A DNA stretch of 64,000 nt, taken from NCBI GenBank assembly GCA_003141855.1, contig PLNS01000012.1, forward strand, positions 117,057 to 181,056, written 5' to 3'. A program made the position numbers and the translations under genes. The notes below the pieces were generated by a model. It ran no database searches and was not told the DNA's origin. It saw only the letters and a program-made list of their open reading frames with translations. This DNA is from Candidatus Bathyarchaeota archaeon. Lineage in GTDB: Archaea; Thermoproteota; Bathyarchaeia; Bathyarchaeales; Bathycorpusculaceae. This document shows positions 1-64,000 of this stretch, piece by piece; position 1 is the stretch's first letter, and every line of letters begins with the position of its first letter.

Positions 1-827
1 CCCTGTTAGATATCGATTTTTCGGAGACTCAAAAAAGAATCTGCCGCTTCATCAAAGAATATGTGGAAAACGCTGGGGCAAAAGGCATCGTCCTTGGGCT
101 CTCAGGAGGAATTGACAGTGGAACCATAGCGGCGCTGTCAAGCCTTGCAATCGGAGGCGAAAACGTTTTAGGGCTTATGTTGCCTGAGAACGAAAACTTT
201 AACCCAAAAGACATCGATGACGCGAAGCTTGTTGCAGAGCAATTTCACTTAAAAACTCAAGTCTGTGACATATCAGACGCCCTTAGCGGCCTTTACAGAG
301 CTATTCCCGTGTTTGACAAATCAGATAAGCTCTGCAAGGGGAACGTTAAGGCAAGGACGCGGATGATTTACCTCTACTACTACGCTAACAAACAAAACAA
401 GATCGTGTGCGGCAGTTCCGATAAGTCCGAAACGATGATGGGTTACTTCACCAAGTGGGGAGACGCCGCAGCAGATATAGCGCCAATCATGGATTTGTAC
501 AAGACGCAAGTCCGCAAACTTGCAATTCATTTAGGAATCCCAAAAGAGCTTGCACTCAAACCTTCCACACCGGCTCTTTGGCCAAATCAACTGGCTGAGT
601 CGGAGCTTGGAATCAAGTATGAAACCTTAGACCTTATTCTTTATGGACTCGAACGGTTCATGACGCCCGAGGAGATTGTTGACCAGCTAGGCATTGAGAA
701 GGTTATTGTTGAGAAGGTAAAGAGCCGATGGCTCGCAAGCGAACACAAAAGAAGAATGCCAATAGCCCCCAAAATTGGGTTCAGAACCGTGGGAAACGAT
801 TTTAGGCTTCCAAGACACACCTATTAA
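1..827 (+). CDS. nadE: NAD+ synthase, 5' end truncated by window start
   Basis: GIVLGLSGGIDSG PP-loop motif, KARTRMIYLYYYAN, GSSDKSETMMGYFTKWGD; the frame stays open to the window edge (LLDIDFSETQKRICRFIKEYVENAG...). Confidence 0.95.
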   Translation, partial: LLDIDFSETQKRICRFIKEYVENAGAKGIVLGLSGGIDSGTIAALSSLAIGGENVLGLMLPENENFNPKDIDDAKLVAEQFHLKTQVCDISDALSGLYRAIPVFDKSDKLCKGNVKARTRMIYLYYYANKQNKIVCGSSDKSETMMGYFTKWGDAAADIAPIMDLYKTQVRKLAIHLGIPKELALKPSTPALWPNQLAESELGIKYETLDLILYGLERFMTPEEIVDQLGIEKVIVEKVKSRWLASEHKRRMPIAPKIGFRTVGNDFRLPRHTY

Positions 828-829
828 AA

Positions 830-1672
830 GTGGAACAAATGAAAGACAAAATTAAGCTTGCCCTCTGCCAAATAAGCAGCAAAAGAGAAAACAAACAGGA
901 AAACTTGCGGAAAATAGAAGAATTGACACTAAAAGCCAAGCAGCAAGGAGCAGACATGGCTATTTTTCCAGAGCTCTCGTTAACAGGTTATGTGGTCTTG
1001 GACCAAGTTTACGAGTTAGCTGAAACAATCCCTGGACCATCTACCGAGAAAGTTGAGGCTTTGGCAAAGAAGACAGGGATGCACATCATCTTTGGGATGC
1101 CTGAGTTAAGCGAGAAAACCCAAGCGACAGTCTTTAACACTGCAGTCTTTATTGGACCCCAAGGTTTAATCGGTAAATACCGTAAGATGTATCTGCCGAC
1201 TCATAGTGTGTTTGAAGAGAAGAGGTATTTCCGTCCTGGTTATGAGCCAGCCGCGTTCCAAACCGACTTGGGAAATATTGGCTTGAGTATTTGCTATGAT
1301 GTTTTCTTTCCCGAAGTGTTTAGGCTGACGCGACTAAAGGGTGCGCAGTTAATCATTTGCATTTCTGCATCTCCGGCTGTCCGTAGAAACTACTTTGAAA
1401 TCTTGACCTCTGCCCGAGCGTTGGAGAATACGGCTTTTCTTGCGTACGTTAATCTTGCTGGTGTCGAGGATGGCTTGCAGTTTTGGGGAGGAAGCAGGCT
1501 TGTTAGCCCCACTGGCGATGTTGTTGCTAAGGCAAAGTACGATGAAGAAGACTTTATCATCTGTGAAGTGGATTATGGCGACTTGAGGACGGCTGAAACG
1601 TTTATTCCGACCCTGAGGGACTTGCGGCCTGAGCTTTTTGAGAAATTGAAGGAATATTCAGAGCTTCTTTGA
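830..1672 (+). CDS. Carbon-nitrogen hydrolase (nitrilase superfamily)
   Basis: Glu-Lys-Cys motifs: FPELSLTGY, GKYRKMYLP, GLSICYDVFFPE; directly downstream of nadE. Confidence 0.9.
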   Translation: MEQMKDKIKLALCQISSKRENKQENLRKIEELTLKAKQQGADMAIFPELSLTGYVVLDQVYELAETIPGPSTEKVEALAKKTGMHIIFGMPELSEKTQATVFNTAVFIGPQGLIGKYRKMYLPTHSVFEEKRYFRPGYEPAAFQTDLGNIGLSICYDVFFPEVFRLTRLKGAQLIICISASPAVRRNYFEILTSARALENTAFLAYVNLAGVEDGLQFWGGSRLVSPTGDVVAKAKYDEEDFIICEVDYGDLRTAETFIPTLRDLRPELFEKLKEYSELL

Positions 1673-1706
1673 ATGTCACACAAAAAATATTTTGCCATAA
1701 AAGTAA

Positions 1707-1808
1707 ATCACAAGTGCATCACAGGCTTGTGATATCAAGTGATTCTACGGTTAAATCACGGTGATTCGATTGTGATTGGTGACGTCACGAACATTGTCCA
1801 TTAATCAC
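1707..1808. promoter_or_regulatory. Cluster of eight GTGAT/ATCAC motifs plus GTGACGTCAC palindrome
   Basis: ATCAC at 1707, 1718, 1755, 1804; GTGAT at 1729, 1739, 1761, 1772; GTGACGTCAC at 1779-1788. Confidence 0.5.
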
Positions 1809-2159
1809 AATTTAAACATGGCATAAAAAAGTGTGTTTTAGATAAAGAAGGACACGGAAAAGTTAGGTTTATTTGTTTAAAAATTGTAAAAAACGGCAGG
1901 TCAGAGAGTTACAGGTGTTTGCAAAAGTGCCTTTTTTGTATAAAGTTCCAATGAAAATGTGAGCTGAATAACCAATAATTTAGCCGTTTTTATGTTAACT
2001 ATAATCATTCCTGCCCTAAACAGTAAAATGGGTTTGTTTGCACCTTATTTTCTTGTTTTACCGCTTAATTAGCCGTTTTAAATAAGGGTAAACACCCTGT
2101 TTTAATTGGACAAAACTTAAAAAGCGGGCACAGTATACAAAACCGTATCCATTTAGAGT

Positions 2160-2657
2160 ATGGAAGGAGAGGGTAGATTGAAGCTTAAAGACGGCGTACA
2201 AGCATGGCTAAACGGAGCATTAAACGACCCCATAGTTAAAATCCTGGCTAAAAACAGCCAATTAACTAAAACCCAACTCGAAACGCTATTAATTGACGTT
2301 TTAGCGGAAAATTTATCCGATAAACATCTAAAATACGATGATAAAGCGGCTTTAAGGTTAACTAAGGCTAAAATAAGCCGTGGTTCCTTTAATAGGACGT
2401 TAAAACAGTCCAAAGAAAATGTCATAAAATCAATCTATACGGTACTACTTTTGGGTTATTTGGGTGTGTTTGAGAGCTCAACTCTTGACCCGTATCTCGA
2501 AATAGCCAATAAACTGCACGAATATGTCGAGGCACACCAGGACACACCTAACAAGGAAGAGGAACTAAAAGACCATCTAAAAGTCATAGAAATCATCCGT
2601 GAGGAGCTCGAAACAAGCCTAAAACGGCTTTCTAGTCCATCAAAAACGCCTTTGTGA
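2160..2657 (+). CDS. Hypothetical helical protein, possible DNA-binding
   Basis: 165-aa ORF with basic, helix-rich composition (LTKAKISRGSFNRTLKQSKENVIKSIYTVLLLGYLGVF); flanked by palindromic motifs. Confidence 0.65.
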   Translation: MEGEGRLKLKDGVQAWLNGALNDPIVKILAKNSQLTKTQLETLLIDVLAENLSDKHLKYDDKAALRLTKAKISRGSFNRTLKQSKENVIKSIYTVLLLGYLGVFESSTLDPYLEIANKLHEYVEAHQDTPNKEEELKDHLKVIEIIREELETSLKRLSSPSKTPL

Positions 2658-2670
2658 CGTCACAAATCAC
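2651..2670. promoter_or_regulatory. Perfect palindrome TTTGTGACGTCACAAA followed by ATCAC
   Basis: 16-bp perfect palindrome at 2651-2666 that overlaps the TGA stop of the upstream ORF. Confidence 0.5.
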
Positions 2671-2817
2671 AGAGCTAACTAAGGGTTTTTATTAGCTGGC
2701 AAGATGTTAAAATAACTTCAAATATATGCTGAAATCAAGCATTAAATAGCAAAATAAGCTCAGATTAAAGCGCTTTAAGGGCATGGAGATAAGCCTGAGA
2801 AAGGGTCAAGTTGAGTT

Positions 2818-2941
2818 GTGATGTGTGATGTCATAGTAAACATGTGATGACGTCACCACAAACCTTAAAAAGTCCATGGAACATCTGTGATGTGTGATGC
2901 AACGGCTTGTATCACGCTTAAATCACACGGGTGACAATCAC
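2818..2941. promoter_or_regulatory. GTGAT repeat cluster with duplicated GTGATGTGTGAT and TGACGTCA palindrome
   Basis: GTGATGTGTGAT at 2818-2829 and 2887-2898; TGACGTCA at 2848-2855; ATCAC at 2911, 2922, 2937. Confidence 0.5.
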
Positions 2942-3680
2942 GGTTGACTTAGCACCAGTAATCTTAGGCGTTCTATTGATTGCAACAGTGGCAACTTCAG
3001 TGGAATATTATAGGCAAATACGCAGGGCACAAAAAGAATATGAGAAAGCCAGAGACTTTGTCGAAGATATTGTGCTAAGTTTCAACAGGGAACTTAAACG
3101 TGAAGCCGACAGATTAGAGTTAATAGCGTTTAAAGTTGAGGGAAGCTCGGCCAAAGCGGATACCAGCCTAAAGAAAATAGACAACGTGGAAAAGAGGATA
3201 ACGCCATTTGAACAACAACTCGGCGCCATCACACAAACGATATCGCAAACGCTTTCACAAAATAACACTAACATCCTATCGGGATTGTCAGGTTTGGAAC
3301 TAAAAATCAAGGATATTGAAGCCTCCCAGGAAACTTTACGGGTAAAGATATCTGGTTTCGAAGAAGAAATTCAAAAGATCACTGTTGCTCCAACCGAGGT
3401 TAAGAGCGAGCCAGTGATGTTCATCAAGCGCGATAAAGCCATGGCAGCCTTAACCGACACCGAAATCGCAGTACTAGAAATGCTCTCCAAAGAAGGCTCT
3501 AAGACGGCGCCGGAAATCAAAGAGAGGGTACAGCTTAGCAGGGAACACACGGCTCGATTGATGAAGAAACTCTATGAAGAAGGGTACCTCGAAAGGGAAG
3601 AAAGCAAAATTCCCTTTAGGTATAGCATCAAGAAAGAAATGGAAAACCTGATGCAGAAAGCTGAAAGCAAGCCATCATAA
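2931..3680 (+). CDS. Membrane-anchored coiled-coil protein with C-terminal MarR-like winged HTH
   Basis: N-terminal hydrophobic helix (PVILGVLLIATVATSV), long coiled coil, C-terminal LTDTEIAVLEMLSKEGSKTAPEIKERVQLSREHTARLMKKLYEEGYLEREE. Confidence 0.8.
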   Translation: MTITVDLAPVILGVLLIATVATSVEYYRQIRRAQKEYEKARDFVEDIVLSFNRELKREADRLELIAFKVEGSSAKADTSLKKIDNVEKRITPFEQQLGAITQTISQTLSQNNTNILSGLSGLELKIKDIEASQETLRVKISGFEEEIQKITVAPTEVKSEPVMFIKRDKAMAALTDTEIAVLEMLSKEGSKTAPEIKERVQLSREHTARLMKKLYEEGYLEREESKIPFRYSIKKEMENLMQKAESKPS

Positions 3681-3827
3681 GTGCTATAGGGAAACTTTTT
3701 CTCAACATTTTTTAGGCATTCTTAGTCAGCAAACGACTTTCATTATGGTAGAGCGAATTTTATTTTTCAGCCAAGAGACAAGCAACATTTAGCTCTACAT
3801 CAAATTGGTTTAAGGCTTTCGTCAAGA

Positions 3828-4259
3828 TTACTTTATGCGTTGCCTAATGGTTGCTTGAGAAAGGTTAGGCGCGGTCTTGTACTTTAGGCTGCTTGGTCCA
3901 CCGGTCCTTAGAAGCATACCTTTGGTTGCCATCCTTGAAAGGTAAGTGGAAACTGTACTGAGGCCAACGGGGTCCTTGAGTTCCTGCTCATAAACCGATT
4001 GAATATCCTTGGAAGAAAACCAAATTAAGGGAAAATTCTTCTGGATAACCGCTTGAACCTTTTCAAAACGTGACAAAACCTTATTCGGTAAAGCAGTCCC
4101 TGCACTTACAGTTGGACCCTCACCCGGTGCACCACCTAACAACTCTACAAGATCCAAGAGGCGTAAAGCTTTCTCACGCGTTACTTGACCCTCAAAAGCA
4201 ATGGTATATCGATTACCATCGCTATCGAACAGCTCAACGCGTATTTTACGAGCCGGCAT
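3828..4259 (-). CDS. Hypothetical archaeal protein with predicted C-terminal winged HTH
   Basis: 143-aa ORF; FSSKDIQSVYEQELKDPVGLSTVSTYLSRMATKGMLLRTGG is wHTH-like. Confidence 0.7.
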   Translation of the reverse strand: MPARKIRVELFDSDGNRYTIAFEGQVTREKALRLLDLVELLGGAPGEGPTVSAGTALPNKVLSRFEKVQAVIQKNFPLIWFSSKDIQSVYEQELKDPVGLSTVSTYLSRMATKGMLLRTGGPSSLKYKTAPNLSQATIRQRIK

Positions 4260-4452
4260 CTGACGTACACCTTAAGGGTTGTTCACAAGCTTACACTTCA
4301 CACCTTATAGCTGTTATGGTGAAACTGGATAATAAAAAGAACCGTTATCGAGCTTATAATAGTGTAATCGTTAAAATTTGGAGTTGTTTTATTATTACCA
4401 GCTTCACAGTAAAGTGAAACGCCTGAAATAATTCAGTTACGCCTTGGTTATG

Positions 4453-4926
4453 CTTTTCCAGTAGAAGTGTAGGGGTGCCTTGTTCACTTGTAAAAGACAG
4501 GAAAAGGGTAATTTATCAGAAAAGGGGCTTGATAAAGCAACAACTTCGGTGCTATTTCACATGTATTCACAATTTTGTGAACCAATAATAGGAAATCTTG
4601 GGTTAGAAAAAATTGAAAATAAACTTCCTTAAGAAATCAAGAAGGCCACGGTTAAAACAAACATACCACCACTGTTACTAAGCTAATTTACCATGGAAAA
4701 ACCGCTTGCACAGGCACCCCTATGTTTCCTCTCGAAGTATTTGGGACAAAAAGAAGTCAGGAGAGGCTGAAAAAATATTTGCAGAATGTTTGTCTAAAAT
4801 CTTGGATAGCAATTATTAATATATGAAAATGCTTCTTACCTATCAGAGTATATATCTATATATAATTAATATAGTGATTTTCTTTATAGCAAGCTTTTTT
4901 CTCCAGTAGAAACTCTGGGGTGTGTC
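4453..4926. other. oriC: Candidate chromosomal replication origin (three ORB-like elements and an AT-rich region)
   Basis: ORB-like CCAGTAGAAGTGTAGGGGTGCC (4458-4479,+), AGGCACCCCTATGTTTCCTCTCGAAG (4712-4737, reverse), CTCCAGTAGAAACTCTGGGGTGTGTC (4901-4926,+); AT-rich about 4790-4890; next to orc1/cdc6. Confidence 0.8.
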
Positions 4927-5070
4927 TGCTCTTGCTTTGTTTGGTTGTTATAGGCTGTTTTCATTGTTTTTTAGGATTCTTGTGTTCTAAAACCAGTTTT
5001 TTGTACTATCGCCTTTATCTGTTCCACACGAAATAACGGTGTTACCTCTGAAGAGTGAGAGGGATGGCTA

Positions 5071-6312
5071 ATGGGGAATCCAAGCATACTAGATGATGTA
5101 TTCGAAAATTTCGTTAACGGTGTTAAATTGTTTAAAGACCGAGAGGTCCTAAGGCATGATTATCTTCCGGAGAAACTGCCGCACCGTGAAGACCAGATTC
5201 GTTTGTTAGGTGTGACTGTTGCTCCAGTCTTGAAAGGTGCAAGGTGCTCCAACATTTTCATTTATGGAAAGACTGGAACTGGAAAAACTGCCGTAACAAA
5301 GTATGTTTTGAGCCATTTAGAGTCTAAGGCAAAAGAATATGGGGCACAAGTAAAATTCTGCTACATTAATTGCCGAATGGCTGGTTCAGAATACAGGGTG
5401 TTCGCAGGTCTTAGTCAAAGTGTTGGTTTATCTATACCCTTCACTGGCCTGTCGGTGGGAGAAGTTTTCGACAGGTTCCGAGCAGGATTAGATGCATCCA
5501 GAATAATTTTCATAATTGTCTTGGATGAGGTTGATGCCTTGATTAAAGAACGCGGCGACGCTTTCATGTATGAACTAACAAGGATAAATGAAACATTAAC
5601 CAAAAGCAAGGTTGCCCTAATCGGCATATCCAACGACCTGCGCCTAAAAGAGTTCTTGGACCCACGGGTCTTTAGTTCACTCAGTGAAGAAGAACTCGTC
5701 TTCAGGCCATACGATGCAGGGGAACTTCGAAACATATTGCTTGAACGGTCAAAATTATCCTTCCAAGATGGCGTTCTATCGGATTCGGCGCTGAGCATTT
5801 GCTCGGCTTTGGCTGCTGCAGAGCATGGGGATGCTAGGCGAGCTTTGGATTTGTTGCGTGTTGCTGGAGAAGTGGCTGAGCGACTGGGTGCAAAAACGAT
5901 TACTGAAGAGCATGTGCGCCAGGCTGAGAAGCACATTGAGCATAACCGAGTTGTTGAAGCCCTCAATAACTTAACGTTGCATTCAAAGTTGGTGTTGTTG
6001 AGTGTTTACCATTTAAACAGGTCAAGCGCAACGACAGGCGAAATATACGATATTTACAATGAGTTGTGCGGTGAAATGGGCGCTGGGCTTTTAACGCAGC
6101 GTCGTTTAGGCACTTTGGTTAATGAGCTTGATTCGATGGGTCTTGTGAACGCAAAGGTTGTGAGCATGGGACGATACGGCAGAACCAAAAAGATCAGGTT
6201 GGAAATTTCGCGGAGCCTAATTAAAGATGTCTTTAAGGAAGATAACCGCTTTAGCCGATTGATTGAGTACTCCCCCCAAGTTTCCCGTAAAAACTCAAGT
6301 GGCAGCGCCTAA
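5071..6312 (+). CDS. cdc6: Orc1/Cdc6 replication initiator
   Basis: Walker A IYGKTGTGKTAVTKYV, Walker B FIIVLDEVDAL, sensor motifs, C-terminal wHTH. Confidence 0.95.
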   Translation: MGNPSILDDVFENFVNGVKLFKDREVLRHDYLPEKLPHREDQIRLLGVTVAPVLKGARCSNIFIYGKTGTGKTAVTKYVLSHLESKAKEYGAQVKFCYINCRMAGSEYRVFAGLSQSVGLSIPFTGLSVGEVFDRFRAGLDASRIIFIIVLDEVDALIKERGDAFMYELTRINETLTKSKVALIGISNDLRLKEFLDPRVFSSLSEEELVFRPYDAGELRNILLERSKLSFQDGVLSDSALSICSALAAAEHGDARRALDLLRVAGEVAERLGAKTITEEHVRQAEKHIEHNRVVEALNNLTLHSKLVLLSVYHLNRSSATTGEIYDIYNELCGEMGAGLLTQRRLGTLVNELDSMGLVNAKVVSMGRYGRTKKIRLEISRSLIKDVFKEDNRFSRLIEYSPQVSRKNSSGSA

Positions 6313-6313
6313 A

Positions 6314-7888
6314 TTAGTTAAACGATAGAACGGTGGTATGCAGTGTTTGCAGGTTCACCACTGGAACTTTTCCCGGTGTAGGAACCAACCCTAATTTTTC
6401 CATGTAATCAGTTTGTTCTTGCCAACCGCCCGAATTAACCACGAGTACTCCACGATAATTACAGTACCCTATCACGTGTATGTGACCCGCATGGAAAATG
6501 TCTGGTACCCTGTCCACGACTAGGTAGTCTCTGTTTTCTGGGGATAGCATGGTTTTTCCGCCGTAGACTGGTGCTAAATGGCGACTTTGCATAAGTAGTC
6601 GCATTGCTTTCTCCGGATGGTCATGGTCCATTCCTGGTATAACAGCGATTATGTCGTCTAGGCTTCGGCCATGGTACATGAGAATTTCCACGCCATGGAG
6701 GCTTAGTAGGCACGGGCTTCCGACTGAGTGGATGTTCTTTTTTCCTTTGATTGCCGTCAAGTAACCTTCGGGTATGGCTGGTTGGGGTAACGATTTGCGC
6801 GTGGCATCATGGTTTCCGGGAGAGAGGAATATTTCAATATAATCTGGAATCTTTTCCAGGTACTTGGCGGCAAAGTTGTACTGTTTGTGGACGTCCCGTA
6901 TGGTTAGTTCATTTTGTTGGTTGGGGTAGATTCCGACGCCGTCAACGATGTCTCCAGCGACTAGTAAGTATTTTACTCGGCTCGCTATATCCCGCATTTC
7001 TTGGTTTCCGTATTTGCCCATTAGCCAGAGTATGAAGCGTTTGAAGGATTCTTTCTGGAACTTTGTGCTGCCGATGTGGATGTCTGATGTGAGGACTGCG
7101 TAGACTGGTTCTTGGGCTCTCTGCGGCTGCTTTCTGCCTATCTCTGGAAAGATAATGTCTTCCACCATGAAAAGGTCGGTTCGTGTCTTGATTACCGCTA
7201 GGCAGATTACTTGGTCAGGCAAAAGCATGAGAGCTTTCTTTTTGACTTCTTCGGGCGCCTTCTGTGGCACCAGCACGGTTGCGCTTCCCTGCAAGTCCTC
7301 GACTGAGAGTATGGTGTGGTTCTTTGAATCCCGCTTCTCAGTTAGCATGCAGATTATCTTCAGTTTTGTTTTCGGTGGAGACTTGAGCGCTTCTAAGATT
7401 GGGGTTGCTCCTTTAACGTCGATTCTCTGTCTAAACAAATGTTCAATGCGTTTGAAGCGATCTTGGAAGTAGAATAGGTACTCCTCGAGTGTTCCGTTAG
7501 AGCTCAACTTGCCGGTGGCGTCTTCGAGGATTTTGATGTCTGCTTGTATGTCTCTGGCGTAGGGATAAAACTCGGTTTCAACCGTTTGCTGCTCTATAGA
7601 TGATTGTGGTAAATTTGGTGTTTCTGGAGCGATTTGTGGCTCTGGCACCTGCGTTTCTGGGGGGGATATTTTTGGCTGCTGTAGCAATGATTCCAAAAAG
7701 TCCCTCTCTATAAACATCGGCTTGTCCTGCAGTGTCTGGATTCTCTCGAGCGCCAGACTCATGATACTGACAGGGTCGTTGGTTTCGCTGTTTTGGATAA
7801 GGAACTCGAACGCTTCGCTGTTCAGTTGGTATCCTGCCGCGATTGTTGCTTCGATTGCCCTTTGGAGTTTTTCTTTTGTGCTCATCAA
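6314..7888 (-). CDS. DNA polymerase D small subunit (DP1)
   Basis: Calcineurin-like motifs: SDIHIGS, LVAGDIVDGVG, SPGNHDATR, GHIHVIG; N-terminal linker typical of DP1. Confidence 0.93.
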   Translation of the reverse strand: MMSTKEKLQRAIEATIAAGYQLNSEAFEFLIQNSETNDPVSIMSLALERIQTLQDKPMFIERDFLESLLQQPKISPPETQVPEPQIAPETPNLPQSSIEQQTVETEFYPYARDIQADIKILEDATGKLSSNGTLEEYLFYFQDRFKRIEHLFRQRIDVKGATPILEALKSPPKTKLKIICMLTEKRDSKNHTILSVEDLQGSATVLVPQKAPEEVKKKALMLLPDQVICLAVIKTRTDLFMVEDIIFPEIGRKQPQRAQEPVYAVLTSDIHIGSTKFQKESFKRFILWLMGKYGNQEMRDIASRVKYLLVAGDIVDGVGIYPNQQNELTIRDVHKQYNFAAKYLEKIPDYIEIFLSPGNHDATRKSLPQPAIPEGYLTAIKGKKNIHSVGSPCLLSLHGVEILMYHGRSLDDIIAVIPGMDHDHPEKAMRLLMQSRHLAPVYGGKTMLSPENRDYLVVDRVPDIFHAGHIHVIGYCNYRGVLVVNSGGWQEQTDYMEKLGLVPTPGKVPVVNLQTLHTTVLSFN

Positions 7889-8117
7889 GTTCCTGTGCCA
7901 AGCCCATGGTTAGTTATGGTTTTTTATGTTAGGCAGTTATGCTCTTGAGTTATTTACTGTTTTTTGTTTGCGCGGTGTTTTTTGAAGAAAGGGTTCCGAT
8001 AGATAGTTTTGGGTTGAATATGGACTTGTTAGTTTTGTGAACATTTGCTTGATTGTATTTTTAACATTAAGTTATTCCAACTTGATTCAATATATATAAG
8101 CGACCCATAGTTTAGAT

Positions 8118-9116
8118 ATGTTATATCTTGCTGGGGGTACCTCTGTGAGTGAATTAAGAAAAGTTCAGCAAACGCCAACCGGCACCTTCTTTGTTTGTGT
8201 GCCTCGAGATTGGGCTCAGAAAAATGGCTTAAAAAAAGGCGCTTTGGTAAATTTAGATATGACAAGCGACGGTAAGCTTCTAGTTGACCCTAAATATGAC
8301 GTTGAGCCACAACCTAAAGTTGCTACTTTAGGGGTCGGTCCTTTTTTAGGTCGGGAAATTGTTGGTCGTTATCTTCTTGGCTATGACACGATCAATATTG
8401 AAGCAAAGGAGCGAATAGACCCTGACATTAGAAACATAGTTAAGTCGACTGCTAGTTCACTGGCAGGTTTAGAGATTGTTGAGGAAACCTCTTCAAAGAT
8501 TTCACTGCAAAGTTTGTTGCAACCATCCGGGTTTTTACCTCAAAAAATTTTACAGAGAAATTATGCCTTGGTAGCAGGGATGGTTCGGGATGTCTCTAAC
8601 TCGTTTATTAATGGCGACTTGCAGTTAGCCAAAAGCGTTGTCGCCAGAGACAACGAGAGTAACAGGCTGTATTTCTTGCTGGTCAGGATATTGCGCACTA
8701 TTATCCAGAATCCAAGGTTGAGCGAGAAGCTTGGAATTACCCCGATAGAATGCTTGGACTACCGTTTGGCTGCAAGCTTAATCGAAGGTATAGGTGACGC
8801 ATGCGTTCAAGTGGCTTCAAGTACCATAGCGCTCAATGGAACCAAATTATCTGATGAACTGCGCAAACTGCTGTTTGAGTTGCAGTCTGCTTGTTGCGAG
8901 GCTAATGAGCAAGCGCTCAAATCCTTCTTAACCAAAGACATCTCACTTGCTGAGAATGTTCGTAACCTGCGGGGAAAAATCGAAGCAACCTACTCAAACG
9001 TTGAGTGCGTTGCAAAAGCTTCTTCTGTTGATTTGATGCCTCAGATTTTGGCAGCGGTGTCTTTTCTTAGGCAGATTTACGAGCGAAGCGTAGACATGGC
9101 TGACCTAGTCGTATAA
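8118..9116 (+). CDS. AbrB/SpoVT-like plus PhoU domain protein (phosphate uptake regulator family)
   Basis: N-terminal VQQTPTGTFFVCVPRDWAQKNGLKKGALVNLD (swapped-hairpin AbrB); C-terminal PhoU-like helical bundle. Confidence 0.85.
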   Translation: MLYLAGGTSVSELRKVQQTPTGTFFVCVPRDWAQKNGLKKGALVNLDMTSDGKLLVDPKYDVEPQPKVATLGVGPFLGREIVGRYLLGYDTINIEAKERIDPDIRNIVKSTASSLAGLEIVEETSSKISLQSLLQPSGFLPQKILQRNYALVAGMVRDVSNSFINGDLQLAKSVVARDNESNRLYFLLVRILRTIIQNPRLSEKLGITPIECLDYRLAASLIEGIGDACVQVASSTIALNGTKLSDELRKLLFELQSACCEANEQALKSFLTKDISLAENVRNLRGKIEATYSNVECVAKASSVDLMPQILAAVSFLRQIYERSVDMADLVV

Positions 9117-9159
9117 TCCCTCTTTTACTTTTTAACATCTTATTGGCTGCTGGAAACAT

Positions 9160-9281
9160 CAATACCGACCTACCCCTCTTAGTGATTCCCATTCCTAACG
9201 TGTGTTTGGTTTGGCAAAGAGCCAATATCGACCTACCCCCTATAGGTTTCTGCAACGATTGACTATTAGGATCCAAATAGG
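9160..9281 (+). repeat. Dispersed intergenic repeat, two tandem units
   Basis: CAATACCGACCTACCCC (9160) and CAATATCGACCTACCCC (9223); the 52-bp core 9230-9281 aligns without gaps to 27825-27876 and 45182-45233. Confidence 0.85.
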
Positions 9282-9332
9282 TTGGTAAAGGGTTAAATTT
9301 CTAAGTTCACATTCACATCAGGGATAACTCAC

Positions 9333-9956
9333 ATGCCAACTATTACTGATAAGGTGGCGAATGCTCTTTACTTGTCTGGATGTTTGAAGTTTGGCTCGTT
9401 CAAAATCAAGTCTGGAGCAACAAGCCCCTACTACATCGACCTTGCACGCGTCCTCTCCGCGCCACAGCAACTCTGCATCATAGCCGAGGTCGCTGCTGAA
9501 AAAATTACTCAGATAATGGCTGCTGACCGAATAGACAAGTTAGCCTCCATCGAGCTCAAGGGCGCCTTAATCGTGCCTAGCATCGCATGCAAACTAAACC
9601 TGCCCTGCGTGATTGTCCGAAAAGAAGAGAAAGCCTACGGTGTTACAGGCAGAATCGCGGGCGCGGACGTAGCCAAAGGCGACAACATACTCTTCTTCGA
9701 CGACGTCATAAGCGAAGGCTTATCCAAAGTCGAAGGCATAAAACCCCTCCAAGAACTAGGCGCTAACGTCAAACACCTGTTGGTCGTGGTAAACCGTGAG
9801 CACGGTGGCAAAGAAAAACTAGAAAAACTTGGCTACCAAGTTCATGCCTTGGCAAAGATTTCAGAAATAGTTGACTCACTCTATCGGGAGAAGCATATCT
9901 CTAAGGAGCAGGCTGACAAAGTCTTAGATTACGTTAAAAACTTTCAATCTGCCTGA
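9333..9956 (+). CDS. pyrE: Orotate phosphoribosyltransferase
   Basis: FGSFKIKSGATSPYYIDLARVL; PRPP motif NILFFDDVISEGLSK. Confidence 0.93.
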   Translation: MPTITDKVANALYLSGCLKFGSFKIKSGATSPYYIDLARVLSAPQQLCIIAEVAAEKITQIMAADRIDKLASIELKGALIVPSIACKLNLPCVIVRKEEKAYGVTGRIAGADVAKGDNILFFDDVISEGLSKVEGIKPLQELGANVKHLLVVVNREHGGKEKLEKLGYQVHALAKISEIVDSLYREKHISKEQADKVLDYVKNFQSA

Positions 9957-10095
9957 CATACCAAGCTACGATTTTTTCAGCGCCACTAATAGAATAACCA
10001 CTATCCAAGAGTGCCTTTCTTAAGTTATTTGGGTTGTCAGTTTCCACTTTTAATCCCCAAAACCCTTTCGATAAGTCGCATATAAAGTTAACCAA
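9934..10095 (-). CDS. Unannotated small ORF, 53 aa, hypothetical
   Basis: Hand translation: (TTG)VNFICDLSKGFWGLKVETDNPNNLRKALLDSGYSISGAEKIVAWYVRQIESF*; overlaps the pyrE 3' end antisense. Confidence 0.45.
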   Translation of the reverse strand: MVNFICDLSKGFWGLKVETDNPNNLRKALLDSGYSISGAEKIVAWYVRQIESF

Positions 10096-10194
10096 ACATC
10101 AAAAACAAGCCAAACCAAATCTACCCTTCAAAAAGAACCTCTATGTTTATTGCCTGCAAATTCACAAGATTATACCTCTAAAGGAAGGACTCAA

Positions 10195-11205
10195 ATGCAA
10201 ACCCAAAAGCAAATTGTAGACTCCCTGCTCACGCCAGAAGTGTACCCCCAAGACCCTGGCAAAATCGAACTTATCCAAACTCACATATCTTTTGTCTTCC
10301 TAACCAAAAATTACGTTTACAAAGTAAAAAAAGCCGTAAACTTCGGATTCCTCGACTTTTCTACGCTTGAGAAAAGGCGTGTTTTCTGCGAGAAAGAGTT
10401 GGAACTCAACAGGCGGCTCTGTCCAGACATTTACCTCGAAGTCGTCTCCATCAACAAATCATCAAACAACATCATGATAAAGGGCAGCGGCGAAACAGTT
10501 GAATACGCCTTAAAGATGAAGCGGCTGCCGCAAGAAAGAATCATGACAGTGCTCCTAAAAGAGAACAAAGTGGATAAAAAAACAATCGACGAGATAGCAG
10601 GGATAGTTGCTCAATTCCACTTAAACGCACAAACAAGCCCTGAAATAAGCACGTTCGGTTCGCTGAAAATAATAAAGACTAACTGGGACGAAAACTATTC
10701 CCAAACCATAAAATACCTCAACCAAACAATCCCGCAAACAGAATTTCAATTCATCCAAACAAAAATCAACAATTTCATGGAGAAAAACACTGCTCTTTTT
10801 GAAAGCCGAATAGCCGACAAACACATCAGAGACTGCCACGGCGACCTTCATTCCGGGAACATCTTCATAACTGATAAAATCTGCATTTTCGACGCCATAG
10901 AATTCAACGACCGTTTTAGATACTCTGATGTCGCCGCGGATGTTGCCTTCTTAGCCATGGACCTTGATTTCCAACAGAGACCTGACCTCGCAAACTACTT
11001 CATAGAGCGGTACATAGTTTACTCTAGGGACCAACAGTTAACTCAGCTTCTTGCATTCTACAAGTGCTACAGGGCCTATGTGCGCGGTAAAGTAATCAGC
11101 TTCAAACTCGACGACCCAAACATAACCAGCGCTGAAAAAGAGTCTGCAACCAAAGAAGCGCAAGCATACTTTAAACTAGCTGCCGAATATACAAAAAGCC
11201 TCTAA
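10195..11205 (+). CDS. Aminoglycoside phosphotransferase-like kinase (COG2187-like)
   Basis: FLTKNYVYKVKKAVNFGFLDFSTLEKRRVFCEKELELNRRL; HGDLHSGNIF catalytic loop, DAIEFNDRFRYSD; likely ATG at 10195 after AAAGGAAGG. Confidence 0.88.
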   Translation: MQTQKQIVDSLLTPEVYPQDPGKIELIQTHISFVFLTKNYVYKVKKAVNFGFLDFSTLEKRRVFCEKELELNRRLCPDIYLEVVSINKSSNNIMIKGSGETVEYALKMKRLPQERIMTVLLKENKVDKKTIDEIAGIVAQFHLNAQTSPEISTFGSLKIIKTNWDENYSQTIKYLNQTIPQTEFQFIQTKINNFMEKNTALFESRIADKHIRDCHGDLHSGNIFITDKICIFDAIEFNDRFRYSDVAADVAFLAMDLDFQQRPDLANYFIERYIVYSRDQQLTQLLAFYKCYRAYVRGKVISFKLDDPNITSAEKESATKEAQAYFKLAAEYTKSL

Positions 11206-11217
11206 CACTTTTTCTTT

Positions 11218-12084
11218 CTAAGCGAATTGGTTAGCTACCCAATCTGGAATCTGAACTGTTCCCATCACGATTGGTTTTTGGTGGCAGTCGCTGCCCCCAG
11301 TCATAATTAACCCGTGCTCCTTTGCGAACGCTATGTAATGGTTTGTTGTTTCTGGGGTGTTTCTGGAGTGCCAGCATTCAACGCCATCGACGTAAGGTAG
11401 CATTTTTTCTTTTATGATTTCTGTTTGCTCAACAAGCGATTTAGTCAATGATACCATAGAGGTTCCGTGAGGGTCGTTTGGGTGCGCCAGCACCAATTTT
11501 CCGCCCGCGCCCCTGACAAGTTTCGATGCCTCTTCCAAATGGAGTGGAAACTTTGGGACGTCGCATTTTACGAGGTATTTGTCGAAGGCTTCTTGGCGGG
11601 TTTTAACAATTCCTTTCTTAACTATGTAATCGGCTATGTGGGGTCTGCCGAGCACGCCGTCCACGGACTCTTCAATCCTCGCCAAATCCTCCTTGGTGAG
11701 GGCTGCAATGTTTTCTTTTTGGAATTCAGTGTTGAGGTTGTCAAGGATTTTAGCCGCCCTCTCCTCCCTGTATTTAGCCATTATCTCCAGTTTGCTCTCC
11801 AACAGCTTGTTGCCTGCGTCGAATTGGTAGCCCAAGAAATCCAGCGAAACAGCTTTGCCCCCCTGAAACTTGGGGTGGGAAAAAGTCACGTTCAACTCGA
11901 CGCCCGTGATGTATCTGATGCCCGCTGTTTTTGCTAATGCTATTGCTTTGGTTTGGCAACTGATGGAATCATGGTCTGTAATCGATAAGAAGTCGATGTT
12001 TCTGGTTTTGGCTTCTTTTATAAGATCTGCAACAGACAATTTTCCGTCTGAACTTTTCGAGTGGATATGTAAATCAATTTTCAT
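11218..12084 (-). CDS. PHP-domain metal-dependent phosphoesterase
   Basis: MKIDLHIHSKSSDGKLSV, SITDHDS, HPNDPHG, GGSDCH. Confidence 0.92.
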   Translation of the reverse strand: MKIDLHIHSKSSDGKLSVADLIKEAKTRNIDFLSITDHDSISCQTKAIALAKTAGIRYITGVELNVTFSHPKFQGGKAVSLDFLGYQFDAGNKLLESKLEIMAKYREERAAKILDNLNTEFQKENIAALTKEDLARIEESVDGVLGRPHIADYIVKKGIVKTRQEAFDKYLVKCDVPKFPLHLEEASKLVRGAGGKLVLAHPNDPHGTSMVSLTKSLVEQTEIIKEKMLPYVDGVECWHSRNTPETTNHYIAFAKEHGLIMTGGSDCHQKPIVMGTVQIPDWVANQFA

Positions 12085-12094
12085 CTTATGCTCG

Positions 12095-12700
12095 TTACCT
12101 TTTCTCCACTCCGACTACGGACCAAAGGTCGGTTTCGTCGTGACATGTATCAACGGTCAAATGAGTCACTTTGAGTTTCGGATATTTTTTCTTCAAGTCC
12201 TCTAGGTCAACGGGTTCGAACTTGTTCTTGTTGGCAAGATATGCTTCTTCCGTTAGGGCGTTTGACTCATACTTTTCTTTAGTTCGCCTCTTAATCCTGG
12301 CGATAGACACTTCTTGGGGACAACTGGTTTGCAGGATAACGAAAGTCATGTTGTTTTTTGCCGCTATCTCAGCTGCGCGCCTACGAAGCTCCTGAGTAAC
12401 AAAGGTAGCGTCCAAGATTAAGCCGCCCTTACTCTTACCCGCAAGGTCGTCTGCACGTCGAAACAATTCATCATAGACTGATAATCGCTTGTTCATGTTT
12501 CCAGCAACTTTCGCGTCAAAAATATCCTCATTCTTGAGGACTTCCAGCCGAATCAAGTCGCTGCGAAGGATAGGGTAACCTTTGATTTTGGAAACTTGCT
12601 CTGAAGTTTCTGTTTTGTAACTTGCTGGCAACCCGCATGTTATCAGTAGTGTTCTTGGGTCTAATTCTGTTTTGATAAACGAGGCAAAAGGTTCCTTCAT
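12095..12700 (-). CDS. P-loop kinase (COG0645-like predicted kinase)
   Basis: TLLITCGLPASYKTETSE P-loop, LRSDLIRLEV, GLILDATF; likely start at Met 12700. Confidence 0.85.
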   Translation of the reverse strand: MKEPFASFIKTELDPRTLLITCGLPASYKTETSEQVSKIKGYPILRSDLIRLEVLKNEDIFDAKVAGNMNKRLSVYDELFRRADDLAGKSKGGLILDATFVTQELRRRAAEIAAKNNMTFVILQTSCPQEVSIARIKRRTKEKYESNALTEEAYLANKNKFEPVDLEDLKKKYPKLKVTHLTVDTCHDETDLWSVVGVEKR

Positions 12701-12829
12701 TTGTATCCTCTCACAAGTAGGTCTGGACATTGGATAATTAAACTTTTTCGAGCAACAACTGCGGCTTTTGCGTATTGGTGAAGCAAATTCTAAATAGGTA
12801 GAGTACACAAATGTTCCTAAAAAGAAGGA

Positions 12830-14092
12830 ATGTTCATGGAAGAATTCCAAGTTAAAGATAAAAATTTAGCACCGCAAGGTCACTTACAGATCGAGTGGGC
12901 ATCAAAACACATGCCCGTACTAAACCTAATCAAAACCAGATTTACAAAAGAAAAACCCCTAAAAGGCTTAACCTTAGCCGCATGCCTCCACGTAACCAAA
13001 GAAACCGCAGTTCTAGTGCAAGCATTAACCGAGGGAGGCGCCAAAGTTGCAGTTTGTGGTTCTAACCCGCTCTCAACCCAAGACGACGTCGCCGCCGCCT
13101 TAGCCGACAGTGGCGTTCACGTTTTTGCATGGAGAGGACAGAACACTGAAGATTACTACAAGTGCATCGACAAAGTCTTAGATTACAAGCCATCCATAAC
13201 CCTTGACGATGGCGCAGACCTAGTCGGCACCTTACACAGCAAACGCTCCTCAGAAATAAAGAACCTCAAAGGCGGAACAGAAGAAACCACCACAGGCGTA
13301 ATCCGCCTAAGAGCTATGGAGCGAGACGGTAGCCTCAAATACCCCATCGTAGCCGTAAACGACGCCTACACCAAGTACCTCTTCGACAACCGCTACGGAA
13401 CAGGACAAAGCACCATCGACGGCATCCTAAGAGCTACAAACACGCTTTTAGCAGGCAAAAACTTCGTCGTCGGCGGATACGGCTGGTGCTCAAGAGGCAT
13501 AGCTATGCGCGCGCAAGGCTTAGGCGCCAACGTCATAGTAACAGAAGTTCAACCAATCCGCGCCTTAGAAGCGGTAATGAACGGTTTACGCGTAATGACC
13601 ATGGCTGATGCAGCCCCAATAGGCGATATTTTCGTTACAGCCACAGGAGACATAAGCGTCATACGCAAAGAACACATGCAAAAAATGAAAGACGGCGCCA
13701 TAATGGCAAACAGTGGCCACTTCAACGTAGAAATAAACATCAATGATTTGGACTCGCTGTCAACAGGAAAAAGAACCATGCGCCCCAACCTAGAAGAGTA
13801 CGCATTAAAAGACGGCAGAAAACTCTACCTCTTAGCCGAAGGCAGACTTGTCAATTTAGCCGCAGCAGAAGGGCACCCCTCCGAAGTCATGGACATGTCC
13901 TTTGCAAACCAAGCCCTATGCTCCGAATACATAGCCAAAACAGCCAAGCTGCAAACCAAAGTCTACACTGTTCCAAAGGAACTTGATGAGAAAGTCGCTG
14001 AGTTGAAACTGAAAACTATGGGCATTGCAATCGATGAGCTTACCGCTGAACAGAAAAAGTACCTTTCAACTTGGGAAATGGGCACTACCTAA
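12830..14092 (+). CDS. ahcY: S-adenosylhomocysteine hydrolase
   Basis: [85 protein letters not shown]. Confidence 0.97.
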
Positions 14093-14170
14093 TCAACCGA
14101 GCACTTGAAAAACATGGCAAACTTTAAATTGATTAACCGAATACATGGCTATAAAGTGGTGAATCACTAA

Positions 14171-14539
14171 ATGGTTAGCAAAGATCAAGCAATAGGTGGA
14201 GCAATATTACTAGTTTGCGTAGTCGTCGCCGTAGTTTACTTAGTTGCACTATTTGGTTATGAACAATTAATCAAACCATGGCTTAACATAGGCTCAACAG
14301 CAGATGTCAGATTCTGGCTCATTGCCGTACCAGTATTTGTAGCATTTGTAGCTATACTGTTCATAGGAGCATGGATAGGCTGGACAATGGCAACAACACC
14401 CCCTCCAAAACCAATCGAAGAAATCACAACTGAAATCGAAGAGAAAAAAGAAGAACCGAAGACCGAAGAAGCAGAACCAGTAAAAGCCCCTGAAGCGCCT
14501 TCCACCGAAGAAAAACCAGCGACAAAGAAAAAGAAGTAA
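14171..14539 (+). CDS. Small membrane protein with two TM segments and an acidic/lysine-rich tail
   Basis: Two hydrophobic segments followed by EEKKEEPKTEEAEPVKAPEAPSTEEKPATKKKK. Confidence 0.65.
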   Translation: MVSKDQAIGGAILLVCVVVAVVYLVALFGYEQLIKPWLNIGSTADVRFWLIAVPVFVAFVAILFIGAWIGWTMATTPPPKPIEEITTEIEEKKEEPKTEEAEPVKAPEAPSTEEKPATKKKK

Positions 14540-14637
14540 TTTAACTTCAATCTTTTCTTATAATTCTCCTTTTCAGTTTTTTTATTTTTAGTTTTGCCCT
14601 ATCTAAATTAGGCTTACCATCAAAAAATCATTATTTG

Positions 14638-15021
14638 TTATTCACGCATCTTCCTTAACATGCAATCAATGATGTCCTTGCAGACAAGACATTCATCGGG
14701 AATCTGCTCTTTCGAAGTTCGCTCACTTAAGTAGCCAGAATGATAATGGCAACCCGATGGCTTATCGCTATTTTTAATTTTTTCTTTAGTTTCAGTTTGG
14801 TTTATTTTTTGCTTCGCTTTTTCAAACGGTGTTTCCTCAGGTTTTTTATCTGTTTTCAGAGTTTCATCAGTTATTTTTATTTTAGTTAGACAATAAGGGC
14901 AGGTATAATATGCCTCTGAGGGGTTTTCCTGGAGGTTCAAAGTTTTAAGGGGAGCAGTAAAGCTTTTTTTGCAAGAAGGGTTTTGGCATGTGAACGCTTT
15001 CTTTTTTCCCCCATGTTCCAA
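14638..15021 (-). CDS. Zinc-binding hypothetical protein
   Basis: Paired Cys motifs: CQNPSCKKSF, CPYCLTKI, CLVCKDIIDCM. Confidence 0.65.
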   Translation of the reverse strand: MEHGGKKKAFTCQNPSCKKSFTAPLKTLNLQENPSEAYYTCPYCLTKIKITDETLKTDKKPEETPFEKAKQKINQTETKEKIKNSDKPSGCHYHSGYLSERTSKEQIPDECLVCKDIIDCMLRKMRE

Positions 15022-15093
15022 GATAAGCTGGCTCTTCGTATTATGAGCGTTACTGCCTTATAGTGTTGATGAATCTAGAATAAAGATTGTGAA

Positions 15094-16290
15094 CTATTCG
15101 GCATTGCATGTTTGGGCTGGAGAAGCAAGCCGTTTTAAGTCATCAGCACCCTCAGCATACCCCGAAGCAACCAAAACGTCACCTGCTTCAATCTTTGAGT
15201 CTCCGCGTGGACGCAAACACTTGTCATTTCTCTTTATGACTAAAACCCACATGCCAGTTTCCTCATGCACCCTTGCTTCCTTCAAAGTCTTGCCCACAAG
15301 CGGAGAATCCCCCGTAACACAGGCTTGAGTAACTGTTTCTTCCGCTTCTTTGATCGTTAGTTTCAAAATTGGGTGCGGTTCAATCCCTCTCAAAACGACC
15401 TCAGCCATATCCGCAGCCGCATCAGCAATCTTTTCCGTCGCAACGCCCAGTCTGATTAATCCGAGAAAGCCTGAAGCTTCTTCTTTCTTAAAATCACTAG
15501 TTAACGCAAGCAACTCAAAATCTGTATGCAACTGATCCATGCGCTCTTCAAGCCGCTCCACTTCCTCAGCTAACTCCTTACTGTTCAACATCAAAGATGA
15601 ATATGCTAAATCAATCATCAACTCAGAAGTATCCTTCAACTCCACGAACCTTGAAACGATTTCCTCGAACTTAGCCCGCTTTTCAGTATCCAATGTCGCC
15701 AGTTTGCCTTCGGCTAAATCTTTGAATTCCTCGATGCCCGAATGCGCCCCGCGCGTAATTAGAATGTCGCCCTGGAACACAGTTTCTGTTTCCTTGGGGT
15801 TTAGGATCCAATCGCGGTTTCTGCGGATGGCAATTATGTCAACGCCCATCCTTGGCGCTAAATTAAGCTCACCAATCGTTTTCTTAATAATTTCCGAGTT
15901 AGGCTTCACGGTTACTTTCATCAAGCGCTCTTGTACTTTCTCAAAGATTTCGCCTACGATTGGGTGAATGCCGATGTTGCGGGTTACGATGGCTGCTATG
16001 TCGGCGGCGGCATCTGAAATTTTATCCGTGGAAGCGGCAACAATTGAGACGCCGATTAGCGCCTCAGCGTCTTTTGCGTCTCTTGCCGCAACCATAATTT
16101 CCATGTCTAAAAGGTACGATAGATAGTCAACCCTGCTCTCTAATGCGAGAACGTCTTCCGCTAGGTCCTTGTCATTGTACAAAGCTGCGGAATAAGCTAA
16201 ATCAATCATTAATTCAGAAAGATTCTTCATTTCAAGCAAAAGTTCCCTGACTGGGATGGGTTTGTACTCTATTTTTTCAAAGTGAGGCAA
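15094..16290 (-). CDS. Duplicated PhoU-TrkA_C domain protein
   Basis: Two internal repeats ([D/K]xSELMIDLAYS...; ITxGAHSGIEEFKDLAEG / VLVASGYAEGADDLKRLA). Confidence 0.88.
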   Translation of the reverse strand: MPHFEKIEYKPIPVRELLLEMKNLSELMIDLAYSAALYNDKDLAEDVLALESRVDYLSYLLDMEIMVAARDAKDAEALIGVSIVAASTDKISDAAADIAAIVTRNIGIHPIVGEIFEKVQERLMKVTVKPNSEIIKKTIGELNLAPRMGVDIIAIRRNRDWILNPKETETVFQGDILITRGAHSGIEEFKDLAEGKLATLDTEKRAKFEEIVSRFVELKDTSELMIDLAYSSLMLNSKELAEEVERLEERMDQLHTDFELLALTSDFKKEEASGFLGLIRLGVATEKIADAAADMAEVVLRGIEPHPILKLTIKEAEETVTQACVTGDSPLVGKTLKEARVHEETGMWVLVIKRNDKCLRPRGDSKIEAGDVLVASGYAEGADDLKRLASPAQTCNAE

Positions 16291-16349
16291 TTTTGATGGA
16301 GCGCTCCTGATTAAGATACAAGGTTCTAGGATATTTTAATTGTGTTTTT

Positions 16350-17516
16350 CTATATGATTAAAAGTAAAGCTACAAACAAAGCAATGGTTGTGATGCTGTC
16401 GGCTAAGGAGCTGCCGATGGGTAAGACAAAGTTATCGGGGTCAAGCCCTCTTTTGAACGTTAAGATTGCGATTCCATAGGATAGCAATACGATAACAGTG
16501 AAAGCAATGACGTTAGAAACAAAAAGTATCAATAGCAGGCTAGAAATTCCCTGCAAGGAAAACATGCCATTTATAGCTAAAGACAAGAGTCCCAGGACAG
16601 CAAACATCACAAGGGATGCAGTCCAAGCGCTAAAAATGTTTTTGGCATGATTCTTTATCGACGAAAAAGATGGCGCAAGAACGCCTAAAGCAAGCTTTGT
16701 AGTAGCAGCTGAACCCACAACTAATCCGACATCGCCCATCATGTCAATTATGGCTGGATAAACAGTGTAGATTTCTCTGCGACCATCCGCAAGGTTGCTT
16801 ATGCCTTTGAGAACGGTTCCCGTTATGTTAACCATAAAAGCGACTAAAAGCATGGTCGGCAAAGATTCTTTTATTATTTTTAGGAACTCTGTTTCTCGTA
16901 GGTTGCGGGGGAGAATGATTAAGACAAGAAATACGTTGATGAGTCCAAAAATTATTATCGCCCATTTCCCCACTGGGCCCCCGGAAAAGTAAAGGTTTAG
17001 GACTCCTATGTAGAGGAATGTTATTATGATGTCGGCCACGGTCGAGATGGCTGGGTACACTATGGTGTCTGGGTCTAAGCTTTTCTTAAATGAGACAAAC
17101 GCGACTTTTACAGTTATCAAGGTTATAAGCAGACCCAGAGACAGGGTCGCCACCATAACCGTCAAGATGGCTGGAAAATCAGCGATTGTTATGCCCCAAA
17201 ACAATGTTCCAAAAACTATTGCTATCGCGCTAATTGTTGCGCTTGTTGCCAAGGTTAAAACGACCATGGCTCCAATCAACTTGTAAAAGCTCTTTGTATT
17301 CCCAAAGAACCTGGGATAAACGGTTCCAAGATGTAGTGCGGTGCTTAAGCGGCCTGTAAGTAAACCAGTGATAACGCCTTTTACGCTGACTACGGCAGGG
17401 TAAAGCGCAATTGCCCATGGGGAAAGCTGAAAAACGCCAAGTTGTAATGCAATTGTGAAGCCGGCAATTAAGCCGCCGATATCAAAGAGGCATGCTAGAG
17501 CTGTCTCTTTGAACAT
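16350..17516 (-). CDS. MgtE/SLC41-like divalent cation transporter, two fused halves
   Basis: Two homologous multi-TM halves with YPAVVSVKGVITGLLTGRLSTALHLG and YPAIIDMMGDVGLVVGSAATTKLALG. Confidence 0.88.
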   Translation of the reverse strand: MFKETALACLFDIGGLIAGFTIALQLGVFQLSPWAIALYPAVVSVKGVITGLLTGRLSTALHLGTVYPRFFGNTKSFYKLIGAMVVLTLATSATISAIAIVFGTLFWGITIADFPAILTVMVATLSLGLLITLITVKVAFVSFKKSLDPDTIVYPAISTVADIIITFLYIGVLNLYFSGGPVGKWAIIIFGLINVFLVLIILPRNLRETEFLKIIKESLPTMLLVAFMVNITGTVLKGISNLADGRREIYTVYPAIIDMMGDVGLVVGSAATTKLALGVLAPSFSSIKNHAKNIFSAWTASLVMFAVLGLLSLAINGMFSLQGISSLLLILFVSNVIAFTVIVLLSYGIAILTFKRGLDPDNFVLPIGSSLADSITTIALFVALLLII

Positions 17517-17816
17517 TCCAAAGAAACTTTTAGAGAGGCCAGCATGTGATATCTTGGCTGCCTCCTAACACCCATTTATTTTTAGATAAAAAAAATTGTA
17601 AATCAGAGTTTTTTTGTAAAGGGTTCGGCTGTTCCTTATGTCAAGTGGAGTTGGTGCTGTAACCGCTTTGGTCGAATTCGGGGAGGTGTGGACTCCAATC
17701 ATGCTTTACGCCTTCCAAGATTTGTTTTGGCGGTCCACAGTCACTGAAACGATGTGTTTGCGGGCTGCCAAAGCCGCTTTAACTGCCTGCTGAAGTTTTT
17801 GAAAGCCATCTAGGAC

Positions 17817-19895
17817 TTAATAGGTTTTTGGTTGATACACACACCAAGGGTCCTCAGTCAAATAATCATTTTTTATCTCTGTGGGTTCATGGAGGTCACC
17901 GCAGTAATCGATGAAATCGCTTGAAAGACCATAAGCGCGTGCTCTGCAACCGCCGCATAGTGAGCGGTATTCACATGCGCCACATTTCCCCTTCAAAGAG
18001 TTCGGATCCCGTAGAGCTTTGAATACGGGTGAATCAAACCAGGTTTCTTTGAAGCTTTTCTCTCGAATGTTTCCAAGTTTTATGGGTAAGTAGGGGCATG
18101 GTGTTACATCTCCGTTGGGGTAAATGCGACAGTAATACAAGCCTGCCATGCAGCCTCGAACCCACTGTCTCATGTCTAAACCCATGCCTTTGGCGATTCG
18201 CATGAACTGTGGCGCGCAGGAAGGTCTCACGTTCAACTTGTGTTTTGCGACTTTTGCGAACGTGTTGGTAATCATGTCCTCGTATTTTTGGGGTGAGATG
18301 TCTGTTAGTTTGGCGCCGCGGCCTGTTGGTACAAGGAAGAACAGGTGGAAGTTTTCAACGCCTATTCCCTCTGCCAAACTCATGATGTCGTCTATTTGGT
18401 TGTAGTTCTGCTGAGTTAGCGTGGTATTTACTTGGACGAGCACATTATTTTTCCTTAGCGCCTTGCATGCGTTGACTGCTTTTTCCCATGCGCCGTCTAC
18501 TCCTCTGAACTCATCGTGCTGCGCTGGAATGTTTGAGTCTAGGCTGATTGAAACCGTTGCTATACCCGCTGCCTTAAGCTTGGTCGCAATAGTGTCGTCG
18601 ATGAGGCTTCCGTTGCTTCCGAGTCCCATCTTCAAACCCTTAGATGCGCCGTACTCAATGAGTTCATAGATGTCTGGGCGCAAAAGGGGTTCACCGCCGC
18701 TGAGTATGAGTAGTGGCTTGCTAACTTGGCATATTTGGTCCATGAGATTTTTGCCTTCTTGAGTGGTTAATTCATTGGTGAGCTTTTTTTCTGTGGCGTT
18801 GATGTAGCAGTGACTGCACTTCATGTTGCATTCGCGGGTAACGTTCCAAGACATTACCAGCGGAATAAACCGTTCCGATGTCTTGGCTTCTGGTGAATAA
18901 GCCAGTTTGAGGTAGAATTCGCAGTTGCCATGGGAAGCTATCAGTTTAGGCTGCCACAACGTAAACGGGAAGGGCAGAACCGTGTCGAGCATAGCTTTGG
19001 CGTGGGCAAAACAGAAATGCGTACAAAACAGCGCCGAAACCTTATCGTCTACACCGTACTTCTCCGAAGCGTAACTGTAGCTTCCAAAAATGGGGCAGTT
19101 CAAGAATTCCATGTGTCCGTCGAGGGTTTCTGTGCTCATGGTCATGTTGATGAAGTGGTCGCTTAACATGACTGACTGGAGTTTTTCTCGGCGCATGCCA
19201 ACTTTAAGCGTTACATCAAGAGCGATGCTGACGGTTTCCTGGCCAAATTTTTCCTGCACACGCGCCATAGCATTTCCAAGTGCTGACAGACCGATGGTTT
19301 TGGCTAGTTCGGCTGTAACCAGTAGACCTTTGATTGTTTCGTACTCTTGAATTAAACGCATCTTTATTACTTGTTGTGCCCAATCGTGAAACAGTTTTTC
19401 TAATGCTTCGCCCGCTTCGGGGTTCTTGTTGCTTAGCATGCTTTCGACTTTTTTGTTCTCTTGCTTTAGCTTGGTGAAAAGGTTGATTTTTTGTTCTGTT
19501 CCCAACCTTGCACTTGTGGTTATCTCCTGCAAATCCGCGGGGAGGGGAGCTACTTCTTTAGTGAGCTCTTTAGCGTCAGCCTCAAAATCGCCATAAATCT
19601 TGTTTAACTGCGCAGACACATTAGGCAACTCTACATTCAACTCGCCAAGCAGAACTTGGGTTTCCGACTCCATCTTCGTAACCATGGCCATATGGTACAG
19701 AAGTGAACCAGCCATGCCCGGGTCGGCTTGCTTGCCCATTACTCCATTGAAAATTTGGTTAAACAACCGCTTTGCCAAATCAAAATCCTGATTTTCTATG
19801 GCGGCTTGGGCTTCGCTGAGTTTCTGTCGGCGACTAAGTAAGAGTTGAGCCCATTTATGGCATTGCCTAACGTCAAAGTTTGTTAACGCGTCCAC
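17817..19895 (-). CDS. Radical SAM/SPASM protein with a long N-terminal domain
   Basis: RECNMKCSHCYINA (CxxxCxxC), LSGGEPLLRPD, SPASM cysteines CPYLP...CGACEYRSLCGGCRARAYG. Confidence 0.92.
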   Translation of the reverse strand: MDALTNFDVRQCHKWAQLLLSRRQKLSEAQAAIENQDFDLAKRLFNQIFNGVMGKQADPGMAGSLLYHMAMVTKMESETQVLLGELNVELPNVSAQLNKIYGDFEADAKELTKEVAPLPADLQEITTSARLGTEQKINLFTKLKQENKKVESMLSNKNPEAGEALEKLFHDWAQQVIKMRLIQEYETIKGLLVTAELAKTIGLSALGNAMARVQEKFGQETVSIALDVTLKVGMRREKLQSVMLSDHFINMTMSTETLDGHMEFLNCPIFGSYSYASEKYGVDDKVSALFCTHFCFAHAKAMLDTVLPFPFTLWQPKLIASHGNCEFYLKLAYSPEAKTSERFIPLVMSWNVTRECNMKCSHCYINATEKKLTNELTTQEGKNLMDQICQVSKPLLILSGGEPLLRPDIYELIEYGASKGLKMGLGSNGSLIDDTIATKLKAAGIATVSISLDSNIPAQHDEFRGVDGAWEKAVNACKALRKNNVLVQVNTTLTQQNYNQIDDIMSLAEGIGVENFHLFFLVPTGRGAKLTDISPQKYEDMITNTFAKVAKHKLNVRPSCAPQFMRIAKGMGLDMRQWVRGCMAGLYYCRIYPNGDVTPCPYLPIKLGNIREKSFKETWFDSPVFKALRDPNSLKGKCGACEYRSLCGGCRARAYGLSSDFIDYCGDLHEPTEIKNDYLTEDPWCVYQPKTY

Positions 19896-20034
19896 ACCCT
19901 TGAGGCATAGATTCCCAGTTGATAGTAAAAAAGGTTAACGGTGCCTGAGTTGCTTTAGCAATAATGCATCTATATGTAGTTGGGGTTTCGATAAACTAAT
20001 TAACCTCAAAACGGAACATAGCCAGTTATAATGG

Positions 20035-20331
20035 GTGATTGATTTGATTCCTGATTGGATTTACGCATTAGTCGGTTTTCTGATTATGTTAGGTATGCTT
20101 GGAGGAATTGGAATTAACAAGCCAAGAGGCATGAGTGTTAAAATGTGGTGCGTGGGTTACTTAGCGGTCGCGTTGGGTTTTGATGCGCTGGTTGTTGTTG
20201 GTTTACTGGGTCAGTATTCGTGGCTTACGAATCTGCTTGTGGGGCTTTCCGCGGGCGCCGCCACAGGCTTAGCTATCCACGTAATGCATCACATTAACGA
20301 AGAAGACGCGAACCCAACTTTTATGAGCTAA
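20035..20331 (+). CDS. Small membrane protein
   Basis: 98-aa ORF with three hydrophobic segments. Confidence 0.6.
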   Translation: MIDLIPDWIYALVGFLIMLGMLGGIGINKPRGMSVKMWCVGYLAVALGFDALVVVGLLGQYSWLTNLLVGLSAGAATGLAIHVMHHINEEDANPTFMS

Positions 20332-20385
20332 AAAAACCCTGATGCCTTTAGGGTACTTTAAATCATTAGTGCTCAAGCGTTTCTT

Positions 20386-20700
20386 CTAAAGGGCGGCGAT
20401 TATAACTGCGATTATGCCGCTTAAGAAAACTCCATCAAACGTGCCTGCGCCGCCTATGCTTGCGACGGGTGCACCGAGTTTGGTTATTCTGTGGAGGTTA
20501 AGAAGGTCCGCTCCTATCAGTGTTCCAAGCACGCCTGAAACGTAAGCTATTGCCAAAGGTGCGCCTGGAGCAAGAACGATAGCTGTTATGGCTGCGACTA
20601 TCGGCGGGATGAATGCTGGCCCCGCCACGGCGGCTAATATAAGAAAAAGTATGACAAAGAAAGAATAATTATGCGGATAATACACCGATTTTCCACCCAT
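20386..20700 (-). CDS. DUF1614-like membrane protein
   Basis: LLNLHRITKLGAPVASIGGAGTFDGVFLSGIIAVIIAAL signature. Confidence 0.8.
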   Translation of the reverse strand: MGGKSVYYPHNYSFFVILFLILAAVAGPAFIPPIVAAITAIVLAPGAPLAIAYVSGVLGTLIGADLLNLHRITKLGAPVASIGGAGTFDGVFLSGIIAVIIAAL

Positions 20701-20702
20701 CG

Positions 20703-20855
20703 TTACACCTCAACTTCTAAACAGCGCTTGAAGATAGCGCCGTTATTTTTTGCAATTTCTGTTTCGGTTTTGCGTCCATCGGCTAATAATTCTTTTAGGA
20801 TTTTTGCTTGGACTGCGGTAACTTGCTCGGTTAAGACTGATACCCTCTGAGTCAT
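20703..20855 (-). CDS. Unannotated 50-aa small ORF directly upstream of the DUF1614-like gene
   Basis: Hand translation MTQRVSVLTEQVTAVQAKILKELLADGRKTETEIAKNNGAIFKRCLEVEV*; stop lies 2 nt before the ATG of the next gene. Confidence 0.5.
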   Translation of the reverse strand: MTQRVSVLTEQVTAVQAKILKELLADGRKTETEIAKNNGAIFKRCLEVEV

Positions 20856-21071
20856 GATATTTTTTCATTATAATTAATTAATCGTGTATTTAGCATTTAC
20901 TTATTGAACTGTCTTATTCCCAAAGACAATAAATGTAGATATTATAGCCTTTTTCTACCAAAAAAAGCAAAATTATCTAATAATAGGTAAAGTTTTGGAA
21001 AAATTTATATGCTCAAACGCCAAATTAGGCTACAAGATAACCAAATTCAATAAATTGGCTATTCTTTAAAA

Positions 21072-23651
21072 ATGAAAGGAAATAAAAAGAAAATGAAAAC
21101 AAATAAAATATTCGCAATGTTGATAATATTGGCTTTTGCAGTTTCAATCATACCTATGACACAAGTTAAAGCACAGACAGCACCTACAGTGAAAACTTAC
21201 CCCGTCGGCGATGTTGTACCCAATCCAACAGGTGTTGGGCAGCAAGTTTTGGTAAAATTCGGAATTTTACAGCAGGCAGGCTCCGTAAACTTTGGATGGA
21301 CACGTTTGACAGTAACTGTCGTTAAACCTGATGGCACAACAGAAACACTCGGGCCATTCAATACAGACTCAACAGGCTCATCCGGTACGCTTTATACACC
21401 TACACAAGTTGGCAACTACACGTTTACGACACACTTCCCTCAACAAACAAACCCTGTAGATTACTTCAACATGGAAGGAGGTAACATGATCTTGGCAGGT
21501 ACTGTACTCCTAGCGAGCACTAGCGACCCATACGTACTTACTGTAACAAACGAACCCCGCCCAATCAGATCTGGCGTTGCACTTCCAACTGAATACTGGA
21601 GTCGTCCGATTGATGCACAGCTCAGGGAATGGTACTCAATCTCAGGAAACTGGGTTGGTGTACCTGACCAGAATAATAATTATTGGGTAAGCAATGCACT
21701 CTATAACGACTATGCCCCAGAATCAGCCCACGTACTATGGGCAAACCAATTGACTACTGGAGGACTATCCGGAGGCCTATGGGGCGACGGTCAAGTACCA
21801 GCAGCCTCTGAATCAGGCGACGCATACGAAGGCAAATTCCCTGGCTCAATAATATTGAACGGAGTCCTCTATTACATGAGAACAGATCCAGGTACCCAGA
21901 GCACCCTCTTTGCAGTAGATTTACACACTGGAAAAACACTGTGGACTAGTAACGACATTTCGCTATCGTTTGGTCAAATCTTTTACTTCAACAGTTACAA
22001 CGTTGACGGTATATACACTTATCTCTGGCAAGAAACAAGTACTATGAATCCAGATTTCAGCTCTAACACAACTTACACAGCATTCGACCCCTTCGATGGC
22101 AATCAGCAGATGCAGATCAAAAACGTACCTTCAGGCGTTAGAGCATATGGTCCAAGCGGCGAAATCCTCATCTACCAAATAGACTACGCTAATAAATGGA
22201 TGGCTCTTTGGAACTCAACTGATTGCGGACTTCAGAATGCAGTTATTGGCACTCCTGACTATGGCAGTTGGGGTAACACAGCTCACGGAACAGCATTGGG
22301 ACCAGGATTAGATGGCGCAAACCCGAGATGCTACTCATGGAACGTATCAATCCCCGCAGGATTAATAGCTGGCACTTCATTCTTCGCACCAATATTGAAG
22401 GTTTACCCAGACAGAGTAATGTCCATGGACTTCAATGCAACACAAGTCAGAGTATGGGCATTAAGTACAGCACTAGGCTCGAGAGGAACATTACTATTCG
22501 ACAAAACATGGCAAGCACCAGCTGAATGGCTAGCAGGCACTAATACTTTGAACTATGTTGGCGCAACCAGCGAAGTTAAAAACGGTGTTATCGCACTATG
22601 GGACAAAGAACTAAGGACACACTACGCGTTTAGTACAGAAACCGGAAACTATCTATGGGCAACTGCTCCTGAAGCTTGGCAAGACGCTTACGGATGGGGC
22701 AATGCAGAGCACACTTGGTACTTTGCCTACGGTAAACTCTATTCAGTTGGCATTGGCGGTATAGTCTATGCTTATGATCTAGCGACAGGAAAAACAACGT
22801 GGACCTATACAATGTCGGATCCATACAACGAACCGGTAACTGGCAACAACTGGTGGGGCTGGATAGATCTGATTGTGGATGGCAAAATATATGTCGGCTC
22901 ACTTGAGCACTCAGCTGAGAATCCAGTACCGCGAGGTGCACCATACATCTGCATCAACGCAACCGATGGCAGTGAAATCTGGCGCGTCAACGGTATGTTC
23001 CGTGAAACCCGATGGGGTGGCAACGGAATCATCGGCGACAGCATCATAACTACCATGGACACCTATGACCAACGCATATACGCAATAGGCAAAGGGCCTA
23101 CCGCTATCACAGTTGATGCACCTAACATTGGGGTTCCATCAGGCAATAGCTTAGTGATACGAGGCACAGTCACCGACACTTCCCCAGGAACAAACGACAA
23201 CTCTATGAAAACTCGGTTCCCCAACGGCGTACCAGCGGTATCTGACGAAAGCCAAAGCGAATGGATGCTATACATATACAAGCAATTCGAACGCCCATCC
23301 AACGCAACCGGTGTACCAGTCATAATCGATGTGATCGATGCTAACGGCAACTCCAGAAACATCGGCGCAACAATAAGCGACTCCAACGGAGCCTACAGCT
23401 TTAGTTGGATGCCTGACATTCCAGGAAAATACTCAGTCTTCGTTACCTTCACCGGCTCTAAAGCTTACTATGGATCCTCCGCTGAAAGCGCCTTCGTCGT
23501 CGACTCAGCACCAGACGCAACCGTAGCACCTACAGAACATCCAGCATCAATGGCTGATCAGTACTTCCTGCCACTATCGATCGGTATGATATTGGCGATA
23601 CTCGTAATCGGCGCAATCCTTGCACTGCTGCTACTCAGGAAACGACCATAA
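21072..23651 (+). CDS. Secreted PQQ-like beta-propeller protein with C-terminal TM anchor
   Basis: N-terminal signal peptide (IFAMLIILAFAVSIIPMTQVKAQ), repeats such as LFAVDLHTGKTLW and VYAYDLATGKTTWTY, C-terminal TM ending LLLLRKRP. Confidence 0.85.
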   Translation: MKGNKKKMKTNKIFAMLIILAFAVSIIPMTQVKAQTAPTVKTYPVGDVVPNPTGVGQQVLVKFGILQQAGSVNFGWTRLTVTVVKPDGTTETLGPFNTDSTGSSGTLYTPTQVGNYTFTTHFPQQTNPVDYFNMEGGNMILAGTVLLASTSDPYVLTVTNEPRPIRSGVALPTEYWSRPIDAQLREWYSISGNWVGVPDQNNNYWVSNALYNDYAPESAHVLWANQLTTGGLSGGLWGDGQVPAASESGDAYEGKFPGSIILNGVLYYMRTDPGTQSTLFAVDLHTGKTLWTSNDISLSFGQIFYFNSYNVDGIYTYLWQETSTMNPDFSSNTTYTAFDPFDGNQQMQIKNVPSGVRAYGPSGEILIYQIDYANKWMALWNSTDCGLQNAVIGTPDYGSWGNTAHGTALGPGLDGANPRCYSWNVSIPAGLIAGTSFFAPILKVYPDRVMSMDFNATQVRVWALSTALGSRGTLLFDKTWQAPAEWLAGTNTLNYVGATSEVKNGVIALWDKELRTHYAFSTETGNYLWATAPEAWQDAYGWGNAEHTWYFAYGKLYSVGIGGIVYAYDLATGKTTWTYTMSDPYNEPVTGNNWWGWIDLIVDGKIYVGSLEHSAENPVPRGAPYICINATDGSEIWRVNGMFRETRWGGNGIIGDSIITTMDTYDQRIYAIGKGPTAITVDAPNIGVPSGNSLVIRGTVTDTSPGTNDNSMKTRFPNGVPAVSDESQSEWMLYIYKQFERPSNATGVPVIIDVIDANGNSRNIGATISDSNGAYSFSWMPDIPGKYSVFVTFTGSKAYYGSSAESAFVVDSAPDATVAPTEHPASMADQYFLPLSIGMILAILVIGAILALLLLRKRP

Positions 23652-23871
23652 AAACAAACAGAAAAAATAATTCCTCCCCTTTTTTAGTCTTTAAATCGAT
23701 GAGAAAAATATGGGGCTGAGTAGGCTCTCGCAAATATTCACTACATAATAGCATAGTTTAAGAAGCGTTTTTGCATTTTCGCTCTTCTTCCTTAAGTTTA
23801 GTCCAGAGCCTCAGCAAACCCTACTATTCTAAACTTCTTAACCAGTTATTTCATCGCAAATTAATTTGATT

Positions 23872-23995
23872 TGGCGCCGGGGAAGGGATTCGAACCCCTG
23901 CGAGCACGAAGCCCACTAGCTAACTTGCCTTTTAGGCTTTAGCCCTCTTTTGTTAGATCTCGAGGCTAGCGCGATAACCACTCCGCCACCCCGGC
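23872..23995 (-). tRNA. tRNA-Ser(CGA) with 37-nt intron at 37/38 and encoded CCA
   Basis: GCCGGGG/CCCCGGC acceptor, CTAGC/GCTAG anticodon stem, loop CUCGAG-intron-A, intron 23922-23958, long variable arm, AGGGG TTCGAAT CCCTT T-arm, GCCA end. Confidence 0.92.
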
Positions 23996-24090
23996 TCCAG
24001 CCTAAACATTTGCAGTTGTGGCTAAAAGAGTTTTCAGTGTCATATGCAGTTATTGGCTAAGTTTTCACGCGCGTGGGTTTGCATTTTTCT

Positions 24091-24127
24091 GCTTTAAATA
24101 AGGGGGTATAGCCAAGTGAGACACTAT
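24091..24127 (-). repeat. Degenerate copy of dispersed intergenic element
   Basis: RC CAATAGTGTCTCACTTGGCTATACCCCCTTATTTAAAGC resembles CAATAGTGACCTACCCCCTATAGG...; shares GCTTTAAATAAGGGGG with 60182. Confidence 0.45.
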
Positions 24128-24373
24128 TGTCCCACGTAGCCTAATTTAGACTGAAAAAGGCGAAAAAAGCCCTAAATTCCATTTCCAATAGGTCAGCGAA
24201 TTTTGTTTTCATATGTTGCAAACGATAGCTAACCCAAAAAGCGCTCTTAGCAACAGGAAGCAACTAGAAATCGTCAATTCGTTTTTTCAACAGATTGCAC
24301 ATGCTTTTGCGTTTTTGATGGCAACGTTTATAACTTAATCTACTATTTGCTAAAGGCGCGAAGCGGAAGTACT

Positions 24374-25387
24374 ATGGGACATCGTAAAACTCATGCTCCA
24401 AAACATGGTTCATTAGCCTATTTACCTAGGCATCGTTCTAAAAAACCAACTGCGCGAATTCGATACTGGCCAGAAATAAAGTCAGAATCTCCTAAACTTT
24501 TAGGTTTCTCAGCCTACAAAGCAGGCATGACTTATGTATTCACAATCGAGGACCGTAAACGTTCTCCTCACTTTGGAAAAGAAGTCGCGCGAGCAGTAAC
24601 CATCCTAGAAACGCCACCTATCCTTGTATGTGGCATTCGAACTTACACTAAAACACCATACGGGCTCCAAAACATAACGGAAGCCTGGATGAAAGACCCA
24701 CCAGCCATACTAGACCGACTGCTGGTTTTGCCAGATACCTTTAACACTGAAGCCATGCTTGAAAAATTGCAGCAAAATCTCGAACAAACAAATGTAGTTC
24801 GAGTTATCACCGCCACACAGCCATCACAAACTAGTCTTTCAAAGAAGAAGCCTGAAGCATGCGAAATCCAACTCGGCGGCGGAACAATCCCCCAGCAATT
24901 CGAGTATGCTAAGCAACTTTTAGGCAAAACAGTTACTCCTGAAGAGGTCTTCAAAGACGGACAATACATTGACATTGGCGGAATCACCGTGGGTAAAGGT
25001 TTCCAAGGTCCAGTTAAACGTTGGGGAGTAACTTGCCTTCAGCATAAAGGCAGAAAAACAAAACGAGGCATCGCAACTTTAGGTCCATGGAATCCGCACC
25101 ACTTGATGTACTCAATTCCAAGAGCTGGACAGATGGGTTATCATCAACGCATCGAATTCAACAAGCGCATACTAAAAATCGGTAAAAACGGCAAAGAAGT
25201 CACCGTTAAAGGCGGATACATCCGTTACGGCGAAGTAAACGGACCATACGTCCTACTCGCAGGCAGCATACCTGGAACAGAAAAACGCCAAATCCGCCTA
25301 AGAGTTCCTGCACGTCCACCACGCGAAATACCGGAAGCAGCACCACAAGTCACATATATATCGCTGGAATCCCCACAAGGAAAATAA
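24374..25387 (+). CDS. rpl3: 50S ribosomal protein L3 (uL3)
   Basis: MGHRKTHAPKHGSLAYLPR; GKGFQGPVKRWGV; ATG at 24374 preferred over the ORF-track start at 24347. Confidence 0.97.
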   Translation: MGHRKTHAPKHGSLAYLPRHRSKKPTARIRYWPEIKSESPKLLGFSAYKAGMTYVFTIEDRKRSPHFGKEVARAVTILETPPILVCGIRTYTKTPYGLQNITEAWMKDPPAILDRLLVLPDTFNTEAMLEKLQQNLEQTNVVRVITATQPSQTSLSKKKPEACEIQLGGGTIPQQFEYAKQLLGKTVTPEEVFKDGQYIDIGGITVGKGFQGPVKRWGVTCLQHKGRKTKRGIATLGPWNPHHLMYSIPRAGQMGYHQRIEFNKRILKIGKNGKEVTVKGGYIRYGEVNGPYVLLAGSIPGTEKRQIRLRVPARPPREIPEAAPQVTYISLESPQGK

Positions 25388-25400
25388 GGTGAAATGAGTC

Positions 25401-26186
25401 ATGGCACAAAAAACAGCAGAAATCTTTGACTTGCAAGGCAAAGCAACAGGTAAAATTACGCTTCCAAGCGTTTTCTCTACACCCCTAAGACCCGACGTAA
25501 TAAAACGCGCCGTCTTAGCCATACAATCCAACAGAAGACAGCCACAAGGCAGAGATCCCATGGCTGGAAAGAAAACCACTGCTGAATCACGCGGAACAGG
25601 CAGCGGAACCGCAAGAGTTCCACGCATTAAAAGCGGCAGTGGAAGAGCAGCTTTTGCTCCAAGCACCGTTAAAGGAAGACAGCCACACCCGCCAAGAGCC
25701 GAAAAAAAAATACTGAGGGCCATTCCAAAGAAGGAAGCAAAATTAGCTTTAACTTCAGCCATCGCAGCAACTGCACAAAAAGAAACCGTGACTTCCCGCG
25801 GACACAAAATCGGGAACGTTCCCCAGTTTCCATTGGTAGTTGAAGATGCCCTTGAAGGCTTAACGAAGGCAAAAGAAGTCGAAGACGCATTCACAAGCCT
25901 TGGCATAGCCGAGGACTTAACCAGAGTACGGGATAGCCGCAGCGTTCGCGCAGGCAAAGGCAAGCGCAGAGGCAGAAAAATGAAGCAGGCCGTTGGACCA
26001 CTCATCGTAGTTGTTGACGGGAAAAGCTTAGTTAATGCCGCCAGCAACCTTCCAGGCGTCCAAGTGACAACCGTGGCTAACCTTAACACTGAAATGCTTG
26101 CACCAGGAACTCACCCAGGACGATTAACCGTTTGGACTAATGGCGCTATCGAAAAATTAACCACCCTTTATGGAGAACAAATGTAA
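25401..26186 (+). CDS. rpl4: 50S ribosomal protein L4 (uL4)
   Basis: LPSVFSTPLRPDVIKRAV; AESRGTGSGTARVPRIKSG. Confidence 0.97.
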   Translation: MAQKTAEIFDLQGKATGKITLPSVFSTPLRPDVIKRAVLAIQSNRRQPQGRDPMAGKKTTAESRGTGSGTARVPRIKSGSGRAAFAPSTVKGRQPHPPRAEKKILRAIPKKEAKLALTSAIAATAQKETVTSRGHKIGNVPQFPLVVEDALEGLTKAKEVEDAFTSLGIAEDLTRVRDSRSVRAGKGKRRGRKMKQAVGPLIVVVDGKSLVNAASNLPGVQVTTVANLNTEMLAPGTHPGRLTVWTNGAIEKLTTLYGEQM

Positions 26187-26446
26187 TGGACATTAATGAA
26201 ATAATCACTTTTCCATTAATGACAGAATCCGCCAGCGTAATGGTTGAAAGAGACAACAAACTAATCTTCATAGTCAACCTCAAAGCTGGCAAAACCGATG
26301 TCAAACGCGCTGTTGAGACCCTCTACGAAGTCAAAGTTAAAAAAGTAAACCTGCTCATCACTCCTCAAGGCGTAAAAAAAGCGTTCGTGAAGCTGACACC
26401 AGAATTCAAAGCTTCAGACGTCGCAATAAAACTTGGAATACTCTAA
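26186..26446 (+). CDS. rpl23: 50S ribosomal protein L23 (uL23)
   Basis: FPLMTESASVMVERDNKLIFIVNLKAGKTDVKRAVETLYEVKVKKVN. Confidence 0.97.
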   Translation: MDINEIITFPLMTESASVMVERDNKLIFIVNLKAGKTDVKRAVETLYEVKVKKVNLLITPQGVKKAFVKLTPEFKASDVAIKLGIL

Positions 26447-26466
26447 ACATACAGAAGGCATGACTT

Positions 26467-27207
26467 ATGGGAAAACGAATTCGTGTTCAAAGACGTGGTC
26501 GCGGTGGACGAAACTTCCGTGCCAATACTCACAAACGTGTTGCTCCTGCAAAGTATCCTGCAATAGCACCCAAACAATCCTTTGAGCTTCAACTAACCGG
26601 CACCATCGAAGACCTTGTTCATGATCCAGGCCGCGGTTCACCACTCTCACTAGTCAAATTCGAGAACGGCTTATCCATTTACACAGTTGTTCCTGAAGGC
26701 GTTTTCACTGGGCAACAAATCTGCTATGGCGGAAAAGCTCCAGCTGAAATAGGCAACATTATACCCTTGGGAAAAGTTCCTGAAGGAACAATTGTTTGCG
26801 ACATTGAGCTTCGTCCAGGTGACGGAGGAAAAATGGCTAAGTCTTCAGGCGCTTACGCTACTGTTGTCGGTCACACTCCACAAGGCACTATGATTCGCTT
26901 ACCCTCCGGAAGAACAAGATACGTTGATGATTACTGTTTATCCACTGTCGGTGTAATTTCTGCATCTGGAAGAATCGATAAGCCTTTCCTGAAGGCAGGC
27001 GCGAAATTCCATCTGATGAAGGCTAAAGGTCACACGTACCCAAGAACTAGCGGTCGCAAAATGGTTCCCGCTTGCCACCCATACGGTAGTAGCAAACGTA
27101 GCGCTCGCAGATGCACAACAACTTCGCACGGTGCTCCACCAGGACAGAAAGTCGGATTGATCGCTGCAAGGGGTCCAGGACAGAAGAAGAAACGGGCAAT
27201 ACGGTAA
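26467..27207 (+). CDS. rpl2: 50S ribosomal protein L2 (uL2)
   Basis: GKRIRVQRRGRGG; DIELRPGDGGKMAKSSGAYATVVGH; VSRSTTSHGAPPGQKVG-type C-terminus. Confidence 0.97.
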   Translation: MGKRIRVQRRGRGGRNFRANTHKRVAPAKYPAIAPKQSFELQLTGTIEDLVHDPGRGSPLSLVKFENGLSIYTVVPEGVFTGQQICYGGKAPAEIGNIIPLGKVPEGTIVCDIELRPGDGGKMAKSSGAYATVVGHTPQGTMIRLPSGRTRYVDDYCLSTVGVISASGRIDKPFLKAGAKFHLMKAKGHTYPRTSGRKMVPACHPYGSSKRSARRCTTTSHGAPPGQKVGLIAARGPGQKKKRAIR

Positions 27208-27261
27208 AACACTAAAGGAAACTATAATAGAGGTTAAATCAAGTTTAGGTGAAGATGAAAG

Positions 27262-27666
27262 ATGCCGAAAGAATTTAGCTACCGTGGACACAGCCTCAAC
27301 AGTTTAACAAGCATGTCTATGGATGAATTCATCAATATGCTTCCCTCACGCCAAAGAAGAAGCCTAACACGCGGACTAACACCAGAACAGCGCATACTGC
27401 TCGAAAAACTACGTGAAGCAAAAGAAGCCCAAAAACAAGGCAAAGACGTCAGCCTAAAAACTCACGTCCGAGACCTAATCATTCTCCCAGAGATGGTGGG
27501 CATAAAAATCGCCGTGCACAACGGCAAAGAATTCGTCGCCATGGAAATCAAACCAGAAATGATCGGACACTACCTTGGCGAATTTGCCATAACTAACAAG
27601 CCGGTTAGGCATGGAACCCCAGGTATCGGCGCGTCACGTTCGTCAATGTATGTGCCGCTAAAATAA
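27262..27666 (+). CDS. rps19: 30S ribosomal protein S19 (uS19)
   Basis: [61 protein letters not shown]. Confidence 0.97.
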
Positions 27667-27763
27667 ACCAGTCTTTTCTTTATTTTCTTCTTTGTTTTGT
27701 TGATGCTTTCGTATACAGAAGATTATGCTTAATTTTTTAATGTGTTATTGACTTAGAAAACGA

Positions 27764-27876
27764 CATTACCGATCTACCCTCTTAGGGATTCCAACAGGCT
27801 TTGGCTTGAAAAAACGTCAATAGTGACCTACCCCCTATAGGTTTCTGCAACGTATTACTAATAGGCTCCAAATATG
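27764..27876 (+). repeat. Dispersed intergenic repeat, two tandem units
   Basis: CATTACCGATCTACCCTCTTAGGGATTCC plus CAATAGTGACCTACCCCCTATAGGTTTCTGCAACG...; core 27825-27876. Confidence 0.85.
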
Positions 27877-27987
27877 TTCGCAATCTTGTTAGCAATAGAA
27901 CATTAAGCGGCATTGGAATTTTTTAAGATCTTCTATTCTTGCGTCAATTTAGTAAAGTGTTAATAGGGCATTCTGGATTAGTTTCTA

Positions 27988-29502
27988 GTGAGGCTTTTTC
28001 TATTGTATAGTTTTCAGTCGTGCGTATCGCATTTTTGCAACATTTATTCAGGTAACAATCAGCGGGATGTTTTGCTTGTTTTCCCAGGAAAGTTCAAGGC
28101 TCCCGACCCTCAGGTTCCCCTTGCCCTTTTGCACATTGCCGCTTCTCTTAAGCAGGACGGTTTTAGCGTGCGCGTCCTTGACATGCGCCTTGAAGATTAC
28201 CATCATGTTCAAGTTGGAAATCCTGTTTTTGTGGGCATAAGCTGCATGAGTGGCTTGCAAATCAAGTATGCCTTAGAGTTTGCCCGCTATGTACGGATGC
28301 AGAATCCTTCTTGCCCGCTTGTCTGGGGCGGCGTTCACCCAACCTTGTTGCCTGAGCAAACAGCAAGCAACGATTTTGTTGACATCGTGGTTCGTGGGGA
28401 AGGCGAATTAATCGTCAAAGACCTTGCGAACGCAATTGCCATGAACCGACCGCTCGACGATGTTGCAGGCATAACCTATACCCTTAACGGCTCAATCAAA
28501 AGCACCCCAGACGGAAAAGCCATAGACTTAGACGCCATACCCATCGCCTTGCCCTATGAACTCCTCCAAATGGACAAGTACCCCTCCTTCAAATCAGGCC
28601 GCTTTCACGTCCAAACCAGCCGAGGCTGCCCCCACCGATGTGGCTTCTGCTACAACACAATCTTCAACAAGAACAAATGGAGAGGAAAATCTGCAAAGCG
28701 CGTGCTCGACGAAATCGAATACATACTAAAAAAATACCCCCACATCAAAATCATCGACCCGATTGACGACAACGTTTTCGTTGACGAGTACCGTGTGAAA
28801 GAAATTTGCCAAGGGCTCATAGACAGAAAACTTGGTGTTCAGTGGCGGGCTAACTGTCGCTTCGATTACCTCGCTACTTATGATAAGAGTTTTCTTGAGC
28901 TCTTAGAGAAAGCTGGGTGCGTTGAGTTGGATTTTGGCGGCGAATCAGGTTCAGACCGCCTCCAGCAACTTATCTGCAAAGATGTAACGGCAGATGAAAT
29001 GTTGCAGTCAGTTGAGAACCTGCGGCGTTGGGCGCCTTCCATTGAGCCTTATGTTTCTTGGATGAGCGGTTTACCCGGAGAAACAGATGAAGATTTAGTT
29101 GAAACTTTTGATTTAATGGATCGAATGCGTGAGGTTAACCCTAAAACGCAGCATTACGGCATATTCGTCTATACACCCTTCCCAAGCACCGTCATGCAAT
29201 ATTTGCCCTCAGAGTTTACGCCGCCACAATCGCTTGAAGAATGGGGCAGCGTAGAAGTCTTCCATTTCAACCCGCCATGGCACAGCAAAGCACAAATCGA
29301 AAAGCTGCACACGATTTCCGCGGTCACGCGCCTCGCATTCTATCCCGAATCAAGAATTAAAGAACGCGATTTAGCATACAAGTTTGCTTATGCCTTAATG
29401 AATAGGATTGAAAAATATCGTTGGCGCCACAGAAACTTTGGTTTCCCCATTGAATTAAAAATCGTTGACGCCGTGGCAAGGAAGTTTAAGGGGTTTCTTT
29501 AA
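27988..29502 (+). CDS. B12-binding-domain radical SAM protein (COG1032-like); true start likely downstream near 28060
   Basis: DVLLVFPGKFKAPDPQVPLALLHIAASLKQDGF; TSRGCPHRCGFCYN (CxxxCxxC). Confidence 0.88.
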   Translation: MRLFLLYSFQSCVSHFCNIYSGNNQRDVLLVFPGKFKAPDPQVPLALLHIAASLKQDGFSVRVLDMRLEDYHHVQVGNPVFVGISCMSGLQIKYALEFARYVRMQNPSCPLVWGGVHPTLLPEQTASNDFVDIVVRGEGELIVKDLANAIAMNRPLDDVAGITYTLNGSIKSTPDGKAIDLDAIPIALPYELLQMDKYPSFKSGRFHVQTSRGCPHRCGFCYNTIFNKNKWRGKSAKRVLDEIEYILKKYPHIKIIDPIDDNVFVDEYRVKEICQGLIDRKLGVQWRANCRFDYLATYDKSFLELLEKAGCVELDFGGESGSDRLQQLICKDVTADEMLQSVENLRRWAPSIEPYVSWMSGLPGETDEDLVETFDLMDRMREVNPKTQHYGIFVYTPFPSTVMQYLPSEFTPPQSLEEWGSVEVFHFNPPWHSKAQIEKLHTISAVTRLAFYPESRIKERDLAYKFAYALMNRIEKYRWRHRNFGFPIELKIVDAVARKFKGFL

Positions 29503-29927
29503 GCGCTGTAGTCTCGTCCTTCAGGCTTTGTGCTTACGGGTTTTCCAGCTTCAGGAATCTGCGGCAGCGGAATCGGTGGCGGAATGTTCAACGTCCTTGA
29601 TATGAGCACTGACTCAATGAAGACAACGTTTGATATCGACTGGATTATTATTTGGGCTGGCGGCTTCTTTTGGTCGTAATCCTTGAGGATTTTGTCAACT
29701 TCGCCTTTTTCGCCGTTTACGTAAGCGTTCCCCTTCAAGCTCATCTGCGCTATAGAAGGATTATAAACAATCGACAAAACAAACGGCACTTCCAAGGATT
29801 CATCCTGTTTCTTTTCCATACCAACAACGTTAATGTTAGTGCTAATCTGAATGGGCGGGATTGGTTTTCTAATGTCCCAGAAGCGTTCTGCTGAGATGTT
29901 TGTTATAACTACGTTTACTCTAAGCAT
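29499..29927 (-). CDS. Conserved archaeal hypothetical protein
   Basis: 142-aa ORF with amphipathic beta-rich composition; collinear with the translation gene cluster. Confidence 0.7.
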   Translation of the reverse strand: MLRVNVVITNISAERFWDIRKPIPPIQISTNINVVGMEKKQDESLEVPFVLSIVYNPSIAQMSLKGNAYVNGEKGEVDKILKDYDQKKPPAQIIIQSISNVVFIESVLISRTLNIPPPIPLPQIPEAGKPVSTKPEGRDYSA

Positions 29928-29971
29928 TATAGGTCAAAAAGAATAATTGCAGTTGGGAGATTTAAAACTGC

Positions 29972-30268
29972 TTATTTCGGCTTGTACCTTGTAAAGCCAC
30001 AGTGCCCACAAGTATACCTGTCATGATGATCTGCCGTGAAGTATCCTGGACCACACCGCTCGCAAGTTGGACGTGCCCTAGAAACTTTGTCGCCTTCAAC
30101 CTTGTACATCGCACGGACGCCTTTTTCCTCTTTGTGTTTCTTCTCTCTTTTCTTCTCAGCTTTCTGAGCTTTCGGTGCTGCTGCTGGCGCCGCTTCTGCC
30201 ACAGCTGCTGGTTTTGCCGCTTCCTTCTTTGCTGGTTCTTCTTTCTTGGGTGCTGGTTTAACTGGCAT
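29972..30268 (-). CDS. rps27ae: 30S ribosomal protein S27ae (eS31) with Lys/Ala-rich N-terminal extension
   Basis: CERCGPGYFTADHHDRYTCGHCGFTRYKPK zinc finger. Confidence 0.93.
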   Translation of the reverse strand: MPVKPAPKKEEPAKKEAAKPAAVAEAAPAAAPKAQKAEKKREKKHKEEKGVRAMYKVEGDKVSRARPTCERCGPGYFTADHHDRYTCGHCGFTRYKPK

Positions 30269-30579
30269 TATGCTTTCGCCTCTTCTTTGGGCTTTTCAGG
30301 TGGACTGTTACGTTTCCTGATGTATTCAGGCTCAACGATTTTAGCTTGATTAACGGACTGGTAAACGTTAGCAACTCCCACTGTAATGCTAGTTCCCGTT
30401 TTAGTGCGCATTCTCTTGATGAAAACTACATCGTCGCCAATCTTCATTTCGATAGCTACGGCTTTCTTTACTTCTAGCCTTGGGGGAGTTTTCTCTTTTG
30501 GACCCGAAACAATAGTGAAACCTACTTCTTTCCGTTTCAGAAGCGGGTTATCCTTGGTTGAATCTATTTTGACTTGCAT
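30268..30579 (-). CDS. rps24e: 30S ribosomal protein S24e (eS24)
   Basis: DNPLLKRKEVGFTI...; MRTKTGTSITVGVANVYQS. Confidence 0.93.
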   Translation of the reverse strand: MQVKIDSTKDNPLLKRKEVGFTIVSGPKEKTPPRLEVKKAVAIEMKIGDDVVFIKRMRTKTGTSITVGVANVYQSVNQAKIVEPEYIRKRNSPPEKPKEEAKA

Positions 30580-30622
30580 TAATGTTCACTTAAGGCGTAA
30601 ATTCATACAATATTCTTCTTAT

Positions 30623-31150
30623 TTAGCTTTTCGAAGCTTTCATGGCGTTTAGGAACTCCTGAGCCTGAGCTTTTTTCTGAGAGGTAACTTTAACGACCAC
30701 AATCCCTGAATAAGGCTGCCCATAGACCACAAAAGCGTTTTCTGGCGCATACAAAACCGCTATAAGCGTAAGCAAATCTTCTTCGCCCCTGACAACGATG
30801 TGCGTGTGCTCATTTCTTTCTAAGGCTTCTTTGACAGCTAAAATTGCTTCTTGGGTTATTGTTCCCTGCGGATTATCCACACAAACCGTTTTTTGCACAG
30901 CTGCTTCTTGAGGCATTGCCTGTTCCCTTAGAGAAATATTATCGATAATTGTTAATTGTGGATGGATGCTGTGTTTGTGGAGGTTGCGGGAAACGATGTC
31001 TCCAACAGAAATTATTCTGGAAGGCTTTTCTTTTTCAACAATTTCCTTCAGTCTGCCCATCGTTTCGTCGGGTGCGCCTTGGATAAGGTTGCCAAAGGGT
31101 TCTTTTAGTTTCATGCGAAGCTCAGGCGTTAAAATGTACGCTGTAGTCAT
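30623..31150 (-). CDS. GTP-dependent dephospho-CoA kinase (DUF359)
   Basis: SVGDIVSRNL; VDNPQGTITQEAILAVKEAL; GEEDLLTLIAVLYAPENAFVVYGQPYSGIVVV; start at Met 31150. Confidence 0.88.
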   Translation of the reverse strand: MTTAYILTPELRMKLKEPFGNLIQGAPDETMGRLKEIVEKEKPSRIISVGDIVSRNLHKHSIHPQLTIIDNISLREQAMPQEAAVQKTVCVDNPQGTITQEAILAVKEALERNEHTHIVVRGEEDLLTLIAVLYAPENAFVVYGQPYSGIVVVKVTSQKKAQAQEFLNAMKASKS

Positions 31151-31214
31151 CTCTTGAACCTTGCAAATAGAAAATACTCGGTAGGTTATGAAGCTACCGC
31201 GCATCAAAAAACGG

Positions 31215-31400
31215 TTAACGCACTTTTAGGGCGTATCGGCCTTTCTCTTTAATATTCATCACTTTTGCAATGGCTGAGGTTTCAGGATCAAACATAACCA
31301 CTAAGCCACTGAAATCTTCGCTAAAATTAGTCGATTTGCACCTTGAGCAAACGTTGTCTTTAGTTATAAAATGGCAGTTTGTACATGCTTTTTCACTCAT
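31215..31400 (-). CDS. spt4: Transcription elongation factor Spt4 (RpoE2)
   Basis: ACTNCHFITKDNVCSRCKSTNFSEDFSGLVVMFDPE. Confidence 0.93.
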   Translation of the reverse strand: MSEKACTNCHFITKDNVCSRCKSTNFSEDFSGLVVMFDPETSAIAKVMNIKEKGRYALKVR

Positions 31401-31418
31401 TCAACTTCACTCCCTTTT

Positions 31419-32006
31419 TTATGCTGCTTTCTCTGGGCTTTCGACTGCTTTCTTTTCGGTACCTTTGCTTTGATCCATCTTTAGCCAGTCTAACTTTCCT
31501 AGGAATGGTTGTCTTGCGGTGACGCCGATTTTGCCTGAGCTTCCAATTCTGCCAAGAGACACGGCGGTTATTCTTACGCGCACTTGGTCGCCTGTTGTCA
31601 GTTTACGTTTAGTTTCTTTTCCCAACAGGACGCCTTGTTTTTCGTCGTAGGAGATGTAGTCGTCCATAAGTTGCGAGACGTGAAGTAATGCGTCGACGGG
31701 TCCGATGCGGACGAAAGCGCCGAAATCAGCGATTTCCACCACGTCTCCTTCTACGACTTCTTGGATTATCGGGTAGAAGGCTAATAGGGAAAATGTTACT
31801 TTATGGAATGTTGCGCCGTCGCCAGGTATAATTTTGCCGATGGGGCTAACTTGTATACCTGTAACTGCAATAACGTATCCTAATTCTTCATCCACGATTC
31901 CCTCGTACTTTTGCTTAACCTGTTCACGGCCAACTTTCTCAAGTGGCTTGCCGAAGGTTTCGGGTGGAATGCGAATAGTATCTTGAAGAGTAATTAGTTT
32001 GAACAT
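31419..32006 (-). CDS. rpoE1: DNA-directed RNA polymerase subunit E' (Rpo7)
   Basis: MFKLITLQDTIRIPPETFG; S1 domain VVEIADFGAFVRIGPVDALLHVSQLMDDYI. Confidence 0.95.
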   Translation of the reverse strand: MFKLITLQDTIRIPPETFGKPLEKVGREQVKQKYEGIVDEELGYVIAVTGIQVSPIGKIIPGDGATFHKVTFSLLAFYPIIQEVVEGDVVEIADFGAFVRIGPVDALLHVSQLMDDYISYDEKQGVLLGKETKRKLTTGDQVRVRITAVSLGRIGSSGKIGVTARQPFLGKLDWLKMDQSKGTEKKAVESPEKAA

Positions 32007-32441
32007 CTACGATATCATCCCGTCAATGTCTAGACGCGATTTTTGTCTCACATAAATCACTGGCACACTTATATCTCTTAGCTTCTTCTTTAATTGTCTA
32101 TCGTTCGTAAACACGGGTGAACTCCAGTTTTTAGCCACCCTAACAATAACATCATCCGTAGCCAACCTTCCATCCTCTTCAACTGCGACGTACTTGCATT
32201 TTTCAGCAAGCTTCAACGCGAAAAGGGCTTCTCGTCGAATCTTCGGGGAATCCTTAGCTGCAAGCATCTCAAGCTCACGCTTAACTGGCGAGAGTAAAAT
32301 AAACTCTACATTCCGATTCAACAACCGCTTTACCTCCTCAAAAATATCAATCTTAAACTCCAATGGAACAAACAGGGCGTTGGAATCTAAAATTATTTTT
32401 AGGGTTTCGGTTTTTTTAGGCACTAAAGCCGACAATTGCAT
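32007..32441 (-). CDS. PIN-domain protein, Fcf1/Utp24-like
   Basis: IILDSNALFVPLEFKIDIFEEVKRLL; FTNDRQLKKKLRD. Confidence 0.88.
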   Translation of the reverse strand: MQLSALVPKKTETLKIILDSNALFVPLEFKIDIFEEVKRLLNRNVEFILLSPVKRELEMLAAKDSPKIRREALFALKLAEKCKYVAVEEDGRLATDDVIVRVAKNWSSPVFTNDRQLKKKLRDISVPVIYVRQKSRLDIDGMIS

Positions 32442-32553
32442 GCTCCTGTTTCTTTAGCTTTCTTTTCTAGCCTTAATACATTTTGTTGTGAAGTCTTCGC
32501 TTGTATTTAGTATTACTTTAAATAGATAAAATAAATGAATTGAACAGAGCTAG

Positions 32554-32994
32554 GTGAATGTATTGATTCGCGAGAAATCATGCGGCGCAGTCGTATTCAT
32601 TAAAAAAGAAGAACAAACTAAGTATCTTCTTCTCAATTACGCAGCGAGGCACTGGGATTTTGTCAAAGGCAACGTTGAACCCAACGAGACTGAAAAAGAA
32701 ACGGTTCTCCGAGAACTCAAGGAAGAAACAGGCATAACGGACGCCACATTCATCGAGAGTTTCAAAGAAACCATAGCTTACTTCTACCGAAGGCAAGGCT
32801 TAACGGTTCATAAAGAAGTCGTGTTCTTCATAATCGAGACCCACACGGAAAAAGTAGAGTTATCCTTCGAGCACATAGGCTACATTTGGCTGGATTATAA
32901 ACAGGCCATGGAAAAATTAACCTTCAAAAACGCTAAAGACGTACTGCAGAAAGCGCACGATTTCCTAAAGAAACAAAAAATAATAACAGACTAA
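32554..32994 (+). CDS. Nudix hydrolase (Ap4A hydrolase-like)
   Basis: GNVEPNETEKETVLRELKEETGI Nudix box. Confidence 0.93.
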   Translation: MNVLIREKSCGAVVFIKKEEQTKYLLLNYAARHWDFVKGNVEPNETEKETVLRELKEETGITDATFIESFKETIAYFYRRQGLTVHKEVVFFIIETHTEKVELSFEHIGYIWLDYKQAMEKLTFKNAKDVLQKAHDFLKKQKIITD

Positions 32995-33002
32995 GCCGCT
33001 TG

Positions 33003-34250
33003 CTATCTTACGAGCCCGTATCCGATAAGTCTCCACCGCGCAATAATCTTTCTGCTGATGGCAACTCTTGAGCCTGGCAACGCACAAATCGGCCTGGTCA
33101 ACTTTACTTTAATTACGTTCTGCTTGATTGAGATTACTTTGCCAACGTTCACAGCAGAACCAACATGGAGCAGTAGGGTTTCGTCGGGGTTAATTTTTTC
33201 AACCTTCAAAAGCTCTTTGGTTCCGACTGCGCGTTCCAAAACGTGTGTTTCCAATGTAAGTTCTGTTAGTGTTGGCGGAAGCTGACCAGCTTTTCCAGCG
33301 ATGCTGCCTGTTAAGCCGTCTGCTTTTGAATAGGATGGGTCAAGGCAGGTTCCTACGCCGACTAAACCGCCGCATGTGGCTTCTTTCACATCTTGGCTGC
33401 CAGCTTGAAGGCTGACTATTTCGCTGATTAGTGGGTCGTAGACTGTTTTGCCTTCTCTTTCAGCCATTATGCCCGGGCGGATTTCTATTTCTTCTCCGAC
33501 GGCAAATTTGCCCTGCGCTATGGTGCCTCCGATGATTCCGCCTTCCAACCCTTCGAGGGTTGTTCCAGGCTTGTTAACGTCAAAAGAGCGTATGATGAAC
33601 ATCATTGGCGGCTTGGTTTCATCCCTCTTTGGAGTAGGAATGAAGGTTTGTATCGCGGTGAGTAGCACGTCGATGTTTATTCCGCGTTGAGCTGAGATAG
33701 GGATAACCGGAGCGGTTTCAGCTACGGTGCCCTTGATAAAGGCTTTTATTTCTTTGTAGCTTTCTATCGCTCTTTTCTCGTCCACGATGTCGATTTTGTT
33801 CTGAACGATAATTAGGTTCTTTATGCCGCTAACTTCTGCGGCTGCAAGGTGCTCTCGTGTCTGCGGTTGAGGACATGGCTCATCTGCTGCGATTACTAGA
33901 ATGGCGCCGTCCATTATTGCTGCGCCTGAGAGCATCGTAGCCATTAAGGCTTCGTGGCCGGGTGCGTCAACAAAGCTTATAGCGCGGACAAATTCTGCTT
34001 CTGAATTGCAGTTTTCACAATAAGGTTTAATGGAATAGTTTTTTGGCGGCTCACATTTGGGGCACTTGTAAATCGGCATGTCGGCATAACCCAGCTTTAT
34101 GGTGATGCCCCTTTTGAGTTCTTCACTGTGACGTGATGCCCAGGTGCCAGTTAAAGATTGAACCAAAGTGGTTTTTCCATGGTCTACGTGTCCTATGGTG
34201 CCAATGTTGACTTCTGGCTGTTTCGGCAAGGCTTTACTAGTGTTACTCAT
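33003..34250 (-). CDS. eif2g: Translation initiation factor aIF2 subunit gamma
   Basis: NIGTIGHVDHGKTTLVQSLTG; DAPGHEALMATMLSGAAIMDGAILVIAADEPCPQPQTREHL; zinc knuckle CPKCEPP...CENC. Confidence 0.97.
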   Translation of the reverse strand: MSNTSKALPKQPEVNIGTIGHVDHGKTTLVQSLTGTWASRHSEELKRGITIKLGYADMPIYKCPKCEPPKNYSIKPYCENCNSEAEFVRAISFVDAPGHEALMATMLSGAAIMDGAILVIAADEPCPQPQTREHLAAAEVSGIKNLIIVQNKIDIVDEKRAIESYKEIKAFIKGTVAETAPVIPISAQRGINIDVLLTAIQTFIPTPKRDETKPPMMFIIRSFDVNKPGTTLEGLEGGIIGGTIAQGKFAVGEEIEIRPGIMAEREGKTVYDPLISEIVSLQAGSQDVKEATCGGLVGVGTCLDPSYSKADGLTGSIAGKAGQLPPTLTELTLETHVLERAVGTKELLKVEKINPDETLLLHVGSAVNVGKVISIKQNVIKVKLTRPICALPGSRVAISRKIIARWRLIGYGLVR

Positions 34251-34346
34251 ACAATTCTTCTTCTTTCCAATAAATGCTGACAGATAAAGGATGAATTAAT
34301 TTTGGAAGTTTATAAGGTTTAAGCATGCACTTGGGCAAAATTGCGA

Positions 34347-34736
34347 TTATTTCGCAGCTTGCTCTGGCTTGGCTTCTGCTGGCTTTGCTGGTCTTTCAAC
34401 AATTTTCATGTTGATTTGAACTATTTCGTCGGTAATGATGTTTCCGCGGACGGTTTTGCGTCTTCTTTCGCCCTTTTTCTTTGGGCTAAAGCCTGCTCCG
34501 CCGCTTAGTACAACTCTTCGTCGTACACCGCCATGGACGTTTCCTCTCATGGGTACGCCGTCTTTGTCGGAGCCGCCTAGAATTTGTACTGTGTGTGCTG
34601 GTAAGTCTACTGCTGAGCCGTCTAATGTTTCGCCCAATCGTCTTCCTATGAATGGGGCTGCGCGCGCTTCTTCGAGCTCAACTACCTTTGATGTTCCAGC
34701 TTCGGGATCGGAAACTATTACCTTAAACTTTGCCAT
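34347..34736 (-). CDS. rps6e: 30S ribosomal protein S6e (eS6)
   Basis: MAKFKVIVSDPEAGTSKVVELEEARAAPFIGRRLGE; GGSDKDGVPMRGNVHGGVRRRVVLSGGAGF. Confidence 0.96.
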   Translation of the reverse strand: MAKFKVIVSDPEAGTSKVVELEEARAAPFIGRRLGETLDGSAVDLPAHTVQILGGSDKDGVPMRGNVHGGVRRRVVLSGGAGFSPKKKGERRRKTVRGNIITDEIVQINMKIVERPAKPAEAKPEQAAK

Positions 34737-34779
34737 TGAATATCTCTCCAGCGGAGTATGAAATTGGGTGCTCTCTCTA

Positions 34780-35000
34780 TTAAGGATTTATCTTGGAGTG
34801 ATTTAATTTATTAAAGAGGTACTTTTTGTCCTTCGAGTTGGTTAGGCTTAGGTAGAAGTACATTTGACTTCCGTTTATGTTCATTTCGTTATATTTTGCC
34901 CAGTTGTGTTATTTCTTCAGGTGCATTATCCACGATTTCTTCGTAGTTTTCTTCTTTGTACTCTATTTTGTGGATGTACGTTCCTTTTAAATTCGCAGGC
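34780..35000 (-). pseudogene. Possible frameshifted gene remnant
   Basis: Two adjacent minus-strand frames read as coding: PANLKGTYIHKIEYKEENYEEIVDNAPEEITQ then NWAKYNEMNINGSQMYFYLSLTNSKDKKYLFNKLNHSKINP*. Confidence 0.3.
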
Positions 35001-35019
35001 TATTCAGCTTTTAATAAAA

Positions 35020-35244
35020 TTAATCTTTCTTCGGAAAAACTGCCAGAACAACTGTCAAAAATACAAGCACCAAGAGCGCTGCACCGAAAATAATAAGTGG
35101 AATCCTGAAAGCTAGCTCGGAATGCAGAACAGTAGTTGTAGGTAAACCTCCCAAATAAGCCGCTAAGAAAATACCTACAAAAACGGCGCCTATTCCTTGA
35201 AGGGAGAATAAAACTGTAGTTATTTTTTTGTTAGCTAACGTCAT
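35020..35244 (-). CDS. Small two-TM membrane protein
   Basis: 74-aa ORF with two hydrophobic helices. Confidence 0.6.
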   Translation of the reverse strand: MTLANKKITTVLFSLQGIGAVFVGIFLAAYLGGLPTTTVLHSELAFRIPLIIFGAALLVLVFLTVVLAVFPKKD

Positions 35245-35424
35245 TAAGATCCCTCTTTCTCTGAGTTTATTGGTTTATTGATAAAGAATGGGTTTGTATT
35301 TAAGATTAACCTTTGCCCCTGTTTGACAAAAAGAAAGTCTGTAAATCCAAAAGTAGATTGCGCTAAACCGCAAATATTAATATTTAACAGAACGAGAGAA
35401 TTTCTTAATAGCAGGTTGAAGGCT

Positions 35425-36366
35425 ATGACTGAACAAAAATTCTATTCACCGTTAAAAATAGGTTTACTGATAGTGGCTTTATCCTATTTCCTGTTTAGCT
35501 TACACGGGGCTTTCACTCTTTCTTGGATTGGTGAATGGAGTCGTGGCAGGTTTTTTTCTTTTGCAATTTTCGCTGAGGACATTTCAGGATTCATTGGATT
35601 AATTTTCAGATTCTTAGGCAGCCTCATAGCTCTTGCGGCAATCATCTTCTACTTTGTAAAAAAGAATCTTTCAAAACCCACAGCATACAAAATACTGAAG
35701 GTGGTTCTGGTCTTTGAAGCGATTTATTGGTTGGGCCTTCTTACGACAGGAGCAGTGGATTTTCAAAATTTGTTTTCCAGAGGCGCAAGTAACCGTACGG
35801 TAATATCGGTTCTGAACTCATTGATGACGGGTGCTTTGCCTAGCTTGATGGAGTCTTTAGCTATTCCTATTGCCTTGTTCATTTTGGCTTATAAGCTGGG
35901 TCCAAACAAACCCTTGAAGGGAGCGATAAAATGGGGATTAATTACAGGTACAATCTACCTTATCGTGTTTTGGCTGCTCAATACAAGCATGTGGATATTA
36001 ACAATACGACAGAAAGGGATGAGTTACCTAACTTCTTACCCCCAAAACCTGCTAAGTTTCGTTTTAACCACATTCGGGTTGATAGCATTGGCAATTTTCA
36101 CGGCGTATTTTACAAAGAAATCCAGTGGAGCGGAAACGCTGCAAGAACTAAAACTGAAAACCGTCGGTGCCATTATCACAGCTCTTGGAATGTACTTCCT
36201 CTGGAACTATTTATCATGGATTTTCTTTGGAGGCGATTACGTGTGGAGCTACTGGTTTGCATGGTTCCTTGGGCATAACATGGATTTATGGATGTTGTCA
36301 CTTCCACTGGTTGGTTTACCCCTGCTCTTTATCAATAGGCGCTCAAAAGAAACTAATTCCCAATAG
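35425..36366 (+). CDS. Multi-TM membrane protein, hypothetical
   Basis: Multiple hydrophobic segments; ATG at 35425 preferred over upstream TTG. Confidence 0.75.
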   Translation: MTEQKFYSPLKIGLLIVALSYFLFSLHGAFTLSWIGEWSRGRFFSFAIFAEDISGFIGLIFRFLGSLIALAAIIFYFVKKNLSKPTAYKILKVVLVFEAIYWLGLLTTGAVDFQNLFSRGASNRTVISVLNSLMTGALPSLMESLAIPIALFILAYKLGPNKPLKGAIKWGLITGTIYLIVFWLLNTSMWILTIRQKGMSYLTSYPQNLLSFVLTTFGLIALAIFTAYFTKKSSGAETLQELKLKTVGAIITALGMYFLWNYLSWIFFGGDYVWSYWFAWFLGHNMDLWMLSLPLVGLPLLFINRRSKETNSQ

Positions 36367-36547
36367 GATAACTAGAACCTGACAGATAATGGTTTAAAAA
36401 GTGGTGGTTATTCCCAAAGTTAAAAAAGAGAGGATTCGCGGGACATATTCCGATGGGTTATCCCCTAAGGATTTATGAAAAGTTAACTACCCAATGCCGA
36501 ACTTTTAAGCAAGTTCTGATTATTCAGGTAAAAGTTTTAATTTAACC

Positions 36548-37783
36548 GTGAACTGGTTTGTGGCTATGTGGCGGCTAGGATTCTTCTTTCACGAAATAGC
36601 GTTCGGGCTGTTAAGCGTCTTTATACCGCTCTACCTAGTTGCCTTCAAAGACACGAGTATTCTGGGCGGACCGCTTGTTGCGTTGGGCGTAATGACGTCA
36701 ATAGCTATATTCTGCTCCATCCCTGCCTCTTTCCTATGGGGATACCTCTGTGATGCCACGCGGCACTACAAAGCGTTTATTCTTCTTTCATTCTTTTCCT
36801 CAGCCATAATTCTCTTCTTGATGGCTCTTCCCTTTGCCCAAAACATCGTCCTCTTCGTCATCTTGTATGTGGTAATGCAAGTGCTCCATGTCTCACATGA
36901 AGCACCAAAAAACATCCTAATCGCTGAACACTACAGCCGTGAAGACTGGGAAAAATCCTATGGCTTCTACGAAGGGCTCACTGAAATCGGATTTATTATT
37001 GGGTTAGCGATTGGATTGGTATTGGTTACAGCTGCCCTTAGCTCTGCTGTTTTTGCAACTTACACCTTTTACTTGTGCAGTGGTTTGAGCTTGGTTGCGT
37101 TCATATTATCTATAGTTTTGATTGCTGACCCGTTGATGATTTTTGAGCGACGCCTAGTGGGGATGGAGAGAACGCTAGATTTCACCGCTCGCGGCTTAGA
37201 ATCATACGGGCAACGTTGGAAAGGTTCGCTAAAACAGGAAAGTTTCCCCGGGTTTGCCTTTGCCATAGTAATCTTTTCTCTTGCAACAAGTCTCTTTTTT
37301 ACGCCTCTGCCAATATATCTAAAAACGATTTTTAACGGACAATCAAGCATGGTTTATATTTTTTACATATTAAATTCCGTGGGAGCAACAGTAGGCTATT
37401 TCTTAATCCGTAACCGCGCAAGGTCAATGGATCTAAGAAAACAGATGCCACGGTTCGTGCTCCTGCGAAGTCTCCTTATCTTTTTGTTGGTTGGAGTTAT
37501 CGAGTTTGCTTTTTCACCAACCATTTTGACGGGTGTTCTTCTTGTCTTCATTGGTTTCGCATACGCCATGTACTACATAATGATGATTTCCCTTTCAATG
37601 GAACTTATTCCTGAAGGGAAAACAGGCTTTTTTGACGGTCTTGTCGGATTAGGTGCCGCAGTAGGCTCATTCCTTGGGCCTTTCTTAGCTCAACGATTAA
37701 GTTATGTTCCAACTTTCCTGATTGCCAGTGTAGCTTTCTTCTGTGCGTTTTTAATACTTAAAATTTTTGCGATTAAACGTTAA
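36548..37783 (+). CDS. MFS transporter
   Basis: About 12 hydrophobic segments; LWGYLCDATRHYKAFILLSFF MFS loop motif. Confidence 0.85.
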   Translation: MNWFVAMWRLGFFFHEIAFGLLSVFIPLYLVAFKDTSILGGPLVALGVMTSIAIFCSIPASFLWGYLCDATRHYKAFILLSFFSSAIILFLMALPFAQNIVLFVILYVVMQVLHVSHEAPKNILIAEHYSREDWEKSYGFYEGLTEIGFIIGLAIGLVLVTAALSSAVFATYTFYLCSGLSLVAFILSIVLIADPLMIFERRLVGMERTLDFTARGLESYGQRWKGSLKQESFPGFAFAIVIFSLATSLFFTPLPIYLKTIFNGQSSMVYIFYILNSVGATVGYFLIRNRARSMDLRKQMPRFVLLRSLLIFLLVGVIEFAFSPTILTGVLLVFIGFAYAMYYIMMISLSMELIPEGKTGFFDGLVGLGAAVGSFLGPFLAQRLSYVPTFLIASVAFFCAFLILKIFAIKR

Positions 37784-37802
37784 ACAAAAAAGAAAAGTGG
37801 TT

Positions 37803-37825
37803 GAGCGAGTTTTCGCTCGGGGTTT
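37803..37825 (+). terminator. Hairpin GAGCGA-GTTT-TCGCTC followed by GGGGTTTTT between convergent genes
   Basis: 6-bp perfect stem at 37803-37818 with following T run. Confidence 0.4.
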
Positions 37826-37831
37826 TTAGGT

Positions 37832-39271
37832 TTATTCTGTGTGGACTCTGTACAAGTCGACGTCTTCGCGCATGCTTGGTGTTAATTCGAGGAAGTCTCG
37901 GACTGAACGTTCAATGTCTTTGGATTGTGTAACGTATCTGCCGACGATGAGTATGTCTGCGCCTTGCTCTAATGCTTCTTTTGCTGTCTCTGGCATTATG
38001 CCGCCTGCAACTGCAATCAGGAACTTTTTCCCTGGGAATGCTTGCCGAATAAGCTTTATTCGCTCTAGTCCGCAGCTTCTACCGCTTTCTTGGTCAATGC
38101 CTCGGTGTAAGATGACGATGTCTGGGAACTCTTTGAGAGATTTGAGTTTACCAAGCACATCTTCAACGTTTAGCATGTCGATGACTGCGTATATTCCAAG
38201 GCGTTTCGCTTCATGTGTGAATGCGTCAAGGGTTTCTGGTGGTGCTAAGCCTGCTGCGACTACTGCGTCTGCGGTGTCTTCGTAGGCGATGTCTACTTCA
38301 ACTTTGCCTACATCAAGCGTTTTGAGGTCTGCAATAATGAATTTGTCTCTGGCTATTTGGCGTAGTTCGTTGATGCCTCTTGTGCCGTAGCGTTTGATGA
38401 GTGGAGTTCCGACTTCAAGGATGATTCTGTCGCTTCCTGGCAGTTGTTCAATAACCTTCTTTGCCCCTTCAAGTGAGGGTGCGTCAAGTGCAATTTGTAG
38501 GTATGGTGGTCTCCATAGGCGTGGAACTTTGAAGCCCATGATTGGGTGCTTTGCGCGGTCTTTTTCGTAGATTATCTTTTCCAGTGACGGGTACTTCTTT
38601 AATGCTCGTTGAAGCGCCATTTTTGTTGCGCCATAGTTGTACTGATATATCTTGCGGTAATCAGTTGCTTTTGGATGAATGAAAACGCTGCAAATGATAA
38701 CCCAGCTATCTAGCTTGTTTGCTGGAATGATTCCTTCTTCGGCTGAGTCAGCGATGGCTTTTGCGACTGCTGCTTGGGCTGGACCGAAAATTTTTGCTGT
38801 ATCTTCCATGTTTTTGAGGGTGACTTTTGGTACTATTAGGGTGTGTGGTTTTGGCGGCAGGTTAGGTCTGATTACTGCTAGGACTGGTGTGTGGCCGGCT
38901 GATAATTGTGTCATTCCATTCGCGAATGCTTGTCCAACTGGTCCATTTTTGTCGCCTATCATCAGGTCAATGTGAGCAACTTCGTTTCCCTCTCCTAACA
39001 GCGATTCACCGATTAGGTACACAGGTCCTGAATCTTCTTCTGCATCGTCAGTTGTTGTCGGCATGCGGTCTACAATCTCCTTGAAATCGACATTGAACTC
39101 CTTTAGCCATGAGTAAAGTGTGTCTCTGTGAATGTCCATTTCTTTTGCTGTTCCGACGACTGTCGGTTTTGTCGGCTTACCTTTAGAACCAACTTCTTTT
39201 TTTGCGGCTTCTGTTAGCATTTTTATAAATTCTTCACGTGTTTCTGGCTTTTTAACGTCTGCTCCCGACAT
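37832..39271 (-). CDS. fae-hps: HTH-Fae-Hps: predicted N-terminal HTH fused to formaldehyde-activating enzyme and 3-hexulose-6-phosphate synthase
   Basis: TAKEMDIHRDTLYSWLKEFNVDF (HTH); Fae LIGESLLGEGNEVAHIDLMIGDKNGPVGQAFANGMTQLSAGHTPVLAVI; Hps LQIALDAPSLEGAKKVIEQL...FIIADLKTLDVGKVEVDIAYE. Confidence 0.93.
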   Translation of the reverse strand: MSGADVKKPETREEFIKMLTEAAKKEVGSKGKPTKPTVVGTAKEMDIHRDTLYSWLKEFNVDFKEIVDRMPTTTDDAEEDSGPVYLIGESLLGEGNEVAHIDLMIGDKNGPVGQAFANGMTQLSAGHTPVLAVIRPNLPPKPHTLIVPKVTLKNMEDTAKIFGPAQAAVAKAIADSAEEGIIPANKLDSWVIICSVFIHPKATDYRKIYQYNYGATKMALQRALKKYPSLEKIIYEKDRAKHPIMGFKVPRLWRPPYLQIALDAPSLEGAKKVIEQLPGSDRIILEVGTPLIKRYGTRGINELRQIARDKFIIADLKTLDVGKVEVDIAYEDTADAVVAAGLAPPETLDAFTHEAKRLGIYAVIDMLNVEDVLGKLKSLKEFPDIVILHRGIDQESGRSCGLERIKLIRQAFPGKKFLIAVAGGIMPETAKEALEQGADILIVGRYVTQSKDIERSVRDFLELTPSMREDVDLYRVHTE

Positions 39272-39485
39272 TTAATTAACCTCGGTCGCTCTCTGAGGTT
39301 TACCTTGTATATAAAAATGTCGGAAGGGCTTCATAGGATTAAGGTTGGTTGAGTCAGTTTTAGCGATAGGTTGCCGTTTGACGGTTGTTTTTATGTGGCG
39401 ATAGTATTTTTGTCGTTTTTACCTCATCGCTAAATCTTTATATCTGAAGTCTTGTATTGAATGCCTAATTTAGCGGAGAAATTCG

Positions 39486-39668
39486 ATGTCTTGGACTGAC
39501 TGGACATTATTAGGCATATTCATACTTGGTTTCTTGCTGTTCCTGTACGGTGCCAACACGTACAATCAAGTCGTCGGGTACAGCGGCGTTTACTTGTTCA
39601 TCGGTTCAATCGTAGCCTACCTTGTCGTCTACATCTACAAGGAACTAACAAAGAAAGCGTCTTGTTAG
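39486..39668 (+). CDS. Small two-TM membrane protein
   Basis: 60-aa ORF with two hydrophobic segments. Confidence 0.55.
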   Translation: MSWTDWTLLGIFILGFLLFLYGANTYNQVVGYSGVYLFIGSIVAYLVVYIYKELTKKASC

Positions 39669-41221
39669 AACCCGTAAAGGCCGCCGTATTTTTTGTTTAG
39701 GTACTGCAGGTGTGGTTCTGAATCTAGGGTTCTTCCCGTTGCCCGTTTGATTAGTTCTTCTGGGTCATAGAGGTCGCCTTGGCGGTGAATGTTAGTTTTC
39801 AACCAACCGTTAATGCCTTCGAGTTTTCCCTCTGCAAGTTGACTGTGCCAGTCTGGCAGGTCTTTGGTGAGGGCAGCGGTTATTTGTCCACTGTAGATGT
39901 TGCCTAACGCGTAGCTTGGGAAGTAACCGTAAAGTCCGCTTGCCCAATGCGTATCTTGCATCGCACCCTCCGAGTCGTTTTCGATTTTTACGCCGAGATA
40001 ATCCGCGTATTTTTGGTTCCACGCCTCTGGAAGCTCGTTGACTGTGATTTTGTCGGCGAAGAGGTCCCTTTCGATTTCAAAGCGGATGATGATGTGGAGG
40101 CTGTAGGTTACTTCGTCTGCTTCGATTCGGATTTTTGAGCGTTCAACCTTGTTTATGGCTTGGATGAACGGCTCTAACTGGAGGTTGTTTAGGCTTGGTG
40201 CTGCCTGTTTGATTTTCGGCAGAAAACCTGTCCAAAACTCTTTTGAACGTCCGATAATGTTTTCGTAGAATCGTGATTGGGATTCGTGTATGCCGTAGGA
40301 GCATGTTGAGCCGACTGGCTGGTATTGCCATTCTGGGTTGAGGTTTTGCTCGTAGAGCGCGTGCCCGCTCTCGTGGAGCACAGAGAAGATTGAGCTGGCA
40401 AAATTGTTGGGATAGTAATGCGTGGTTATGCGCACATCATCATAGTAGCCCGTGGTAAAGGGATGCTCTGTCTCATCAACTCTTCCCCCAGCTTCCGATG
40501 AGGCAGTGTCGTAACCGAGCGTTTCCGTTATTAATTGTGTGATTTTGCGCTGGTTCTCTACTGGCACAACCAGATTGAGGACCTGGGTGGACGGTTTAGT
40601 CTGGCAATCTTCAATTTTAGCGATTAACGGCTTTAAACCTGCCAATAGCTGGTTGAAGGTTTTAGTTATGGTCTCTGCAGGCATTTTCGGCTCAAAATTG
40701 TCAAGCAACGCTTCATAAGGAGTTTTGGTTTCTTTGACTTTCATGAGAATTTCCGCGGCTTGCTTGCTGAGGTCTAAAAGTTTTTGCAAGTCAGCCTTGA
40801 ATAGGTTAAAGTCTTTTTTTGCCTTGGCTTTCTTCCATGTGTTGACTGTTAATGCTTCTTGCATGGCAAGGTCTGCAACGAGTTTTTCGGGCAGAGCGGT
40901 TTGTTCAAGGTAGCTTTTGTTGATTAGGTATAGGTTGCGTTTTTCCACTTGCCCCATGGCTTCATAATCGGGGCTTTTTTGGATGGAGTTTAAGAGTTTT
41001 CCTATTTCCGGGTCCGTTCCCAGTTTATGGTGAATGCGGCTAAGCAATGCCAATTGCTGGCTGCGCTGCTCCACAGCCTTCGGCGGCATATAAATTTCCA
41101 TATCCCAGTGGATAATCCCTTCAGCCGTCGAAAGCACCACCGCATCCTTGGTTTTTATTAAAAGTTCCCTGTAAGCTGAATCTAGGTTACTTGTCAAGGT
41201 GATTCTTCCTTTGTGTTTCAA
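39665..41221 (-). CDS. Thermostable carboxypeptidase 1 (M32 family)
   Basis: HESGHALYEQNL (HEXXH), GIHESQSRFYENIIGRS. Confidence 0.95.
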   Translation of the reverse strand: MKHKGRITLTSNLDSAYRELLIKTKDAVVLSTAEGIIHWDMEIYMPPKAVEQRSQQLALLSRIHHKLGTDPEIGKLLNSIQKSPDYEAMGQVEKRNLYLINKSYLEQTALPEKLVADLAMQEALTVNTWKKAKAKKDFNLFKADLQKLLDLSKQAAEILMKVKETKTPYEALLDNFEPKMPAETITKTFNQLLAGLKPLIAKIEDCQTKPSTQVLNLVVPVENQRKITQLITETLGYDTASSEAGGRVDETEHPFTTGYYDDVRITTHYYPNNFASSIFSVLHESGHALYEQNLNPEWQYQPVGSTCSYGIHESQSRFYENIIGRSKEFWTGFLPKIKQAAPSLNNLQLEPFIQAINKVERSKIRIEADEVTYSLHIIIRFEIERDLFADKITVNELPEAWNQKYADYLGVKIENDSEGAMQDTHWASGLYGYFPSYALGNIYSGQITAALTKDLPDWHSQLAEGKLEGINGWLKTNIHRQGDLYDPEELIKRATGRTLDSEPHLQYLNKKYGGLYGF

Positions 41222-41277
41222 TGGTTGGCGTCTTTATTTACTGTTAGGTTAAAAGCGCTATCTGGTGCTCTCGGTAT

Positions 41278-41311
41278 GACCTACCCCCCTCTATATATAG
41301 CCTGAAATTGC
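41278..41311 (+). repeat. Degenerate copy of dispersed intergenic element
   Basis: GACCTACCCCCCTCTATATATAGCCTGAAATTGC compared with GACCTACCCCCTATAGGTTTCTGCA. Confidence 0.5.
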
Positions 41312-41427
41312 AAAACAGTTGTTTTTTGGAAGGGTTGGGTTTCTTGGTTTTAAGTAATCAAGCGGTAATTTGCTTGCAGGAGTCTTTTATCTAAGAAGAT
41401 AGTGCCGTTTGATTGAGGTCATATTAA

Positions 41428-42081
41428 TTGAGTAGCTTGGAATCTAATAAGAACTTGGCTGGCATCGGCTCAATATTGCTCATGTTTCCAGTAGTGAGCA
41501 TCGTCGGCATAATACTGCTTTTCGTCGGCATCAAAGGGCTGTCAGAGTACTATAAAGATGACAGCATCTACCGAAACGCAATCTGGGGCGTTATCTTCGG
41601 CATCATCGCCTTAGTTGCCATTGCAGTCGCAGTGCCCATATTCATAATGGGCGGCGTGTTTAGTAGCTTTGCATTAGGAGCGGCGGGCATAGGATTCGGA
41701 TTGATAACTCTGCTTCTGATAGCTGTTATTGTTTTTATCTTCTATGTGATAGCGGCAATGTACTTTAGACGAGTCTTCAACAGTCTCGCGCAAAGATCGG
41801 GCGAACACATGTTTGAAACAGCAGGAACGCTCCTGTTCATAGGCGCCATATTGACAATTCTATTTCTAATCGGCTTACTGCTGATATTTGTCGCTTGGAT
41901 AATCGCGACAATCGCATTCTTCTCGATAAAAGTTCCCTCGCAACCATACGCTTACGGACCGGCGCCAGCATCAACAGCAACAACAACACAAGCAACACGG
42001 TACTGCCCCAACTGCGGCTCACCAGTAGACGCAAACGCAACCTATTGCCCCCACTGCGGAAAACAACTTCCCCCAGCCTAA
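41428..42081 (+). CDS. DUF996 membrane protein with C-terminal zinc ribbon
   Basis: LAGIGSILLMFPVVSIVGIILLFVGIKGLSEYYKDDSIYRNAIWGVIFG; YCPNCGSPVDANATYCPHCGKQL. Confidence 0.85.
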   Translation: MSSLESNKNLAGIGSILLMFPVVSIVGIILLFVGIKGLSEYYKDDSIYRNAIWGVIFGIIALVAIAVAVPIFIMGGVFSSFALGAAGIGFGLITLLLIAVIVFIFYVIAAMYFRRVFNSLAQRSGEHMFETAGTLLFIGAILTILFLIGLLLIFVAWIIATIAFFSIKVPSQPYAYGPAPASTATTTQATRYCPNCGSPVDANATYCPHCGKQLPPA

Positions 42082-42168
42082 TCTCTTTATTTTTTTTACC
42101 GCGTTTTGTTACTGCCCGCATGTAACCACATACGTTTAAGAGATTAGCAAGCTCGCTTTAATCGTGAA

Positions 42169-42378
42169 GTGCTCTTTATGGAAAGAAAACCACCCTACGG
42201 CAAAAGAATCAAAAACCGCTCCACCTTGCCCAAAGCGCCACCGCTACATGAAGAACCCCTACGCGGAATAGAACCAGGCAAACTGGTCTGCACAATATGC
42301 GGAAAAAACTTCACAGCCAAAAGCCAGCTCGACAGGCACATGCTAACTGAGCATGAATCGCCCGAAGGAAGAGAATAA
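42169..42378 (+). CDS. C2H2-type zinc finger small protein
   Basis: LVCTICGKNFTAKSQLDRHMLTEH. Confidence 0.8.
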   Translation: MLFMERKPPYGKRIKNRSTLPKAPPLHEEPLRGIEPGKLVCTICGKNFTAKSQLDRHMLTEHESPEGRE

Positions 42379-42397
42379 CAAAGAATAAATGATAAGT

Positions 42398-42475
42398 TGG
42401 TGCTCCGGCCGGGATTTGGACCCGGGTCGCCGACTCGAAAGGCCAGTATACTTGACCGGACTATACTACCGGAGC
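42398..42475 (-). tRNA. tRNA-Glu(UUC), intronless, encoded CCA
   Basis: GCTCCGGTAGTATAGTCCGGTCAAGTATACTGGCCTTTCGAGTCGGCGACCCGGGTCCAAATCCCGGCCGGAGCACCA. Confidence 0.92.
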
Positions 42476-42547
42476 GCTTTTTACAATAAAGCATCAAGCA
42501 GAATGCTTTTTCCCTCGAATAAACCTTACCCTTCCAGAACCATACTT

Positions 42548-43066
42548 TTAGCTAACAGGCTTGTCGGGTTTAGGTTTTTTTGGGGTAAACAAAAAGGCAG
42601 TTATTTGCTCGACAAGTTTGGCTTGGTTTGTGGTGGTTTTTTCGAGTTCTTGGATTCTTTTTTCTAGGTCGTTTGAGATGATTTTGCCTTCGATGCGGTT
42701 GGCGGAGCGGAACATGAGCAGCATCTTGAACACTTCATCAATCGCTTTCTCCTGCTCGTCAGTGGATGAGGGCTTTGTTCCCGCGATAATGGATAACAGG
42801 TCAACGTAGTGCTCTTTTATTTTTAGTTCCGCGTTAACTGAGGGGTCAGTTGGGAACGCTATGCTCAACGGCGTCTTCTTGGCAAGTTCAGCAGCGGTTG
42901 GGAAGCGAATGATTATGTCTCCTCTTATCCATGAAGAAACAAACTCTGAAACGAACCGTCGGATATCTTTTTCCGAGTAAAGCAGAGGTGACTCTGGTTT
43001 TGGCTCTGTTTTCCTTTTAATTCTGACACTGATAACTTTCTTGTCCTCTGCATTATTTTTCGACAT
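42548..43066 (-). CDS. Hypothetical protein
   Basis: 172-aa ORF with C-terminal coiled coil. Confidence 0.6.
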   Translation of the reverse strand: MSKNNAEDKKVISVRIKRKTEPKPESPLLYSEKDIRRFVSEFVSSWIRGDIIIRFPTAAELAKKTPLSIAFPTDPSVNAELKIKEHYVDLLSIIAGTKPSSTDEQEKAIDEVFKMLLMFRSANRIEGKIISNDLEKRIQELEKTTTNQAKLVEQITAFLFTPKKPKPDKPVS

Positions 43067-43150
43067 TTGCTCCCTTCCATGCGCTGTCTAAGCGTTCTCT
43101 GTTCTTTTTCTTAAGCAAGACCTAGTATTTAAGAAAAAGCATATCTTGCA

Positions 43151-44431
43151 TTAGAAAGAGATTTTTGCAGCAGAAGGAATCTTGCCCAAAATTTTTCCCG
43201 TTGCTTTCTCTATTTTTTCGCGGTCAGCCTCGTCGGTGTAGACTCGCAGGATGTTCATGAAGCCTTTGAGGGTTTCGAAGATTTTTGAGATTTCGCTTAG
43301 ACGCTGGAGGGTTTTTGTGCCGCTTTGGCTTCGGCTGAATACTGGAATCTCCATTGACTCCATGAGCACGGCATGATGGTATGGCACGGATGGCACGGTG
43401 GGCACGTCTATTATAACAGCTTCTGGGTTCACGCCCGCTTCCTTCGCAATCTCAACCTGCATCTGCCGCCTATACGATTCGCGCCCAAAAATGTTCGATA
43501 TCATCGTGTCTTTCTCGTAGAAGGTTCGCTCGTAAGCGCATTTGAGCATTCGGCGCCGCTCCAAATCGGCGATGATGCCTTTGGATGCTTTGCATTTTTT
43601 TAGGGCTGACCAAACCGTGTAGTCATCCAGCGCCAGATATTCTTCAGGCGTCTTAAACGCTGTTAAGCCAAGTTCGCTGTTGGCTTTTTCCATGGCGGTC
43701 GCCAGCATAATTTGTGCTGCTCTGCCGACGCGGTGGAAATAGATGCTTTTGAACGATTCAATTCTGGCAATCATGAACGCTTCCAACGCTGACAAAGCGC
43801 CGAGTTCAACCGCCAAGTTCTCGCCTAAAACGTCAAGCGCGTGTATGAGGCGGAACACATCGATGAAACCGTACTCTGCGCCCGTGTGGTAAGTGTCTCG
43901 GACGATGAAGTCTTGTTTGTCAACGTCCACGGCACTACTTATTATCTGGTCAAGGAACGCTCGGTCCTTTTTGTGTAGTTTTCCAACGGCGAGCCCAGCG
44001 ATTTCTTTGGGGTTGTAGCCCATTTTTGATAGTTTATCGCCTACTTCGCTCTTCTCGACTATCCACGAAGTAATATCCTCGTGGGTTTTGTCTAAGTCTT
44101 TGATTAGTAATTGCTCAAAAACATGCGAGAACGGACCGTGCCCAACGTCGTGGAGTAGTGCTGAAATTCTGCATGCGTCCACTTCATCATCGCTGACTAT
44201 GCGTGAAATGTTTGGGTTCTCGAGAACTTCTCCTGCGAGGTACATGACGCCGAGGCTGTGTTCAAAGCGGGTGTGGTTGGCGCCCGGGTAAACGTATTCT
44301 GAACCCGCCAGTTGACGCAATCTGCGCAACCGTTGCATGGGGTAAGAGTCGATGACGTTTTTTTCTGCTTCAGTAATGTACACGTATCCATGCACAGGAT
44401 CCTTTATTTCTCCCCAATAAGCCTTAGGCAC
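43151..44431 (-). CDS. HD-domain phosphohydrolase (COG1078-like)
   Basis: RFEHSLGVMYLAG, HDVGHGPFSHVFE. Confidence 0.93.
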   Translation of the reverse strand: MPKAYWGEIKDPVHGYVYITEAEKNVIDSYPMQRLRRLRQLAGSEYVYPGANHTRFEHSLGVMYLAGEVLENPNISRIVSDDEVDACRISALLHDVGHGPFSHVFEQLLIKDLDKTHEDITSWIVEKSEVGDKLSKMGYNPKEIAGLAVGKLHKKDRAFLDQIISSAVDVDKQDFIVRDTYHTGAEYGFIDVFRLIHALDVLGENLAVELGALSALEAFMIARIESFKSIYFHRVGRAAQIMLATAMEKANSELGLTAFKTPEEYLALDDYTVWSALKKCKASKGIIADLERRRMLKCAYERTFYEKDTMISNIFGRESYRRQMQVEIAKEAGVNPEAVIIDVPTVPSVPYHHAVLMESMEIPVFSRSQSGTKTLQRLSEISKIFETLKGFMNILRVYTDEADREKIEKATGKILGKIPSAAKISF

Positions 44432-44501
44432 AAGCGCAGCCTCACAGTTTGTTAGTTATATTTATGTATCTCCCTATAATGTGTAACGCTAACCAGCCGA
44501 G

Positions 44502-45122
44502 TTGACAAACATGGGCAAGAAGGGCATTTTCATCGTTATCGAAGGCTTAGACGGAAGCGGAAAAACCACCCAAGCAACCTTACTCGCAAAAAAACTATCC
44601 CAAAACCACAACATAATGCTCACGGCAGAGCCCAGCCGAGGCAAAATCGGCACCTTCATCCGCGATGGCTGCCTATATGAAGAAAAACGTTTGCCAACTG
44701 AAGCTGAAGCCTTACTTTTCGCCGCCGACCGCATCGAACACATGCAAAAAGAGATAAAACCCGCACTAGACGAGGGAAAACTCGTAATTTGCGACCGCTA
44801 CGTTTACTCATCCTTAGCCTACCAAGGCAGTGCAGGTCTAAGCCTAGATTGGATTAAAACCATCAACGCCCGCGCCCTGCAGGCAGACTTTGCCATTTTT
44901 ATCGATGTCGCTCCTGAGCGTGTGCTTGAGCGTTTGCAAAGGAAAAAGTCTGTGATGGAAACCTTAAAGACCCAGCAGAAAGTTCGGGAAGTTTATCTCA
45001 AGTACGTGGAGAAAGGTGAGCTGGTTAGGGTTGATGGAGATAAGCCTAAGGATGTCGTGGCTGATGCGTTGTATGCTACGGTCTTGGGTTTGCTTAAAAC
45101 TTTCAAGGGCTTTGTCTCTTGA
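44502..45122 (+). CDS. tmk: Thymidylate kinase
   Basis: FIVIEGLDGSGKTTQATLLAKKL; VICDRYVYSSLAYQG. Confidence 0.95.
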   Translation: MTNMGKKGIFIVIEGLDGSGKTTQATLLAKKLSQNHNIMLTAEPSRGKIGTFIRDGCLYEEKRLPTEAEALLFAADRIEHMQKEIKPALDEGKLVICDRYVYSSLAYQGSAGLSLDWIKTINARALQADFAIFIDVAPERVLERLQRKKSVMETLKTQQKVREVYLKYVEKGELVRVDGDKPKDVVADALYATVLGLLKTFKGFVS

Positions 45123-45181
45123 TTGGTGATTTGTGGGTTTCTTGACTTAACATACTAATGGCTCCATTTTCCGTCATCACA

Positions 45182-45233
45182 GACCTACCCCCTATAGGTT
45201 TGTGCATACTATTTCTATTAGGCTCCAAATATG
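45182..45233 (+). repeat. Dispersed intergenic repeat, single unit
   Basis: GACCTACCCCCTATAGGTTTGTGCATACTATTTCTATTAGGCTCCAAATATG; 52 bp aligned without gaps to 9230 and 27825. Confidence 0.85.
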
Positions 45234-45308
45234 CCAAAAAAATTCAGAGGAACTGCTGTAAGCCATTTCTATTAAACTTTAAAATAAAGAAAAAAATTGG
45301 TTTGCGGT

Positions 45309-46442
45309 TTAGTCTTCTCTCCACTTGAACAGTTTCACTGCTGCAACAAAAATTACAGCTGTGATGACTAAAACCACTGCCATATCGATCAATGCCCCCG
45401 GGATGTTTCCGTAGACCATGACGTTGTTTAAGCCTTCAACGATGTAGAATAGTGGCAGGACATGAGCGAAGGTCTGTAGGTAGGCGGGCATGGTGCTGAT
45501 GGGGAAGAAGGTGCCGGCGAGGAACATCATGGGGAACGTTACGATGTTGCCTATGACGCCTGCGGTTTCAGGGCTCTTTGTTACTGTACCAACCAGCATA
45601 CCGAGCGCTGCAAATAGCATTGGGCCTAAGATTAGGAAGGGTATTAGTCCAATTGCTAGGTTAACATGTGCTCCGAAAGCGAAGACTCCCACTCCAACCA
45701 TTAGTAAAAAGCCAGCGATTGTCAAGACAATGTACCAGATGACTTTAGAGGTTAGCCACTCTATCTTTGTGAGCGGTGTAAGTGAGAGTTGCTTGAAGAG
45801 CTTTGTTTTCTTGTATTCTGAGGAAATGTTGACTAGCGAGAACATTGGGCTGGTAAGTATTGAGAACCCGATCAAGCCCGGAATCAGAAAGTCAATGTAA
45901 TTTGTTTGCTGAGTATTAACCGTTGCAGATGTTATACCTATGATTGCTGGAGTGGTGTCACTGTATTTTCGTTGGAAATAATTGAGGTTGAAATAGTTAG
46001 CATATCCATTAACCGTTCCGCTCACGATGCCACTTGAACTTGATGCTGGATTACCATATACTGTCATGTTTACTTGACGGCCAGCCAAATAATTCGCAGA
46101 GAAGTTTGCGGGAATAATAATACCATCAGACGACGAATGGTCAGCTAGATACTGTGAGAAGTTCTCTGAAGCGTCTACTGTTATGACCTTGATTGTGCCT
46201 GAATCGTTAAGCGCAGTTAAAAATTTAGATGCTATATCCATCTGCGGTGAAGCAAACGGACCAGTATCTTGGTTTTGGGCGTAAACATTTACGGTTCCAG
46301 AGCTTCCACCGGAAAAGATTGCGCCGAAAATCAAAATCAAGATTACAGGAAAGATTAAGCCGAAGAATAGTCCGAACTTGTTTCTGAGGTATCCGCGGCT
46401 GAAGACTTTGAAGTCTGAAAAGATTCGTTTTCCACTCACCAT
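45309..46442 (-). CDS. ABC-2 type transporter permease
   Basis: N-terminal TM plus extracytoplasmic domain, C-terminal TM bundle; FLIPGLIGFSILTSPMFSLVNISSEYKKTKLFKQLSLTPL. Confidence 0.9.
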   Translation of the reverse strand: MVSGKRIFSDFKVFSRGYLRNKFGLFFGLIFPVILILIFGAIFSGGSSGTVNVYAQNQDTGPFASPQMDIASKFLTALNDSGTIKVITVDASENFSQYLADHSSSDGIIIPANFSANYLAGRQVNMTVYGNPASSSSGIVSGTVNGYANYFNLNYFQRKYSDTTPAIIGITSATVNTQQTNYIDFLIPGLIGFSILTSPMFSLVNISSEYKKTKLFKQLSLTPLTKIEWLTSKVIWYIVLTIAGFLLMVGVGVFAFGAHVNLAIGLIPFLILGPMLFAALGMLVGTVTKSPETAGVIGNIVTFPMMFLAGTFFPISTMPAYLQTFAHVLPLFYIVEGLNNVMVYGNIPGALIDMAVVLVITAVIFVAAVKLFKWRED

Positions 46443-46445
46443 CTT

Positions 46446-47399
46446 TTAGCGCCTCCGCCTATCATTGGGTTTGGCTTCAGTTTCATCTGAATTGATTTCT
46501 GCTCCGCTGACAAGCCTAATAAAAACATCGTCTAAGCTGTCTTGGCGTGTTTGAATTTCGCCCCAGTCCATTCCTGACTGTTCAGCGGCTGCCAAAGCTG
46601 CGAGTGCGTCGATTCTCTTTTTCAGCGGTATGATGATTTCTCCTCTGGCTGCGTTGTAATCAACCTGCAAATCAGTGTTTGCTTTAATGTAGTCGGCGAG
46701 TTTTTCGCTTCCGTGAATTTCCAATCGTTCCCCTGAACCGTGTTGCTGAATGATTTCTTCTGAGGTTCCCATGGCAACTATTTTTCCATGGTTCATGATG
46801 GCTACTCTGTCGCAGAGTTGCTGCGCCTCGTCAAGATAATGAGTGGTTAAAATGATTGTTTTACCCTTAGCTTTCAATCCGCGTATGACTTCCCAGATTG
46901 CGCGCCTCGCGTTCGGGTCCAATCCCGTGGTTGGCTCGTCGAGGAACAGCAGTTCAGGCGAATTTACCAGCGAAAGAGCAAGCCCTGTTTTCTGCTTCTG
47001 CCCTCCAGAGAGATTGTCAAAGTGAACTTTAGCTGAATCTTCAAGCAAAACTTCCCTTAAAATCATGTCTGGGTCCACTTTAACGTTGAAGAGGTCAGCA
47101 TAATATATTATGGCTTCACGTGGAGTGGTTTTCTCGAAAAAGGTGAAGTCTTGTGGGATAACTCCGATTTTCTGGTGCAATTGATAACCGTTTTTCCACG
47201 GGTCAAGGCCGAGAACTTTCACTTCTCCTCCGTCTCTTTCACGCAAGCCCTCCATGATTTCGATGCAGGTGGTTTTTCCTGCGCCGTTCGGACCCAAAAG
47301 ACCGAAGACTTCGCCTTCTTTAACTGTAAAGGAGATGCCGTCTACTGCTTTTAAATCTCCATAGTGCTTTTTTAGGGATGTAACTTCAATCGGTAACAT
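46446..47399 (-). CDS. ABC transporter ATP-binding protein
   Basis: GLLGPNGAGKTTCIEIMEGL; NLSGGQKQKTGLALSLVNSPELLFLDEPTTGLDP. Confidence 0.96.
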   Translation of the reverse strand: MLPIEVTSLKKHYGDLKAVDGISFTVKEGEVFGLLGPNGAGKTTCIEIMEGLRERDGGEVKVLGLDPWKNGYQLHQKIGVIPQDFTFFEKTTPREAIIYYADLFNVKVDPDMILREVLLEDSAKVHFDNLSGGQKQKTGLALSLVNSPELLFLDEPTTGLDPNARRAIWEVIRGLKAKGKTIILTTHYLDEAQQLCDRVAIMNHGKIVAMGTSEEIIQQHGSGERLEIHGSEKLADYIKANTDLQVDYNAARGEIIIPLKKRIDALAALAAAEQSGMDWGEIQTRQDSLDDVFIRLVSGAEINSDETEAKPNDRRRR

Positions 47400-47525
47400 G
47401 CTCGATTAGCTCCTTTGTCGCTTTTTGCAGCTGTACTTGCTGCTTTTCTTAGGTATTTGCTGTTAGAAATATAAGTTTCGGCTATAATTCATATACAATT
47501 TAACTTTTGTTGAGCCGTGTGGACA

Positions 47526-48041
47526 TTAAATGCTTGTTTTCTTAAGAATTTTCCTATTCTTATTCGATGACTCATTTATTTTAGTAAAAATAAACGCTGT
47601 TAACTCTTCGGGCGAAATGTATCTGGGTCCACGCTCATGAAAAACTTGAACTTCAAATATGTCCTTGCTAAAGATGGTTCTTAGCATGTAGTAGTCAAAC
47701 TTTAACGGGGTCCTTTTTTCGCCGTTGCCCTTGTAGTAGCGGATGGAGCAGAAAAAATCCATCGAATGCAAACGCTCCTTCGCCAAAAAATTTAGCGCTT
47801 TCTTGAGTTCCTCTTCATCAATGTAATTGAAGCCTTCTGATTCAGCTAGTCCAAACTCAAAAATCACCTTGCCCTGTGGCACTGTGGGATTGGTGACTTC
47901 CTCAAAACTAAACTCCTTACGGTTTATCTCATAAAAAACTTGAATCATCTTTTGCTGAAGTTGTTTGCTTGAAAGTGTTGAATTGAAACTGTCGATTCTA
48001 TGGATGTTTGTGGGGAAATTTTCGTAAAAACCCAAAGTCAA
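47526..48041 (-). CDS. Hypothetical protein
   Basis: 171-aa ORF. Confidence 0.6.
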   Translation of the reverse strand: MTLGFYENFPTNIHRIDSFNSTLSSKQLQQKMIQVFYEINRKEFSFEEVTNPTVPQGKVIFEFGLAESEGFNYIDEEELKKALNFLAKERLHSMDFFCSIRYYKGNGEKRTPLKFDYYMLRTIFSKDIFEVQVFHERGPRYISPEELTAFIFTKINESSNKNRKILKKTSI

Positions 48042-48053
48042 ATTGGTTCGTGC

Positions 48054-48431
48054 TCAAGCTTTCATTTTTTTAATCTTTTCAAGGCTATTCAGCAATTCGC
48101 CGAGCGCAAGAGTGAGTTTTTGCAGTTCATCCATGTCTTCAGTTTTCTCAATCTTACCCTGTATGTCCTGCATCTTTGCCATCAGTGTTGCTTCAAGCTT
48201 GTCGTAGGTTGTGGTGGGCGCTGGAGCTTGTTTGGGCGGTTCTTCGCCTTCCTTAACGACTACCACTTTCTTTTCGTCCTTTGCGCACCAAAGTGTGCCA
48301 TCTTTTAGCCTAAAGAGTGGGGATGAGCAGACTGGGCATGAGAGGTCGGTTAAGGCGGCGCCTTGAAGTAGCAGGATTGCCCCTCGTTTGACGGGCGTGT
48401 TTTCTGTTTTTTGTTGCATATAGAACCCCAA
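48054..48431 (-). CDS. UPF0148/SSSCA1-like zinc-ribbon protein
   Basis: GAILLLQGAALTDLSCPVCSSPLFRLKDGTLWCAKDEKKVVVV. Confidence 0.85.
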   Translation of the reverse strand: MGFYMQQKTENTPVKRGAILLLQGAALTDLSCPVCSSPLFRLKDGTLWCAKDEKKVVVVKEGEEPPKQAPAPTTTYDKLEATLMAKMQDIQGKIEKTEDMDELQKLTLALGELLNSLEKIKKMKA

Positions 48432-48496
48432 AGTAAATACGTGTCAATGCTTATATAACTTGGTCACTGCCAAAGTGCATTAAAGGGGAACTATTT

Positions 48497-48775
48497 ATGG
48501 TGCGCAAGAAAAAATCTGAAGAGTATGAAGCCAAGATTCAGCAAGCGTTAGTAGTGCTCGGTGAAGTCTCGGAAGACAGTACAACGCCCAGAAATATTAG
48601 ACGTTCCGCAAAAGACGCCATAAATTCTCTGCATAGCCCCGAATATACTCCTGCGGTGAGAGCTTCAAACGCCGTGTCGATGCTGGATGAGATTCTGCAA
48701 GACCCAAACATGCCACCCTACACACGGGTAAAGCTTTGGAACGTAATGAGCTTCATAGAAGCCATAAAAGACTAA
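48497..48775 (+). CDS. UPF0147 family protein
   Basis: TTPRNIRRSAKDAINSLHSPEYTPAVRASNAVSMLDEILQDPNMPPYTRVKLWNVMSFIE. Confidence 0.88.
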   Translation: MVRKKKSEEYEAKIQQALVVLGEVSEDSTTPRNIRRSAKDAINSLHSPEYTPAVRASNAVSMLDEILQDPNMPPYTRVKLWNVMSFIEAIKD

Positions 48776-48818
48776 TCGCTTCACTTTTTGTTTTTAATCA
48801 CTTTATAGAAACGCAGGG

Positions 48819-49289
48819 TTATTTGGCTTGTTTAGACAGCTTCTTAACTTCCTTATACGAGCGAGCGCAGTGCATGCAGCAAAACGCTGTTTCTTTGCCG
48901 TCGATGACTTCTCGGTAGCCACCCTCGTAGACTTTGCAGCCGCAGTGGGCGCAGACGTAGAGGCTTGGTTCAATGGCGATTGCAACTAGCGTGGCGAAGC
49001 GTTTGAAGAGTCCAGTGCACAATTCTCTGCCTTCCTCGGTAAGTTCGAAGATTTTTCTTTCTTTCTCGCCAACAGGTTTCTTGGTGTGTGTGACTAGGCC
49101 TTTTTCTTCGAGTTGTTGTAGGAAGGGGTAGACTAGGCTTGGGCTGACTTCTTTTTTGACTCTTTTTTTGAATTGGCTAATTATGCTATATCCGTGGGCT
49201 GGTCCTTCGTAGAGTATGGTGAGTATGTAGAAGCGGGAGAAGTCGGAAATTAAGTCATCGATGTTTGCGGGTTGTTTGTCGTTTGCCAT
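48819..49289 (-). CDS. PadR-family regulator with C-terminal TRASH-like Cys motif
   Basis: FYILTILYEGPAHGYSIISQFKKRVKKEVSPSLVYPFLQQLEEKGLV; CAHCGCKVYEGGYREVIDGKETAFCCMHCARSY. Confidence 0.85.
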   Translation of the reverse strand: MANDKQPANIDDLISDFSRFYILTILYEGPAHGYSIISQFKKRVKKEVSPSLVYPFLQQLEEKGLVTHTKKPVGEKERKIFELTEEGRELCTGLFKRFATLVAIAIEPSLYVCAHCGCKVYEGGYREVIDGKETAFCCMHCARSYKEVKKLSKQAK

Positions 49290-49333
49290 TGGTGTTCTTT
49301 GTTTATTGGGTGGGTTTGCTGTTATAAATGTTC

Positions 49334-49349
49334 TTTAGATATATCTAAA
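49334..49349. promoter_or_regulatory. Perfect palindrome TTTAGATATATCTAAA in padR/cupin divergent intergenic region
   Basis: 16-bp perfect inverted repeat. Confidence 0.5.
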
Positions 49350-49402
49350 AAATACACATGATACTCCTTTAATAGCGAACTATCAAAACATTATGTGATA
49401 TC

Positions 49403-49744
49403 ATGAAAGTCTTCAATTACAAAACAGTTAGAGCTGAAAAAGCAGATTGTTGCGTTGAAAAAACACAGGTAAGATGGCTGATTACCAAGGAGATGGGCGC
49501 TGAAAACTTTGCCATGAGGCTCTTTGAGATGGAGCCCGGAGGCTGCAGTCCTCTGCATGAGCATCCATGGGAACATGAAGTATTTGTCTTGGAAGGAGAA
49601 GGCTTAGTTTTTGATGGGGAAAAAGCAGTGCCCCTCCAAAATGGTGATGTTATCTTTGTGAAGTCCAACGAGCGGCATCAGTTCAAAAACAACAGCGAAA
49701 AGCCCCTAAAATTCCTGTGCCTAATACCATACATTAAAGAATAA
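49403..49744 (+). CDS. Cupin-domain protein
   Basis: MEPGGCSPLHEHPWEHEVFVLEGEGLVFDGEKAVPLQNGDVIFVKSNERHQFKN. Confidence 0.92.
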   Translation: MKVFNYKTVRAEKADCCVEKTQVRWLITKEMGAENFAMRLFEMEPGGCSPLHEHPWEHEVFVLEGEGLVFDGEKAVPLQNGDVIFVKSNERHQFKNNSEKPLKFLCLIPYIKE

Positions 49745-49828
49745 ACCTGCTTTCCTTTTGGCACACTGTAGCTAAAAATATATGCTAGTTGTTACATCTA
49801 ACTCTGGGTTCCAAGAGGGCAAAGTTCC

Positions 49829-51211
49829 TTGAAATATGACGTAATAATCGTGGGCGCAGGCCCAGCAGGCATCTTCTCAGCGCTAGAACTAACCGAAAAA
49901 ACAAACCTCAACGTCTTAATCCTCGACCGAGGACTAGACATTGACAAGCGCAAGTGCCCCTCAAGCCGAGGCTTCGAATGCGTCCACTGTGAACCATGCT
50001 CAGTTCTCTCAGGCTGGGGCGGAGCAGGCGCTTACAGCGACGGCAAACTAACCCTATCCACGGAAGTTGGCGGATGGCTAAACCAGTACGTCACAACCAA
50101 AGAACTCCAGGAACTAGTCAAATACGTAGACAACATCTACCTTAAATTCGGTGCAAGCGAACAAGTCTACGGTGGCGAAAACGAGGAAGTAGACGAAATC
50201 GAACGGCAAGCCTCGCTTGCAGGTTTGAAGCTTATCAAGCAAAAAGTCCGCCACATGGGCACCGATAAATGCCTCGAAACCCTGCAAAGAATGCGCAAGG
50301 CACTCAACGGCAAAATCACTTTTCTACCAAAAACAGAAGTAAAAGGACTAATCGCCGAAAACCACACCATCCAAGGCGTCGAAACTGTAAATGGCGAAAA
50401 ATTCCTCGCTAAATACGTGATAATTGCTCCTGGAAGAAGCGGGGCAGAATGGCTCCAAACTGAAGCTCAAATCCGCGGGTTAAAAACCGTAAATAACCCA
50501 GTAGACATCGGCGTGCGGGTTGAGCTTTTGGCTTCAGTCATGGAGAAACTCACTAAAGCGCTCTATGAGCCAAAACTGGTTTATTTTTCACGGGATTTTG
50601 ATGACATGGTTCGCACTTTCTGTGTTTCGCCATACGGCGAAGTCACTACAGAATCCTACGATGGCGTCTTAACCGTTAACGGCGGAAGCCATGCAGAAAC
50701 AAGAACAGACAACACAAACTTCGCCATCCTCGTCAGCACCTCATTCACTGAACCTTTCAAAGAACCAATTGCCTACGGCAAATACATAGCAAGGCTTTCC
50801 AACCTGTTAAGCGGCGGCGTAATGGTTCAGCGGCTAGGCGACCTAAATCATGGTCGTCGTTCCACACCTGAACGGCTATCACACAGCGTAGTCACACCCA
50901 CCCTCAAAAACGCCACTCCAGGAGACTTAAGCTTCGTGCTGCCCTACCGTTACTTAGTAGACATACGGGAGATGCTGCAAGCACTAGACAAAATCGCGCC
51001 AGGCGTTGCCTCACCTGAAACACTACTGTACGGCGTCGAAGTCAAATTCTACTCCTCACACCTGCAACTAAACCATGCGTTAGAAAGCAAAATCCAGAAT
51101 ATGTTCACCATCGGCGACGGCGCAGGCGTCACCCGCGGACTTATTCAAGCTTCAGCGTCAGGAATTATCGTTGCGAGGGAAATCCTCAAACGTGAAAAAC
51201 TGAAGGACTAG
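49829..51211 (+). CDS. FAD-dependent dehydrogenase (COG2509-like), TTG start
   Basis: YDVIIVGAGPAGIFSALEL; GDGAGVTRGLIQASASGIIVAREI. Confidence 0.88.
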   Translation: MKYDVIIVGAGPAGIFSALELTEKTNLNVLILDRGLDIDKRKCPSSRGFECVHCEPCSVLSGWGGAGAYSDGKLTLSTEVGGWLNQYVTTKELQELVKYVDNIYLKFGASEQVYGGENEEVDEIERQASLAGLKLIKQKVRHMGTDKCLETLQRMRKALNGKITFLPKTEVKGLIAENHTIQGVETVNGEKFLAKYVIIAPGRSGAEWLQTEAQIRGLKTVNNPVDIGVRVELLASVMEKLTKALYEPKLVYFSRDFDDMVRTFCVSPYGEVTTESYDGVLTVNGGSHAETRTDNTNFAILVSTSFTEPFKEPIAYGKYIARLSNLLSGGVMVQRLGDLNHGRRSTPERLSHSVVTPTLKNATPGDLSFVLPYRYLVDIREMLQALDKIAPGVASPETLLYGVEVKFYSSHLQLNHALESKIQNMFTIGDGAGVTRGLIQASASGIIVAREILKREKLKD

Positions 51212-51215
51212 AAAA

Positions 51216-51962
51216 ATGGCTGCTGTGGCTCAGGAAATAAGGTGCTCGCATTGCGGTGCCCCAGTTGAGTTCAAGCCAGGCGAACTAGTAGCCACCTGCA
51301 AATACTGCGGCTTCACCACCGTAATCGAAACAGGCCAAGCATTCACTTTTGAGCACTCTTTACTGCTAAACAGCTACTCTGAAGAGCAAGTGGAAAATTT
51401 AGTGCGCGATTGGATGCGCTCAGGCTTCATGAAACCAGGCGATTTAGCTAAAAAATCAAAAATAACCGAGAAAAACCTGGTTTACTTACCATTTTGGCTT
51501 GTTTCCGCCGACGCTACAACCAAGTACAAAGGAATTTTCGAGCGCATATCGCCACCTATTGTTAAGGAAGGACAAATCCAAAAAGAGTACAACTGGCTGG
51601 TGTTAGCAAGAGAAGCATCAGGCTTTCCAACCAGAGAATATAACGTTCCTTTAACGGGCAAAATTCCATATGACTTCAGAAAAATCGAAGGCTTCGCCAA
51701 ACTGCTAAACAGCGAAATGACCCGCGATGAAGCCTTAGAGATTGCTAAGCAGCAGATTGAAGCCCTTCACCGTTTTCTGCTCCAGCAGGATATAGATAAA
51801 ATTGTTGAAGCCAATACGACCATTAACTTGAAGCAGATGGTTTACCTGCATGCGCCAGTCTGGTTCATAAAATACGAGTACAAAAACAACGCCTACCAGA
51901 TGATTGTTGATGGCGCGACGGGTATGGTTTTGAAGGGCGATATACCCTCTTCCAAGTTCTAG
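51216..51962 (+). CDS. Zinc-ribbon (TFIIB-like) protein
   Basis: EIRCSHCGAPVEFKPGELVATCKYCGFTTVIE. Confidence 0.8.
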   Translation: MAAVAQEIRCSHCGAPVEFKPGELVATCKYCGFTTVIETGQAFTFEHSLLLNSYSEEQVENLVRDWMRSGFMKPGDLAKKSKITEKNLVYLPFWLVSADATTKYKGIFERISPPIVKEGQIQKEYNWLVLAREASGFPTREYNVPLTGKIPYDFRKIEGFAKLLNSEMTRDEALEIAKQQIEALHRFLLQQDIDKIVEANTTINLKQMVYLHAPVWFIKYEYKNNAYQMIVDGATGMVLKGDIPSSKF

Positions 51963-52031
51963 TTTTGTTTAATAAACTTTAAAAGCAAGCGTTTTTCTAT
52001 AACGGAATGCAAATATTGGAGGATTTAGGCA

Positions 52032-52571
52032 ATGAGCGAAAATAAAGATGTGTATGCCCAGGCAAAAAGCCAAATGAGGCTTTCAGAACGCATAGCAGCG
52101 GCACTTCCAGGGTTCCGCGGATACAAAGAGAAGGAACTTCGCCGCGAATCAGACAAACTGATTAGGAATGATCTAACCCTTAAGCTCTCCAAAGATAAAG
52201 ATAACGTCAGAAGCATCGCACAAAAAATAGCCGACAAACGTTATCTAGACGTTCTGCCAGACATCGATAGGTTAAACGCTAAAATGGATCGCATAACAGA
52301 AAAAGTAAACCATGCTTCATACGGTTACGCTGGATTCTACGATATAGTGAAAATCAAGGAAGAGCACCTTGACAGAATGATAACCTTCGACAACCAACTC
52401 CTCGACGAAGTTAACGCTCTAACCGCCAGCATCGAAGATTTAAAAGCGCAGTTATTGAGCAATAACTTCTCAAACCTCAAAGACAAAATACAAGCCATAG
52501 CTGACAAGTTTGAATTGCTCGAGGATACGTTTGATAAAAGAGAACAAGTAATCTTAGGAGTGACACAGTAA
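52032..52571 (+). CDS. Coiled-coil hypothetical protein
   Basis: 179-aa helical ORF; its stop overlaps the start of the SPFH gene. Confidence 0.75.
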   Translation: MSENKDVYAQAKSQMRLSERIAAALPGFRGYKEKELRRESDKLIRNDLTLKLSKDKDNVRSIAQKIADKRYLDVLPDIDRLNAKMDRITEKVNHASYGYAGFYDIVKIKEEHLDRMITFDNQLLDEVNALTASIEDLKAQLLSNNFSNLKDKIQAIADKFELLEDTFDKREQVILGVTQ

Positions 52572-53551
52572 TGCCGCAAGTAATAGAATGGACAAACGCT
52601 GGCCCAGATGCCATAGTTTGGCGGTACCCAAACGAAGACATCACCTGGGGAGCCCAACTAATCGTACATGAATACGAGATGGCAGTGTTCTTCCGAGATG
52701 GAAAAGCCTACGACGTGTTTGGTCCAGGCAGACACACACTCACAACCTTGAATCTGCCCGTACTAACGAGCCTGCTGACGCGGTTGGCTGGTTTTGGCGG
52801 CAACAAACCCTTCAAAGCTACCGTCCTTTACATCAGCACCAAAGTCTTCGCTGGCAAATGGGGCACAAAAGCACAAACCACTGAACTCGCACCCTTGCAA
52901 GTGTACGGGCAATTCTGGTTCAAAATCGCAGAGGCATCCCTATTCGTCAACGAAGTCATCGGCGGACAAAACGCCTACACCACAGACCAAGTCAACGACT
53001 TCCTGCGCGGTTTCCTAAACGAGAAAATAATCGATGAACTCAGCCACTACGACCTGGTCACAGTCTTCACACGCTTAGATGAAACCTCAGTTATCGTCAA
53101 AAACTCGCTGATAGACTACTTTAAACGCGTCGGCATCGAACTAACCGACCTGCGCTTCGAAGGCATAGACACAACACCCGAATACCGAGAACGCTTATTC
53201 TGGCTAAAAACAGGCAGAACCGCACCCGAAGAAGTCCTGCGCATGGAAACAATCAAAAGCGCTGCTGAATCACTGGGAAAATCAGGCGGTGGCGGCGCAG
53301 CCCTAGGAACAGGCATGGTTCTCATCCCGCAAATCATGACCCCCCAAGGGACAACACAGGCAGCACCCATAGCGGCACTCGTCATCTGCCCCAAATGCGG
53401 AGAAAAAGTTCCAGCAACAAGCAAATTCTGCCCCAACTGCGGAACAACCCTAACACCACCATCACAAGGCGCAATGACCTGCCCCAACTGTGGCAAATCT
53501 ATCCCTGCCAACTCAAAGTTCTGTCCAGAATGCGGAAACAAAATCGCTTAG
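52571..53551 (+). CDS. SPFH-domain protein (virion core protein-like) with two C-terminal zinc ribbons
   Basis: DGKAYDVFGPGRHTLTTLNLPVL; CPKCGEKVPATSKFCPNCG and CPNCGKSIPANSKFCPECG. Confidence 0.87.
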   Translation: MPQVIEWTNAGPDAIVWRYPNEDITWGAQLIVHEYEMAVFFRDGKAYDVFGPGRHTLTTLNLPVLTSLLTRLAGFGGNKPFKATVLYISTKVFAGKWGTKAQTTELAPLQVYGQFWFKIAEASLFVNEVIGGQNAYTTDQVNDFLRGFLNEKIIDELSHYDLVTVFTRLDETSVIVKNSLIDYFKRVGIELTDLRFEGIDTTPEYRERLFWLKTGRTAPEEVLRMETIKSAAESLGKSGGGGAALGTGMVLIPQIMTPQGTTQAAPIAALVICPKCGEKVPATSKFCPNCGTTLTPPSQGAMTCPNCGKSIPANSKFCPECGNKIA

Positions 53552-53562
53552 GGGCATCCTAA

Positions 53563-53901
53563 ATGAGTGAAAGCAACCGCCAACTCTTAAGCATCGGCAT
53601 CTTCTTTTTAACAGTTGTAGTAGCGATACTGTTGTTTGCTGTGGGGCTTATCGGTTGGACTTTGATTGTTCCGGTTGTTTTGGTGCTTTCTGGCTTATGG
53701 GCACTGGTTTTAGCTGGCTTAAGAGCAAGCAAACCGCAGAAGTACGAACGCGGAACCTTTAGCACGATGGCTTTAGGCTTATGCCTGATAGCTGTCGGGG
53801 GCGCATGGTTCCTGTTTGCCTTCAGCTGGATCTACTCGTTAGTGTTGATCCTGCTTGTGCTCGCAGCCTTAGCGATTGCAGCAGCACTAAAACGCAAATA
53901 A
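53563..53901 (+). CDS. Four-TM membrane protein
   Basis: 112-aa ORF with four hydrophobic segments. Confidence 0.7.
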   Translation: MSESNRQLLSIGIFFLTVVVAILLFAVGLIGWTLIVPVVLVLSGLWALVLAGLRASKPQKYERGTFSTMALGLCLIAVGGAWFLFAFSWIYSLVLILLVLAALAIAAALKRK

Positions 53902-53976
53902 CTCCCCTCGAGCCTTTTTGGCTCTAAACATTTTTCTATCACATCTGTACAGTCATGATGCAGAAGGCAAGCTGTT

Positions 53977-55578
53977 ATGAGCGAAGAAACTATCGGTCAC
54001 GGCACATGGTACGACATGATGGCTAAGAAAGTCATCGAAAGAGAACGATCGCTAAATAGAGACATGAGTAAAGTGCGAACAGAGATGGGTCTTGGCGCCT
54101 CAGGTTTTCCCCACATTGGCAGCTTAGGTGATGCGTCGCGTAGCTACGCGGTTACATTGGCGTTGAAGAACCTGAATTGTAATTCTGAACTTATTGCCTT
54201 CTGCGACGATAAAGATGGTTTACGAAAGGTTCCCGCAGGGATCTCTAAGGACATGGAAAAGTACCTGGGGTACTCTGTTTCCAGCATACCTGACCCCTTT
54301 GGGTGCCACGAAAGCTACGGCAAACACATGAGTTCGTTGCTGCTGGACGCACTAGATAAATGCGGCATAGAATACAAGTACTACTCGGCCAAACAAGTCT
54401 ACGAAGAAGGCCTGCTTCTAAACGAGATTCGAACCATACTTATCAACGCTAAAAAAGTCGGCGAAATCGTCAAGCAAGAAGTGGGCCAAGAAACCTACAC
54501 CGAGGTTTTGCCGTTTTTTGCGGTTTGCGAGAAATGTGGGCACCTCTACACGACTAGGGCCTACAAGTTCGATCCCAAAACCGACAAGGTCTCGTATAAA
54601 TGTGAAGGCCTTGAAATCCGAGGCAAACTGATCGCAGGTTGTGGCCACGAAGGCGAAGTGGACATAAAAAGCGGCGAAGGCAAACTCACTTGGAAAAGCG
54701 AATTTGCTGCTCGCTGGAAGGCTCTGGACATTAGATTTGAAGCTTACGGCAAAGACATCGCCGACTCCGTACGCATCAACGACCGCATTTGCCGCGAAGT
54801 GCTCTGTTTTGAGCCACCTTCCCATGCAAAATATGAGATGTTCCTCGACAAAGGCGGAAAGAAAATTTCCAAGTCAGCAGGCAACGTTTTCACGCCGCAA
54901 GTGTGGTTCAATTACGGTTCGCCCCAATCGCTTCTTTTGCTCATGCTTAAGCGGTTCGTCGGCACTCGCACTTTGGGTGTTTCGGATATTCCAGCGTACA
55001 TGAACGAACTTGACTCCTTGGAGGAGGTTTACTTTGGCAAAAAACAGGTCGGCGAGAAGGAAGCCACCAAACTCAAAGGCTTATACCTGTACTGCTACGT
55101 CATGAAGCCACCAGCTAAACCCAGCGTTCACGTGCCCTACAACCTCATGGCGTTTCTCGTCAAGATGGCGCCCAAAGAATGCCTAAACGATTACGTGACC
55201 GAGAAACTGCAGAGTTACGGTTATTTGCAGAAAAACCAAACCTTAGACGCCAACCTATTGCAGCGCATCAAGTACGCGTTGAATTGGACAAGGGACTTTG
55301 AAGAAATCAAAGAAACCGAAGTAGAACTAACCGCTGAAGAAAAGAAAGCCATCGCTGAACTCATAACCAAACTGCAAACCGAAGACGACCCAGACAAAAT
55401 CCAAAACGCCATCTTTAACGCTGCCAAAGACAATGCAATAAAACCAGGCGCTTTCTTCAAAACGTTGTACCAGGTTTTGATGGGTGCACCGCAGGGTCCA
55501 CGTCTTGGTCCATACGTGCTTGCTATGGGAAAACAAAACGTGCTTGCCGCGCTACAAAGAGTACTAAGTAAAAGTTAG
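53977..55578 (+). CDS. lysS: Lysyl-tRNA synthetase, class I
   Basis: ASGFPHIGSLGDASRSYAV; KKISKSAGNVFTPQVW. Confidence 0.95.
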   Translation: MSEETIGHGTWYDMMAKKVIERERSLNRDMSKVRTEMGLGASGFPHIGSLGDASRSYAVTLALKNLNCNSELIAFCDDKDGLRKVPAGISKDMEKYLGYSVSSIPDPFGCHESYGKHMSSLLLDALDKCGIEYKYYSAKQVYEEGLLLNEIRTILINAKKVGEIVKQEVGQETYTEVLPFFAVCEKCGHLYTTRAYKFDPKTDKVSYKCEGLEIRGKLIAGCGHEGEVDIKSGEGKLTWKSEFAARWKALDIRFEAYGKDIADSVRINDRICREVLCFEPPSHAKYEMFLDKGGKKISKSAGNVFTPQVWFNYGSPQSLLLLMLKRFVGTRTLGVSDIPAYMNELDSLEEVYFGKKQVGEKEATKLKGLYLYCYVMKPPAKPSVHVPYNLMAFLVKMAPKECLNDYVTEKLQSYGYLQKNQTLDANLLQRIKYALNWTRDFEEIKETEVELTAEEKKAIAELITKLQTEDDPDKIQNAIFNAAKDNAIKPGAFFKTLYQVLMGAPQGPRLGPYVLAMGKQNVLAALQRVLSKS

Positions 55579-55615
55579 CGCTTTCTCTTCTTTTCTTTTG
55601 AAAAAATAAAGAGGT

Positions 55616-55812
55616 TTACCATTGCCTAGCCAGTGTTAAGCCGTTTGTTGTAGTGTACACCTCTTGTGAATAAGCAGCGGTCCAGCTGTCGTCCCATGTC
55701 CCGTGGATAATGTCTGAGGTGAAATCGAATTGTCCAATTGTTCCATCGCCGCTTGATTGAAGTGTTAGTCTTGAACCGCTTAGGGGTTTAATTTTGTTAG
55801 AATCAGCCTGTT
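55616..55812 (-). pseudogene. Start-less ORF fragment, probable remnant of a larger (secreted?) protein
   Basis: Hand translation between in-frame stops: QKQADSNKIKPLSGSRLTLQSSGDGTIGQFDFTSDIIHGTWDDSWTAAYSQEVYTTTNGLTLARQW*. Confidence 0.45.
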
Positions 55813-55885
55813 TTTGTTAACAAAAGACTTAATTTGTTATTTCCCAATAATTACTAGTGTATCATCTCTAGTTTTGGAGGAATTT

Positions 55886-57511
55886 ATGGTTGAGTTCCAA
55901 GACTCTGCCAGCATAGAACCAAAAAAGGAAAAGCCCCCGAGGATCGTTAAAGAAGATTCCCTAAGAACTTGCTACTCGCCTTGCGCTTTAAATTTGGATG
56001 AAGCGCGGCTTAGAGATATTTTAGAAAATATTCCTTCTGCCGTGATGGTTGTTGAAAAGCCTGATGGCAAAGTAACCTACGCTAATAAACGAGCCATTAA
56101 ACTTCACGGCGTAAACCCTTGCGGCATTGAACTAAATAAGCATCCTGCAAACTTAAAGATTCTAACTTTAAACGGCAAAGTTTGCCCCACCGAAGAACTC
56201 TACAGTTACAGGGCACTGTTCAAAGAGGAAACTTTGCGAAACTCAACAATAATTATTGAACAACCTACTGGAAAGCAGTTTATTGTGGTAGTGAGCGCAA
56301 AACCGCTCTACGATAAAGACGGCAAAGTTAACGCGGCAGTAGCCGTTTTCGAGAATGTAACTGGTCACGTTAAGACTCAAAATGCACTCATGGAAAGTGA
56401 GGAGCGGTTGAAAATGGCGCAGAAGATTGCTCATGTGGGAAGCTGGGAGTATTACGTTAAAGAGGACAGGGCAGTTTGGTCTGAAGAGTTATTCCATATT
56501 TTTGGTTTAAAGCCTCAGCGGTTTGGTCCAAATACCAGTGAATATTTAACTCGAATTTACATTGAGGATAGGGAAGCGATAAACAAATCAATGGAGCAAA
56601 TGCTCTTTAAAGAAGGCTTATCTTCTAAAGCAAGTTTTGATTATCGTATCATCCATGAAGATGGCTCGGTTCGCATTATACATTCTGAGCGAATGGTTAG
56701 AGAAGTTGGCGAAGATAATAAGCCAACAAGAATAGTTGGAATAGAACAGGACATAACTGAACGCAAGCAGACTGAACAGAAGCTCGAACAATACGCGAAG
56801 AATTTAGAGGAGCTTGTTGATGAGCGAACAAAACAACTCAAGGATGCCGAACGGTTGGCGGCTATTGGGCAAACTGCAGGCATGATTGGTCACGATATCC
56901 GTAATCCGTTGCAGGCTATTGCTGGGGAACTGTTTTTGATGAAGCAGGATGTGGATGGTTCACCTGATAGCCAATGTAAACGCAGTTTGGAGGAGAGTTT
57001 GGTTTCTATCCAAGAGCAGGTGGATTACATGAACAAGATTATCTCTGATTTGCAAGACTTTGCAAGACCGCTAAAGCCTGAGTTGGTGGAGGTTGAGCTT
57101 TGCAGTGCCATACCACAACTGGTTGCAACCGTTAATGTGCCAGACAACATTCAAGCCATGGCAGAATGTGATACTGAATTACCGAAAATTAAGCTGGATT
57201 TAACTTTTCTGAAGCGCATCTTGGTTAACCTGGCAACGAACGCGATTCAAGCCATGCCAGACGGCGGGAAACTAACCATAAAAGCCTCTCAAGAAGCCAA
57301 CACGGTTTCCATCACTGTTACGGATACGGGCGTGGGTATTCCAGACGCGGTGAAACCAAAAATCTTCCAGCCCCTCATGACCACCAAGTCCAAGGGGCAA
57401 GGCTTCGGACTAGCCGTTGTTAAACGTTTAGTAGAGGCTCAGGGCGGCACGATAACGTTTGAGAGCAAAGTGGGCGAAGGAACACAATTCAAACTGTCTT
57501 TTCCTAAATAA
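55886..57511 (+). CDS. Soluble PAS-domain sensor histidine kinase
   Basis: Two PAS domains, H-box GMIGHDIRNPLQAIAGELF, N-box NLATNAIQAMPDGGKL, G-boxes DTGVGIP and GQGFGLAVVKRLVE; ATG at 55886 preceded by GGAGG. Confidence 0.92.
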   Translation: MVEFQDSASIEPKKEKPPRIVKEDSLRTCYSPCALNLDEARLRDILENIPSAVMVVEKPDGKVTYANKRAIKLHGVNPCGIELNKHPANLKILTLNGKVCPTEELYSYRALFKEETLRNSTIIIEQPTGKQFIVVVSAKPLYDKDGKVNAAVAVFENVTGHVKTQNALMESEERLKMAQKIAHVGSWEYYVKEDRAVWSEELFHIFGLKPQRFGPNTSEYLTRIYIEDREAINKSMEQMLFKEGLSSKASFDYRIIHEDGSVRIIHSERMVREVGEDNKPTRIVGIEQDITERKQTEQKLEQYAKNLEELVDERTKQLKDAERLAAIGQTAGMIGHDIRNPLQAIAGELFLMKQDVDGSPDSQCKRSLEESLVSIQEQVDYMNKIISDLQDFARPLKPELVEVELCSAIPQLVATVNVPDNIQAMAECDTELPKIKLDLTFLKRILVNLATNAIQAMPDGGKLTIKASQEANTVSITVTDTGVGIPDAVKPKIFQPLMTTKSKGQGFGLAVVKRLVEAQGGTITFESKVGEGTQFKLSFPK

Positions 57512-57597
57512 CAGGTTTATTTTAGACCACTATTTTTAAGTTTAAGCAAAGTATTTACTATTCTGCCCTTTTAGTTTCTGGGTATAAAGCAAGCGTG

Positions 57598-57676
57598 GGG
57601 CTCGTCGTCTAGTACGGATTAGGGCACCGGCCTGCGGAGCCGGACGTCATGGGTTCAAATCCCATCGGGCCCGCCA
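57598..57676 (+). tRNA. tRNA-Arg(GCG), encoded CCA
   Basis: GGGCTCG...CCGGC CTGCGGA GCCGG...ATGGG TTCAAAT CCCAT CGGGCCC G CCA. Confidence 0.93.
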
Positions 57677-57691
57677 CCACTTCTAACTTTT

Positions 57692-60058
57692 TCAACCGCT
57701 TTTATGATACCGAGGATGTATTTTCTTTGATATTTGATACAAAAGACTGCTTATGGCTATGGCGAAAGGCGGCAGAGCTGGCAGGATATACCAGTAGAGT
57801 TTGGTTTGAGCAAAAGTGAACACCCCGAGCACTACTGCCATCCAGATAAGAATTAGAGTATCTGCTTTATGACGCTTAATCACCGAATTGAATGCACACA
57901 GCCCAACCGCAAACGGCAACAGTATTACCCAAAGCAGGTTTTCACTAGTTACTAAGTAGTTGAAATAGAAGAGGTAACCTCCAGCGTGCCCTTCAATAGG
58001 AGTGACTGTTCGCATAAAAGTGGAGTACACGAAATAGCAATCCCAGAAGTCCTTGAAGGTAAAATTCATGTATACCACGTAAGGCGCGAAGACCAACAGT
58101 GCGGTGCCCCAAAAAAGAGCAAACCGCTTTGTAAACAGAAATTTGATGCTTTTTTTTGTGAGGGCGAGATAAATGATGATTATTAACGGAATCAGCAAAG
58201 CCTCAATCTGCTTGGTCATTAACGCCAACCCAAAGAACAAACCGCTCAAAACCGCATACCAATTGGTATTTTTTGTTTCCTCGCTCTGAAGCGCAAAGTA
58301 TATGCTCGCCAGAATGAAGAAGACGAGTAGGCCATCAGTCATGGCGTGGGTTGCGAACGCATAGAAGGTTGTAAACGTGCCTAAAACTATCACTGACAAA
58401 AACCCTACCTGCGCATTATAGAGCTTCTTTCCCAAATGGAACACAGCAACCAACGACAAAGCGCCGAATATGGGGCTCCAAAACCTTGTGGCAAAGTTGT
58501 TAACGCCGAAGACTTGGTAGGCAAGAGACATCAGCCACATGAGCAGGGGAGGCTTGCCAGCCCATATCGCTGGTTCGCCAAAGGACCAAGGCAGTAGGTA
58601 ATTTCCACTTTTAACCATATGGAACGCCATTTGAGAGTACGTTTTCTCGTCAGCAGCCCAAAGCGGTCCACTTCCAAGACTGACAAAGAATACCCCCAAA
58701 AAAGCCACGATAACCAAAGTGCAGAGTGCATTGGTGTGCGCTGAAAACCATGACGGTTTTTTGTCAGAGATGTCTACGGCTTTTGGTTCTTTCTTGTTTC
58801 GCCTAGTCGAGTAAACGAAACGTACGATTGCAAAAATAACCACTACGCCTAAAGCGCCTGCGATGTCATCGAACAGAAACGTACCCCATGCCGTGGGACT
58901 GGTAGGTATCGAAGCTAAGGGTTCAGCGGTCGAATTGTATAAGGAAAAAGCGTACACGTGGTAGTCGCTGGAACCAACGTATAGGGTGCCGTTCACGATA
59001 GCTGGAGAAGAATCCACATTACTCCGAGTTGCATAAACCCACTTAATTTCTCCAGTAAAAGCATTAAGACAATAGAGATTGTAGTCTTCAGAACCAACAT
59101 ATACGTTGCCGTCCGAGACTGCAGGCGAAGACCAAACCCAATACCCCGTCGCGGTTTGCCATATCTTCTCTCCGGTTGAAGCGTTTAGGCAGTAGACGCT
59201 GTTGTCTTGGGAGCCTATGTAAATACACCCATAAGCGGCAGCTGCAGAAGAGGACAATGTGTCTTGCGTTTGGTATCTCCAAATTTCGGCGCCCGTGGAA
59301 GCGTTCAAACCAACGACATAACCGTCGTATGAGCCAATGTAGAGGCAACCATCATATAAGCAAGGAGAGTTGATGTTGCTTCCCGTGTGGTGATGCCATA
59401 TTTCTTCGCCTGTAGACGCATTAACGGCGTACACAAAAAAGTCATCACAAGCAAAATACACCACGCCATCTAAGACAGCGGGCGACGAATCCACAGGCTG
59501 CACGGTTGGAAAAGTCCATATTGTATTCCCATCTGAAGCATTCAAACAAAAAAGATCATGAACTCCTGAACCTATATAGACGCATCCATTCACGACTGCA
59601 GGGCACGACCGGACATAACCTCCCACTTTAATTATCCAAGCAGGTATGCCTGTGGCAATGTCTATACAGTAAACCCACCCATCATCTGAACCAACGTAGA
59701 CACGTCCATTGTAGACGGCAGGTGACGAGTTAACTTCATGTCCAGCTGTAAAATTCCATAGTAGTTCCCCGTTGGAGGAGTTGAGACAATAGAGATTGCA
59801 ATCCTTGCAGCCTACCAAAATGCGACCGTTAGCTACCGCAGGGGAAGACCATACGGATGCATGCGTACTGTAATTCCACAACTGCTTTACCGAATTCGCT
59901 GGACCACCGCCTGTTGTGCCGCCGCTGCGGCTTAGGTCATGGCGGAATGTCGTCCACTCGTCGCTGGCACCTGAGGCTGCCGAAAAAGTGCCTGATTGAA
60001 TTAGAATAAGGGAAATGAGGATGATTAGCAGCAACCACTTGTGTTTTCTCATTGCCAT
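57692..60058 (-). CDS. Secreted PQQ-type beta-propeller fused to GT39/ArnT-like membrane glycosyltransferase
   Basis: Signal peptide, at least seven propeller repeats (VYCLNASTGEKIWQTATGYWVWSSPAVSDGNVYVGSEDYNLY), then ADEKTYSQMAFHMVKSGNYLLPWSFGEPAIWAGKPPLLMWL and many TM helices. Confidence 0.92.
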   Translation of the reverse strand: MAMRKHKWLLLIILISLILIQSGTFSAASGASDEWTTFRHDLSRSGGTTGGGPANSVKQLWNYSTHASVWSSPAVANGRILVGCKDCNLYCLNSSNGELLWNFTAGHEVNSSPAVYNGRVYVGSDDGWVYCIDIATGIPAWIIKVGGYVRSCPAVVNGCVYIGSGVHDLFCLNASDGNTIWTFPTVQPVDSSPAVLDGVVYFACDDFFVYAVNASTGEEIWHHHTGSNINSPCLYDGCLYIGSYDGYVVGLNASTGAEIWRYQTQDTLSSSAAAAYGCIYIGSQDNSVYCLNASTGEKIWQTATGYWVWSSPAVSDGNVYVGSEDYNLYCLNAFTGEIKWVYATRSNVDSSPAIVNGTLYVGSSDYHVYAFSLYNSTAEPLASIPTSPTAWGTFLFDDIAGALGVVVIFAIVRFVYSTRRNKKEPKAVDISDKKPSWFSAHTNALCTLVIVAFLGVFFVSLGSGPLWAADEKTYSQMAFHMVKSGNYLLPWSFGEPAIWAGKPPLLMWLMSLAYQVFGVNNFATRFWSPIFGALSLVAVFHLGKKLYNAQVGFLSVIVLGTFTTFYAFATHAMTDGLLVFFILASIYFALQSEETKNTNWYAVLSGLFFGLALMTKQIEALLIPLIIIIYLALTKKSIKFLFTKRFALFWGTALLVFAPYVVYMNFTFKDFWDCYFVYSTFMRTVTPIEGHAGGYLFYFNYLVTSENLLWVILLPFAVGLCAFNSVIKRHKADTLILIWMAVVLGVFTFAQTKLYWYILPALPPFAIAISSLLYQISKKIHPRYHKSG

Positions 60059-60181
60059 CCTTACAAACGATTACATGCAAGAGCAGAATATATTAAACCT
60101 ATTGAACATCGCGTCCTGCCAAGAACCCTCTTAGAGTCAAAAAATTTTCATCGCTCAGAACCAATCGTGCCTACGGTGACT

Positions 60182-60212
60182 GCTTTAAATAAGGGGGCTA
60201 TAGTCACTTTTG
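60182..60212 (-). repeat. Degenerate copy of dispersed intergenic element
   Basis: RC CTCAAAAGTGACTATAGCCCCCTTATTTAAAGC compared with GTCAATAGTGACCTACCCCCTATAGGTTTCTGC. Confidence 0.45.
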
Positions 60213-60270
60213 AGCACTGTACTCTAAGACTGCAAAATACTTCTGTCACTAAAAATGAAGAAAGGGTGTT

Positions 60271-60954
60271 TTATTCTCTGCTTGAGAGCACTATGATGTA
60301 GTCTGCTGTGTCAGCGCACATGTCTGCTGCTTGCTCGATGAACTCGATTAGGTCGTCGAAGATTACCATGGCTCCACAGTTTATGTTTACACCGTACTTA
60401 ACGAATAGGCTTTTGGCTTTAAGGTATTCAATGTCGATTGCGTGTTCGATTTCGCCGACTGCTCTTGCTTCTTTTATGGCTTCGTTGGGGTTGGATGAGA
60501 TTTTCTCGATGCTGCCTCTTAGGGCTTGAGCTATCTCCACCAGCTTTCCAGTCATGTAAACAGTCTTTTGGGATAGTTCCTGTGGAATGTCAGCTTCGGC
60601 AAGCATTTCAAGGCATCTAGCTGCGTCTTTGGTGTGGTCTGCCAGAGTATCTAACCGTTTAACAAGATGCAACAGGTCTTCGCGGTAATCAGCAACCAAT
60701 GCTGCACCCTTCGATAACTCCATGAAAACGTCTGTTCGCAGAGCGTCAACTTCCTCTTCCGCCTTATACAAGTTTTCAATGTACTTTTGGGATTCCTTAA
60801 AGTTCTTCTCTGAAAAGCTCTTGGTTGCCTTATGCAGCCACGTTACGGTATCAAAAGCCTTCGTTATTTGCTCGTGAGCGAGTTCTAAGCCTCTGGTTTT
60901 GCGGCGTTGCTCAAACCAATCGTAACTTTTTTTCTCCACCAACACCATCTCCAA
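60271..60954 (-). CDS. DUF47/PhoU-like phosphate regulator
   Basis: RLDTLADHTKDAARCLEMLAEADIP; LIEFIEQAADMCADTADYI. Confidence 0.88.
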   Translation of the reverse strand: MEMVLVEKKSYDWFEQRRKTRGLELAHEQITKAFDTVTWLHKATKSFSEKNFKESQKYIENLYKAEEEVDALRTDVFMELSKGAALVADYREDLLHLVKRLDTLADHTKDAARCLEMLAEADIPQELSQKTVYMTGKLVEIAQALRGSIEKISSNPNEAIKEARAVGEIEHAIDIEYLKAKSLFVKYGVNINCGAMVIFDDLIEFIEQAADMCADTADYIIVLSSRE

Positions 60955-61009
60955 ACTTAATAAAGAATAATTCTTGCTTTCAGATATAACCCTTCTCTAA
61001 CTATAATAA

Positions 61010-61939
61010 TTACTTTCCTAAAACAACCCTTGCCAACTCAACTTTCCGCTCAAAACTATTCATTAAAGTGTTGGTAACTTTCACTTCAAGCCCCAACTTT
61101 TCAATGCGCTCCTTCTGTGAAACATCCTGGGCATCCAAAACAAACGTGTCAAGGAAATCAGAGTAAAGCTTCGCAACCCCAAAGGCAGAAACTTCAAAGC
61201 CTAAACCACGCAACATTTTATCCGCAGGACCCTTAATCGGCAAACCAGCAACAATAGGGCTAATCCCAACTACTCTTGCACTTGTCCGCCTCAACGCATC
61301 CCTCACGCCATCCACCGCCAAAATAGTGCCTATACTAACAATGGGATTGCTTGGACAAACAACAACCACTTCAGCATCCAAAATCGCATTCAAAACCCCG
61401 GGTGAAGGCTTCGCAGTGGCAGCCCCAACAAACTCGACGCCTAAAACCTCATCTTTCCCCTGCCTTCTGACAAAGTACTCTTCAAAATGCATTGAGCCGT
61501 CGCTTGTTGTTACTCTGGTTTCAAACTTGTCGTTGGACATCGGTAAAATCTTGACTTTAAGCCCTAAACTACGGCAAACTTCGTCGGTGATTTGTGAGAG
61601 CGTGAAGCCTTGTTTTAAGCGGTCGGTTCGGTAAATGTGGGTTGCTAAGTCTCTGTCGCCTAAGCCAAACCATGTGTCTAAGCCGTGCTTTTTGAGCATT
61701 TCAAGGCATTGGAAAGTGTCACCCCTGATGCCCCAACCCTTCTCTTCATCAACAATGCCCGCTAACGTGTATGAGACGATGTCTAAGTCGGGAGAAATGT
61801 GCAGTCCGAAAAGTTCGATGTCATCGCCAGTGTTCACGATAACCGACAGGTCTTCCTCTTTAACAAGTCTCGTTAAGCCTGTTAGGAATCTGGCTGCGCC
61901 GACTCCGCCTGCTAAAGCCGCAATCAAAACAGTTAACAC
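61010..61939 (-). CDS. cofD: 2-phospho-L-lactate transferase (F420 biosynthesis)
   Basis: ALAGGVGAARFLTGL; VNTGDDIELFGLHISPDLDIVSYTLAG; WFGLGDRDLATHIYRT; CPSNPIVSIGTIL; GTG start at 61939 avoids overlap with moaE. Confidence 0.94.
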   Translation of the reverse strand: MLTVLIAALAGGVGAARFLTGLTRLVKEEDLSVIVNTGDDIELFGLHISPDLDIVSYTLAGIVDEEKGWGIRGDTFQCLEMLKKHGLDTWFGLGDRDLATHIYRTDRLKQGFTLSQITDEVCRSLGLKVKILPMSNDKFETRVTTSDGSMHFEEYFVRRQGKDEVLGVEFVGAATAKPSPGVLNAILDAEVVVVCPSNPIVSIGTILAVDGVRDALRRTSARVVGISPIVAGLPIKGPADKMLRGLGFEVSAFGVAKLYSDFLDTFVLDAQDVSQKERIEKLGLEVKVTNTLMNSFERKVELARVVLGK

Positions 61940-61943
61940 CCAA

Positions 61944-62405
61944 TTAGTGGCTGTGTCCTTCTTTCTCGGAAACCCAATACTCCGACGGCGACCCTTTCTT
62001 GTCAATTATGCTTTCTTTTTTGAAAACAGGCGCTTCACTCTTGTACCTCTCAACAGCTTCCCGCAACACAGGAAAAACATCCGTCCGATGAGAACCAGCA
62101 ACCGCCACATAAACCAAGTCGTCACCAACATTGAATTCGCCCAGCAAATGGTGAATTTGAACATTAACTATTCCGGGCTTCTGAGACAAGTCGTCGCTTA
62201 TTTTTGTTAGAACCTGATTGGCTTTTTCTTCGTAAGCTTCTATCGTTAACTTTTCAACCTTTTCATTCTTGAAAGTTTCTCCTCGGACAACACCGATAAA
62301 GAGTGCTATAGCACCGGCTTTCGAGTAGTTAGGGTCTTTTTTGATGTTGTTTATGGCGTCTTGGGCGTTGAAGGTTCCTTTTTCATGCACACCGGCGTTA
62401 GTCAA
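61944..62405 (-). CDS. moaE: Molybdopterin synthase catalytic subunit
   Basis: GAIALFIGVVRGE; VYVAVAGSHRTDVFPVLREAVERYKSEAPVFKKESI. Confidence 0.92.
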   Translation of the reverse strand: MTNAGVHEKGTFNAQDAINNIKKDPNYSKAGAIALFIGVVRGETFKNEKVEKLTIEAYEEKANQVLTKISDDLSQKPGIVNVQIHHLLGEFNVGDDLVYVAVAGSHRTDVFPVLREAVERYKSEAPVFKKESIIDKKGSPSEYWVSEKEGHSH

Positions 62406-62495
62406 AACTTGCGCTCTCCGATTAGAAAATACTAAAGTGGCGTGTCTAAAACTGTTTACGGTTAAAGATAGGAATAAGAAATAAAGAAATTGTGT

Positions 62496-63128
62496 TTATG
62501 CTGTGGCTGCAACTGGCGCTGCTTCTACTGGTGCTTCCGGCAGTTTTACTGGTGCTGCTAAGAGTTTAGATTTTCTTATGCCAACATGTCTTAGTGGTGC
62601 AACGAGTTTGGCTTGGTTGTAGATGTCTGAAGCGATTTTTCCAAGGACCATTTCTTGAACGAATTGGTCGAGTGTTAATGCGGCGGCTTTTTCCTTGATT
62701 GTCTTTGCCATCATGGTGCGGATGATTTTTTCCTGTGAAGTCTTTATTCTTGAAAGTGTCAGGGCAGAAACTGCGATTCGAAGCTTGTAGCTGTCTTTTG
62801 TGGTTAAGTTGAATAATCCGTCAACTTTGGTGGTTCTTCTCCTAACCAAGCTGCGCAGGTAATCTCTTGAGTATTCATGACCTTTGAAGAGTGTTTTCGC
62901 GCTTTTTCCGTCAATCTCGTTTACTTGGAAGAACATTTTCAAGTAATGATGAGAAAAGTCACCTGTAATGTCATATAGGGTTGCTTCGACAACTCTGCCG
63001 ATCATTAATTTTTCGTCTTGTGCAGGTATCGAACCTAACTCTATGTTACCAAAGAACGATGGCGCAATTACCATGTACCAGGATTTGCCTCGCCACTTAT
63101 CGCGTACGTGTTTTGTTTTGGAAGACAA
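62496..63128 (-). CDS. rps3ae: 30S ribosomal protein S3Ae (eS1)
   Basis: DKWRGKSWYMVIAPSFFG; RRRTTKVDGLFNLTTKDSYKLRI. Confidence 0.95.
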   Translation of the reverse strand: MSSKTKHVRDKWRGKSWYMVIAPSFFGNIELGSIPAQDEKLMIGRVVEATLYDITGDFSHHYLKMFFQVNEIDGKSAKTLFKGHEYSRDYLRSLVRRRTTKVDGLFNLTTKDSYKLRIAVSALTLSRIKTSQEKIIRTMMAKTIKEKAAALTLDQFVQEMVLGKIASDIYNQAKLVAPLRHVGIRKSKLLAAPVKLPEAPVEAAPVAATA

Positions 63129-63178
63129 ATTTATTTCCCCGAACGTGCCACAACATTCTCAAGGAAATATTAAAAGGT

Positions 63179-64000
63179 TTAGCGTTTTCTGTCTATTTTT
63201 TCTCTGTTACCCATGTATTTTCTTAACGCTTCAGGTATATTTATCGTTCCATCCGATAGCTGATTGTTCTCTAGTATGGCTACGATGGTTCTGCCCGTAG
63301 CTATAGCTGTAGAGTTTAATGTGTGAACGAAACCTTTTGGCGGTGCACCCTCTTTTTCGCGGTAACGAACACCCAATCTTCTTCCCTGGTAATCGGTGCA
63401 GTTGCTGCATGAAACCACTTCTCGGTAGCCGTTCTGAGCGGGCATCCACGCTTCAATATCGTATTTTTTGGCTGCTACTGTGCCGATGTCGCCCGTGCAA
63501 ACGTTTACAACTCGGTATGCTAAACCGATTTTTTGCAAAAGGTCCTCAGCGTTCTGCAGGAGTTCTTCATGAAGTTTTGCTGAATCCTCAGGTTTGCAGA
63601 AAATAAATTGCTCTATCTTGTTGAATTGGTGGGTGCGGAAGATGCCGCGTGTGTCTTTTCCATGTGCTCCAGCTTCTTTACGGAAACAGGTGCTTATGCC
63701 TGCTAGTTTTATGGGCATATCTTGTTCTTTTAGGGTTTCGTTCATGAGCATTGCTGCCATGGGGTGCTCGGAAGTGGCGATTAAGTACAGGTCCTCGTTT
63801 TCGACCTTGTAGAGAACATCTTCGAAGTCGCCTAATGCGGTTACTCCTTCGTACGCTTCACGCTTCATCAACAACGGCGGAATAACAGCAGTGTAGCCTT
63901 TCTTTGAAAGCTCTTCGATTGCAAAGCTCATCAGCGCCATGTCTAACATTGCGACTTCATTTTTTAAGTAGAAGAACCTTGAGCCAGAGACCTTTCCAGC
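63179..64000 (-). CDS. serS: Seryl-tRNA synthetase, N-terminal part beyond window
   Basis: FRKEAGAHGKDTRGIFRTHQFNKIEQF; LNSTAIATGRTIVAILEN; frame open through the window edge. Confidence 0.95.
   Translation of the reverse strand, partial: AGKVSGSRFFYLKNEVAMLDMALMSFAIEELSKKGYTAVIPPLLMKREAYEGVTALGDFEDVLYKVENEDLYLIATSEHPMAAMLMNETLKEQDMPIKLAGISTCFRKEAGAHGKDTRGIFRTHQFNKIEQFIFCKPEDSAKLHEELLQNAEDLLQKIGLAYRVVNVCTGDIGTVAAKKYDIEAWMPAQNGYREVVSCSNCTDYQGRRLGVRYREKEGAPPKGFVHTLNSTAIATGRTIVAILENNQLSDGTINIPEALRKYMGNREKIDRKR

Follow-up and report, generated by a model that had tools for sequence, protein, structure and literature searches.

A modular non-coding repeat family of Bathyarchaeia that coincides with synteny breakpoints

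The DNA window analyzed here, a stretch of 64,000 nucleotides from a Candidatus Bathyarchaeota contig, carries three copies of a short repeat, with cores at 9230–9281 (copy A), 27825–27876 (copy B) and 45182–45233 (copy C), all on the + strand, just as an earlier note on this sequence had described them. The 25-mer GACCTACCCCCTATAGGTTTNTGCA is present exactly in all three copies and in 0 of 100 shuffles, and among direct repeats in the window this family ranks first (84 nt, with identities to copy A of 81% and 62%). In copy A the main element, which consists of two modules termed A and B, spans 9195–9289 on + (profile match C1:126251-126345, E 2.9e-22), with the box at the module junction located at about 9232–9246. 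Upstream of it lies an optional 5′ A unit at 9130–9182 on + (profile match G000:C1:126186-126238, model positions 2–54, and sequence), whose half-unit ends in CCTACCCCTCTTAG. The half-unit CAATACCGACCTACCCCTCTTAG, which begins at 9160, precedes CAATATCGACC (at 9223) by exactly 63 bp, and the earlier reading of copy A as a tandem double unit is correct, this being one among several module arrangements. A half-unit similar to this one recurs in copy B at about 27760, where a degenerate 5′ A unit, CATTACCGATCTACCCTCTTAGGGATTCC, could be read from the sequence (27756–27792, +); the main A+B element of this copy lies at 27795–27883 on + (C1:144851-144939, E 1.8e-24). Copy C has a main A+B element at 45147–45239 on + (C1:162203-162295, E 1.3e-21). 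Elsewhere in the window, 20334–24138 is a variable region in which several relatives show either a break of synteny or a large insertion; it ends near an unusually long, probably intron-containing tRNA gene at 23875–23995.

The MAG that holds the window (G000; 2.39 Mb, 30 contigs) contains far more than these three copies. A search for the 25-bp core allowing up to 3 mismatches returned 71 matches, 33 on + and 38 on −, with 0 for the reversed-pattern control. A sequence-only covariance model trained on 69 copies detected 157 units at E ≤ 0.01, or 112 sites after units within 400 bp were joined; at about 40 sites beyond the core matches, the core is diverged. This confirms that the repeat is real and that its extent is larger than the earlier note had it.

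The information profile of core-aligned copies shows a conserved span that extends over about −36 to +59 relative to the core start, which defines an element of ~96 bp along which freely varying positions alternate with conserved blocks. Invariance of the core is partly ascertainment, as copies were selected by core; positions 33–51 (CTATTAGGCTCCAAATATG) are almost invariant though unused in selecting copies for the profile. The intervening positions 25–32 are variable. The modules A (TTTTTAACATGCTAATGGCTGCAAAAAACGCCAATAGC) and B (TTTCTGCATNGTATTTCTATTAGGCTCCAAATATG) meet in a shared box, CCTACCCCYYTWTAGG. An additional 5′ A unit is found in 17 of the 71 copies at a distance of 50–86 bp and an additional 3′ B unit in 9 of the 71 at a spacing of 60–61 bp, while an A+3B array occurs in the relative G024. 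The element thus has the modular build and variable number of tandem internal units expected of a BOX-type repeat. At the module box, positions 10–12 change as a single block from CTA to TCT, which fits the expectation for module hybrids; the hybrid blocks are located at CCTACCCC...TAGG, a placement coarser than a single base for the crossover position. The consensus ends TTTTTAACATG and AAATATGCTCGTG, read from the information-profile consensus, do not form terminal inverted repeats. A dyad considered in the A module was rejected, its pairing being weak and inconsistent.

The 112 sites are nearly all intergenic (by simple ORF calling, one of them, L004, lies within a gene), and they occur in both orientations, whether the neighboring genes are convergent, divergent or tandem. 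Among the 63 sites with both neighbor genes called, the upstream and downstream genes relative to the element were opposite/same in 18 cases, same/opposite in 17, same/same in 16 and opposite/opposite in 12. An association with particular flanking genes was considered and rejected, as these appear to be ordinary cellular genes. The position just 3′ of a + gene, to which the earlier note had drawn attention, is true for the three window copies only and is a chance pattern, as genome-wide orientation is mixed. Its proposal of a 3′-UTR element or terminator is not supported, as copies stand amid all gene arrangements in either orientation. The suggested ACCTA...TAGGT fold of the core is possible as a pairing, but shuffled sequence folds just as well and compensatory changes are missing, with zero covarying pairs among 69 sequences. 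Folding z-scores ranged from −0.52 to +0.64 on either strand, and the stable stem-loop of a BOX-type repeat was not found. No Rfam 15 family matched at the element at the gathering threshold or at E ≤ 1. With z-scores near 0, no covariation and no Rfam match, the suggestion of a structured sRNA is not supported either. The absence of coding potential was borne out: the core lacks third-codon-position variation, and in the variable stretch the changes come as blocks, which argues that the element is not a peptide. Among the options offered earlier, a non-autonomous repeat is the one that these data support.

A separate dispersed promoter-like sequence, GACCTACCCCCTCCCTTATATAAAG, occurs at 14 places in G000 (e.g. 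C4:9238, C21:16784 and C27:187895; control 0). It has the CCTACCCC box in common with the element, and some of its copies stand upstream of an element while most do not. A possible resemblance to Orc1/Cdc6 origin boxes was dropped, as 112 scattered sites are unlike origins.

When one genome from each of 85,462 species was searched with the exact core, only Candidatus Bathyarchaeota records matched, and at the settings used no match was obtained in viral contigs (exact core), phages or plasmids. A pattern search detected matches in 17 of 120 relatives, none outside the element's own family, and a profile search gave at least one match at E ≤ 0.001 in 48 of the 120, with weak matches also outside that family. 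About 15 of the 120 are element-rich (at least ~33 profile matches), most others having 0–10. The repeat family is lineage-specific to Bathyarchaeia, its core being known only from Bathyarchaeota, and is patchily distributed. Copy number can contrast sharply between sisters, as for G018 (34 or more) vs G011 (3), in a pyrE tree that is poorly resolved. Each element-rich genome sampled has its own consensus across its copies. Copy A is found at the same place and in the same orientation upstream of pyrE in G022, G024 and G007; the site holds a degenerate element in G013 and G009, and the element is absent in G005, G017 and G003.

Sites are shared among relatives. In G024, 27 flanks have a gene that borders an element in G000 as well, and for 23 of these the element lies on the same side and in the same orientation. 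Core identity between orthologous sites is 0.87. At positions 25–32, however, copies at orthologous sites are no closer to each other than random pairs (identity 0.44 vs 0.43, P 0.45), and copies within G000 are more alike than orthologous copies (0.58 vs 0.44, Wilcoxon P 0.04) in what is a small test of 14 pairs. This loss of ortholog resemblance suggests, from sequence comparison, that copies are homogenized within genomes, although shared selection could alternatively produce the within-genome resemblance.

Several known repeat types invite comparison. BOX elements of Streptococcus pneumoniae are composite intergenic repeats with distinct modules and variable tandem internal units (PMC3049150). 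The bathyarchaeal element is like BOX in having a copy number in the region of 100 for a genome of ~2 Mb and a unit number that differs between genomes at the same site. Compared by description, it differs in having neither a predicted stem-loop nor insertion-sequence-type terminal inverted repeats, in showing no clear excess between convergent genes, and in its strong association with synteny breaks. Because the stem-loop and the terminal inverted repeats are missing, we file the element neither as BOX nor as MITE. It resembles MITE-type repeats in being short, non-coding, multi-copy, intergenic and patchy among related genomes, but it lacks their terminal inverted repeats and its sites are largely common to sister species. 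REP/BIME and Neisserial mosaic elements (NIME) likewise are dispersed short intergenic units that form mosaics. BIME units are palindromic and often inverted in arrangement, whereas units of the present element are non-palindromic and in direct order. The SegB binding sites of Sulfolobales also represent a conserved motif dispersed over an archaeal chromosome, but these are a 13-bp palindrome mostly inside genes (PMC12284271), in contrast to a non-palindromic, intergenic element of ~96 bp. In G024, three elements (L340, L363 and L364) have a ~150-bp insert near GGATCC with ends like CCGAG..TGTGCA / TGCACAG..CTCGG, which looks like a MITE targeting the element.

We compared the gene order of five 20-kb G000 pieces with that of five relatives (G022, G024, G013, G018 and G005). 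As a result, the elements were found to mark breakpoints. Over ~95 kb of G000 and the four element-bearing relatives, synteny was broken in 16 of 32 element junction-by-genome cells vs 8 of 112 at other junctions of at least 100 bp (P 2.3e-7), a count in which cells are not independent, break intervals were hand-assigned from match lists with some wide or at MAG contig ends, and one element junction (L354:18690) is based on a partial profile match. With G024 alone, 4 of 8 element junctions were broken vs 0 of 28 others (P 0.001), and a junction-level permutation restricted to the window gave P 0.008.

The three window copies differ in this regard. Copy A is collinear in all five relatives. At copy B, synteny is intact in G022 and in the element-free G005 and is broken at or near the element in G024, G013 and G018, the last by a 10-kb insertion. 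Copy C is collinear in G022 and also in G005, where the site is empty. In G024 the left block at copy C extends to 45231, and the right block, which is on another contig, begins at 45188; both positions are within the element, and A-B-B arrays are present on both products. Both products of the copy C break in G013 also bear the element, and the right flank there adjoins a gene that by eye resembles one left of the G000 element L003; in G018 a scar, AAAAACGCCTAGACCTACCC/AAATATG, is left. Element units were further detected on both products of the break at C8:92988 in G024. The cases with an element on both break products are copy C and E4 in G024 and copy C in G013. The G024 site L294 combines the left flank of G000 site L007 with the right flank of L019, while the L007 order is kept in G022; L296 and L313 show flank joining like that of L294. 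In the more distant G013 and G018, on the other hand, breaks often have no element on either product, as at sites E1 and E4, and two element junctions differ between G000 and the element-free G005 as well. In view of these breaks without elements and of the G005 differences, the coincidence may be due in part to intergenic DNA that is permissive for both breaks and elements. A direct suggestion of exchange between copies comes only from breaks with the element on both products and from sites that unite flanks belonging to two G000 element sites.

On contig C4 of G018 (L369/L354), an inter-element G000 block is circularly permuted, with query 8087–13561 followed by 4546–7914, as after circle excision and reinsertion; the L369 junction holds P-like modules and no element. 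The segments L355:4875–5009 and 2453–2579 give ~120-bp matches at many places in G024 and others, and possibly belong to another dispersed repeat family or to a coding motif that is repeated.

On balance we think it probable, though well short of assured, that this composite, non-coding, oriented, BOX-like DNA repeat family of Bathyarchaeia provides dispersed recombination substrates. A crossover between two copies would bring together the left-hand flank of the first site and the right-hand flank of the second and would leave an element on each product, thereby rearranging the chromosome; the two G024 breaks with an element on both products are as expected from such exchange. Exchange without crossover would homogenize copies within a genome. 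Recombination between dispersed copies, with conversion homogenizing them, is the most economical account, in which exchange between copies may cause the breaks, host homologous recombination may be the agent, and a putative sequence-specific protein reading the core would explain core conservation. Against this account, the copies are ~100 bp and imperfect, which is short for homologous recombination. The number of tyrosine recombinases was considered as a correlate of the element and rejected, as PF00589 counts with subfamilies pooled (4 in G000, 4 in G018 and 5 in G024 vs 17 and 19 in the element-free G005 and G017) do not track it.

An alternative that we regard as unlikely is that the element is an old MITE-like mobile repeat surviving where insertion is harmless, and that breaks are tolerated at the same places, giving coincidence without causation. 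Its intergenic, orientation-neutral placement and patchy presence agree with this, as do the element-less breaks in G013 and G018 and a G000-only copy at C8:86535, the site of which is a 46–52 bp spacer in G022, G013 and G005. Empty sites in G005, G022 and G013 were read for target-site duplication, and the flanking intergenic DNA was too diverged. Yet the breakpoint enrichment holds vs junctions of at least 100 bp, an element stands on both products at two G024 breaks, terminal inverted repeats are lacking, and the alternation of conserved blocks with freely varying positions is unlike a decaying passenger. That same alternation would suit a binding site for a putative lineage-specific chromosome-organizing protein, with selection keeping the core and the spaced distribution and recombination being a side effect. 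The 60–61 bp period of B units and the separate consensus of each genome across its copies are also in line with it, as is the spacing of sites in G000, which is more regular than in a random arrangement (CV 0.71 vs 0.94, P 0.0008), although the null for this value ignores intergenic restriction and the joining of close units. Absence from most congeners argues that it is not an essential housekeeping site, and we consider this reading rather improbable. We are similarly doubtful of a dedicated genome-wide recombination system in Bathyarchaeia, which would comprise about 110 oriented, spaced sites, a putative protein promoting exchange, element-bounded gene blocks moved as units, and a site sequence co-evolving with its reader. 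A small non-coding RNA family or 3′-UTR element is hardly credible, for although a TATA-like P module lies upstream of some copies, its distance to the element differs among copies, structure signal, covariation and Rfam match are all absent, and all gene orientations occur.

Recombination between copies thus remains our preferred reading of a repeat for which a search covering part of the literature found no description. To our knowledge, archaeal gene order changes fast and the causes of breakage are mostly unknown. The coincidence with synteny breakpoints and the suggested within-genome homogenization go beyond the single-sequence view of the earlier note, and they make the element a mark in the sequence by which breakpoints are predicted in an uncultured lineage, a relation that public genomes allow one to check. 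Should a specific protein act on the element, it would represent a new chromosome-level system; otherwise there remains a repeat family, hitherto undescribed, that will confuse assembly, promoter and terminator calls in Bathyarchaeota. Taken together, the element has the look of a modular repeat, not described before, by which genome order is shaped.
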